Shown: piece after piece, positions 1-38,030 of the stretch
How the letters are laid out: every line of letters begins with the position of its first letter
Numbering within the stretch: the stretch's first letter is position 1
From: Campylobacterales bacterium
Lineage (GTDB): Bacteria; Campylobacterota; Campylobacteria; Campylobacterales; Sulfurimonadaceae
Assembly (NCBI GenBank): GCA_026390115.1
Contig: JAPLGO010000039.1
Location: 1 to 38,030, forward strand
DNA: 38,030 nt
Reading direction: 5' to 3'
Position numbers and translations under genes: made by a program
Notes under the pieces: generated by a model
The model's database searches: none
What the model saw: only the letters and a program-made list of their open reading frames with translations
Told to the model about the DNA's origin: nothing

Positions 1-27
1 AAAATATACTCTAGCATACAAAAAGAG

Positions 28-61
28 AAAAATAAAAAATAGCATCCGGACACTTATGCTA
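28..61 (-). terminator. Possible terminator after the HerA-like gene
   Basis: On the minus strand a 6-bp stem (TAGCAT/ATGCTA, 40-45 and 56-61) with a 10-base loop is followed by a T-rich run (28-39). It lies about 25 bases after the HerA-like stop codon, so it could end that operon. The loop contains CGGACACTT (47-55), which is repeated inverted at 91-99 beside the stop codon, so the same bases could instead be the end of an insertion sequence. The stem is short, so support is weak. Confidence 0.3.
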
Positions 62-87
62 AAATGGCATTACAGAAAATATCTTTT

Positions 88-1671
88 TTAAAGTGTCCGA
101 ATCATTTCGCTGAAGGTGTCCGGATACTCCGCTGTATGCACGTTTGCATTTCCAAGATCTAATATTACTGTTTGACCCTTATCTAATTCAGTTATTATTT
201 CTTTTACAAAATGACTGGCATTCTTATCATGATATTGAATATAAGGTCTAAGCATTGGAGGTCCAGTTCCAGTAGAAGGATTTAAAAATTTTAGTAAAGC
301 TAAATCATCTGGTTCAAAAACAGATTTGCTATCTTTTGTAATCACTTTAGAATCACTGTTTTCAGCGACAAATGTAGCAATTTTATCCAAGTGAATACGA
401 AGCATGTCCAAACTTATTGGAGATGTAAATTCTTCACCTTTATATACTGCTTCAATTATACCTTTATCAAAATGTGGATCAAAATGCGATGGACCATATT
501 TAGTTCCACTAGTTAAACCAAGTTTTTTTAAACTATCTTCATTAGCCGTAAATCCAGCTTTATTTAAAATTGCCCAGTACATTTGAATTTTTCTAATTGA
601 ACGAATTTTTGTGCTACCAATATTCATGGCTTTTATCTCATTTATATTAGGAAGTTCTACACTAGCAAAGCTTTTTACATATTGAGAATTTAAGTTATCT
701 TGATCTAAAAGCTTAGCTAAGATTACTATTGTTGAATCAGGTTGTTCATAGAAATTCAATTTTAATGGTTTAGATGGTGTTTCTTTTCTCGGAGTTAAGG
801 CATACACTAAGCATCGATCTGCATAAGCACTTCTTAGTGAAAAATTTCCATCTTGAGGATTATCGTTTGCATATTCTCCATTTACATCAAAAATGAGTTG
901 ACCAACAGATCTATCATCATCTGTAGTTTCAATCATACTTTGAGCAAGTAATTTGACTATATTACTCTTACCAAGTCTTGTTTTACCAAACATTGCTGTT
1001 CTAAAACCTTTAAAATCATCAGTAGATACTTTAACATCAACATTATAAGTCGGTACATCATGAAAAGGAAGCTGACATTCTGTAAGTCGTAATTTTCCCA
1101 ATGAGAACTGATGGCTTTTCTTTACAATTCCATTTACTATCAGATCTAGGAGCTCATCATTTGGAGAAAATATTTTATAGTGATGTGGGCTTACAATATT
1201 ATTTACATCACCAGAAAATGCTAATTTGTTTGCATCAGATGGATCTGCATAATACATTCCTAGTACAGTAGTAGATAAGGCTCCCCATTGTAACTCGCTT
1301 TGTGTCCATCTATCCAATTCAGGCATTGATTTTTTATGTAATTCAAAATATGTTTGTTGTGTTTCTTGATTAAGAGGTGTTGTAGCGACTCCGTTAACAC
1401 GAAGAAGAGTAAAATGAGGAGGAATTCCTTTGAAGCTCTTAGGGCACATAATAAGATAAGAACCTCGTGGTATACCACCAACAGCTCTTTTGTAAGGATC
1501 AGATGTAATTATTCTAACTTCATCATATCCGATATCAAGGACGTAGCCTACAAATCTCATACTCTCAACATCATCTGCTTTATATAAATTACTTTCATGT
1601 TTTATAAAATCTGTTAGTATCCTCATTGGAGAATTCTGGTACTCAGCTTTTTGCATAAAATTTTGCATCAT
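88..1671 (-). CDS. HerA/FtsK-like ATPase (DUF87 type), probably C-terminally truncated
   Basis: A 527-residue P-loop ATPase of the HerA/FtsK branch. The Walker A motif GKTRLGKSN is near residue 230, and the strand FDVNGEY typical of HerA-like proteins follows near residue 265. Such proteins form hexameric motors that move DNA, often beside a nuclease. The protein stops just after the strand VILDLGNAN near residue 507. Relatives continue into a Walker B 'DEAH'-type segment and a C-terminal arginine finger, which I do not see here. The gene therefore looks broken near its 3' end or has an unusual C-terminus. It starts 11 bp after the Dam methylase stop, so the two are probably cotranscribed. 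Two ATGs are adjacent (1671 and 1668); the AAAGGA ribosome site is better spaced for the second. The truncation is an inference from family knowledge. Confidence 0.7.
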   Translation of the reverse strand: MMQNFMQKAEYQNSPMRILTDFIKHESNLYKADDVESMRFVGYVLDIGYDEVRIITSDPYKRAVGGIPRGSYLIMCPKSFKGIPPHFTLLRVNGVATTPLNQETQQTYFELHKKSMPELDRWTQSELQWGALSTTVLGMYYADPSDANKLAFSGDVNNIVSPHHYKIFSPNDELLDLIVNGIVKKSHQFSLGKLRLTECQLPFHDVPTYNVDVKVSTDDFKGFRTAMFGKTRLGKSNIVKLLAQSMIETTDDDRSVGQLIFDVNGEYANDNPQDGNFSLRSAYADRCLVYALTPRKETPSKPLKLNFYEQPDSTIVILAKLLDQDNLNSQYVKSFASVELPNINEIKAMNIGSTKIRSIRKIQMYWAILNKAGFTANEDSLKKLGLTSGTKYGPSHFDPHFDKGIIEAVYKGEEFTSPISLDMLRIHLDKIATFVAENSDSKVITKDSKSVFEPDDLALLKFLNPSTGTGPPMLRPYIQYHDKNASHFVKEIITELDKGQTVILDLGNANVHTAEYPDTFSEMIRTL

Positions 1672-1682
1672 TTTCCTTTTTT

Positions 1683-2501
1683 TTAGTATGATCTTATGAC
1701 TAACTCACTGTAAGATTTCCGATTCTTGGCTAAGCCAGAGATACTGGTATATCTTGATACTTCAAGTAAACTAAAATCTTTTTCATATAACTCTCTAATC
1801 CTTTCATGATTGGCATTTGTAGCCATAACCAATACACCTCTATTCTTCGCTTCTATAAGCTTATTTGCCAACCTTACTTGATCATCCCATGAAAATAGCT
1901 TTTCATTATATTGTACAAAGCCATTATTATTATGTGTAACGGTATAAGGAGGATCAATGAATAAAAAGTCATTTTTTTGTGCTTTATCAATTGTAGTTTC
2001 AAAATCAGAATGTATTATTTCAGTGTTTTTAAGTGAGTCTGATATTTTTATAAAATCATCATTTTGAAGAAATATTTTATACCTTTCTCCAAATGGAACA
2101 TTGAATTTCCCGCTACTATTTACACGATATATTCCATTAAAGCATGTTCGATTCAGGTATATAAATCTAGCGGCTATTTCTATCTGTGCTCGAGGTTTTT
2201 TATCTCGTATCTCATAATAATATTCTTTTGAATGTTTCTTTGAATGTTTCTTTAATACTTTTAAAATTTTGCTTGGATTTTCCTGCATAGCTTGATATGT
2301 TGTAATTAATTCATAATTAAGATCAGAAAGAATTGCTTTTTTTGGCTCTAAATGAAAATAGACACTACCTCCACCTAAAAAAGCTTCTATGTATGTGTTA
2401 TATTCTTTCGGAAACAGGTCTGAATATTTCGATGTTAACCATCTTTTACCACCAGCCCATCTTAAAAAAGGAGATTGTTTATTTAATATTGTTGTTACCA
2501 T
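1683..2501 (-). CDS. dam: Dam-type (D12 class) adenine-N6 DNA methyltransferase
   Basis: This 272-residue protein should transfer a methyl group from S-adenosylmethionine to adenine N6 in DNA. The cofactor motif FLRWAGGKRWL lies near residues 12-22, FLGGGSVYFHL near 42-52, and the catalytic motif DPPY near residues 184-187. The length and order fit the Dam/M.DpnII group, whose members often recognise GATC; the target here cannot be read from the sequence. It appears complete. The HerA-like ATPase gene follows after 11 bp. The pairing with a DNA motor, next to toxin-antitoxin cassettes, suggests a defence or modification module rather than a housekeeping Dam, but no restriction nuclease gene lies inside the window. 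Confidence 0.85.
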   Translation of the reverse strand: MVTTILNKQSPFLRWAGGKRWLTSKYSDLFPKEYNTYIEAFLGGGSVYFHLEPKKAILSDLNYELITTYQAMQENPSKILKVLKKHSKKHSKEYYYEIRDKKPRAQIEIAARFIYLNRTCFNGIYRVNSSGKFNVPFGERYKIFLQNDDFIKISDSLKNTEIIHSDFETTIDKAQKNDFLFIDPPYTVTHNNNGFVQYNEKLFSWDDQVRLANKLIEAKNRGVLVMATNANHERIRELYEKDFSLLEVSRYTSISGLAKNRKSYSELVIRSY

Positions 2502-2967
2502 AAACTACTTTTATAATAATTATGTTTAATAATTATGTGATTTTTATTGTATGATAATAATAGCTAAAATATCATAGTAATAAAACAATTTTACAAAAGA
2601 ACTAATATAAAAAAGTTATATTAGAAAAATTTATTATCATGGTATAGATTTAAAAAAAATTTAAAGGTGTGCCCAAATTGTGCTCAAAAATAACTAATTA
2701 TGAAGAAATTGAAAGATTTTGATAGAGTTACACAGTCCTTGTTTTCGGTCTTTTGTAGTTTTTATTATGTTATTTAAGAATTTTCAGTATTCGGAGCCAT
2801 ATTATTTTAATTGAATAAAAAATGAGAAAGCTTCCATAGGCTGCAAACACACAAAAATTCAATTAAAGAAGAGTTAAAAAGTATTTTTTACAAATGCTTT
2901 GAAAGAAGTCTAAGTGTCTAATTGTTCCGTGATGAGAACCTCTTGATAGTAAGAAGGCTGCTATACA
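2502..2967. other. Gene-free stretch between the methylase and the first repeat
   Basis: About 470 AT-rich bases without a convincing gene; only a 26-codon frame at 2700 on the plus strand is visible, with no family resemblance. An 11-bp perfect inverted repeat (2806-2816 and 2857-2867) brackets 40 bases. The stretch has about the size of the neighbouring toxin-antitoxin cassettes and could be a decayed cassette. It also must hold the promoter of the methylase operon, which I could not pin down. Confidence 0.4.
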
Positions 2968-3097
2968 GCTGCCAAAACATTTCTAAACGAAATCCTAAAA
3001 CACTCTAAACACCTTAGTAACAAACAGTTCTAAAAAATTTATGTTGCCAAAGTAGAGTGCCTGTACGCCTCGGGCTGGTTTTTATCACAATTATTCT
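2968..3097 (-). repeat. 130-bp cassette repeat, copy 1
   Basis: First of three direct copies (others at 3715-3844 and 4530-4640). The strongest core starts at CCTAAAACAC (2994) and runs 85 bp with only a few mismatches. A conserved GCTGCC-N-AAAC block lies exactly 26 bp before the core start in all three copies. Copies 1 and 2 then share a further identical 19 bases, ending 6 bp from the stop codon of the toxin gene beside each. Inside is an imperfect hairpin TTAGTAAC-AAACA-GTTCTAA. It lies downstream (3') of the toxin-antitoxin pair at 3104-3612. Confidence 0.85.
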
Positions 3098-3103
3098 GTT
3101 AAA

Positions 3104-3376
3104 TTATCTGTCTTGCCACTTAAAAATATCCAAGATTTTAATCTCATCATTTTCAACTTTATAAATTATTGTATAGCCTTTAAATGTTAAATCTCTATAT
3201 TTTGTATCATCAAAATACAGAGATGCTCTACACATAAAAGGAGATTCAAGTAGTAAGTTTATTTTGCCTTTTAAATCTTTATTAAATTGTACGGCAGCAG
3301 ATTTTTTATCTTTTGAGATTGTAGTTAATATTTTTAATAATGGTTCAGAAAAACCTATTTCGATGATAATTTTCAA
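3104..3376 (-). CDS. RelE/ParE-family toxin of a type II toxin-antitoxin pair
   Basis: A 90-residue protein of the size and pattern of the RelE/ParE fold: an N-terminal helical part with a KGKINLLLESP-like segment, then FDDTKYRDLTFKGYTIIYKVENDEIKILDIFKW, a beta-sheet end typical of the family (residues about 54-88). RelE members cut mRNA on the ribosome and ParE members poison gyrase; which applies here cannot be told. It begins 2 bp after the putative antitoxin stop, the usual antitoxin-first arrangement. Its own stop lies 6 bp from repeat copy 1. The family call is fairly secure. Confidence 0.75.
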   Translation of the reverse strand: MKIIIEIGFSEPLLKILTTISKDKKSAAVQFNKDLKGKINLLLESPFMCRASLYFDDTKYRDLTFKGYTIIYKVENDEIKILDIFKWQDR

Positions 3377-3378
3377 AA

Positions 3379-3612
3379 TTATAAGGCTTCTATTTTTTTA
3401 TCCATATCAGTCCAAAATTTATCAGCTGAAATATAATTAGCATTTGATTCTGCTTTTAGAACTCTTCTTTGGACTTCTTCAATTGATGATACTATATAAT
3501 CTTCCTGTTGAGTGTCTTCAATAAGACTTATCTCATTACTTTGAAATTTATTTATAAAAGATAAAACTTGAGAGTATATAGATTCATTAACCTGTAGTTT
3601 TAAAGTATGCAC
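3379..3612 (-). CDS. Putative antitoxin paired with the RelE/ParE toxin
   Basis: A 77-residue acidic protein directly upstream of the toxin gene (2-bp gap). The N-terminal part (TLKLQVNESIYSQVLSFIN) could form a short DNA-binding strand and helix, and the C-terminal half is charged and helical, as expected for a toxin-wrapping tail. The name rests mainly on size, order and neighbour. The start is GTG at 3612, supported by AAAAGG six bases upstream; an out-of-frame ATG overlaps it at 3614. No clear -35/-10 pair was found upstream. Confidence 0.65.
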   Translation of the reverse strand: MHTLKLQVNESIYSQVLSFINKFQSNEISLIEDTQQEDYIVSSIEEVQRRVLKAESNANYISADKFWTDMDKKIEAL

Positions 3613-3714
3613 ATGTAACCTTTTATAAATAAATTTTATTGAGTAATTTTAGCAAAAAGATACAAATATATTTTTGAAACAATCTTATTAGAATAACACT
3701 CTGGCTGTCATAAA

Positions 3715-3844
3715 GCTGCCGAAACCAATCCTCTTAAAAACCTAAAACACTTTAAACACCTTAGTAACAAACAGTTTTAAAAGTATTATGCTACCAAAGT
3801 AGGGTGCCTATAGGCCTCGGGCTGGTTTTTATCACAATTATTCT
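3715..3844 (-). repeat. 130-bp cassette repeat, copy 2
   Basis: Second direct copy of the repeat, aligned without gaps to copy 1 over 130 bp. The 85-bp core (from 3741) differs from copies 1 and 3 at scattered positions, most in the AAGTATTATGCTA part. Its last 19 bases are identical to those of copy 1. It ends 6 bp from the stop codon of the toxin at 3851-4183, exactly as copy 1 does for its toxin. It therefore separates two independent toxin-antitoxin cassettes. Confidence 0.85.
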
Positions 3845-3850
3845 ATATGA

Positions 3851-4183
3851 TTATAGTAAGTCGTTTTCTTTTAAAATAGTTAAAATAGTTTTGTCATCAA
3901 TATTTTCTAGTTCATTTTTTGAGTACATACTCATAAGATATAAGTTGTTATCTTCATCTATGTAGTAATAAATTACTCTAAATCCACCACTTTTCCCTGT
4001 AGGAACTGAACTATTGGCTAGTCTGATTTTATAGCATCCATTACCAAGTTCAATTCCAGACTTTGGGTTTTCAGATAACTCTTCTCTTAATACTTTTAAA
4101 TCGCTTGGAATGTGTTTATATTTTTTAAAAAGTTTTTTAACATCTTTCTCAAAACTACTAAGAGTTTTAATGTTCAAGTTCAT
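3851..4183 (-). CDS. RelE-family toxin of a second type II toxin-antitoxin pair
   Basis: A 110-residue protein with a RelE-like layout: an N-terminal helical hairpin (FEKDVKKLFKKYK), then GCYKIRLANSSVPTGKSGGFRVIYYY, where the basic and aromatic residues correspond to the RNA-contacting sheet of RelE/HigB toxins, and a final strand LYLMSMYSK (about residues 82-91). It is expected to inhibit translation by mRNA cleavage, an inference from the family. The start codon lies inside the antitoxin gene (17-bp overlap), which indicates translational coupling. Its stop is 6 bp from repeat copy 2. It is not a close relative of the toxin in the next cassette. Confidence 0.8.
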   Translation of the reverse strand: MNLNIKTLSSFEKDVKKLFKKYKHIPSDLKVLREELSENPKSGIELGNGCYKIRLANSSVPTGKSGGFRVIYYYIDEDNNLYLMSMYSKNELENIDDKTILTILKENDLL

Positions 4184-4439
4184 TGATTAACTCATCAAGT
4201 GATTTCATAGAAGTTGTATCATTACTATCAAGTGACTTTTTTAATTCCTTAGATGCTATATCAAAATCACTATAAAACATATTAGCTTTTTGCTCACTAA
4301 TATATGATGCAATAGCTTCAATAATTACATCTGTTCTATTGATAGAAAATTGATTAGTAAAAGCATCTATTTCTTCTAACAAGTATTTAGGTAGTCGTAA
4401 ACCAACTTGTTGCTTTTCTAATTGAGAAATTGAATGCAT
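4167..4439 (-). CDS. Ribbon-helix-helix antitoxin of the second pair
   Basis: A 90-residue protein with an N-terminal ribbon-helix-helix motif: QQVGLRLPKYLLEEIDAFTN, then a second helix starting NRTDVIIEAIASYI (residues about 34-47). Such domains bind operator DNA as dimers and repress their own promoter. The acidic C-terminal tail probably covers the toxin. It overlaps the toxin gene by 17 bp. The ribosome site AAGGAG lies six bases before the ATG, and a nearly perfect sigma-70 promoter lies just upstream, so the cassette carries its own expression signals. Confidence 0.8.
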   Translation of the reverse strand: MHSISQLEKQQVGLRLPKYLLEEIDAFTNQFSINRTDVIIEAIASYISEQKANMFYSDFDIASKELKKSLDSNDTTSMKSLDELINELEH

Positions 4440-4471
4440 ATCGCACTCCTTATATATTTATGTTTTACAAT

Positions 4472-4500
4472 AGTATATATTATTTATATATCAATGTCAA
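4472..4500 (-). promoter_or_regulatory. Sigma-70 promoter of the second toxin-antitoxin pair
   Basis: On the minus strand TTGACA (4500-4495) is followed after exactly 17 bases by TATACT (4477-4472), 32 bases before the antitoxin ATG. The AT-only alternating bases around the -10 site are a plausible operator for the ribbon-helix-helix antitoxin. This shows that the cassette does not depend on an outside promoter. Confidence 0.75.
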
Positions 4501-4529
4501 ATTATTATTTTTAAGATAGCTACCAATAC

Positions 4530-4640
4530 GCTGCCTAAACACATTCTCTCAGAAACCTAAAACACTTTAAACACCTTAGTAACAAACAGTTCTAAAAAAT
4601 TTATGCCGCCAAAGTAGAGTGCCTGTACGCCTCCGGCTGA
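4530..4640 (-). repeat. Cassette repeat, copy 3, joined to the uvrB stub
   Basis: Third copy: GCTGCC-N-AAAC at 4530, core from 4556 to about 4640. It matches copy 1 over the 85-bp core with only a handful of differences. Instead of the 19-base end seen in the other copies it runs into uvrB coding sequence. The bases CAGCC(C/G)GAGGCGTAC, which encode Gln-Pro-Glu-Ala-Tyr in uvrB, are also present with one change in copy 1 and similarly in copy 2, so the repeat and the uvrB break share a short common sequence. Confidence 0.85.
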
Positions 4641-4933
4641 TAATAATCATAATAGGAGACAAAGTACTCAACATGGTTGTTCGGAAAGAACTGACGAAAT
4701 TCACTGTAAAGCTGAGCAGCTAAAGTTTTGTTATGTGTCATGATGATTGTAGGCATCTGAACATTCTCTATAACACGCGCCATAGTGTGCGTTTTACCGC
4801 TTCCCGTGACACCTTCAAGCGTTTGGTAACGATTACCTTTTAGAATGCTGTTTGTGAGTTCTTTGATTGCAGTCGGCTGGTCTCCCGCAGGAGAATAATC
4901 TGATATTACTTTAAAATTTGCTTCTTTTTTCAT
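4601..4933 (-). pseudogene. uvrB: 5' fragment of uvrB (excinuclease ABC subunit B)
   Basis: The first 103 codons match the N-terminus of UvrB, the DNA-loading helicase of nucleotide excision repair: [17 protein letters not shown], the Walker A motif GVTGSGKT (about residues 41-48), [14 protein letters not shown] and [10 protein letters not shown]. The family then continues with IPRTD-type sequence for more than 500 residues, but here the frame reads RHSTLAA and stops, inside repeat copy 3. The break is at about 4624. The fragment keeps its start and a plausible promoter, so it is the original 5' end rather than a random copy. The rest of the gene is not in the window; it may lie beyond the left edge or an intact copy may exist elsewhere. 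Confidence 0.9.
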
Positions 4934-4940
4934 GTTTGGA

Positions 4941-4969
4941 ATTATAGCTAAATGTAGAAAATGGTTTAA
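4941..4969 (-). promoter_or_regulatory. Possible uvrB promoter
   Basis: On the minus strand TTAAAC (4969-4964) is followed after 17 bases by TATAAT (4946-4941), only seven bases before the uvrB ATG, which would give an almost leaderless mRNA. The -10 is perfect, the -35 weak. Confidence 0.4.
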
Positions 4970-5011
4970 TATACAATTGTTTTCGCGTCAAGTATTAAAA
5001 AGGTTACAAAT

Positions 5012-6676
5012 ATGATTATTGAATTAAATTTATATAAAACAATTTTTGAAGAAGTAAATGTGGGTATGTCAATAGCTGATTTATCCGGTGGATTTATACA
5101 AGTCAATAAAAGTTTGTGTGATTTTTTAGGATACACAAAAGAAGAGTTAGAAACTAAAACTTTTAAAGAAATAAGTTATGAAGCTGATTTGAAGGAAGAT
5201 TTACTCCATATAGAAGAGATCAATAAAGGAATTATTGACACTTTTAGTATGGAAAAACGTTATTTCAAAAAAGATGGTCAGTTGGTATGGGTAGATTTGA
5301 CTGTTACAGCAGTTCGCAAAGCTGATAAAAAAGTCGATTATTATATTGCAGTTATTAAAGATATTGATGAACTTAAAAAAGCAAAGCTGGCATTGCAGAT
5401 GGAAGAGGAGAGAACAAAATTATATCTAGATGTTGCGGCTGTCATGCTTCTTGCTTTGGACAGAGATGGAAAAATTCAACTTATCAATCCTAAAGGCTGT
5501 GAGATTTTAGGATATTCGCAAGAAGAACTCTTAGGAAAAGATTGGGTTGAAATGGTTTTGCCGCAATATGTGCAAGCAGATGTTAGGGAACTAATGCAAA
5601 AAATATTTAGCGGTAATATAAAACTTGCAGAATATTTTGAGAATTCTGTAATCACTAAATCTGGTGAAGAACGAAAAATAGCTTGGCACAATGGAGTAAT
5701 AAAAGACCATAATGGAGATATTGTCGGTATTATGACCTCCGGACAAGATATTACAGAAGAAAGACAAGCACTAGAGGAAATCCGTCTTCAAAAAGAAGAG
5801 TTTGAAACTATTTTCAAAGCTTCCATGGATGGTATAGCTATTCTTGATTTAGAATCTAATTTTCTTGATTTTAATGATGCTTATTTAAAATTGACAGGCT
5901 TCAGCCGTGAAGAAATGCTTGCAAAATCATGCATAGGAATGACTATTGCAGAAGATATGTCAAAAGCACAAGAAGCTGTACAAGAAGCGATTAAAAAGGG
6001 TTATATTGAAAACTTTGAAAAATCCTGCGTCGTAAAAAATGGAAAACAGATTACCATAAGTATGAGTCTGGCTTTGCTTCCGGACAAGAAAAGACTGCTT
6101 ATTACGGCAAAAGATATGAGTGAAAAAAAAGCATATGAGGATTTGCTTAAAAAAACCATTGAGCAGCAAGAAGCACTCATGAAAATAGAAACGGCGGGCT
6201 TTGTACATCTTAAAGATAAAAAGTTCAGTTGGACTAATAGAGCTTTTGAAACGATGCTTGGATATGGATTGGGTGAACTTAGAGGGAAAGATACAAGCAT
6301 TATATATAGCAATAACGAGGAGTATGAATCTTTTGAAAGAGAGAGTATTATTGCCCTTAGCATCTCAAAAATATATAAAAAAGAGATAAATTGTCTTAGT
6401 AAAGATGGAAACCCCTTGGTTTTTATAGAAAGTTTAACTGCGATTGAGGGTTCTAATGAAGCTCTTGCGGTATTTATAGATATTACGCAGATGAAAGAAA
6501 ATGAACGGGCAATACAAAAAGCAGAAACAAAGTTCTTCACCCTTTTTAATGAAGCCTTGGATCCTATTGCCGTCATCGATCCGCTTGATCATAAAATTAT
6601 AGAGGTCAACCCTGCCGCTAATAGAATATACGGCTATTCAAATGAAGAATTTAAGCAACTCTCTCTCCGACATTGA
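5012..6676 (+). CDS. Multi-PAS sensor protein, N-terminal part of a frameshifted diguanylate cyclase
   Basis: This 554-residue frame holds four complete PAS domains (about residues 5-120, 135-250, 265-380 and 390-500), each with the N-rich core (for example FIQVNKSLCDFLGYTKEEL) and a closing D-I-T/D-I-D/D-M-S strand and linker helix, and the first half of a fifth (505-554). PAS domains sense ligands, redox state or light and pass the signal to a C-terminal output domain. The output, a GGDEF domain, lies in the next frame at 6642-7766; the fifth PAS domain is cut in mid-fold by a shift in a CT repeat at 6659. No signal peptide or membrane segment is visible, so it should be cytoplasmic. A ribosome site AAGG precedes the ATG by eight bases. 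Confidence 0.8.
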   Translation: MIIELNLYKTIFEEVNVGMSIADLSGGFIQVNKSLCDFLGYTKEELETKTFKEISYEADLKEDLLHIEEINKGIIDTFSMEKRYFKKDGQLVWVDLTVTAVRKADKKVDYYIAVIKDIDELKKAKLALQMEEERTKLYLDVAAVMLLALDRDGKIQLINPKGCEILGYSQEELLGKDWVEMVLPQYVQADVRELMQKIFSGNIKLAEYFENSVITKSGEERKIAWHNGVIKDHNGDIVGIMTSGQDITEERQALEEIRLQKEEFETIFKASMDGIAILDLESNFLDFNDAYLKLTGFSREEMLAKSCIGMTIAEDMSKAQEAVQEAIKKGYIENFEKSCVVKNGKQITISMSLALLPDKKRLLITAKDMSEKKAYEDLLKKTIEQQEALMKIETAGFVHLKDKKFSWTNRAFETMLGYGLGELRGKDTSIIYSNNEEYESFERESIIALSISKIYKKEINCLSKDGNPLVFIESLTAIEGSNEALAVFIDITQMKENERAIQKAETKFFTLFNEALDPIAVIDPLDHKIIEVNPAANRIYGYSNEEFKQLSLRH

Positions 6677-7766
6677 AATGTTGGAAGATCAAGAAGAAAT
6701 ATATAAAAGACAAGCCGCCATTCTCAAAAAGGGCTGGGATAGATTTATTACAAAGCATAAGACAAAAAACGGTTCAATTTTAGATGTTATCGTCAGTGTG
6801 CGTGCTATAGAATTAGAAAACAGACCCTATTTATATACAACTTTTCATGATATAACAGTAGAAAAAAAATACGAAAGACAATTAATCGAAGTCAAAACGG
6901 AGCTTGAAAGACAAAAGATATTTATTACAAGTCTTTTAGATGAACAGCCCAATATGATGCTTCTTACTGATGGAAAAACTTCCTCATTTATGAATAAGGC
7001 AGCACTTAAATATTTTAAATGTAAAAGCTTAAGTGAATTTATAGAACGTTACAACTGTATTTCTCATCAATTTGTCAGTAACGATATGTATTTTCATCTT
7101 GGAAAAGTTCAAGATGAACCAAACTGGATTGAAGCACTTTTAAAACTTTCGCAAGACCGGCATATAGTTACTATACAATCATTGAGCGATGAAATTATCA
7201 GAGCATTTAATGTCTCAGTGAGGGAGTTTAACAACAATTATCTAGTTAATTTTACGGATATTAGTGAAACAATAGTCAAACAACGTAATTTAGAAGATAA
7301 GACTATACATGACAAGCTCACAAAGGCCTACAACAGAGAATATTTTGAACAAAACATTCAAACAATTTTAGCTCAAAATAAAACTATTGCATTTGCCATG
7401 GTTGATATAGATCATTTTAAAAATATCAACGACACCTATGGCCACGATGTTGGAGATAAAGTCTTAAAAGAACTGGTTAAAGTCTTAAAAGACTTTTCGA
7501 GGAAAGAAGATATCCTTATAAGATGGGGTGGAGAAGAATTTTTGCTACTTTTAAAAGTGGATGATAAAGTAACGCTCACAAAGATTCTAGAACATATAAG
7601 AAAGGCTATCGAAAACTATAAATTTACTATCGTTAATAAAGTCACATGTAGCTTTGGGGCAGTTTTGCATAATCCGTCTCATCCATGGCAAATAACTTTT
7701 AAATCAGCAGATGTTGCATTATATGATGCAAAAAATTCCGGTAGGAATAAAGTTGTACTCTGTTAA
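6642..7766 (+). CDS. PAS-GGDEF diguanylate cyclase, C-terminal part of the frameshifted gene
   Basis: The frame opens with the second half of the PAS domain cut at 6659, which ends in YTTFHDITVEKKYERQL, then a divergent PAS-like segment (about residues 95-210) and a GGDEF domain (about 215-372). The active-site motif reads RWGGEEF, and the inhibitory I-site RKED lies five residues before it, so the domain looks catalytically competent and product-regulated. It would make cyclic di-GMP from two GTP. The ATG at 6642 lies inside the upstream frame and is probably not a true start. Joining both frames at the CT repeat gives one protein of about 917 residues. If expressed alone, the sensor input is lost. 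Confidence 0.8.
   Translation: MKNLSNSLSDIEMLEDQEEIYKRQAAILKKGWDRFITKHKTKNGSILDVIVSVRAIELENRPYLYTTFHDITVEKKYERQLIEVKTELERQKIFITSLLDEQPNMMLLTDGKTSSFMNKAALKYFKCKSLSEFIERYNCISHQFVSNDMYFHLGKVQDEPNWIEALLKLSQDRHIVTIQSLSDEIIRAFNVSVREFNNNYLVNFTDISETIVKQRNLEDKTIHDKLTKAYNREYFEQNIQTILAQNKTIAFAMVDIDHFKNINDTYGHDVGDKVLKELVKVLKDFSRKEDILIRWGGEEFLLLLKVDDKVTLTKILEHIRKAIENYKFTIVNKVTCSFGAVLHNPSHPWQITFKSADVALYDAKNSGRNKVVLC
6659..6668 (+). other. CT-repeat frameshift joining the two PAS/GGDEF frames
   Basis: The sequence CTCTCTCTCC separates the two frames. In the upstream frame it reads Leu-Ser-Leu-Arg-His-stop. One extra CT unit would give FKQLSLSDIE, a normal PAS continuation, and rejoin the GGDEF frame. The position inside a dinucleotide repeat suggests slipped-strand mutation, a programmed shift or a sequencing error; these cannot be separated here. 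Confidence 0.75.
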
Positions 7767-7936
7767 ATTAGATGTCTGCTATTAGGCACCGAGTGCGTTT
7801 CATCTCACTAATAAGGGGCTGAAAATAATTTTGTGTTGGAGTGTAATAAATTCTGTTTTAACACCTAAATTCATGTGACAACAGTGCCTTTGACAAGCTA
7901 TTCCTTCTATCTTTTGGCGTAAAATAAGAGCTATTT

Positions 7937-7987
7937 ATGGCTAATATTGCTACTATTGCGAGATTATTAAACAAAGAGAAAGAGTAG
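7937..7987 (+). CDS. Possible 16-codon leader peptide
   Basis: ATG at 7937 opens MANIATIARLLNKEKE and stops one base before the ATG of the membrane diguanylate cyclase. A weak AAGAG site precedes it by a few bases. The tight spacing would allow translational coupling with the downstream gene. There is no family resemblance, so it could be chance. Confidence 0.25.
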   Translation: MANIATIARLLNKEKE

Positions 7988-7988
7988 A

Positions 7989-9554
7989 ATGAAAGTAAAA
8001 AACATGTTGTTAAAAACGATTTTTTTTAAGCTATTGCTTATAATAGGGCTTATAGAGTTTCTTTTAATGAGTCTGTTTTACTTTATTGTTACCCTTCCTC
8101 CTTTTATGGAAGCTTTAGCGGATGTATTTTTATTGGCGCTGTTGAGTACTCCTTTTATTTATATTTTTGTACTAAGACCGATAGAAGTGGTTTTTATAAG
8201 ACAAAAAAAACTTGAAGAATCTATGCTCCATCTTTCTAATCAGTTCATTGATAATATTGACTATGAATTTGATAAAAAAATTCAATCTGTTCTTTCTGTT
8301 ACAGCAGATGCCTTTGAGAGTATCTCATGTGGAGCCATATATGAGGTAAAAGATGAGACTTATCAGCAATATTTCCACTATGTTAAAGATAATAGTGAAT
8401 CGGCACTATTTCCTTTAAAAATCGGGCAGAGTGATTTCTCTTATATGAATGAGATACTTCTCAAGAAACAGAGTCTCTTTTTTTGCAAGAATAATGTTAC
8501 TGACAAAAAAATAATCGAATTATTTAAATCGAATCAAGGGTGCATTATTATCATTCCTATGTTTTCAAAGGCAAAACTTGAAGGATTTATCTGTTTTGAG
8601 ACTTATTCGACACAAGAACTGCATCATGATGAAATTTTAATTCTTATCATTGCCGCTCAAATGATTATTAATGCAATGAAACGCCACGAAATTGATCAGC
8701 AACTTAAGAAGTTTTCCAATGCATTGATGCAAACAGGTGATGCTGTTTCTATAACGGATAGAAAAGGAATTATTGAATATGTAAACCCCGCATTTGAAGC
8801 TTTAACAAAATATAGTGAAAACGAGCTGATAGGAAAAAAATCGTCGATAATGAAGTCAGGTATGCATGAGGATATTTTTTATCATGAAGTATGGCAAACC
8901 ATTGTGCGAGGAGAACCGTTTCATGGAGAATTCATCAATAAAGATAAAAGTGGAATTTTGTATTATGAAGATAAGACAATTACATCCATCAAGAATGATG
9001 AAGGCGAGATAACTAATTATCTTTCTACTGGTCGCGATATTACGCAAAGAAAGGCGATGGAGCATGTTTTGCGTGAACTTGCTGCCAAAGATAACCTCAC
9101 TAAAGTGTTTAATCGAAGTCAATGGGATATCTTCTATAATAATTTTGTAGATAAAAAAGATATGCATTGTGGGTTTTATCTTCTTTTATATGATATCGAT
9201 AATTTTAAAAAAATAAATGATACCTTTGGTCATCAACAGGGAGATGTGGTCCTTAAAGAAATTGCATCCCGCGTACAAGAAGCAATTCGTCCCGAAGACA
9301 TTCTCCTACGTTGGGGAGGAGAAGAGTTTATCATTATGACACTTTTTGAAAATGATGAAAAAGCATTAAGTTTTTCCGAACGAATCAGAGAGGTGGTCTC
9401 ATCTTGTAGATTTGATGAAATCGGACATGTCTCTGTCAGTATAGGGATTGCTCGGCATGATGAGTGGATGGATAAAGATACGCTCGTAGAGAAGGCAGAC
9501 CAAGCAATGTATCAAGCCAAAAAAGAGGGAAAGAACAGGGTAAAATTTTTATAA
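7989..9554 (+). CDS. Membrane-anchored GAF-PAS-GGDEF diguanylate cyclase
   Basis: A 521-residue protein with two transmembrane segments (about 12-34 and 40-62, with almost no loop between them), a GAF-like domain (about 75-228), one PAS domain (about 232-350, closing in TGRDITQRKAMEH) and a GGDEF domain (about 355-521). The active site is RWGGEEF with the I-site RPED five residues upstream, so it should synthesise cyclic di-GMP and be feedback-inhibited. Both sensor domains face the cytoplasm in this layout. The ribosome site is in AAAGAGAAAGAG just before the ATG. It follows the first diguanylate cyclase after 222 bp and is convergent with yaeQ, with only 8 bp between the stop codons. Confidence 0.88.
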   Translation: MKVKNMLLKTIFFKLLLIIGLIEFLLMSLFYFIVTLPPFMEALADVFLLALLSTPFIYIFVLRPIEVVFIRQKKLEESMLHLSNQFIDNIDYEFDKKIQSVLSVTADAFESISCGAIYEVKDETYQQYFHYVKDNSESALFPLKIGQSDFSYMNEILLKKQSLFFCKNNVTDKKIIELFKSNQGCIIIIPMFSKAKLEGFICFETYSTQELHHDEILILIIAAQMIINAMKRHEIDQQLKKFSNALMQTGDAVSITDRKGIIEYVNPAFEALTKYSENELIGKKSSIMKSGMHEDIFYHEVWQTIVRGEPFHGEFINKDKSGILYYEDKTITSIKNDEGEITNYLSTGRDITQRKAMEHVLRELAAKDNLTKVFNRSQWDIFYNNFVDKKDMHCGFYLLLYDIDNFKKINDTFGHQQGDVVLKEIASRVQEAIRPEDILLRWGGEEFIIMTLFENDEKALSFSERIREVVSSCRFDEIGHVSVSIGIARHDEWMDKDTLVEKADQAMYQAKKEGKNRVKFL

Positions 9555-9562
9555 AGGCTGAG

Positions 9563-10099
9563 TTAAATTTTTTTTAATATCTCTTCTCTTATGAATACAC
9601 TCTCTTCATCATGAATCAAAGTAAGTTCACTGTCACTGATGTTGCACTGCAGAGACATGGTTCGCTCAACTAACTGCTCTATAGCACCATCAATATGAAG
9701 ATGAATTACAGAAAGATTTTTAAAGCGTTTGAGTGAACTCTCTACATGCTTGTACCAAGCTAATGCGCTTCCCTCCTGATAGGTGTAAATAATAACTTTT
9801 TGTGAGCGTCCGCACGCTTTTCTGATTCGTTTCTCATCCGGCTGACCCAAATCTATCCATAATAGAATCTCTCCATCCAGTGCTTTTTGCCATAAGTCCG
9901 GTTCATCATCTTGTGAAATTCCTTTACAGAATTGCAGCGTTTCATTAGCATTAAGAACAAATGCCGCTAATCGCACCATCAAACGTAAATCATTTTCCGA
10001 TGGGTGCTTAGCCAGAGTTAAATTGTGTTCTGCATAATAGTGAGAATCCATATTTGCAATATTGAGAGAGGCTTTATGAATCGTTGCTTTAGTGGACAT
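9563..10099 (-). CDS. yaeQ: YaeQ family protein
   Basis: A 178-residue protein with the full YaeQ pattern: KATIHKASLNIANMD at the N-terminus, LTLAKHPSE, DDEPDLW, LWIDLGQPDEKRIRKAC and RTMSLQ. The fold resembles PD-(D/E)XK nucleases, and D-E-P, D-L-G and the following D-E are the residues shared with that group, but no activity is firmly established for the family. The length matches Escherichia coli YaeQ. The ribosome site AAGGA lies six bases before the ATG. It stands alone on this strand, convergent with the diguanylate cyclase gene. Confidence 0.88.
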   Translation of the reverse strand: MSTKATIHKASLNIANMDSHYYAEHNLTLAKHPSENDLRLMVRLAAFVLNANETLQFCKGISQDDEPDLWQKALDGEILLWIDLGQPDEKRIRKACGRSQKVIIYTYQEGSALAWYKHVESSLKRFKNLSVIHLHIDGAIEQLVERTMSLQCNISDSELTLIHDEESVFIREEILKKI

Positions 10100-10216
10100 A
10101 TTTTTCCTTGATTTTATGATGGAGAGTATAGCAGATAGAGGCTAAAAGCTGATTGTTTAAGTAAAACTATGTGACAATGCAAGGATAGAAACAATAACAC
10201 TTTATAAGGCATACCC

Positions 10217-10549
10217 ATGAAACAATCACCTAAAAAATATTATAGCAATACAACCAAAACACCTCACAATAATAGAAGAAATTTACCGCCAAAAAGTAGC
10301 AGTACAGATGTCTCTCCTAAAAATGAGGTTAAGGAGATGTTTATGAAATGGTTTAAAAAGAATAATATCGTTGGACAGATTATGAGTAAGCAGGATGTAG
10401 TGCAAAATATCTTGACTAAAATAAATGCAAAACAGGAAGATGCTCTGGGGAATGCAATAAATGAACTAAAACATGAAGGCTTAATTGAGGTCAAAGAAGA
10501 TGGAGTTACTTTAGTCTTGACTCAAAAAGGTACTGAACACATTTTATAG
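10217..10549 (+). CDS. Small protein with a disordered N-terminus and winged-helix-like C-terminus
   Basis: A 110-residue protein I do not recognise. Residues 1-35 are rich in Lys, Asn, Pro and Ser and probably disordered. From about residue 38 the pattern of helices followed by GLIEVKEDGVTLVLTQKGTEHI looks like a small winged-helix domain, whose final hairpin often contacts nucleic acid. It is divergent from yaeQ. The ribosome site before the ATG (AAGGCATACCC) is moderate. The DNA- or RNA-binding role is only a guess from shape. Confidence 0.6.
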   Translation: MKQSPKKYYSNTTKTPHNNRRNLPPKSSSTDVSPKNEVKEMFMKWFKKNNIVGQIMSKQDVVQNILTKINAKQEDALGNAINELKHEGLIEVKEDGVTLVLTQKGTEHIL

Positions 10550-10624
10550 TTTCATGAACCCGTTATTGTAGTTCCTTTACTTTTTGTGATAGAATTATAT
10601 TTATATAAAAAAATAGGAATTAAA

Positions 10625-10852
10625 ATGCAAAGTTTAACAAGTTTACAAAGATTAAGTGAAAAAATATCGCAAATAGTAAAAAATCAGGATTCTTTAAAAA
10701 GTGAGAATGAAGCTATTCGTAACGAACTTATTACATTAAAAGCTGAAAAAGAAATAAAAGACCAAGAGATAGAAAAACTTGTTGAACAAAACGCCAAAAA
10801 AGATTTAGAGATAGAAGAGATTGTAAGTAAAATAGAAAGTATTTTAGGCTAA
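10625..10852 (+). CDS. Small coiled-coil protein
   Basis: A 75-residue protein made almost wholly of heptad-like charged helix from residue 5 to 70 (LQRLSEKISQIVKNQD ... KDQEIEKLVEQNAKKDLEIEEI). The frame opens further upstream at 10586, but the ATG at 10625 has an AGGAA site five bases before it and removes an atypical tail. Small coiled coils of this kind include ZapB-like cell-division proteins, but I cannot assign it. The next gene starts 7 bp downstream, so the two are probably one operon. Confidence 0.6.
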   Translation: MQSLTSLQRLSEKISQIVKNQDSLKSENEAIRNELITLKAEKEIKDQEIEKLVEQNAKKDLEIEEIVSKIESILG

Positions 10853-10859
10853 AACGTAG

Positions 10860-11078
10860 ATGAGTAAAAAGATTTGTTTGGATATAGACGGTCATCGTTT
10901 TGATGTTAATCTTGATGATGAATTTGCTTTTTATTTAGAGCAGCAGATGACAAAGGATTTCAACATGGATGGCAAAAATGAGTTGAAAGTATTGCTTCAA
11001 GCATATGTGAGAAAAAATCATGATTTTTATATGCAAGAACAAGAAATAAAAGAGATATTAAAAAAAATAGAAAATTAG
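10860..11078 (+). CDS. Conserved-looking small protein of unknown function
   Basis: A 72-residue protein: an N-terminal beta-like part (KKICLDIDGHRFDVNLDDEFAFYLEQQM) then a helical, charged C-terminus. The layout of a cell-division ZapA-type N-terminus beside a coiled-coil partner upstream is suggestive but not enough for a name. It is 7 bp from the coiled-coil gene and ends 67 bp before tRNA-Arg. A transcript could run into the tRNA, although the tRNA has its own promoter. Confidence 0.55.
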   Translation: MSKKICLDIDGHRFDVNLDDEFAFYLEQQMTKDFNMDGKNELKVLLQAYVRKNHDFYMQEQEIKEILKKIEN

Positions 11079-11108
11079 TCCCCATTTTATAATACTGTAA
11101 GTTAAAGG

Positions 11109-11117
11109 TGATATAAT
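11109..11117 (+). promoter_or_regulatory. Extended -10 promoter of tRNA-Arg
   Basis: TG-A-TATAAT at 11109-11117 is a perfect extended -10 element 28 bases before the mature tRNA 5' end. No good -35 is visible, which fits extended -10 promoters. Confidence 0.55.
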
Positions 11118-11145
11118 TTCGTCCTCTTCTTAATGGAGATGATGC

Positions 11146-11222
11146 GCGCTCGTAGCTCAGCTGGATAGAGCATTGGTTTGCGGTACCAAAGGTCACAGGT
11201 TCGACTCCTGTCGGGCGCACCA
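11146..11222 (+). tRNA. tRNA-Arg (anticodon GCG), CCA encoded
   Basis: The cloverleaf folds fully. The acceptor stem GCGCTCG (11146-11152) pairs with CGGGCGC (11212-11218); the D stem is GCTC/GAGC. The anticodon stem TTGGT/ACCAA encloses the loop TTGCGGT with anticodon GCG at 11180-11182, reading CGC (and CGU by wobble). The T arm is ACAGG-TTCGACT-CCTGT, followed by discriminator A and an encoded CCA at 11220-11222. G37 next to G36 of the anticodon fits arginine tRNAs. Many bacteria read these codons with an ACG anticodon instead. Confidence 0.93.
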
Positions 11223-11393
11223 CATTTAAAAACTTTAAATCTCACTTCTACCTTAGATTAATCTCACAAGTTTTATCATGTCAAAAAAATGCAAAATTAG
11301 TTTTATTTAGTAGTTTTTTTTGAGAGAGAGGATGTATCTCTATTGCTTTCAATACACTTTGATAATCTATGAAATATGGAATTGAGCTAGAGA

Positions 11394-11410
11394 AGAGTAA
11401 AAATTACTCT
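11394..11410. terminator. Stem-loop downstream of dnaK
   Basis: A perfect 7-bp inverted repeat AGAGTAA-AAA-TTACTCT. It can pair further on both sides (GAG-A / T-CTC) with a mismatch. It lies between the convergent tRNA-Arg and dnaK genes, so it could stop either transcript, but neither strand has a good T-run after it. Part of it derives from a decayed copy of the dnaK tail. Confidence 0.35.
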
Positions 11411-11520
11411 ATCTCTCAGCGTCAATGTTTCTTGATGTTTTAACTTTATTTTATTTCAGCGTCTATTACGTCGTCCACTGTTCTAGATGTTTCATCTTAC
11501 TCTATCTCAGCATCTATAAC
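11406..11520 (-). repeat. Decayed tandem duplications of the dnaK 3' end
   Basis: The last codons of dnaK (DDVIDAEIE-stop, ending at 11497) are repeated downstream with a period of about 51 bp. In the same frame after the dnaK stop, the next 16 codons read [16 protein letters not shown] followed by a stop at 11446-11448. A third, partial copy (IDAE-like bases, ATTGACGCTGAGAGATAGAGTAA on the minus strand written in two parts) lies at about 11406-11428 and carries a 2-base insertion. The copies differ by several substitutions, so the duplication is old. Confidence 0.8.
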
Positions 11521-13383
11521 GTCGTCCTCTTCTTTTTTCTTTTTAGTGTCTGCTTCGCCGCTTGGAGCACCTTCTTCTTTTTTGTACATTTGCTCTGCCA
11601 TTTTGTGACTTGCTTCTGTGAGAGTTTTTACTTTTGCTTCAATTTGCTCTTTTGTAGCATTTGTATCTTTGAGAGTATCTTTAAGTTCAGTTATTGCACT
11701 TTCAATTTTTGCTTTTTCCTCAGCAGAAATTTTTTCACCGATTTCACCTAGTGATTTTTCAGTTTGAGCGATAAGTGCATCCGCCTGATTTTTAAGGTCA
11801 ACTAACGCTTTTCTTTTTGAATCTTCAGCTTTGTGAGCTTCAGCATCTTGAACCATTTTGTTAATCTCTTCTTCGCTTAATCCAGAACTTCCGCTAATTG
11901 TGATTGATTGAGATTTTCCAGTGCCTTTATCAGTCGAGCTAACAGTTAAAATACCGTTTGCATCGATGTCAAAAGTTACTTCAATCTGAGGAACACCTCT
12001 TGGAGCTGCAGCAATATTCCCTAGTTCAAATAAACCTAAAGATTTGTTGTCTTTTGCAAACTCTCTCTCACCTTGAACAACCGAGATACTAACAGCTGGC
12101 TGATTGTCCTCTGCAGTTGAGAAAACTTGAGATTTTTTAACAGGAATTGTCGTGCCTTTTTCGATGATTTTCGTAGCAATTCCACCTAAAGTTTCAATTC
12201 CAAGAGACAATGGAGTGACATCTAAAAGAAGTACATCTTTAACATCTCCTCTTAAAACTCCACCTTGAATGGCTGCACCGGCTGCAACAACTTCATCAGG
12301 ATTTACGCTTTTGTTCAGGTTTTTTCCACCAAAGTAATCAGAAACCATTTTTTGTGCCAATGGAACACGGATAGAACCACCAACCATAATAATCTCTTTG
12401 ATAGCATTGTTATCTAAACCAGACTCTTTCATAGCTGTTTTGATGTGGTCAATCGTCTCTTTTACAAGACTTTCAATCATTCCCTCAAACTTAGCACGAG
12501 TAAGTTTGAGAACCAAGTGTTGCGGTCCAGCTTCTGTCATAGTGATAAACGGCAGGTTAATCTCAGTTTCAGTAGATGAACTTAACTCTTTTTTAGCATT
12601 TTCAGCAGCATCTTTTAATCTTTGAAGTGCCATTTTGTCATTCTTGAGGTCGATTCCATGTGAGCTTTTGAACTCAGCATTGAGATAATCTACAATTTTA
12701 TTGTCAAAGTCATCTCCACCTAGAAATGCGTTACCATCCGTTGAGAGAACCTCAAAAGTACCATCAGAAATCTCTAAAACAGTAACATCAAATGTACCGC
12801 CTCCAAGGTCATAAACAAGTACATTCTCTTCAGCTTTGCTCTCTAAACCGTATGCAAGTGCAGAAGCAGTCGGTTCATTGATAATACGAAGAACATTGAG
12901 TCCTGCGATTGTTCCGGCATCTTTCGTAGCCTTTCTTTGTGCATCATTGAAGTAAGCAGGAACTGTAATAACCGCATCCGTTACCGTTGAACCTAAATAA
13001 CTCTCGGCATCTGCTTTTAGTTTTGATAAAATTTTAGCCGATATCTCTTGTGGTGTGTAAATTTTACCATCTACATTTACGGCAGCCATTCCATCTTTGT
13101 CAACTATATTATAAGTTACTTTGTCATGCGCTGCTTTCGCATTCTCTTCACTCATCATCAGACCCATAATTCTTTTGATAGAAGAGATGGTTTTGTGTGG
13201 GTTTGTAATTGCTTGTCGTTTTGCAGGGTCTCCTACTAAAACTTCACCTTTGTCTGTAAACGCTACAACGGAAGGAGTTGTGTTCTTACCTTCTTTATTA
13301 GGGATGATTTTTGCTTCCCCTCCCTCATAAACTGCTACACATGAATTTGTTGTTCCTAAATCTATACCTATTACTTTGCTCAT
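11497..13383 (-). CDS. dnaK: Chaperone DnaK (Hsp70)
   Basis: A 628-residue Hsp70. The ATPase domain (about 1-380) carries [13 protein letters not shown] (residues 5-17), the phosphate loop [14 protein letters not shown] and [10 protein letters not shown] (Ile replaces the usual Thr). The substrate domain follows, with a helical lid and the C-terminal tail VIDAEIE typical of bacterial DnaK. It folds proteins in an ATP-driven cycle with GrpE and a J-protein. It lies 154 bp after grpE and is probably transcribed from the HAIR-controlled promoter at 14140-14169. The ribosome site AAAGGAAA precedes the ATG. The sequence just past its stop holds decayed copies of its own 3' end. Confidence 0.98.
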
Positions 13384-13443
13384 TTAATTTCCTTTATTTT
13401 ATTTCATAAAATGAAGCAAATTGTTCGCTCCATTTATTATTCC

Positions 13444-13512
13444 GTAAAAGGAACAAGTCTCTTTTACACCGCTTGCACCGTTAAGGCGACTGAAGTTAGA
13501 TGCTCTGCATCT
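13444..13512 (-). other. Two hairpins in the grpE-dnaK intergenic mRNA
   Basis: The 154-bp gap (13384-13537) can form two perfect small stems: AGATGC-TCT-GCATCT (13498-13512) and GTAAAAG with CTTTTAC (13444-13450 and 13461-13467, 10-base loop). Neither is followed by a T-run, so they are not obvious terminators. They may set mRNA stability or the DnaK to GrpE ratio by processing; this is an inference. Confidence 0.45.
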
Positions 13513-13537
13513 TCTTTTCATACTAATTTATATTATT

Positions 13538-14101
13538 CTAATTCGCGACGACTACCATCGCTTCACGAAGTGGTCTCTCTTTATACTTATAGCCCGTTTG
13601 AAAAGTTTGAACAATCTGCCCACTCTCAACCGTATCACTGTCAATACTCTGAATGGCATTGTGAATGTTTGGATCAAATGGCTCATCATGTGCAACCATT
13701 GTCACACCATGTTTTTCCAAAGCGGTAGTTAGCTGCTTGAGTGTCAACTGCATTCCCTCTTTAATCTTTTCAATTAATTCACTTGGCTCCGCGTTAGATG
13801 TTGCAGAAGCTATTGCCATCTGAAGTGAATCCATAACTGGAATCATATCTTTTGCGAATTTCTCGTTTGAGTACTCAACGGCCGTATATTTTTCTCTCTC
13901 TAATCTTTTTTTGATGTTGTCAAAATCAGCATGAACTCTGGCATATTTATCTTTTAATGCTACAAGCTCCTCTTGTAAGAGATCGAACTCATTTTCAACA
14001 GCTACCGCTTCAGCTTCCGCCTCATCGTTAGTCAGTTCTTTGTTAACCTCTTCTTGCAGGGGTTCTTTTTGTAATTCATCTTTTTTTGATTGTTGTGACA
14101 T
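13538..14101 (-). CDS. grpE: Nucleotide exchange factor GrpE
   Basis: A 187-residue GrpE: an acidic N-terminal tail, a long coiled coil (about residues 35-95, ending in DFDNIKKRLEREK), and the C-terminal beta domain with EKHGVTMVAHDEPFDPNIHNAI and the end GYKYKERPLREAMVVVAN. As a dimer it opens DnaK to release ADP. The upstream hrcA gene found before grpE in Campylobacter and Helicobacter is absent here; the operon starts with grpE. GGAG lies 13 bases before the ATG, a rather long spacing. It is controlled by the HAIR-like promoter just upstream. Confidence 0.95.
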   Translation of the reverse strand: MSQQSKKDELQKEPLQEEVNKELTNDEAEAEAVAVENEFDLLQEELVALKDKYARVHADFDNIKKRLEREKYTAVEYSNEKFAKDMIPVMDSLQMAIASATSNAEPSELIEKIKEGMQLTLKQLTTALEKHGVTMVAHDEPFDPNIHNAIQSIDSDTVESGQIVQTFQTGYKYKERPLREAMVVVAN

Positions 14102-14139
14102 AATAGTTTTTCTTCTCCTTTTTTATAAAAGATGGCATT

Positions 14140-14169
14140 ATTATACATATTGAGCGTAACAATGTCAAG
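14140..14169 (-). promoter_or_regulatory. grpE-dnaK promoter with HAIR-like HspR operator
   Basis: On the minus strand TTGACA (14168-14163), a 17-base spacer and TATAAT (14145-14140) form a perfect sigma-70 promoter. CTTGACA-N7-GCTCAAT (14169-14149) overlaps the -35 and spacer. It matches the HAIR consensus CTTGAGT-N7-ACTCAAG at 5 of 7 bases in each half with exact spacing. HspR, encoded at 23138, should repress here in the absence of heat stress. Confidence 0.75.
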
Positions 14170-14301
14170 TGAAACTTTAGTATGGTAAGTAAGATAAGTT
14201 TAGTCTATCCTTATCAAGTATGTCTTTTGCTGCAATATACTCCAACTAAATACAATATATTAACATAATAATTCATTTTTAGTTTAAAATAAATTTGCCT
14301 T

Positions 14302-14877
14302 TTACTCTAAGCCAACATCTGCCAATGCTAAACATGTAAGTACGTTTTTTCCGTTATGCGACATTGTATTTATGGCATGTGTAAATGTTAATCCTGTTGT
14401 TATAATGTCATCCACCAATATTACATCTTTCTCTTCAAAATTTTTAAATTCAAAATTTCTTGGATTTAAGATTCTAAATTCTCTGCTTTTCCCTGCATAT
14501 GTGAGCCTGTTCTTGTCTCTTAATTTATTGAAATAGGGCTTTATAAATTTCGATTTGAGTTCTTTGTTTAAAATAGCCGTATGAGAATAGCCGCTTCTAG
14601 CATTATCATCAATCGAGATAGATGCAACAAGATTGGAAAATTCAAACTCGGATGCAAACTTTTTAAAGCTGTTCTTTGCCAAAATTGTATAAATATAAAA
14701 GCCTATGTCAGTGTGTTTTGTAAAGAGTAGCTCTTTGATTTCGTTGTATCTGTAAAAGGAGATAACATCTATGTTGTTTAGGATTTTTCGTTTATGAATG
14801 GAGGGGGTTAAAAAAGTCTCTTGGCATGTGCCACAGATGTGTGTGAGTGACAAACTCTCACACATCATGCAACGCAT
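14302..14877 (-). CDS. comF: ComF family phosphoribosyltransferase-like protein
   Basis: A 191-residue protein of the ComF family. The N-terminus carries the zinc-binding pairs C-x-x-C (CMMC, residues 3-6) and CGTC (residues 15-18). The C-terminal half is a type I phosphoribosyltransferase fold with the PRPP-binding loop DVILVDDIITTGLT (about residues 149-162). In naturally competent bacteria ComF acts in taking up single-stranded DNA; outside competence its role is unclear. It starts one base after the lepA stop codon, so it is translated from the same mRNA. Confidence 0.88.
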   Translation of the reverse strand: MRCMMCESLSLTHICGTCQETFLTPSIHKRKILNNIDVISFYRYNEIKELLFTKHTDIGFYIYTILAKNSFKKFASEFEFSNLVASISIDDNARSGYSHTAILNKELKSKFIKPYFNKLRDKNRLTYAGKSREFRILNPRNFEFKNFEEKDVILVDDIITTGLTFTHAINTMSHNGKNVLTCLALADVGLE

Positions 14878-14878
14878 T

Positions 14879-16669
14879 TTAATCCATTTTTAGAACTGAC
14901 ATAAACGCTTCGCTAGGAAGTTGCACTTTTCCTATGGACTTCATACGTTTTTTACCGGCTTTTTGTTTTTCCAAAAGCTTGCGTTTACGGGTGATATCTC
15001 CACCGTAACATTTTGCGGTAACATTTTTGCCCATGGACTTCACAGTCTCACGGGCAATAACTTGTGAACCTAAAGAGGCTTGCACGGCAACTTCAAAAAG
15101 TTGACGAGGAATTATTTCTTTCATATTTTTAACTAAAATACGACCACGGGAGAGAGCTTGATTACGAGGCACAACAATGCTAAGTGCGTCAACGGCTTCT
15201 CCGGCTACTTTGATGTCAAGTTTTACAAGATCGCCCACTCTAAAATCTATAGGTTCGTAATCAAATGAAGCGTAACCTTTAGAGATTGACTTTAAGGTAT
15301 CGTAAAAGTCAACCACTATCTCATTCATGGGAACCTCATACTCAAGCATCACTCTATTTTCGTTAAGATACGTCATCTTGCTTTGAGTACCGCGTTTATT
15401 TATCAGAAGCGTTATAATATTTCCAAGATATTCACTCGGAGTAATAACGGTAGCTCTTACATAAGGCTCTTCAATTCTGTCAATTTTGTTGACTTCCGGA
15501 AGCTCCGAAGGATTATGAACATTAACTTTTTCACCATTATTGAGATAGACTTGATAGATAACAGATGGTGCAGAAGCGATTAAGTCAAGGTCAAATTCTC
15601 GCTCAAGTCTTTCTTTAACAACTTCCATATGAAGCATACCTAAAAATCCAACACGAAAACCAAAGCCAAGAGCGAGTGACGTTTCAGGTTCATAAGAGAG
15701 AGAGCTATCGTTGAGTCTTAGTTTGTTGAGTGCATCGCGTAAATTTTCAAAATCATCCGTATCTATTGGATATATACCGGCAAATACAAAAGGTTTAGCC
15801 GGTTCATATCTTCCAACAGGCTCGGACGCAGGATTCTTAGCATCCGTAATTGTATCGCCAACATTTATGACACTTACCTCTTTAAGTCCCAGAACAACTA
15901 TACCAATTTCACCACATTCAATTGAGTCGGTTTTGATCCGTTTAAGTGGATGAGGATACATTAAATCAAGAATATGATGCTCTTCTAGGTTGCTCATAAG
16001 CTGGATGTTTTGACCCTTTTTAATATTACCGTCAAAAACACGAACAAGTGCAAGGGCACCAAGATACTGGTCAAACCAAGAGTCATAGATAATTGCTTTT
16101 GTGGTTGCATCAGGGTTTCCGACAGGAGCAGGAATTCTATCAACAATTGCGTCAATAAGCGCGCGTATGCCAACACCGGTTTTTGCCGACACTAAACAAG
16201 CATCCGTAGCATCTATGCCAATACTTGTTTCAATCTCTTCTGCAACTTTTACAGGGTCTGCAGCCGGTAAATCGATTTTATTTATAACAGGTATAAGCTC
16301 AAGATTATTTTCCATTGCCAAATAAACATTTGCGATAGTTTGCGCTTCAACACCCTGTGCAGCGTCTACAATTAAAAGTGCACCATCGCTTGAAGCAAGA
16401 GATTTACTCACCTCATAAGAAAAATCCACATGTCCCGGAGTGTCGATGAGATTTAAAATATAGTGCTCTCCATCCTTGACATAGTCCAATCTAACGCTTT
16501 GAGCTTTTATGGTAATCCCGCGCTCTTGCTCGATGTCCATGGTGTCCATCATCTGTTTTGTAAGTTCTCTATCGCTTACAGCACCACACTCTTGAATAAT
16601 ACGGTCGGCTAAAGTACTTTTACCATGGTCGATATGCGCGATAATAGAGAAGTTTCTAATGTTTTTCAA
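14879..16669 (-). CDS. lepA: Elongation factor 4 (LepA GTPase)
   Basis: A 596-residue translational GTPase with all G motifs: [13 protein letters not shown] (G1, about 10-22), RGITIKAQ (G2), DTPGHVDF (G3), NKID (G4) and SAKTG (G5). The C-terminal LepA-specific domain ends in [24 protein letters not shown]. It binds the ribosome and is linked to back-translocation and 30S assembly. Length and ends match the family, and it looks intact. It starts 15 bp after prs and is followed at once by comF. Confidence 0.97.
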
Positions 16670-16684
16670 TAGTGGTTTCCTTAA

Positions 16685-17611
16685 TTAAGCAAATAATGAA
16701 TTTACGCTTTCGTTGTGATAAACTCTGCGGATAACTTCGGCAAAGAGAGGCGCAACAGTTAAAACTATGATTTTATCATGGGGTTTAGAGAGAAGAGTGT
16801 TTGTGATAATCAGTTCATCAAGCTCACCGTTTTCTATATTTTCATAGGCTTTTCCGCTTAAAACCGCATGCGTCGCACATGCCATAACCGAAGTCGCACC
16901 CTTGTTTTTGAGTGCAGTTGCTGCTTTTACCATGGTTCCGGCGGTGTCCACCATGTCATCTATCATAATAACATCTTTGCCGTTGACATCGCCGATGATA
17001 TTCATAACTTCACTCTCATTTGCTTTTTCGCGGCGCTTATCAACGATTACCATCTCTAAACCCATTCTTGAAGCAAAGTAGCGTGCTCTCGCAACACCGC
17101 CGATGTCAGGAGAAGCGATGATTGGATTTTTGAGATTTTTGCTTTTGATATAGTTTTCAAATGTCACGGAACCATAAAGATTGTCAACGGGAATATTGAA
17201 AAAACCTTGAATTTGACCTGCATGCAAATCGATGGTTACGACTCTGTTTATCCCTGCTGTTTCATACATGTCTGCCACAAGTCTCGCAGTAATAGGCACA
17301 CGAGGTGCAGCTTTTCGGTCTTGTCTTGCATATCCGAAATAGGGAACAACGGCTGTTATGCTACTTGCAGAGGAGCGGCGAAGCGCGTCCGTCATGATGA
17401 GCAGTTCCATTAAGTTATCGTTTGATGGAACTCCTGTTGATTGAATGATAAAAACATCGCGTCCGCGAACACTCTCAGCAATTTGAACCGAAATTTCACC
17501 GTCGCTAAATCTTTTTATATCCGCCTTAGCTAGGGGAACATTTAAAATCTGGCAAACCTCTTTTGCAAAATCAATACTTGCAGAACCTGCAAAAATCTTA
17601 TATCCACGCAT
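16685..17611 (-). CDS. prs: Ribose-phosphate pyrophosphokinase
   Basis: A 308-residue PRPP synthetase, which converts ribose 5-phosphate and ATP to PRPP for nucleotide, histidine and tryptophan synthesis. Visible motifs: KIFAGSAS at the start, RFSDGEISVQI, the flexible loop region YARQDRK, DLHAGQIQGFF and the PRPP loop DVIMIDDMVDTAGT. The frame is open up to 17650, but MRGYKIFAG at 17611 matches the family's start and has AAGGAA upstream. It lies between the Fur-family gene and lepA on the same strand. Confidence 0.96.
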   Translation of the reverse strand: MRGYKIFAGSASIDFAKEVCQILNVPLAKADIKRFSDGEISVQIAESVRGRDVFIIQSTGVPSNDNLMELLIMTDALRRSSASSITAVVPYFGYARQDRKAAPRVPITARLVADMYETAGINRVVTIDLHAGQIQGFFNIPVDNLYGSVTFENYIKSKNLKNPIIASPDIGGVARARYFASRMGLEMVIVDKRREKANESEVMNIIGDVNGKDVIMIDDMVDTAGTMVKAATALKNKGATSVMACATHAVLSGKAYENIENGELDELIITNTLLSKPHDKIIVLTVAPLFAEVIRRVYHNESVNSLFA

Positions 17612-17675
17612 GGGATTCCTTCTTGGAAAAATTAATACGCGATTATACAAAAATTGTTCTGAGGGCTTATTAAAA

Positions 17676-18077
17676 TCAGTGACAGTTTTTACAATTGCCT
17701 GAGAGAATGAAGTCGGTTTTATCTATTTGAAACTCGGTTATTTTAGAAATTTTATCTACAAGTTCCTCTAAATCAATAGCTACATCTTCAATATTTCCAC
17801 ATTTTTTGCATAGTAAATGGGAGTGAGAACTCTTTGTTAGTTCGTAAACAGATTTAGCATGTGGAATCTTTACCTCATTAATCAGGCAGTTTTCAAGCAT
17901 AAGATTTATATTTTTATAAATGGTAGCCAATGAGATAGAACTGAATTTTGCCAACATTATTGAATACAAAAATTCTGTACTCATATGTCCATTTAGGAAC
18001 AAAGCATCAACAATCGCTATCCTTTGTGGAGTAGCTTTTAATTTGTGTTTTCTTAGAGTGTTTGTATAATTAATCAT
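17676..18077 (-). CDS. perR: Fur-family metal or peroxide regulator (PerR-like)
   Basis: A 133-residue Fur-superfamily repressor. The winged-helix domain (HKLKATPQRIAIVDALF ... ISLATIYKNINLML) covers residues 5-65. The dimerisation half holds the regulatory metal site histidines (SHSHLLCKKCG) and two C-x-x-C structural zinc pairs (CKKC and CKNC). The T-P-Q-R and the C-terminal C-K-x-C-H end resemble PerR of Campylobacterota rather than Fur, but this is a moderate call. The frame continues to a TTG at 18092; the ATG at 18077 fits the family start better, though no strong ribosome site precedes it. No regulated partner lies beside it. Confidence 0.75.
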   Translation of the reverse strand: MINYTNTLRKHKLKATPQRIAIVDALFLNGHMSTEFLYSIMLAKFSSISLATIYKNINLMLENCLINEVKIPHAKSVYELTKSSHSHLLCKKCGNIEDVAIDLEELVDKISKITEFQIDKTDFILSGNCKNCH

Positions 18078-18247
18078 GTAAGAATTGTACAATAGGAAAA
18101 CTTAATTGATAAAAATTATTCTTTATGTAATATTTTTTTTAGGTTTAGGATAAATTCATAATAAAAAAATAGCTGAATCTAAAGTTTGTTGTATAATCCA
18201 TTACTTTTAATTTAGATAACAAAAAAAGCAGATTGGGGTGTAAAAAA

Positions 18248-19345
18248 ATGAGCAGTATAAACGAAATTTCTCAGAGTGAACTATCCATGCTAAAGCAGTA
18301 TTCGAAGATTGTCGATGCAACTAATATTGTCTCAAAATCAGATTTACACGGCACAATCACTTATGTAAATAATAAATTTATTGAAATATCAGGTTATTCT
18401 AAAGAAGAACTTATCGGAAAGCCTCATAGTATTGTGCGAGATCCTGCAACTCCATCAAGTACATTTAAAGAACTTTGGCGAACAATAAAATCTAAAAAGG
18501 TATGGAATGGTGTCGTAACAAACAAGAGAAAAGACGGTACGAAATATACTGTTAGTGCCTCAATCTTTCCTATTCTTGATGCTATGGGCGAAATTGTAGA
18601 GTATATATCTATCCGTCATGACATCACACAGGTGTTGGAACTCAGCAGCAAAATCGAAGAGATGAATGCCTATAACATGCAGCAGGAATATTTGGCAAAA
18701 GATAAACTTGAAGCAGGAATTGTTAATGATATGAATGAGAACGAGTGCAGTGTGCTTCATCTTGCTTCGGATATATTAAGCGGAGATTTTTACTCTATCT
18801 ATAAGATGAAAGACGGCTCTATTTTTCTCTATCTTGTTGATGGGCAGGGACATGGCGTTTCTCCTGCTTTGACGGTTTTTGCAATATCCTCCACGCTTAA
18901 TCAGTTCGTGTACAATATGAAATCTATAGAAGAGTTGATAGAAAAACTTTACCCGATAGCAAAAACATTTTTAGGGGAGATAGAGCAACTCTCCTACACC
19001 ATGCTGATGATATGTCCTAAGAAAAAATCGCTTATGTATTCTTCAGGGGGAATGTATCCGTTTTTGATAAAAAAGGGTGAAGAGATTGTAAAAATTAAGG
19101 CAAACAATACTCCGTTTATGAATTTTTCTTCAATCCCTGTTTGCACTACGATTGAGTTAGATTCTTGGGATGCAATAATGCTTTACAGCGACGGCATACT
19201 TGAGCATGAAAATGATGATTTAAAAGAGTATATGCCGGAAGCTATTATGAAAAATCCTTTAAAAATAAAAAATGCAATAAAAAAAATAGCTGAGCATAAG
19301 TTTGAAGATGATGTAACTATGATTTATCTGAAGAATGTTGAGTAA
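18248..19345 (+). CDS. PAS domain - SpoIIE/PP2C-type serine phosphatase
   Basis: A 365-residue protein with an N-terminal PAS domain (about residues 20-130; ITYVNNKFIEISGYSKEEL ... SIRHDITQV), a short coiled linker, and a SpoIIE/RsbU-type phosphatase domain (about 165-365). Metal-binding motifs are present: GDFYS, DGQGHGVS, LYSDGI and EDDVTMI. Such proteins dephosphorylate STAS-domain anti-anti-sigma factors in partner-switching pathways. No STAS or anti-sigma kinase gene lies nearby. The PAS sequence resembles that of Aer-type redox sensors. The ATG at 18248 is preferred over an upstream TTG because of the GGGGTG site before it. A -10-like TATAAT is at 18192. A good terminator follows. Confidence 0.85.
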   Translation: MSSINEISQSELSMLKQYSKIVDATNIVSKSDLHGTITYVNNKFIEISGYSKEELIGKPHSIVRDPATPSSTFKELWRTIKSKKVWNGVVTNKRKDGTKYTVSASIFPILDAMGEIVEYISIRHDITQVLELSSKIEEMNAYNMQQEYLAKDKLEAGIVNDMNENECSVLHLASDILSGDFYSIYKMKDGSIFLYLVDGQGHGVSPALTVFAISSTLNQFVYNMKSIEELIEKLYPIAKTFLGEIEQLSYTMLMICPKKKSLMYSSGGMYPFLIKKGEEIVKIKANNTPFMNFSSIPVCTTIELDSWDAIMLYSDGILEHENDDLKEYMPEAIMKNPLKIKNAIKKIAEHKFEDDVTMIYLKNVE

Positions 19346-19350
19346 GAACC

Positions 19351-19386
19351 CTTCCTCTTATAAAAAAGAGGAAGAGCTCTTTTTTA
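19351..19386 (+). terminator. Rho-independent terminator after the SpoIIE-type gene
   Basis: A 9-bp perfect stem CTTCCTCTT/AAGAGGAAG (19351-19359, 19366-19374) with a 6-base loop is followed by a T-run (19379 onward), six bases after the stop codon. It sits between convergent genes; pfkA ends at 19384, so the T-run overlaps the pfkA stop region. Confidence 0.8.
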
Positions 19387-20337
19387 TAAAAAGTTGATTA
19401 AATCCAAGTCGAGTTCATATTTGCTGGATGTGACTTCATCTATAGTTTTAAACTCAAATCCTTTTTTTGAGTAGCAGATTACGCTCTCCTCTTGACCATC
19501 AAGAATCCCGTTTATTGCATGGGTAACAAACTTATATGCCATGAGCCTGTCATATATAGTCGGATTGCCGCCTCTTTGAAGATGTCCCAAAACACTCACT
19601 CGTGACTCAATTCCAATTTTTTGCTCAAACCAGTCGGCTATCTCTTGCGACTCCTGTTTAATCCCCTCTGAAGCGATGGCGATAAAATATCTTCTGCCGT
19701 TTTTAATCTGCTCTTTAAAGTCCTCTTCATAAGATTTTAAATCGTACGCAACCTCCGGTATAAGACAAAGTTCCGCCCCTGAGGTTATAGCCGAGATAAG
19801 TGCCAAATAGCCGCAATCTCTTCCCATCGTTTCAATTACAAAAGCCCTTCTGAATGCAGAGGCTGTGTCACGAATAGAATCAATGGATGTTTTAATTATG
19901 TTAAGGGCAGTGTCAACACCTAAACAGTAGTCCGTTCCATGAATATCGTTGTCAATAGTAGAAGGAATCCCACAAAACTTAATTCCATGCTCTTTGTAAA
20001 ATACATCAAGCCCTCTAAATGAGCCGTCTCCACCTAGAACAATCATCATGTCAATATTGAGAGTATCAAGATTTTTTTTCGCCATCTCTCTAAACTCCGG
20101 TTGCATAAACCTTTTGCTTCTAGCCGAACCAATCTGAGTTCCGCCCCTGATGATAATCCCTGAAACATCTTTGTAGCTTGCCTGTCTGATATTATTATCA
20201 ATCAAGCCCTCATACCCATCATAGACAAAATAGGGAATCAATCCCTTTTTAAGTGAATATTCTACAAAATGTTTCAAAGCCGGATTCATCCCTGAGACAT
20301 CCCCTCCAGAACACAAAATGGCTATATTTTTACTCAT
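19384..20337 (-). CDS. pfkA: ATP-dependent 6-phosphofructokinase
   Basis: A 317-residue PfkA-family kinase, phosphorylating fructose 6-phosphate. Motifs: ILCSGGDVSGMNPAL at the N-terminus, IIRGGTQIGSAR, the nucleotide motif GGDGSFRG (Gly after GGD as in ATP-dependent enzymes; pyrophosphate enzymes have Asp), catalytic STIDND, ETMGRDCGYLAL and LGHLQRGG. Its length equals bacterial PfkA. It stands alone on the minus strand, divergent from purH by 230 bp. In an organism that fixes CO2 by the reverse TCA cycle, it would serve breakdown of stored sugar such as glycogen; that is an inference. Confidence 0.93.
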   Translation of the reverse strand: MSKNIAILCSGGDVSGMNPALKHFVEYSLKKGLIPYFVYDGYEGLIDNNIRQASYKDVSGIIIRGGTQIGSARSKRFMQPEFREMAKKNLDTLNIDMMIVLGGDGSFRGLDVFYKEHGIKFCGIPSTIDNDIHGTDYCLGVDTALNIIKTSIDSIRDTASAFRRAFVIETMGRDCGYLALISAITSGAELCLIPEVAYDLKSYEEDFKEQIKNGRRYFIAIASEGIKQESQEIADWFEQKIGIESRVSVLGHLQRGGNPTIYDRLMAYKFVTHAINGILDGQEESVICYSKKGFEFKTIDEVTSSKYELDLDLINFL

Positions 20338-20567
20338 AAATACGCCCTCCTTCTATTTATATATGTTTATTCTAGCATTGTATAATACAAATATTAAAAT
20401 TTGGAACTGTAATAATTTAATGTGCATTATTGTAATCGATTGGTAGCAAAATATTCAAATTAAAGAGAATTTTGTAAGAATCAAATTGAGTATCTAATAT
20501 TGTATTTTCATAGTTTCATAATCTCTTTTAAGCTAGAATTCCATAATTTATTTTCACAAGGTTATGA

Positions 20568-22103
20568 ATGAAAAGAGCATTAGTTAGTGTTAGCGATAAG
20601 AGCGGAGTGGTTGATTTTTGTAAATCACTCGTAAAAAACGGATATGAAATAATCTCAACGGGCGGAACTTATAAGATATTAATAGAAAATGGTTTAAATG
20701 CCATTGAGATAGATGAGGTTACAAAATTTCCTGAGTGTTTTGAAGGTCGTGTTAAAACACTCAATCCATTTGTACATGGCGGCATTTTGCATCGCCGTGA
20801 CAAACAGTCGCACTTAGACCAAGCTAAAGGGTTGGGCGTTGAAGCGATTGATTTGGTTTGCGTAAATCTTTATCCGTTTAAAGCAACAATTGAAAAGACG
20901 GACGACTTTGAAGAGATTATAGAAAACATCGACATCGGTGGACCTGCGATGGTTCGCTCCGCTGCGAAAAACTTTGATAGCGTAATTATTGTTACAGATG
21001 TAAAAGATTACGACTCTGTAATAGATGCGATTGAAAACGAAAAAAATACTGTCGAATTTCGCCGTAATTTTATGATAAAAGCGTATGAGCACACTGCAGC
21101 GTATGACAGCATGATTGCAAACTACATGAACTCTCGTTTCAACGGCGGTTTCGGCGAAAAGCAATTTATCGTAGGAAATAAAGTTATGGATACGCGTTAT
21201 GGCGAAAATCCTCACCAAAAGGGTGCTTTATATGAGTTTGATAAGCACTACTCAGACAACTTCAAAACACTCAAAGGCGAGGCAAGTTTTAACAACTTAA
21301 ATGACTTAAGCGGAGCGGTTAAAATCGCATCTGCATTTGGGAATGAGAATGCTGTTTGTATCACAAAACATGGAAATCCATGTGGGTTCGCTATCAAAGA
21401 GACACTTCTAGAAGCGTATGAAGAGGCACTCAAATGTGACCCGGTCTCTGCTTTTGGCGGAGTAGTGGCTGTGAATGGCATTGTTAACAAAGAACTGGCT
21501 CTGAAGATGAATGAGATATTTTTAGAAGTTATTATTGCTGGCAGAATCACCGAAGAGGCGCAAGAAGTTTTTGCTGCGAAAAAAAGAATCAAGCTTTTTG
21601 AGATGGGAAGCGATAAGTTACTTCTTGCAAACGATATAAAAGATTTTAAACACATTGATGGCGGTTTTGTGTATCAAGATGCTGACAAAGTGGGCGAAGA
21701 TGAAGTGAAAAATGCAAAACTTGTGAGTAAAAACAGCGCAAGCGAGCAAGAGCTAAAAGATATGGAAATCGCATATAAAGTAGCATCTCTTACAAAATCA
21801 AATTGTGTAGTTTATGTGAAAAATTCTGCAATGGTAGCCGTTGGAATGGGCATGACAAGCCGCGTGGATGCAAGTCAATGCGCTCTTAAAAAAGCAAAAG
21901 AGATGGGTCTGGATGTAACAGGTGCCGCACTGGCGAGTGAAGCATTTTTTCCTTTCCGCGACAGCATCGATGCGGCTGCGGCTGCGGGTGTAAAATCTGT
22001 AATAGAACCGGGTGGAAGCATAAGAGATGATGAGATTATAGATGCTGCGAATGAGTTTGGCATGAGCCTTTATTTTTCAGAAGTGAGACACTTCTTACAC
22101 TAA
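20568..22103 (+). CDS. purH: Bifunctional AICAR formyltransferase / IMP cyclohydrolase
   Basis: A 511-residue PurH catalysing the last two steps of IMP synthesis. The N-terminal MGS-like cyclohydrolase domain (about 1-190) begins [19 protein letters not shown] and holds STGGT and [15 protein letters not shown]. The C-terminal transformylase domain (about 195-511) has the catalytic KHGNPCG (about residue 265) and ends in [27 protein letters not shown] followed by HFLH. The full family length is present. It stands alone; a strong stem-loop follows before cbpA. Confidence 0.97.
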
Positions 22104-22115
22104 ATATATATTTTT

Positions 22116-22164
22116 AACATGCGTGGCAAACACCCTTGGGAAGTATGTGGTGCCACAGCATGTT
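22116..22164. other. Long stem-loop between purH and cbpA
   Basis: AACATGC-GTGGCA (22116-22128) pairs with TGCCAC-A-GCATGTT (22151-22164), a 13-bp stem with one bulged A. Four flanking T/A bases allow it to extend (TTTT/AAAA with a mismatch). The 22-base loop contains the self-complementary CCCTTGGG. No T-run follows on the plus strand. It is probably a stop or stability element for the purH mRNA, but the structure is stronger than usual for this sequence. Confidence 0.6.
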
Positions 22165-22181
22165 GAAAATTTCCCTCTCAA

Positions 22182-22216
22182 CTTGATTGACATCCACTCA
22201 ACCCTTATGATATAAT
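22182..22216 (+). promoter_or_regulatory. cbpA-hspR promoter with HAIR operator
   Basis: CTTGATT-N7-ACTCAAC (22182-22202) matches the HAIR consensus at 5 of 7 and 6 of 7 bases with exact spacing. It overlaps the -35 TTGACA (22187-22192). TATAAT with an extended TG (22208-22216) follows after 18 bases. This is where HspR should repress its own operon. Confidence 0.8.
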
Positions 22217-22261
22217 CATGCTTAATAAACAGATAAAAATATAAATTTTAGGATAAAAAGA

Positions 22262-23134
22262 ATGGCTAAATCGTTATATGAAACTCTTGAAATCACAGAG
22301 AGTGCAACAGAAGCAGAGATAAAAAAAGCGTATAGAAAACTTGCAAGAAAGTACCATCCGGATATAAATAAAGAGCCGACGGCCGAAGAAAAATTTAAAG
22401 AGATAAATGCGGCCTATGAGATACTAAGCGACAAAGATAAAAAGGCTCAGTACGACAGAGTAGGCGACAACATGTTTGGCGGACAGAATTTTCATGATTT
22501 TTCTCGCTCACACCGAGGTGCAGGAAATGCAGATTTGGACGAAATTTTAAGAAGCATGTTCTCGGGCGGCGGCGGTTTTGGAGGAGGTTTCGGCGGAGGC
22601 TTTGGCGGAGGAGGTTCTCCTCACAAACAGCCAAATCTTGATATAGAAACAAATGTGACCGTACCGTTCGTTGTCTCAATTCTTGGAGGTTCACACTCAG
22701 TATCCGTGAATGGAGAGAGATTCGATATAAAAATTCCAGCGGGCATTAAAAGCGGCGAAAAAATGCGTGTTAAAGGCAAAGGACATGCACAGGGCGGGCG
22801 AGCAGGGGATTTATTTTTAAAAATAACAGTTGCTTCAAACCCTGAATATGTAAGAGAAGAGGATGACTTGGTGAAGAGTTTTGATGCACCTCTCTATGCT
22901 GCGCTATTTGGAGAAAAAGTCACAATTGCAACTTTAGAAAAAGAGATAAAGCTAAATATTCCGGCAAATACTAAAAACGGACAGAGATTCCGTGTGAAAG
23001 GGATGGGTGCCATGAACCGAAAAACTAATGTTCGAGGTGATTTGTATTTAAAAGCAAATATTGTACTGCCAAAGGTTGAAAATTTGGATGAAGAGTTGGT
23101 TAAAGTTATGAAAGAAAAACTGCCTAAGGAGTAA
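22262..23134 (+). CDS. cbpA: J-domain co-chaperone CbpA (DnaJ class without zinc finger)
   Basis: A 290-residue J-protein. The J domain (residues 1-68) has the HPD triad in KYHPDINK near residue 33. A Gly/Phe-rich linker follows (about 100-120). The two C-terminal beta domains (about 125-285) hold KIPAGIKSGEKMRVKGKG and LNIPANTKNGQRFRVKGMG. There are no CxxCxGxG zinc repeats, so it is CbpA rather than DnaJ. It stimulates the DnaK ATPase. It is followed by hspR after 3 bp, and the pair matches the cbpA-hspR operon of Helicobacter and Campylobacter. The ribosome site AGGA lies about eight bases before the ATG. Confidence 0.95.
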   Translation: MAKSLYETLEITESATEAEIKKAYRKLARKYHPDINKEPTAEEKFKEINAAYEILSDKDKKAQYDRVGDNMFGGQNFHDFSRSHRGAGNADLDEILRSMFSGGGGFGGGFGGGFGGGGSPHKQPNLDIETNVTVPFVVSILGGSHSVSVNGERFDIKIPAGIKSGEKMRVKGKGHAQGGRAGDLFLKITVASNPEYVREEDDLVKSFDAPLYAALFGEKVTIATLEKEIKLNIPANTKNGQRFRVKGMGAMNRKTNVRGDLYLKANIVLPKVENLDEELVKVMKEKLPKE

Positions 23135-23137
23135 CAA

Positions 23138-23521
23138 GTGATGCATCAGTATGAAGAGCCGGTATATCTTATAAGCATAGTTGCTAAAATTTTGGAGATA
23201 CATCCTCAGACTTTAAGACAGTATGAGAGAGAAAATCTTGTTTGTCCCTCAAGATCCAACGGCCGGATTAGACTCTACTCTCAAAGAGATATTGACAGAA
23301 TTAAGCTTATTTTGAGACTTACCCGTGAACTTGGTGTAAACTTGGCAGGAGTTGATATTATTTTGAGATTAAAAGAGAATGTCGATGAGATGGAACAGGA
23401 TATTTTGGATTTAAGACGCGAAGTGACGAAAGCAAAAAGCGGATCTTCAGTCTCTCCTGATAAGGCGCTTGTTACTAAAAAAAGTATTTATGACATGATT
23501 ATATTTGAAGAGAAGAAGTGA
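23138..23521 (+). CDS. hspR: Heat shock repressor HspR (MerR family)
   Basis: A 127-residue MerR-family regulator. The winged helix-turn-helix covers YLISIVAKILEIHPQTLRQYERENLVCPSRSNGRIRLYSQRDIDRI (two parts, residues about 8-53), typical of HspR. A coiled segment (VDEMEQDILDLRREV) follows. HspR binds HAIR sequences and represses chaperone operons until heat titrates its DnaK co-repressor. AGGAG serves either the GTG at 23138 or the ATG at 23141. It lies 3 bp after cbpA. Two HAIR-like sites are in the window. The stop lies 6 bp from the convergent murA stop. Confidence 0.95.
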   Translation: MMHQYEEPVYLISIVAKILEIHPQTLRQYERENLVCPSRSNGRIRLYSQRDIDRIKLILRLTRELGVNLAGVDIILRLKENVDEMEQDILDLRREVTKAKSGSSVSPDKALVTKKSIYDMIIFEEKK

Positions 23522-23527
23522 TATCTT

Positions 23528-24790
23528 CTACTCTTTAAGTCTCTCTATCTTTGCTCCGACATATTCAAGTTTTTTTTCTAAACTGTCATAACCGCGGTCA
23601 AGGTGATAAATACGGTGTATGTTTGTCTCCCCATCAGCGACAAGCGCAGCTAAAACCAAGGCACTTGAGGCTCTTAAATCGGTAGCCATAACATCTGTTC
23701 CGCTTAGCTCCGTTTTTCCTACAACCGTAGCAATATTTCCATGAAGAGTTATATCCGCACCCATTCTTTGTAGTTCGCTCACATGCATAAATCTGTTTTC
23801 AAAGAGTCTTTCTTCTATAATTGAAACCCCGTTTGCCTGAGTCGCAAGAGCCAAAAATTGGGCCTGCATGTCTGTTGGAAAAGCCGGATACTCTTGCGTT
23901 GTGATTTTTACAGGTTTTATGGTGCCTGATGGGTGAATTGTTATTGAATCTTTTGTTATTGTAAACGAGCTGCCCATCTCCTCAAGTTTAGCTAAAACAG
24001 CGCCCAGATGCTTTGGTTGGGCATTTGTAATCGTAAGTTCTGATTTTGTAATTGCACCCGCACAAAGATAGGTTCCTGCTTCTATCCGGTCCGGAATTAC
24101 AGAAAACTCTTTTATATCAATCAGCTCTCCACATGTTCCGTGAATAGTTAATTCACTAGTTCCAATGCCATTAATTTGTACTCCGTTACTATTTAAAATT
24201 TCACATAGCTGGACAACTTCAGGTTCTCTTGCTGCATTTGTAATTGTAGTCTCTCCGCATGCTAAGGCTGCTGCCATTATGATATTTGCTGTTCCTGTAA
24301 CCGTAATTTTGTCAAAAATAATGTCACATCCTCTCAGCCCTTTTGGAGCAGTTGCTTCAACATAACCGGCTTTGATTGTAATTTTCGCACCCATATGCTC
24401 AAGTGCCTTTAAGTGTAGGTCAATTGGTCTCTGCCCTATGGCACAGCCACCCGGAAGCGAAACCTCGCAGTGACCGAACCTTGCCAAAATTGGGCCCAAA
24501 ACTAAGATAGAAGCTCTCATAGTCTTTACTATTTCATAGGTTGCTTTTGTTTCTTTAAGCGGAGCGGTATTGACCGTCGCACAATCCTCTTTAAATTCAC
24601 ACTCTGCGCCAAGATTCGATAAAAGTTTTAACATGGTTTTAATGTCGGCAACATTGGGCAAATTTTTTATATGAACACTGTTTTTTGCAAGTATCGTCAT
24701 AGCGATAAGGGGAAGAGAAGCATTTTTTGCACCAGAAATTTTAATTGTTCCGTTGAGGGATTTTATGCCCTGTATCTTTAAATAATCCAT
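23528..24790 (-). CDS. murA: UDP-N-acetylglucosamine 1-carboxyvinyltransferase
   Basis: A 420-residue MurA, which adds enolpyruvate from PEP to UDP-GlcNAc in the first committed step of peptidoglycan synthesis in the cytoplasm. Motifs: [19 protein letters not shown]-like start ([13 protein letters not shown]), the active-site loop [11 protein letters not shown] with the catalytic Cys (near residue 116, the fosfomycin target), and the C-terminal [17 protein letters not shown]. Length and order match the family. It is convergent with hspR and divergent from the 24896 gene. Confidence 0.97.
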
Positions 24791-24895
24791 GAGTCTCTTT
24801 GTTTAATATGGTAAATTTTTGTAATTATAGCTTAATATTTTATGCTCTTTGGAATAAAAAACTTTTTTGATATACTTTTGCCAAAGGAAAAATTG

Positions 24896-25318
24896 ATGAG
24901 TTCAGCCCTAGATAGATTAAAAGTATTAACAACTAAAATGTCTGGCTACGAGATCGCAAGAAAAGAGAATCTGAAAATTTTAGAAGAGCTCTATAGCGAG
25001 ATTGGTATAGATAAAAAAGTAGAAAATTTTGTAGAACTTTTTGAGTTTAAGGCGATAAATCTCTCCGGCGCGTCACTCCTAAGTGAGAGTTTAGGCGAGA
25101 TAAAAGAGGGGAAGTATCTTCAAATTTTAGCCATAGGATATGACAAAGATGCTGTTGTAAAGAGTAAAAATGTCTCTCTTGGGTATTTCGGCAGGGTTGA
25201 GAGCGTTGATATGGATCTGAAAAACAAGGTAGTAGAATTTATTATCCGTTATAGGTTTGAAAAAAGTTTTATAACATTAGAACATTACTATGAGATGCTT
25301 GAAAACTTTAAAAAATAA
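24896..25318 (+). CDS. Conserved-looking protein of unknown function
   Basis: A 140-residue protein, mixed alpha/beta, no signal peptide: SALDRLKVLTTKMSGYEIARKE at the start, a middle with ILAIGYDKDAVVKSKNVSLGYFGRV and a C-terminal helix ending in ENFKK. I do not recognise a family with confidence. The frame opens at 24842, but AAAGGA seven bases before the ATG at 24896 makes that the better start. The exonuclease gene follows 9 bp downstream, so it is probably the first gene of a four-gene operon ending with rsmD. Confidence 0.6.
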   Translation: MSSALDRLKVLTTKMSGYEIARKENLKILEELYSEIGIDKKVENFVELFEFKAINLSGASLLSESLGEIKEGKYLQILAIGYDKDAVVKSKNVSLGYFGRVESVDMDLKNKVVEFIIRYRFEKSFITLEHYYEMLENFKK

Positions 25319-25327
25319 AATTTCAGA

Positions 25328-26050
25328 ATGTTGATATTTCTAGATGTAGAAACAACCGGACTTGAAGTTGAAGATAAAATTTGCTCTATTGGCTTGGTTG
25401 CAGTTGAGGGAGACAAAGTAGTTGCAAAGTATGATTTAGTGAATGAGGGCAAAAAAATATCTTCAAAAGCCTCAGCTATTAATCATATTACGAACGAGAT
25501 GTTAAAAAATACTTCAAAAGTTGCAGAGTGCGAGACTTATAAATTTTTGCAAGAGTATAACAACGAAAGTACTACTCTCGTAGCACACAATAGTAAATTT
25601 GATTTGAAAATGCTCGCAAAGTGCGGGTTTAATTACAAAGGGCAGGTTATAGATACTCTCAGAGTAACAAAACATCTGATACCCGAGTGTGAAGGTTTTG
25701 CGCTTGGTTTTTTGAGATATGAATTAAAGCTCTATCGCGAGGAGAAAAAAGAACTCTTGGGATGTGGAGTTAAGGATACTATTAACCCACATAATGCGCT
25801 AAGTGATGCAATAGTTGTTAAACTGCTTTATGAATATCTTTTAGAGATGGTTTCAAAAGAGGAAATGTGCACGCTTAGTACCAAGAGTGTACTCATGCAA
25901 AAACTTAGTTTTGGGAAATATGCCGGACAATATATTGAAGAGATTAGCATTCGCGACTCAAGTTATTTGCAGTGGATGCTTGCAAATATTCTGGATTTAG
26001 ATGAGGATTTGCGATATAGTATCAATTATTTTTTACAAGGAAGAGTATGA
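25328..26050 (+). CDS. DnaQ-like 3'-5' exonuclease (DEDD family)
   Basis: A 240-residue protein with the DEDD exonuclease motifs: Exo I FLDVETTGL (residues 4-12), Exo II VAHNSKFDLKML (about 87-98) and Exo III NPHNALSDAIVV (about 152-163). A C-terminal segment (about 195-230: FGKYAGQYIEEI ... SYLQWMLAN) is the short domain seen after the nuclease in exonuclease X-like proteins. It should remove nucleotides from 3' ends of DNA or RNA; repair or proofreading is likely. It lacks polymerase III epsilon tail features. It overlaps the next gene by 4 bp (ATGA). Confidence 0.88.
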   Translation: MLIFLDVETTGLEVEDKICSIGLVAVEGDKVVAKYDLVNEGKKISSKASAINHITNEMLKNTSKVAECETYKFLQEYNNESTTLVAHNSKFDLKMLAKCGFNYKGQVIDTLRVTKHLIPECEGFALGFLRYELKLYREEKKELLGCGVKDTINPHNALSDAIVVKLLYEYLLEMVSKEEMCTLSTKSVLMQKLSFGKYAGQYIEEISIRDSSYLQWMLANILDLDEDLRYSINYFLQGRV

Positions 26051-26418
26051 AAGTAGCTGTTGAATGTAAGTCTCCATTGCTTCAAAAGTCTTTAGAAATT
26101 TTTTTATCCAAATATTTATGTTCAGTGAAACAGTGCGATATTGTTGTTCGTGATGAGGAGTGCATCCATGATGAAAGATGTTTTTATATTTCAAGCAGTG
26201 CTAATTCAGATTTAGTAAAACCTTTCTCAAAATCTCAACTTATTCTGGCACTTGAAAATAAGTATAGAAAGTCTATCTCCGGCATCAGAGAGGAGATTGA
26301 AAGGGAATATGGAGATGGAGGGCTTAATTTTGACATTTTAGAGAAACGAATAGAACTCCTAACTCAAGAGTATAAACAAAATATTATAAGGGCAGTGAAA
26401 GCATTTTATGAAAAATAA
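26047..26418 (+). CDS. Unknown protein between the exonuclease and rsmD
   Basis: A 123-residue protein that I do not recognise. The N-terminal half looks like a small alpha/beta domain (VAVECKSPLLQKSLEIFLSKYL ... CDIVVRDEEC), partly resembling a degenerate receiver-like fold (FYISSSANSDLVKPFSKSQLILAL has the K-P-F pattern of response regulators). The C-terminus is helical. It overlaps the exonuclease by 4 bp and rsmD by 11 bp, so its synthesis is tightly coupled to both. Function not assigned. Confidence 0.6.
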   Translation: MKVAVECKSPLLQKSLEIFLSKYLCSVKQCDIVVRDEECIHDERCFYISSSANSDLVKPFSKSQLILALENKYRKSISGIREEIEREYGDGGLNFDILEKRIELLTQEYKQNIIRAVKAFYEK

Positions 26419-27004
26419 ACCTGTAATAAAAAAAATAGTTTCCGGAAAATTTAAGGGAAAAACGATAAAACTTCCATCCAAAACAACAACAAGAAGTTCA
26501 AAAGCAATTGTTTTAGAATCTTTTTTTAACACTATTGGCTTTGATATTATTGATTCATTATTTGTAGAAGTTTTTTCCGGTAGTGGCTCTATAGGGCTAG
26601 AAGCACTGAGCCGCGGAGCAAAAAAAGTTATTTTTATGGAAAAAGACGGTGATGCAGTGAAAGTTTTAAAAGAAAATATTTTACAAACAGACCCAAGCAG
26701 ATGTGAAGTGTTTATAGGAGACAGTTTTTCAAATATAAGTGCAGTGGTAAAACAGCTGAAAAAAAGTTGTGAAGAGGCATTTTTTTATATAGACCCGCCG
26801 TTTAGCGTCAGAGAAGGAATGGAAGATATTTATGAAAAAATGATAGCCATGATAGCCTCCCTGCCCAAAGAAAGTGTCAAATTAATCATTATAGAGCACA
26901 TGAGCGGTTTAGAATTACCGCCTCTAATTAATGAATTTTCCAAAGCAAAAACAAGAAAATTCGGAAACACCTCGATAACATACTTTTCTAATTTTGCAGA
27001 GTAA
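26408..27004 (+). CDS. rsmD: 16S rRNA (guanine-966-N2)-methyltransferase
   Basis: A 198-residue RsmD-type methyltransferase: KKIVSGKFKGKTIKLP at the start, RSSKAIVLESFFN, the cofactor motif FVEVFSGSGSIGLEALSRGA (about residues 52-71) and the catalytic DPPF (about 123-126). It methylates G966 of 16S rRNA in the assembled 30S subunit. The length fits. Its start lies 11 bp inside the previous gene. It ends 50 bp before flgI, with a sigma-54 promoter in the gap. Confidence 0.9.
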   Translation: MKNKPVIKKIVSGKFKGKTIKLPSKTTTRSSKAIVLESFFNTIGFDIIDSLFVEVFSGSGSIGLEALSRGAKKVIFMEKDGDAVKVLKENILQTDPSRCEVFIGDSFSNISAVVKQLKKSCEEAFFYIDPPFSVREGMEDIYEKMIAMIASLPKESVKLIIIEHMSGLELPPLINEFSKAKTRKFGNTSITYFSNFAE

Positions 27005-27010
27005 TTAACT

Positions 27011-27026
27011 GGAATAATTATTGCTA
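27011..27026 (+). promoter_or_regulatory. Sigma-54 (RpoN) promoter before flgI
   Basis: GGAA-N6-TTGCTA at 27011-27026 has the GG/GC pair exactly ten bases apart and fits the Campylobacter RpoN pattern GGAA-N6-TTGCTT. It lies 29 bases before the flgI ATG. Mid-class flagellar genes in this group are RpoN-dependent, so the context agrees. Confidence 0.7.
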
Positions 27027-27054
27027 TATCCTTAATACAATTCAAGGATTAGTT

Positions 27055-28101
27055 ATGATAAAAATTACTCTATTTTTACTTCTTGCAACTTCAATTTATG
27101 CTACTAAAATAAATGATGTTGCAAATATAGTAGGTGTTCGTGACAATCAAATTATTGGTTACTCTTTAGTAGTCGGACTTAATAAAACCGGCGATGGAAC
27201 AACCTCGAAATTCACTCTTCAATCAATAGCAAACATGTTAAAATCAATGAATATCGATATGAGTCCGGCAGATATAAAATCAAAAAATGTTGCAGCCGTT
27301 GTTGTAACTGCAGCACTGAAGCCATTTACAAAGCAGGGTGATAAGTTTGATATATCAGTTTCATCCATAGGTGATGCAAAATCTTTAGAGGGCGGAATGC
27401 TACTCATGACTCCTTTGAAAGGGGTGGATGGAAAGATATATGCTCTTGCTCAGGGTGCTGTCAGTATTGGTGGCAAAAATACAAAAGGTGCCGGCGGTGA
27501 ATCTCATCCTACTGTCGGTATTGTTGTAGAAGGTGGTTTGGTAGAGAGAGAAATTAATATCAATTTATATAATCAGGAAAATGCAACGCTTTCTCTTAAA
27601 GAGTCAGATTTTAAAAATAGTGTAGAAATTCAAAAAGTAATTAACTCCTTTTACAAAAGTCAGATTGCAGTTGCAATGGATTCTAGAACAATTAATTTAA
27701 AAAAACCTGAAAATAAATCTATGATAGAATTTTTGGCAGAAGTTCAAGATATTGAGATGGATTATAAAGCTAAAGATAAAATTATTATCAATGAGAGAAC
27801 GGGAACTATTATTGCTGGTATAGGAATTGAAGTTAAACCTATAGTTATGACACATGGTGATATAACTATAAAAATAAAAGAACAAAAAATACCTGATAAG
27901 CCGGCAGGCTCAATGGTTGTTGATGGAGATATGGTTATTGGTATAAATGAAAAAGAGCTCTATACAAAAGAGGGAACAACTACTGTTGCCAACCTAGTTC
28001 GTTCTTTACAGAAATTGGGTGCTACACCAAAAGATGTTATCGCTATTTTGGAAGCTATGAAAGCCGCAGGCAGTATATCTGCTGAATTATCGGTGATATA
28101 A
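27055..28101 (+). CDS. flgI: Flagellar P-ring protein FlgI
   Basis: A 348-residue FlgI, which forms the periplasmic ring around the rod in the peptidoglycan layer. The signal peptide is clear (MIKITLFLLLATSIYA, cut near residue 16). The mature protein begins KINDVANIVGVRDNQIIGYSLVVGLNKTGDGT, followed by FTLQSIANML and the C-terminal VANLVRSLQKLGATPKDVIAILEAMKAAGS. The family length is complete. A ribosome site AAGGA precedes the ATG. It heads the operon flgI-flgJ-flgM-flgN-flgK under an RpoN promoter. The next gene begins 1 bp after its stop. Confidence 0.97.
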   Translation: MIKITLFLLLATSIYATKINDVANIVGVRDNQIIGYSLVVGLNKTGDGTTSKFTLQSIANMLKSMNIDMSPADIKSKNVAAVVVTAALKPFTKQGDKFDISVSSIGDAKSLEGGMLLMTPLKGVDGKIYALAQGAVSIGGKNTKGAGGESHPTVGIVVEGGLVEREININLYNQENATLSLKESDFKNSVEIQKVINSFYKSQIAVAMDSRTINLKKPENKSMIEFLAEVQDIEMDYKAKDKIIINERTGTIIAGIGIEVKPIVMTHGDITIKIKEQKIPDKPAGSMVVDGDMVIGINEKELYTKEGTTTVANLVRSLQKLGATPKDVIAILEAMKAAGSISAELSVI

Positions 28102-28102
28102 A

Positions 28103-28450
28103 ATGAGTTTTAGCAGTACGAATCCATTAAACTTTTATACTCAAACAGCGATGCAGGAGAGTATATCCGTACCTAAGTTAGAAAGCAGAACGGAATCTAG
28201 ATTGGCTCTGAGTAAAGATCCAAAAGAAGAGAATAACGCACTTCGTGAACAAACAGATGCTTTTGAGTCTGTAATTTTGAAAATGGTGATGGATAATGCG
28301 ATGAAAGATGAAAAAAATCTTTTTTCAGAGCAGAATGATCCTGGCGATAAAATTTATAAGTCCATGTATAGAGATGAACTCAGTAAAGCAAGTGCCGGAA
28401 GTTTTGGTTTTTCTCAAATGCTCTACGATTATTTGAGTCGTAAAAGCTAA
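28103..28450 (+). CDS. flgJ: Rod-binding protein FlgJ (N-terminal domain only)
   Basis: A 115-residue protein matching only the rod-scaffold half of FlgJ: a helical segment EQTDAFESVILKMVMDNAM (about residues 49-67), then DPGDKIYKSMYRDELSKASAGSFGFSQMLYDYL. The peptidoglycan hydrolase half of the Salmonella protein is absent, as is usual in Campylobacterota; a separate enzyme must open the wall for the rod. It lies 1 bp after flgI. Confidence 0.85.
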   Translation: MSFSSTNPLNFYTQTAMQESISVPKLESRTESRLALSKDPKEENNALREQTDAFESVILKMVMDNAMKDEKNLFSEQNDPGDKIYKSMYRDELSKASAGSFGFSQMLYDYLSRKS

Positions 28451-28474
28451 TTTTTTTGCTTAGTATGTCGATAT
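28448..28474 (+). promoter_or_regulatory. Possible sigma-28 (FliA) promoter before flgM
   Basis: TAAT-N15-GTCGATAT at 28448-28474 fits the flagellar sigma-28 pattern TAAA-N15-GCCGATAA at 9 of 12 bases, 45 bases before the flgM ATG. FlgM inhibits FliA, and flgM in related species has such a promoter. Confidence 0.5.
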
Positions 28475-28519
28475 AGCTTTATATAAAAATACTAAAGCGA
28501 TTTAGATAAAGGGTTTAAA

Positions 28520-28729
28520 ATGATTTCTCAACTTAACAGTTCAGCTCTATTTAATGCTTATTCGAGCAATAATGCAGAGGCAAAAGAAGTTACAAAAAAA
28601 GATACTACGAATATTTCGAAACAAGGTGATACAAGCAAGATTGAGAGGATAAAAGACGCTCTTGACTCTGGCGAGTATAAAATTAATTTACATGCTCTGT
28701 CGCAAAAGATAGTGGATGAGCTGTTGTAA
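28520..28729 (+). CDS. flgM: Anti-sigma-28 factor FlgM
   Basis: A 69-residue FlgM. The C-terminal half DTSKIERIKDALDSGEYKINLHALSQKIVDELL-like (two parts, residues about 36-69) is the FliA-binding region with the conserved R-x-x-x-x-x-x-x-G-x-Y. The N-terminus is polar and disordered as in the family. It holds sigma-28 inactive until export through the hook. Ribosome site AAAGGG. It is 69 bp after flgJ, with its own sigma-28-like promoter. Confidence 0.9.
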   Translation: MISQLNSSALFNAYSSNNAEAKEVTKKDTTNISKQGDTSKIERIKDALDSGEYKINLHALSQKIVDELL

Positions 28730-28755
28730 GTTCTAAAAATATAGAGGGGTTAAAT

Positions 28756-29184
28756 ATGTTGTCTCATCACTTAAATGGAGCATTAAAAGATTTAAGAGAT
28801 TTAATTGAAATTACTGAGTTGGATATAGCTGATATAAGAGAAGCTAAAAATGATCCTCAGTTTGAGAGACTCTCACTTAAAGACGAAAAATTAAAAAGTT
28901 TTGAATCTAAAAAAGCCATGATAGATTATGAAATATCTGCTTTGATGAGCACACACCCTGAAAAAGATTTACCGCAGCTTTTAAATGAAGAACAGCATCA
29001 ATCTTTATCGGAATTAAAAGTTGAATTGTCAAACCTTAGAACGGTAAATAAAAAATATGCAAAATTTGTTCTGGCGGTGAGCAGTTTATATAATTCATTT
29101 TTAGAAAGGTTAGTTCCTACAGAGATGAATGGTTATCAAAGAGTAGCATCTAGGGATTCTTCTATTTTGGAAATAAGAGTATAA
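28756..29184 (+). CDS. flgN: FlgN-like flagellar chaperone
   Basis: A 142-residue, almost fully helical protein between flgM and flgK, the place of the hook-junction chaperone FlgN. It has a long first helix (DLRDLIEITELDIADIREAKND), a hinge with LLNEEQHQSLSELKVELSNLRTVNKKYAKFV and a short tail. FlgN binds the C-termini of FlgK and FlgL before export. Sequence similarity in this family is low, so position and helical pattern carry the call. It ends 1 bp before flgK. Confidence 0.8.
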   Translation: MLSHHLNGALKDLRDLIEITELDIADIREAKNDPQFERLSLKDEKLKSFESKKAMIDYEISALMSTHPEKDLPQLLNEEQHQSLSELKVELSNLRTVNKKYAKFVLAVSSLYNSFLERLVPTEMNGYQRVASRDSSILEIRV

Positions 29185-29185
29185 A

Positions 29186-31066
29186 ATGGCATCTATCTTT
29201 AATTCACTCAGCATAGGATATTCAGGACTTAATGCTTCTCAGGTAGGCATTAATACTACGAGTCATAATATTTCAAATGCTGAGACGGATGGCTATACGA
29301 GACAGACAGTGATATTGGGTGCTGCAGTTTCTGCTGACGCATTATCTGGGCAAGCCGGCAACGGTGTTAATGTTTTAGGCGTAAAAAGTATTTTTGATAG
29401 TTATGTTTTTGACAGATATACTAGTTTGGCTGCAGAGAAAGAATCTACTGATACTGAACAAACTGCACTCAAGCAACTTTCAACATATTTTCCGGAGGTA
29501 GATAATGTCGGGATTAAAGCAGATTTGCATAACTACTACAATATGTGGCAAACATTTTCAGACAATCCGGATAATGATTCTATAAAACTTGCTTTGGGAA
29601 AACAGACAGAAGTTTTAGCGGATCACCTAAAATCTCTGCAGGGTATGGTTAAAAATCAACAATCTCAATTAAATGATCAACTGCAAGTAAAGGTAAATGA
29701 AGTAAATTCTTTGGCGAAACAACTATCAGAGACAAATAAAGCAATAGATACTGCTGAAGCAGGCGGAGTTTATAACGCGAATGATTTAAGAGACAAAAGA
29801 AATGTAATAGAGAGAGATTTAGCAAAGTTAATAGGTGCTACTTCTATTTCAGGTCAAATAAAATCAGATATAAGTGTAAATAGCTCTTCGAATACTAAAT
29901 CAGGAAGTTATACCCTTAGTGTAAACGGAATGAATATTGTAGATGGAAATACATACCATCCTTTGAGTGTCTCAAGTGAAAAAAATAAAAATGGATTTTT
30001 TGAAATTAATTATGAGAGACAAGATGGTGTTTTAACACCTATAGAAGATAAATTAAAGGGCGGCAGTATTGGTGCTCTTCTTTCTTTAAGAGGTGGAACA
30101 ATTGACCCAGAAACCGGTGTTCCTGCTGATGGGACTTTACAAAATACAATATCAGAGATTAACGCATTTGCAGCAGGCTTGATTGAGTCAACAAATAATT
30201 TATATGCGGCAAGCCCAAAAACTCAAATGACATCAAATAATTTAACAATATCTTCAACTAATTCTCTTATGAATTCTGGATTAAATTTCAAAGAGGGTGC
30301 TTTTGATTTGGTGGTTTACGATGTTGATGGAAAGGCTGTAGCAACCAGAAAAATTAATATAGATGTAGCAACCACTATGGCTGGGAAAGCAGGGTCAAAT
30401 TCTATTGAAGGACAAATGGCAACTCAGAATGATGATAATTCTGATGGAAATGCAAGCAATGATGTAAATAATTTTGTTAAATTTAATTGGGCTACATATG
30501 CCAATGGGAGTCATGCCGTAGATTTTTCATTAGATCCAACTGCAGCGTCCAAAGGTTATACTTTTGCTATCAAAGATATCCAAAAAAATGATAATTTCTC
30601 TTCTGGTTCAAATTTTGCAGGAGCCATTGGCATGGGTAGATTTTTTGACGGAACGGATGCAACAAACATTGATTTAACTGCTTCAATAAAAATTAATCCT
30701 ACAACAATTACTGCTGGTTTATCTCCTGTTTCAGGAGATAATGGAGTTGCATTAAATATGATTCAGCATCAATTCGAGAGATTCGATTTTAAGGTCGGGA
30801 ATAAAACATACAATAGTACGGCAAGTGGGATGTTTGATACTATTGCAACCGGTGTGGGAACAGCTACAAATTCCGCAGTTACAAGAAGTCAAACTACAAC
30901 GGCACAGTTTAACGCAGTTGAAACAGAGTACTTTTCAACTTCGAAAGTAAGTGTGGATGAGGAGATGACAAATTTGATAAAATATCAGACGTCTTATGGT
31001 GCCGCCGCAAAAATTATTACAACAATTGACCAGATGATGCAGACACTTCTTGGAATAAAAACATAA
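29186..31066 (+). CDS. flgK: Flagellar hook-associated protein FlgK
   Basis: A 626-residue hook-filament junction protein. The N-terminus FNSLSIGYSGLNASQVGIN-TTSHNISNAETDGYTRQ (two parts, residues 5-40) and the C-terminus YFSTSKVSVDEEMTNLIKYQTSYGAAAKIITTIDQMMQTLL are the rod/hook-type coiled-coil ends. The large central part (about 340-530) is variable and Ser/Thr/Asn-rich, surface-exposed. Its length is slightly above the family mean. It is preceded by FlgN (1 bp), its likely chaperone. Confidence 0.95.
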   Translation: MASIFNSLSIGYSGLNASQVGINTTSHNISNAETDGYTRQTVILGAAVSADALSGQAGNGVNVLGVKSIFDSYVFDRYTSLAAEKESTDTEQTALKQLSTYFPEVDNVGIKADLHNYYNMWQTFSDNPDNDSIKLALGKQTEVLADHLKSLQGMVKNQQSQLNDQLQVKVNEVNSLAKQLSETNKAIDTAEAGGVYNANDLRDKRNVIERDLAKLIGATSISGQIKSDISVNSSSNTKSGSYTLSVNGMNIVDGNTYHPLSVSSEKNKNGFFEINYERQDGVLTPIEDKLKGGSIGALLSLRGGTIDPETGVPADGTLQNTISEINAFAAGLIESTNNLYAASPKTQMTSNNLTISSTNSLMNSGLNFKEGAFDLVVYDVDGKAVATRKINIDVATTMAGKAGSNSIEGQMATQNDDNSDGNASNDVNNFVKFNWATYANGSHAVDFSLDPTAASKGYTFAIKDIQKNDNFSSGSNFAGAIGMGRFFDGTDATNIDLTASIKINPTTITAGLSPVSGDNGVALNMIQHQFERFDFKVGNKTYNSTASGMFDTIATGVGTATNSAVTRSQTTTAQFNAVETEYFSTSKVSVDEEMTNLIKYQTSYGAAAKIITTIDQMMQTLLGIKT

Positions 31067-31073
31067 CTTCTAT

Positions 31074-31892
31074 ATGCCAACTATTCTAAACATGAAGCTG
31101 CCTTTTTTTAGTATTTTCATACTCGTTTTAGTGTTTGTTTTTTCATTTTTAGGTTCCTATGTTTACTCTCTCTCCCCCTATGCGCTTGATAGTAGCGCTA
31201 TCTTGCTCTCCCCCTCCTTTGAGCATCTGCTTGGAACCGATAGATTGGGTAGAGACATCTTGGCAAGGCTGATAGAAGGCGGAAAAATATCACTCGTTAT
31301 CGGTATAGGAAGCGCATTTATAGCCTCTTTAATCGGTCTTATTCTGGGTTCTATGGCTGGCTATTTTAGAGATCGAGTAGATAAAAGTTTTATAATTATG
31401 GTTGATCTGTTTTTAACATTCCCAACTTTCTTTTTGCTCTTGGCACTTGTGAGCTATGTAAATGCTTCGGCTTGGGTTTTAATAGTTATAATCTCCATAA
31501 CAGGATGGATGACTACGGCTAGATTAGTCCGCTCTGAGAGCTTTAAAATTACCGAACAGCCATTTATTAAAATACTCAACATAGCCCATGCAAGCAAAAT
31601 TAAAATACTCTTCAAATATTATGCACCTATCCTCGCTCCGATATATTTTGTAAGTTTTACTTTTGGAGTAGGCGGAGCAATACTTTCAGAGTCCGGTTTG
31701 AGTTTTTTAGGTCTTGGAATTGTTGCCCCGCAGATGAGTTGGGGAACGATTCTCAGCAGCGGCAAAGATGTAATTGAAATAGCATGGTGGATTACTTTTT
31801 TCCCAGGGCTTATGATATTTTTAGTGACTTTTTCTCTCATAAATATATCTAACTATCTGCAACAATTAACAAACCAAAAGCAGATTCAATAA
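31074..31892 (+). CDS. ABC transporter permease, DppC/OppC type
   Basis: A 272-residue permease of peptide/nickel-type ABC importers. Features: an N-terminal membrane segment (about 9-32), the OppC hallmark EHLLGTDRLGRDILARLIEGGKISLVIG (about 50-77), four further membrane segments, and the EAA loop with its following GLGIVAPQMSWGTIL segment. It starts 7 bp after flgK. No partner permease, binding protein or ATPase gene lies around it, so the rest of the transporter must be encoded elsewhere. An alternative start at 31092 is possible; no good ribosome site is seen for either. Substrate unknown. Confidence 0.88.
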   Translation: MPTILNMKLPFFSIFILVLVFVFSFLGSYVYSLSPYALDSSAILLSPSFEHLLGTDRLGRDILARLIEGGKISLVIGIGSAFIASLIGLILGSMAGYFRDRVDKSFIIMVDLFLTFPTFFLLLALVSYVNASAWVLIVIISITGWMTTARLVRSESFKITEQPFIKILNIAHASKIKILFKYYAPILAPIYFVSFTFGVGGAILSESGLSFLGLGIVAPQMSWGTILSSGKDVIEIAWWITFFPGLMIFLVTFSLINISNYLQQLTNQKQIQ

Positions 31893-31968
31893 GTAAAACA
31901 AAAGAGCAATAGAGATATACTTTTGGGCATATGAAAATAAATAATTTAATAAAAAGCGATGTATAGAG

Positions 31969-32538
31969 ATGATATTAATGATAGATAATTACGATAGTTT
32001 TACTTACAACATTGTTCAGTACTGCAGAGAGCTTGGGGCTGACCTTAAAATAATTAGAAATGACGAGATGAGTGTAAAAGAGATTGAAGCACTTCATCCT
32101 GAAAAAATAATTATCTCTCCCGGTCCTGCAACTCCGGATGATGCAGGTGTAACTTTGGAAGTAATCGAGTATTTCAAAGACAAATTGCCTATTTTGGGTA
32201 TCTGTTTGGGGCATCAAAGTATCGCACAAGTTTTTGGTGGCGAGGTCGTTAGAGCCAAAAAAATGATGCATGGCAAAACCTCTAAAATGAAGAGAGTCGG
32301 TGAGTGTGAAATTTTTAGAGGTTTACCGCAAGAGTTTACCGCTACGAGATACCACTCTCTGATAGTCAAAAAAGAGACGCTTCCAAAAGAGGTTGAACCC
32401 ACGGCTTATAGCGAAGATGACGATGAGATAATGGCATTTAAAATAAAAGATAGGGATATTTACGGGGTTCAGTTTCACCCAGAGTCTATCATGAGTGAAT
32501 ATGGACATGAAATTATTGGAAATTTTTTAAAAATATGA
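31969..32538 (+). CDS. Glutamine amidotransferase, anthranilate/aminodeoxychorismate synthase component II
   Basis: A 189-residue class I amidotransferase supplying ammonia from glutamine to chorismate. The triad is visible: Cys in GICLGHQSIA (about residue 79), and His-Glu in FHPESI (about 169-171). The start MILMIDNYDSFTYNIVQY and SPGPATPDDAG are typical of TrpG/PabA. Which partner it serves (TrpE for tryptophan or PabB for folate) cannot be told, because no component I gene lies next to it. It overlaps the following membrane protein gene by 4 bp (ATGA). Confidence 0.9.
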   Translation: MILMIDNYDSFTYNIVQYCRELGADLKIIRNDEMSVKEIEALHPEKIIISPGPATPDDAGVTLEVIEYFKDKLPILGICLGHQSIAQVFGGEVVRAKKMMHGKTSKMKRVGECEIFRGLPQEFTATRYHSLIVKKETLPKEVEPTAYSEDDDEIMAFKIKDRDIYGVQFHPESIMSEYGHEIIGNFLKI

Positions 32539-33728
32539 TTTACAGAGTCATCTTATACCTAATATTAGGAGTAGATGCCTTAATTCTTATTCTACAGACA
32601 TCAACAATCTCTATCTCTTACCATGAAGCATCTCTACTTTATGGTGACTTTTCATTATTGCAACTTATTATAAAATTTTCACTCTACGTATTTGGGCAAA
32701 ATGACCTAGCGCTGCGGCTTCCCATGATTATTTTTCACATGTTAAGCGCATTGCTGATGTATGCAATTTCTAAAAAATATTTAAAAGATGACAGAAACAG
32801 AGTTTGGCTTGTTATAATTTTTATGTTACTGCCGGGAGTTTTAAGCTCTGCATTGCTCGTTGACAGTGCCGGTTTTATTATATTTGGACTTCTTCTTTTT
32901 GTTTATGTGTATGATAACTATTCGAAAAAATATAGCTATATTCTTTTGGCTGCATTGAGTGTTTTGGACGGGGGATTTATATATCTCTACTTCAGTTTAC
33001 TATTTTTCTCTTTTTATAGTAAAGATAAAATATTTTTTATATTGAACATGGTGCTTTTTCTGCTTTGTATGTATCTCTATGGTATAAGAACAGAGGGTTT
33101 GCCTGAAGGCTATTTTTTGGATTCTATAGGACTTTACTCTGCCGTTTTCACACCAATTGTTTTTGTCTATCTGTTTTATATTTTATATAGAAGGTTCCTA
33201 ACAAAAGAGATAGACATGTTATGGTTTATCTCAGCTATAGTTTTTCTGTTTTCACTTCTGCTTTCCTTTAGACAGAATATATATATAGAAAATTTCGCTC
33301 CCTATGTTATTCTGGCCTTGCCATTGGCTGCACAAACATTTTACTCTTCATATAGGGTGAGACTAAAAATGTTTAGAACGAGATATAAAACACTCTTTAC
33401 CGTATCTTTGATTTTTCTAATTTTCAATAGTTTGGCAGTTTTTTTTAATAAAGAAATATATTTGTTTATTGATAAACCTAAAAAACATTTTGCCTATAAA
33501 ATGCATGTGGCAAAAGAGCTAGCAGAAGCGCTTAAAGAAAAAGGTATACCATGTGCAAACACGGATAATGACATGTCAAAACGATTGAAATTTTACGGTG
33601 TAGAAAAATGTGACATGTATGATGTGATTGAGCAAGATATAAAAAATATAAAGACTGAAAATGTAACAATTAGTTACAAAAATAGGCCTATTTACACTGC
33701 GAGCGTTACTAAAATCAACATAAAATAA
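32535..33728 (+). CDS. Polytopic membrane protein, GT39-like glycosyltransferase
   Basis: A 397-residue protein with about 9-10 membrane segments from residue 5 to 315 and a soluble C-terminal end (about 320-397). The first loop YHEASLL ... LIIKFSLYVFGQNDLALRLPMIIFH resembles the ArnT/PMT (GT39) pattern, where an acidic residue before the second helix is catalytic and 'F-G-x-x-x-x-x-R-L-P' follows. Such enzymes transfer sugars from lipid carriers on the outer face of the inner membrane. The acceptor is unknown. It overlaps the amidotransferase gene by 4 bp, an odd functional pairing. Assignment moderate. Confidence 0.65.
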   Translation: MIYRVILYLILGVDALILILQTSTISISYHEASLLYGDFSLLQLIIKFSLYVFGQNDLALRLPMIIFHMLSALLMYAISKKYLKDDRNRVWLVIIFMLLPGVLSSALLVDSAGFIIFGLLLFVYVYDNYSKKYSYILLAALSVLDGGFIYLYFSLLFFSFYSKDKIFFILNMVLFLLCMYLYGIRTEGLPEGYFLDSIGLYSAVFTPIVFVYLFYILYRRFLTKEIDMLWFISAIVFLFSLLLSFRQNIYIENFAPYVILALPLAAQTFYSSYRVRLKMFRTRYKTLFTVSLIFLIFNSLAVFFNKEIYLFIDKPKKHFAYKMHVAKELAEALKEKGIPCANTDNDMSKRLKFYGVEKCDMYDVIEQDIKNIKTENVTISYKNRPIYTASVTKINIK

Positions 33729-33819
33729 ATCTATTCTATTGTAACTCTCGACTGATGATATGAATTAAATAAGGATATGCTAAAATAATCCACAAAAATA
33801 TCAAAGTAGGAAGTTTAAT

Positions 33820-35151
33820 ATGGCTCAAAAAGCGATACGAGAATATGATGGTAAAGCATTATTTTCTAAGCAATGGGAAAATTATTTTAGTGGATTTCAC
33901 TATGGATTCAAATCTGTTTTAGTTTCAAGCGGAGCAGAATTATTAGAAATCGCCAACAAACACGGCTTTGAATGGTTGAAGCAAGAAGCACTTGTAGCAA
34001 AACCGGATATGCTTTTTGGTAAAAGAGGCAAGAACGATTTAGTTCTCTTTAGAGATCAAAAACCGGGGGATGTAACACTTGCACAAGCTGCAAAATGGAT
34101 AGATGAAAAATCTGCCCATAATACTACACTTTTATCGGGACAAAGCGGAATCTTAACTCACTTCATAGTTGAGCCGTTTACTCCACACACGCAGGAACAA
34201 GAGTATTATATCTCTGCAACAACCGTTGGAGAAGATGATGTTCTTTATATGTCGGCTGAGGGCGGAATGGAAGTTGAAGAAGGGTGGGATGAAAAAGTTA
34301 TCGAAGTTGTAATCCCTATCTCTATGAGCGATGCAGATATGGAACACGCGGTAAAAGCAAATACTCCATCTGACATTCCAGCTGCTAATAAACAAGCTTT
34401 TGCAGCTTTTGCAATACAGTTTTTTAAATTTTACAGAGATATGAATTTTGCATACCTTGAAATTAATCCAATCGTTATGCTCGAAAATAACAACATGGCT
34501 ATTTTAGATTTAGTTGCAAGACTCGATGATACAGCAGGTTTTATGATGAGAGATACATGGGGAGAGATAGAGTATCCTACTGCGTTTGGTATGGAAGATC
34601 AATCACCGGAAGAGAAAGCCATCGCAGATGCAGATAGCAAATCAGGTGCTTCCCTCAAACTTACAATTTTAAATCCAATGGGAAGAATTTGGACTATGGT
34701 AGCTGGCGGTGGAGCCTCTGTTGTGTATGCAGACACAATCGCTGATTTTGCTGAAGCAAATGGCGGAAGCATAAGCGATTTAGCAAATTACGGAGAATAC
34801 TCAGGCGGTCCAACTACAAGTGAAACAAAATTTTATGCGGATACTGTAATCGACTTAATGACAAGACATAAAGACCCGCATGGCAGAGATAAAATCTTAA
34901 TCATCGGTGGAGCTATTGCTAACTTTACGGATGTTGCAAAAACATTTACAGGTATTATTCAATCTTTTGAAGTAAATGCTGAAAAAATGAAAGCTCACAA
35001 TACGAAGATATATGTAAGACGCGGCGGACCAAACTATGAAAAAGGTTTAAAAGATATTAAAGAAGCTGCAGATAGATTAGGTCTTTATATTGAAGTTTAT
35101 GGACCAGAAACGCATGTTACAGACATCGTGCGCATGGCACTAGAGAAGTAG
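33820..35151 (+). CDS. aclB: ATP-citrate lyase, AclB subunit
   Basis: A 443-residue small subunit, equivalent to the N-terminal part of the animal enzyme. The ATP-grasp, succinyl-CoA-synthetase-like half (about 1-240) begins AQKAIREYDGKALFSKQW and contains NFAYLEINPIVML and LDLVARLDDTAGF. The second half (about 255-443) has NPMGRIWTMVAGGGASVVYADTI and GEYSGGPTTSETKFYA. With AclA it cleaves citrate to acetyl-CoA and oxaloacetate with ATP, in the cytoplasm, the step that lets the TCA cycle run in reverse for CO2 fixation. The ribosome site AGGA lies eight bases before the ATG; an extended -10-like TG-C-TAAAAT is at 33778-33786. It is 9 bp before aclA. Confidence 0.95.
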   Translation: MAQKAIREYDGKALFSKQWENYFSGFHYGFKSVLVSSGAELLEIANKHGFEWLKQEALVAKPDMLFGKRGKNDLVLFRDQKPGDVTLAQAAKWIDEKSAHNTTLLSGQSGILTHFIVEPFTPHTQEQEYYISATTVGEDDVLYMSAEGGMEVEEGWDEKVIEVVIPISMSDADMEHAVKANTPSDIPAANKQAFAAFAIQFFKFYRDMNFAYLEINPIVMLENNNMAILDLVARLDDTAGFMMRDTWGEIEYPTAFGMEDQSPEEKAIADADSKSGASLKLTILNPMGRIWTMVAGGGASVVYADTIADFAEANGGSISDLANYGEYSGGPTTSETKFYADTVIDLMTRHKDPHGRDKILIIGGAIANFTDVAKTFTGIIQSFEVNAEKMKAHNTKIYVRRGGPNYEKGLKDIKEAADRLGLYIEVYGPETHVTDIVRMALEK

Positions 35152-35160
35152 GGGAAAAAT

Positions 35161-36975
35161 ATGACACAATTATTTACGAGAGACACACAAGCAATTTTTT
35201 GGAATAACAACACAACTGCAATTCAGAGAATGTTGGATTATGATTACACAATCAAGAGAAAAAAACCTTCAGTAGCGGCAATCGTAGCTCCTACAAGCGG
35301 CAGTAAATTTGAGAAGTTTTTTTACGGACCGGATGAAATTATGGTTCCTATGTACAAAACAACAGCAGCAGCAAAAGCTGCACATCCACATGCCGATGTA
35401 CTTTTAAACTTTGCATCTTTTAGAACAGCATACGATGTAACGATGGAAGCTTTGAATATTGGTGGATTTAGCTCAATTATGATTACGGCAGAGGGAATCC
35501 CTGAAAGATTGGCTCGTGGCATGAATGAGTTTGCAAGAAACAAGAATGTAACTGTAATCGGACCTGCAACAGTTGGCGCTATCGCTCCGGGTGCATTCAA
35601 AATTGCAAATATCGGTGGAACAATTGAAAATATTGTTCAATCAAAACTTCACCGTGCAGGTTCATGTGGACTTGTAACGCGATCAGGTGGTCTCTTTAAT
35701 GAGTTAAGTAATATCATTGCAATCAATGCAGATGGTATTGCAGAAGGCGTTGCTATCGGCGGAGACAGATTTGTTGGTTCAGTTTTTATCGACAACTTAC
35801 TTAGAATGGAAGCAAATCCAGAAGTAAAATACATGATTTTACTTGGCGAAGTTGGCGGTACTGAAGAGTACAAAGTAATCGACGCTATTAAAGCCGGAAA
35901 AATTAAAAAACCAATCATCGCATGGTGTATCGGTACAATAGCGAAACATTTTAGCAGTGGTGTACAATTTGGTCACGCAGGTGCTTCCGCGAACGCAGAA
36001 GCAGAGACAGCTGCAGCAAAAAATATTGCTATGGCAGAAGCCGGCATGTTCGTGCCGGAAAGTTTCAATGCTCTCCCAAATAAAATTAAAGAAGTGTATG
36101 AAAAATTAAAAGCTGAGGGTGTCGTTACAGAAATTCCTGAGCCGGATATGCTTACATGCCCTAGCGTCAGAAAGTCTAAAGAGTTTATCTGTACTATTTC
36201 TGATGACAGAGGCGATGAAGCTACATATGCAGGTTTCCCAATCTCTTCACTTGCTACTCCGGATACCGGTAAAGGTATCGGCGATGTTGTTTCACTTCTT
36301 TGGTTTAAAAAGCAGTATCCAAAATGGGCAACTGATTTTATTGAAACTGTTATCAAAACAGTGGCAGACCATGGTCCGGCTGTTTCTGGTGCACATAATG
36401 CAAAAGTAACTGCCAGAGCAGGAAAATCTGTTGTTGAGTCCCTTGTCACTGGTCTTTTAACAATCGGTCCAAGATTTGGCGGAGCAATTGACGGAGCGGC
36501 AGAATATTTCAAATATGCAGATGACAATAAACTGACTCCGGCAGAATTTTTAAATCACATGAAAAAAGTGGGTGTTCCAATCCCAGGTATCGGACATAGA
36601 ATTAAATCTCTTAAAAACCCGGATTTGAGAGTAGAGGGTTTAAAAAAATATGCTAATGCATATTTTCCATCCACTTCACTTCTTGATTATGCACTTACGG
36701 TTGAACAGTTAACTACAAGTAAAAAAGAGAATTTAATCCTTAATGTGGATGGCACAATTGGTATTTTGATGGTGGACATGTGGAGAGCTTTAGGGTACAC
36801 AGAAGAGGAAATTAATGAATTTATCTCTTCAGGAACACTAAACGCATTCTTTATAGTGGGCAGAAGTATCGGTTTTATCGGTCATGTACTTGATGAAAAA
36901 AGACTTCAAATGCCTATGTACAGACATCCAATGGATGATATTTTATATGATGTACAACTAGCAGAGAAGATTTAA
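35161..36975 (+). CDS. aclA: ATP-citrate lyase, AclA subunit
   Basis: A 604-residue catalytic subunit. The first part (about 1-320) is a succinyl-CoA-synthetase alpha-like region with the phosphohistidine in FGHAGASANAEAE (about residue 276). The C-terminal citryl-CoA lyase part (about 350-604) resembles citrate synthase: DHGPAVSGAHNAKVTARAG, GPRFGGAIDGAA and PGIGHRIKS with the catalytic His. Both activities are on one chain, as in Chlorobium-type ACL and unlike the separate citryl-CoA synthetase/lyase of Aquificales. The family length is complete. It follows aclB by 9 bp, order aclB-aclA. Two stem-loops follow. Confidence 0.96.
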   Translation: MTQLFTRDTQAIFWNNNTTAIQRMLDYDYTIKRKKPSVAAIVAPTSGSKFEKFFYGPDEIMVPMYKTTAAAKAAHPHADVLLNFASFRTAYDVTMEALNIGGFSSIMITAEGIPERLARGMNEFARNKNVTVIGPATVGAIAPGAFKIANIGGTIENIVQSKLHRAGSCGLVTRSGGLFNELSNIIAINADGIAEGVAIGGDRFVGSVFIDNLLRMEANPEVKYMILLGEVGGTEEYKVIDAIKAGKIKKPIIAWCIGTIAKHFSSGVQFGHAGASANAEAETAAAKNIAMAEAGMFVPESFNALPNKIKEVYEKLKAEGVVTEIPEPDMLTCPSVRKSKEFICTISDDRGDEATYAGFPISSLATPDTGKGIGDVVSLLWFKKQYPKWATDFIETVIKTVADHGPAVSGAHNAKVTARAGKSVVESLVTGLLTIGPRFGGAIDGAAEYFKYADDNKLTPAEFLNHMKKVGVPIPGIGHRIKSLKNPDLRVEGLKKYANAYFPSTSLLDYALTVEQLTTSKKENLILNVDGTIGILMVDMWRALGYTEEEINEFISSGTLNAFFIVGRSIGFIGHVLDEKRLQMPMYRHPMDDILYDVQLAEKI

Positions 36976-36984
36976 AAATCACTA

Positions 36985-37008
36985 CCTAAAAAAACTAAAT
37001 TTTTTAGG
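36985..37008 (+). other. Stem-loop after aclA
   Basis: CCTAAAAAA (36985-36993) pairs with TTTTTTAGG (37000-37008) around a 6-base loop, ten bases after the aclA stop. AT-rich bases follow but no clean T-run, so it may protect the mRNA 3' end rather than terminate it. Confidence 0.5.
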
Positions 37009-37032
37009 TGATAAATTTAATAAAAACTCTTA

Positions 37033-37070
37033 CTCAGGGAATCAACTTTCCCTGAGCTCTTTTTCTTTCA
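37033..37070 (+). terminator. Rho-independent terminator of aclBA
   Basis: CTCAGGGAA (37033-37041) and TTCCCTGAG (37048-37056) form a perfect 9-bp stem with a 6-base loop, followed by CTCTTTTTCTTTC. This is a typical intrinsic terminator about 60 bases after the aclA stop. Confidence 0.85.
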
Positions 37071-37129
37071 TTCTCCCTTTAAATTACAATTTGATATACT
37101 TGAGTATTTATAAAATATAGGTACAAATT

Positions 37130-37822
37130 ATGAAAAAATCATTTACATTATTAGAATTAGTTTTTGTTGTTGTTATAATTGGAGTACTTTCGGTAATTAT
37201 TATCCCAAGCACAAGATCAGATAATCTGAGAGAAGCAGCTATTCAAGTTGTTTCTCATATAAGATATACACAGCACTTGGCTATGATTGATGATAAGCTT
37301 GATACAAAGGACAGTAATTGGTATAAAAACAGATGGCAGATACAGTTTGCCAATACTGTCGGAAGTGCTAACTCTTGGTCTTATATGATTTATTCAGATT
37401 CACTTGGAGGGAGTACCGGAACGCCGGATGTAAAAGAACATGCGAAGAATCCTATGAATCCTGCAAAATTTTTAACAGGAGGATATAGTGCTGGTAATAT
37501 AGCTTATAATGATTCTATGGGCAGAGATACTGCTGAATTAAATCTTGGTAAAAAATATAGCATTATGGATGTTGATTTTTCTGCTGGATGTGAAATCGCA
37601 TCTAATAGACAAAGAATATTTTTTGATTATTTAGGCAGACCTTTTTATGGAGGTCCACATTTACAAACCAAGCCATACCATAATGGAACAAATGTCAAAA
37701 AGTTAAATAGTGACTGTAAGATACTGCTTTGCACGCATTCGTCTTGCATTAGTGCATCAAGCAATGAAAAAATAACAATAGTAATAGAGCCAGAGACAGG
37801 GTATACATATATAGATGGGTAA
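37130..37822 (+). CDS. Type IV pilin-like / pseudopilin protein
   Basis: A 230-residue protein with a class III signal: a short basic leader MKKS, then FTLLELVFVVVIIGVLSVIIIP, the hydrophobic helix of pilins and type II secretion pseudopilins, with the conserved Glu at position 5 of the mature chain. The residue before the cut is Ser, not the usual Gly. The globular part has four or more Cys (CEIAS, CKILLCTHSSC), able to form disulfides. It could be a minor pilin or GspH/FimT-like protein. No assembly genes lie nearby. It is 60 bp after the aclBA terminator. Confidence 0.8.
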   Translation: MKKSFTLLELVFVVVIIGVLSVIIIPSTRSDNLREAAIQVVSHIRYTQHLAMIDDKLDTKDSNWYKNRWQIQFANTVGSANSWSYMIYSDSLGGSTGTPDVKEHAKNPMNPAKFLTGGYSAGNIAYNDSMGRDTAELNLGKKYSIMDVDFSAGCEIASNRQRIFFDYLGRPFYGGPHLQTKPYHNGTNVKKLNSDCKILLCTHSSCISASSNEKITIVIEPETGYTYIDG

Positions 37823-37905
37823 AGCCCTGAATAGCACATAAAATAATTTTTTACAAACATTTCAAATCCTCACAAAATTTAAGAACTATTTAAGCAACTA
37901 CCCCC

Positions 37906-38030
37906 TATAATTCCCGTCCACAAACACAGAGACCTAGAGTTTAGGCCTAGAGAAACTTCAAGTAGAAGCTATCGAGATGAGTTTGAGATCATTGAAAACT
38001 AAGCAAGTAAATAGATTTAATAATAACTAT
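37906..38030 (+). promoter_or_regulatory. Probable rRNA operon promoter and leader
   Basis: TATAAT (37906-37911) is followed by a GC-rich TCCCGTCC discriminator, as in stringently controlled stable-RNA promoters. The next 110 bases are non-coding and include GATCATTGAAAACTAAGCAA (37988-38007), which resembles the box A / pre-16S leader element (GATC-TTTGAAAACT type) found upstream of 16S rRNA in Campylobacterota. The 16S gene would begin beyond the right edge. The -35 is poor. Assignment by resemblance only. Confidence 0.6.

Follow-up and report, generated by a model that had tools for sequence, protein, structure and literature searches.

The promoter of the grpE-dnaK operon in this Sulfurimonas species carries, in our estimate with a probability of about 0.82, an operator for the heat-shock repressor HspR, in a family whose genomes yield no detectable HrcA. 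The operator lies in the window, which is the whole 38,030-nucleotide stretch of DNA that was analysed. We refer to the family of the window as f1, whose nearest named record is a Sulfurimonas sp. with a GrpE that is 98% identical. The other f codes and the g codes used below label further families and genera, and f1 alone is linked to a named record. Binding of HspR, occupancy of an array of sites and heat derepression of grpE-dnaK are events that we infer from the sequence comparisons described below.

On the minus strand, positions 14169 to 14140 read CTTGACA-TTGTTAC-GCTCAAT-ATG-TATAAT. The left arm of the core HAIR-like operator provides the -35 box, the C at 14169 stands directly 5′ of this box, and the right arm falls inside the 17-base spacer between the -35 and -10 boxes (14162-14146). 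The relevant features of the window, in order of position, are:

11497-13383, minus strand: dnaK (Pfam HSP70, 814 bits; NCBIfam DnaK above its cut-off)
13538-14101, minus strand: grpE (Pfam GrpE, 155.6 bits)
14140-14145, minus strand: -10 box TATAAT, at a 17-base spacer from the -35 box
14149-14169, minus strand: core HAIR-like operator CTTGACATTGTTACGCTCAAT, right arm conserved in 130/130 f1 loci
14163-14168, minus strand: -35 box TTGACA, part of TTGACA-N17-TATAAT
14175-14195, minus strand: weak middle HAIR-like site ATCTTACTTACCATACTAAAG, offset -26, score 9/14, near the shuffled mean
14198-14218, minus strand: upstream HAIR-like site CTTGATAAGGATAGACTAAAC, offset -49 bp from the core site
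22182-22202, plus strand: HAIR-like site CTTGATTGACATCCACTCAAC of the cbpA-hspR promoter, differing from CTTGA-N11-TCAAG by at most one base
22187-22192 and 22211-22216, plus strand: -35 box TTGACA and -10 box TATAAT of the cbpA-hspR promoter, with an 18-base spacer
22262-23134, plus strand: cbpA, encoding a DnaJ-type co-chaperone with DnaJ and DnaJ_C domains
23138-23521, plus strand: hspR, encoding a MerR-type heat-shock repressor (NCBIfam NF047375 HspR equivalog, 116.5 bits at a cut-off of 105)

A preliminary description of this DNA had CTTGACA-N7-GCTCAAT spanning a perfect promoter, TTGACA-N17-TATAAT, ahead of a grpE-dnaK operon that lacks hrcA. The operator is indeed present on the minus strand at 14169-14149, and the promoter, which matches the sigma-70 consensus at every base, is the sole zero-mismatch TTGACA-N17-TATAAT in the window. 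The operon is without hrcA, as had been claimed, and the upstream neighbour of grpE is a comF-like gene (a weak match, below cut-off). Compared with the HAIR consensus CTTGAGT-N7-ACTCAAG, as quoted in PMC7464140, CTTGACATTGTTACGCTCAAT agrees at 10 of the 14 fixed bases and has exactly the same 21-bp spacing.

The number of motif matches is not significant by itself. CTTGA-N11-TCAAG with at most one mismatch is found twice in the window versus 2.03 matches expected, and these two matches are exactly the grpE promoter and the cbpA-hspR promoter. Throughout the genome of this organism, the same pattern has 99 matches versus 85 for a reversed control pattern and is therefore hardly enriched, and the nomination of further HspR targets from the bare motif was rejected on these numbers. 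Among the matches listed, 15 were inspected, and the only perfect one of those listed (C8:129440) sits inside a long reading frame.

A more informative result comes from an anchored test, wherein promoters were located by their -35 and -10 boxes alone and the right arm (xCTnA) was then sought at a fixed spacer offset. The regions used were those upstream of grpE in HrcA-less genomes and upstream of hrcA in HrcA-bearing genomes. The right arm is present at this fixed offset in 130 of 130 f1 grpE loci (sets of 50 and 80, which may share organisms and which comprise 27 and 21 distinct promoters), as compared with 6 of 345 equally strong other promoters of the fetched loci. Three of these six are themselves grpE or hrcA promoters outside the upstream set (L223, L200 and L203), and they are also the 3 of 30 control promoters with an arm at the stricter score of at least 11. 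The strict pattern, with a CTTGA left arm somewhere upstream, is found in 49/50 and 79/80 f1 loci. Within f1 the whole promoter spacer is conserved, and the right arm is no exception. In the pooled families (94 distinct promoters) it persists next to seven inter-arm bases that vary, which sets the right arm apart. Thus, the core HAIR on the grpE promoter is judged to be real because it is conserved at a fixed offset across the loci of the family, and not because of the motif count. This comparative test was decisive, and confirms the site as a conserved sequence element.

The core site is accompanied by others that together form an array of approximately 70 bp. Among 50 f1 loci, the best upstream HAIR-like site is located at -49 in 45 and at -50 in three, with a mean score of 11.1/14 versus 8.8 for shuffled sequences. 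The columns of the middle site are partly conserved (-24/-23/-21 and -12/-10/-8/-7). When 90 f1 sequences with mutual identity below 80% are aligned on the core site, conservation starts sharply near -52 and continues through the -10 box. The array is about as long as the operator of H. pylori, which exceeds 70 bp and is modelled, in the accessible part of the report, as binding three HspR dimers (PMC6102357). Its length is also close to the span of the HspR-protected region from -16 to -111 of C. jejuni Phrc, as described in the portion of that study available (PMC7464140), if grpE transcription is assumed to start about 7 bases after the -10 box, as we presume.

The grpE-dnaK, cbpA-hspR and clpB promoters of this genome all carry HAIR-like sites. 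The hspR gene resides in the window 9 kb from the grpE promoter and is preceded by a HAIR-like promoter of its own. HspR was found in 27 of 27 sampled f1 genomes and in 293 of 298 genomes of the phylum sample. The cbpA-hspR promoter carries the HAIR motif in 26 of 27 f1 loci as scored by script, and the motif of the 27th (L318) is visible on reading. A perfect promoter overlain by CTTGACA-N7-ACTCAAA precedes clpB in this genome (L348), and the motif is carried by the clpB promoter in all 13 f1 loci read, this genome included.

The region upstream of groES in this genome has no HAIR (score 10; shuffles have a mean of 9.3 and a maximum of 12) and no CIRCE (the best match has 6 mismatches). Retrieval of groES succeeded in 21 of the 24 f1 genomes queried, and one of these 21 upstream regions is too short to read. 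A HAIR-like site before the -35 box is kept in 13 of the 20 readable regions and absent in seven, as defined by a score of at least 11, a threshold that overlaps the top of single shuffles. By eye, three of the HAIR-less regions (L290 of G099, L291 of G139 and L292 of G136) have a repeated ATTTACC/ATTTACT near -10, which possibly reflects a different control.

The search for HrcA required some care in the choice of model. PF01628 found no HrcA in the genome of this organism (0/1) and, across 151 f1 genomes (117 of which have a completeness of 90% or more and a contamination of 5% or less), produced one weak match below the cut-off (G142, 20.3 bits). This model is too insensitive for Campylobacterota HrcA. 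Therefore, its zero was replaced by the result of a profile made from HrcA proteins of the phylum. TIGR00331 had matches in 223 of the 298 phylum genomes, every one below its cut-off (0/298 above), and in none of 27 f1 genomes. The phylum-specific profile, which was built from 23 Campylobacterota HrcA proteins, matched 0 of 151 f1 genomes, G142 included, and found 4 of 4 positive controls, two from within the profile (G165 and G182) and two from outside it (G274 and G282). From the 48 non-f1 genomes missed by TIGR00331 it retrieved two, a relic with stops (G277) and a fragment (G228). The 46 HrcA-less non-f1 genomes are distributed over f4 (19), f2 g19 (17), f3 g26 (4), f2 g45 (2), f5 g22 (2) and f9 (2).

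The CIRCE element TTAGCACTC-N9-GAGTGCTAA has no match in the window with three or fewer mismatches, and the pattern typical of the phylum has none in the genome with two or fewer. Over 27 f1 genomes, the CIRCE-like pattern gives 15 matches versus 18 for the control pattern, which is background; in HrcA-bearing f7 genomes the corresponding values are, for example, 10 versus 0 (G158) and 13 versus 0 (G421), with palindromic sites counted on both strands in these genome-wide counts. Such counts are an unclean marker of HrcA, and we relied on them for this genome and f1 only. HrcA-less g19 has 66 matches versus 20 in 17 genomes, HrcA-less f4 has 18 versus 7 in 19 genomes, and some HrcA-bearing genomes, such as G187, G212 and G218, are without any match.

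At individual promoters, where the pattern is clean, CIRCE was scored by the mismatch count of the best match. The f1 grpE promoters have 4 to 8 mismatches (50 loci; shuffled mean 6.6), which is again background, and 29 other HrcA-less loci have 5 to 8. Among HrcA-bearing loci, the values are 0 in 5/5 for f7, 0 to 2 in 14/14 for f3, 1 to 2 in 6/6 for f8 and 1 to 4 in 21/21 for f2, with weaker matches in f11 (4, 5), f12 (6) and f5 (3 to 5). The absence of CIRCE noted in the preliminary description is thus upheld in the window and at the promoters of the family, and a search of the genome for an hrcA gene or CIRCE located elsewhere uncovered neither. Its suggestion of control by HspR alone fits at the genome level, given these results and the nearby hspR gene. 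Separately, we noticed by eye that HrcA-less f4 loci L205, L208, L209, L212 and L214 have a GCAttt...TGC inverted repeat just after -10, which is possibly a relic of CIRCE.

Three other explanations for the grpE promoter deserve consideration. HspR might share it with a second repressor that has escaped detection, either a divergent HrcA or some other protein that binds CIRCE, as suggested by the insensitivity of PF01628, the sub-cut-off match in G142 and the failure of TIGR00331 to exceed its cut-off in any phylum genome. However, the 23-protein profile that recovers every positive control, two from outside its own membership among them, is silent throughout f1. Likewise, f1 grpE promoters have no CIRCE-like site of the quality seen in HrcA-bearing f7, and the best match at groES of this genome is likewise poor. 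We therefore view such a repressor as quite improbable. It can also be argued that grpE has a strong constitutive sigma-70 promoter only, and that the TTGACA box by itself accounts for its likeness to HAIR. Most of the matching left-arm bases are the -35 box itself, the motif count of the window is at chance, and conservation of the spacer in f1 extends beyond the right arm. Set against these facts are the retention of the right arm across families whose inter-arm bases vary, and the near absence of this arm from control promoters, half of the few exceptions being grpE or hrcA promoters. This makes a purely constitutive promoter very improbable. The least probable proposal is an additional RNA thermometer in the grpE-dnaK leader, for which nothing speaks beyond the existence of a leader. 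It was rejected because the predicted fold of 14134-14050 (-3.94 kcal/mol) is no better than those of shuffled sequences (z 0.26) and leaves the AGGAG stretch unpaired.

The interpretation of the site as an HspR operator is favoured by the anchored test (130/130 versus 6/345), the lack of HrcA (0/151), the background level of CIRCE in f1, the presence of HspR (27/27), and the motif on the clpB (13/13) and cbpA-hspR (26/27) promoters. As expected for an HspR regulon, HspR is encoded here and a HAIR with exact 21-bp spacing lies at the promoter, while the marks of an HrcA/CIRCE regulon are missing, with no hrcA in this or the 151 f1 genomes and no CIRCE at the promoter. Counting against it are the 10/14 fit to the consensus, the weak middle site, the 99 versus 85 matches genome-wide and some observations from other families presented below.

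Loci from outside f1 were picked to spread over families rather than at random, and 29 of the 46 HrcA-less non-f1 genomes were counted. The right arm lies in the spacer in 25 of these 29 (f4 9/11, f9 2/2, f2 g19 8/8, f2 g45 2/2, f3 g26 4/4 and f5 g22 0/2). Among HrcA-bearing loci, it is present in 34/34 of those with HspR in f3, f6, f7, f8 and f10-f13, in 1/21 of f2 (2/21 by the strict pattern) and in 0/3 of f5. The hrcA-relic genomes G228 and G277, and also G331, carry the right arm and stand outside the count. Two f7 genomes with HrcA and without an HspR match (G189 and G351, the latter represented by locus L359) lack the right arm (0/2), as compared with its presence in 5/5 other f7 loci, and we count this reciprocal case in favour of an HspR operator. 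One of them, G189 (L358), keeps an intact perfect promoter without the arm, flanked by two CIRCE-like sites. The points against are that f4 genomes G314 (L217/L360), G331 (L361) and G412 (L208) keep the HAIR promoter with neither an HspR match nor HrcA, that the HAIR spacer of two f4 loci has six bases and not seven, and that f5 is without a core HAIR whether HrcA is present or not (0/5 loci) and has its HAIR-like site at -46.

With f2 and f5 set aside, the HrcA-bearing loci place HAIR on the core promoter and, directly behind the -10 box, a CIRCE-like repeat (degenerate in f11). In f2, such loci mostly have CIRCE ahead of the -10 box, with a HAIR-like site lying farther upstream, a layout that resembles the one described for H. 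pylori. From this layout, we take f2 to be Helicobacter-like. The preliminary description had contrasted this operon with that of Helicobacter, which it portrayed as starting with hrcA and obeying both repressors. That contrast needs to be widened, in that HAIR on the core promoter is common among the phylum loci read, including those with HrcA, and f2 and f5 are the exceptions. In f2 g19 loci L191-L195 and L197, a second promoter-like stretch ending in TTGCTAAAAT was seen by eye downstream of the HAIR promoter.

HrcA presence changes repeatedly across the phylum. On a GrpE tree of 71 rows, which is short (153 columns), has weak deep branches and labels the two relic genomes HrcA-negative, 10 changes of the HrcA label are required, and well-supported branches force 7 or more of them. 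Because HrcA-bearing families also have HAIR on the core promoter, with CIRCE after it, this position of HAIR is most simply ancestral. The ancestral promoter would have had HAIR plus CIRCE just after -10, and loss of hrcA would have been followed by decay of CIRCE. Most likely, f1 lost HrcA and CIRCE and retained HAIR, with loss rather than gain as the probable direction. We lean towards a broader proposal of an ancestral double lock whose two halves, HspR and HrcA, can be separated, with HrcA dropped often, HspR dropped in a few f7 genomes, and groESL having left both in part of Sulfurimonas. Losses of HrcA nearly always leave HAIR on the promoter, and the few f7 genomes keep CIRCE instead.

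If the grpE site is an HspR operator, HspR dimers would occupy the array approximately 25 bp apart, strongly at -49, weakly at -26 and strongly at 0. Since the promoter-proximal HAIR covers the -35 box and spacer, HspR bound there would block RNA polymerase. Heat or protein damage would cause release of HspR, and grpE-dnaK, cbpA-hspR and clpB would be derepressed.

This arrangement has parallels in known systems. According to the available text on the C. jejuni circuit (Phrc, Pgro, Pcbp and Pclp; PMC7464140), HspR uses multiple 21-bp HAIR-like sites, as here, and overlaps the core promoters of Pcbp and Pclp. C. jejuni additionally has HrcA, a cooperating partner of HspR that occupies a CIRCE-like site at the start site, whereas our searches here turned up neither hrcA nor CIRCE. 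The H. pylori cbpA-hspR operon is described, in the accessible part of the report, as being under HspR alone, which binds near the start site (PMC6102357); the present genome differs from H. pylori in having HAIR over the core promoter of grpE-dnaK and in yielding no hrcA in our searches. In a system of a different phylum, the dnaK operon is likewise under HspR, via three HAIR copies. A survey of proteostasis in acidophiles states that HrcA is absent in Epsilonproteobacteria acidophiles and names Sulfurimonas in the next sentence, and its text contains no mention of HspR (PMC10490939). In vent metagenomes, hspR is present in all samples and hrcA is assigned to Nautiliales, as far as the available text of that study extends (PMC10696704). 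Among the papers listed by our literature search, judged mostly by title and opening of the abstract, none deals with HspR control in the Sulfurimonas family.

Elsewhere in the window, a 110-residue frame at 4601-4933 (minus strand) resembles, by eye, only the N-terminal part of UvrB. Beside it, at 88-4439, are an apparent ATPase gene, a gene resembling DNA adenine methylases and short frames of toxin-antitoxin type. Possibly, a mobile element or a defence locus has inserted at uvrB here.

Heat-shock models for the phylum rest on H. pylori and C. jejuni, in which two repressors act together. A family that apparently runs its dnaK operon with HspR only is equivalent to a natural deletion of the co-repressor, which permits one to ask what HrcA adds and suggests what the ancestral promoter layout may have been. 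It also predicts which chaperone genes stand outside the heat-shock response, namely groESL in some Sulfurimonas. Under the proposed double lock, groESL would lie outside both repressors in part of this genus, the present genome included, and the two chaperone machines would no longer be co-regulated there.
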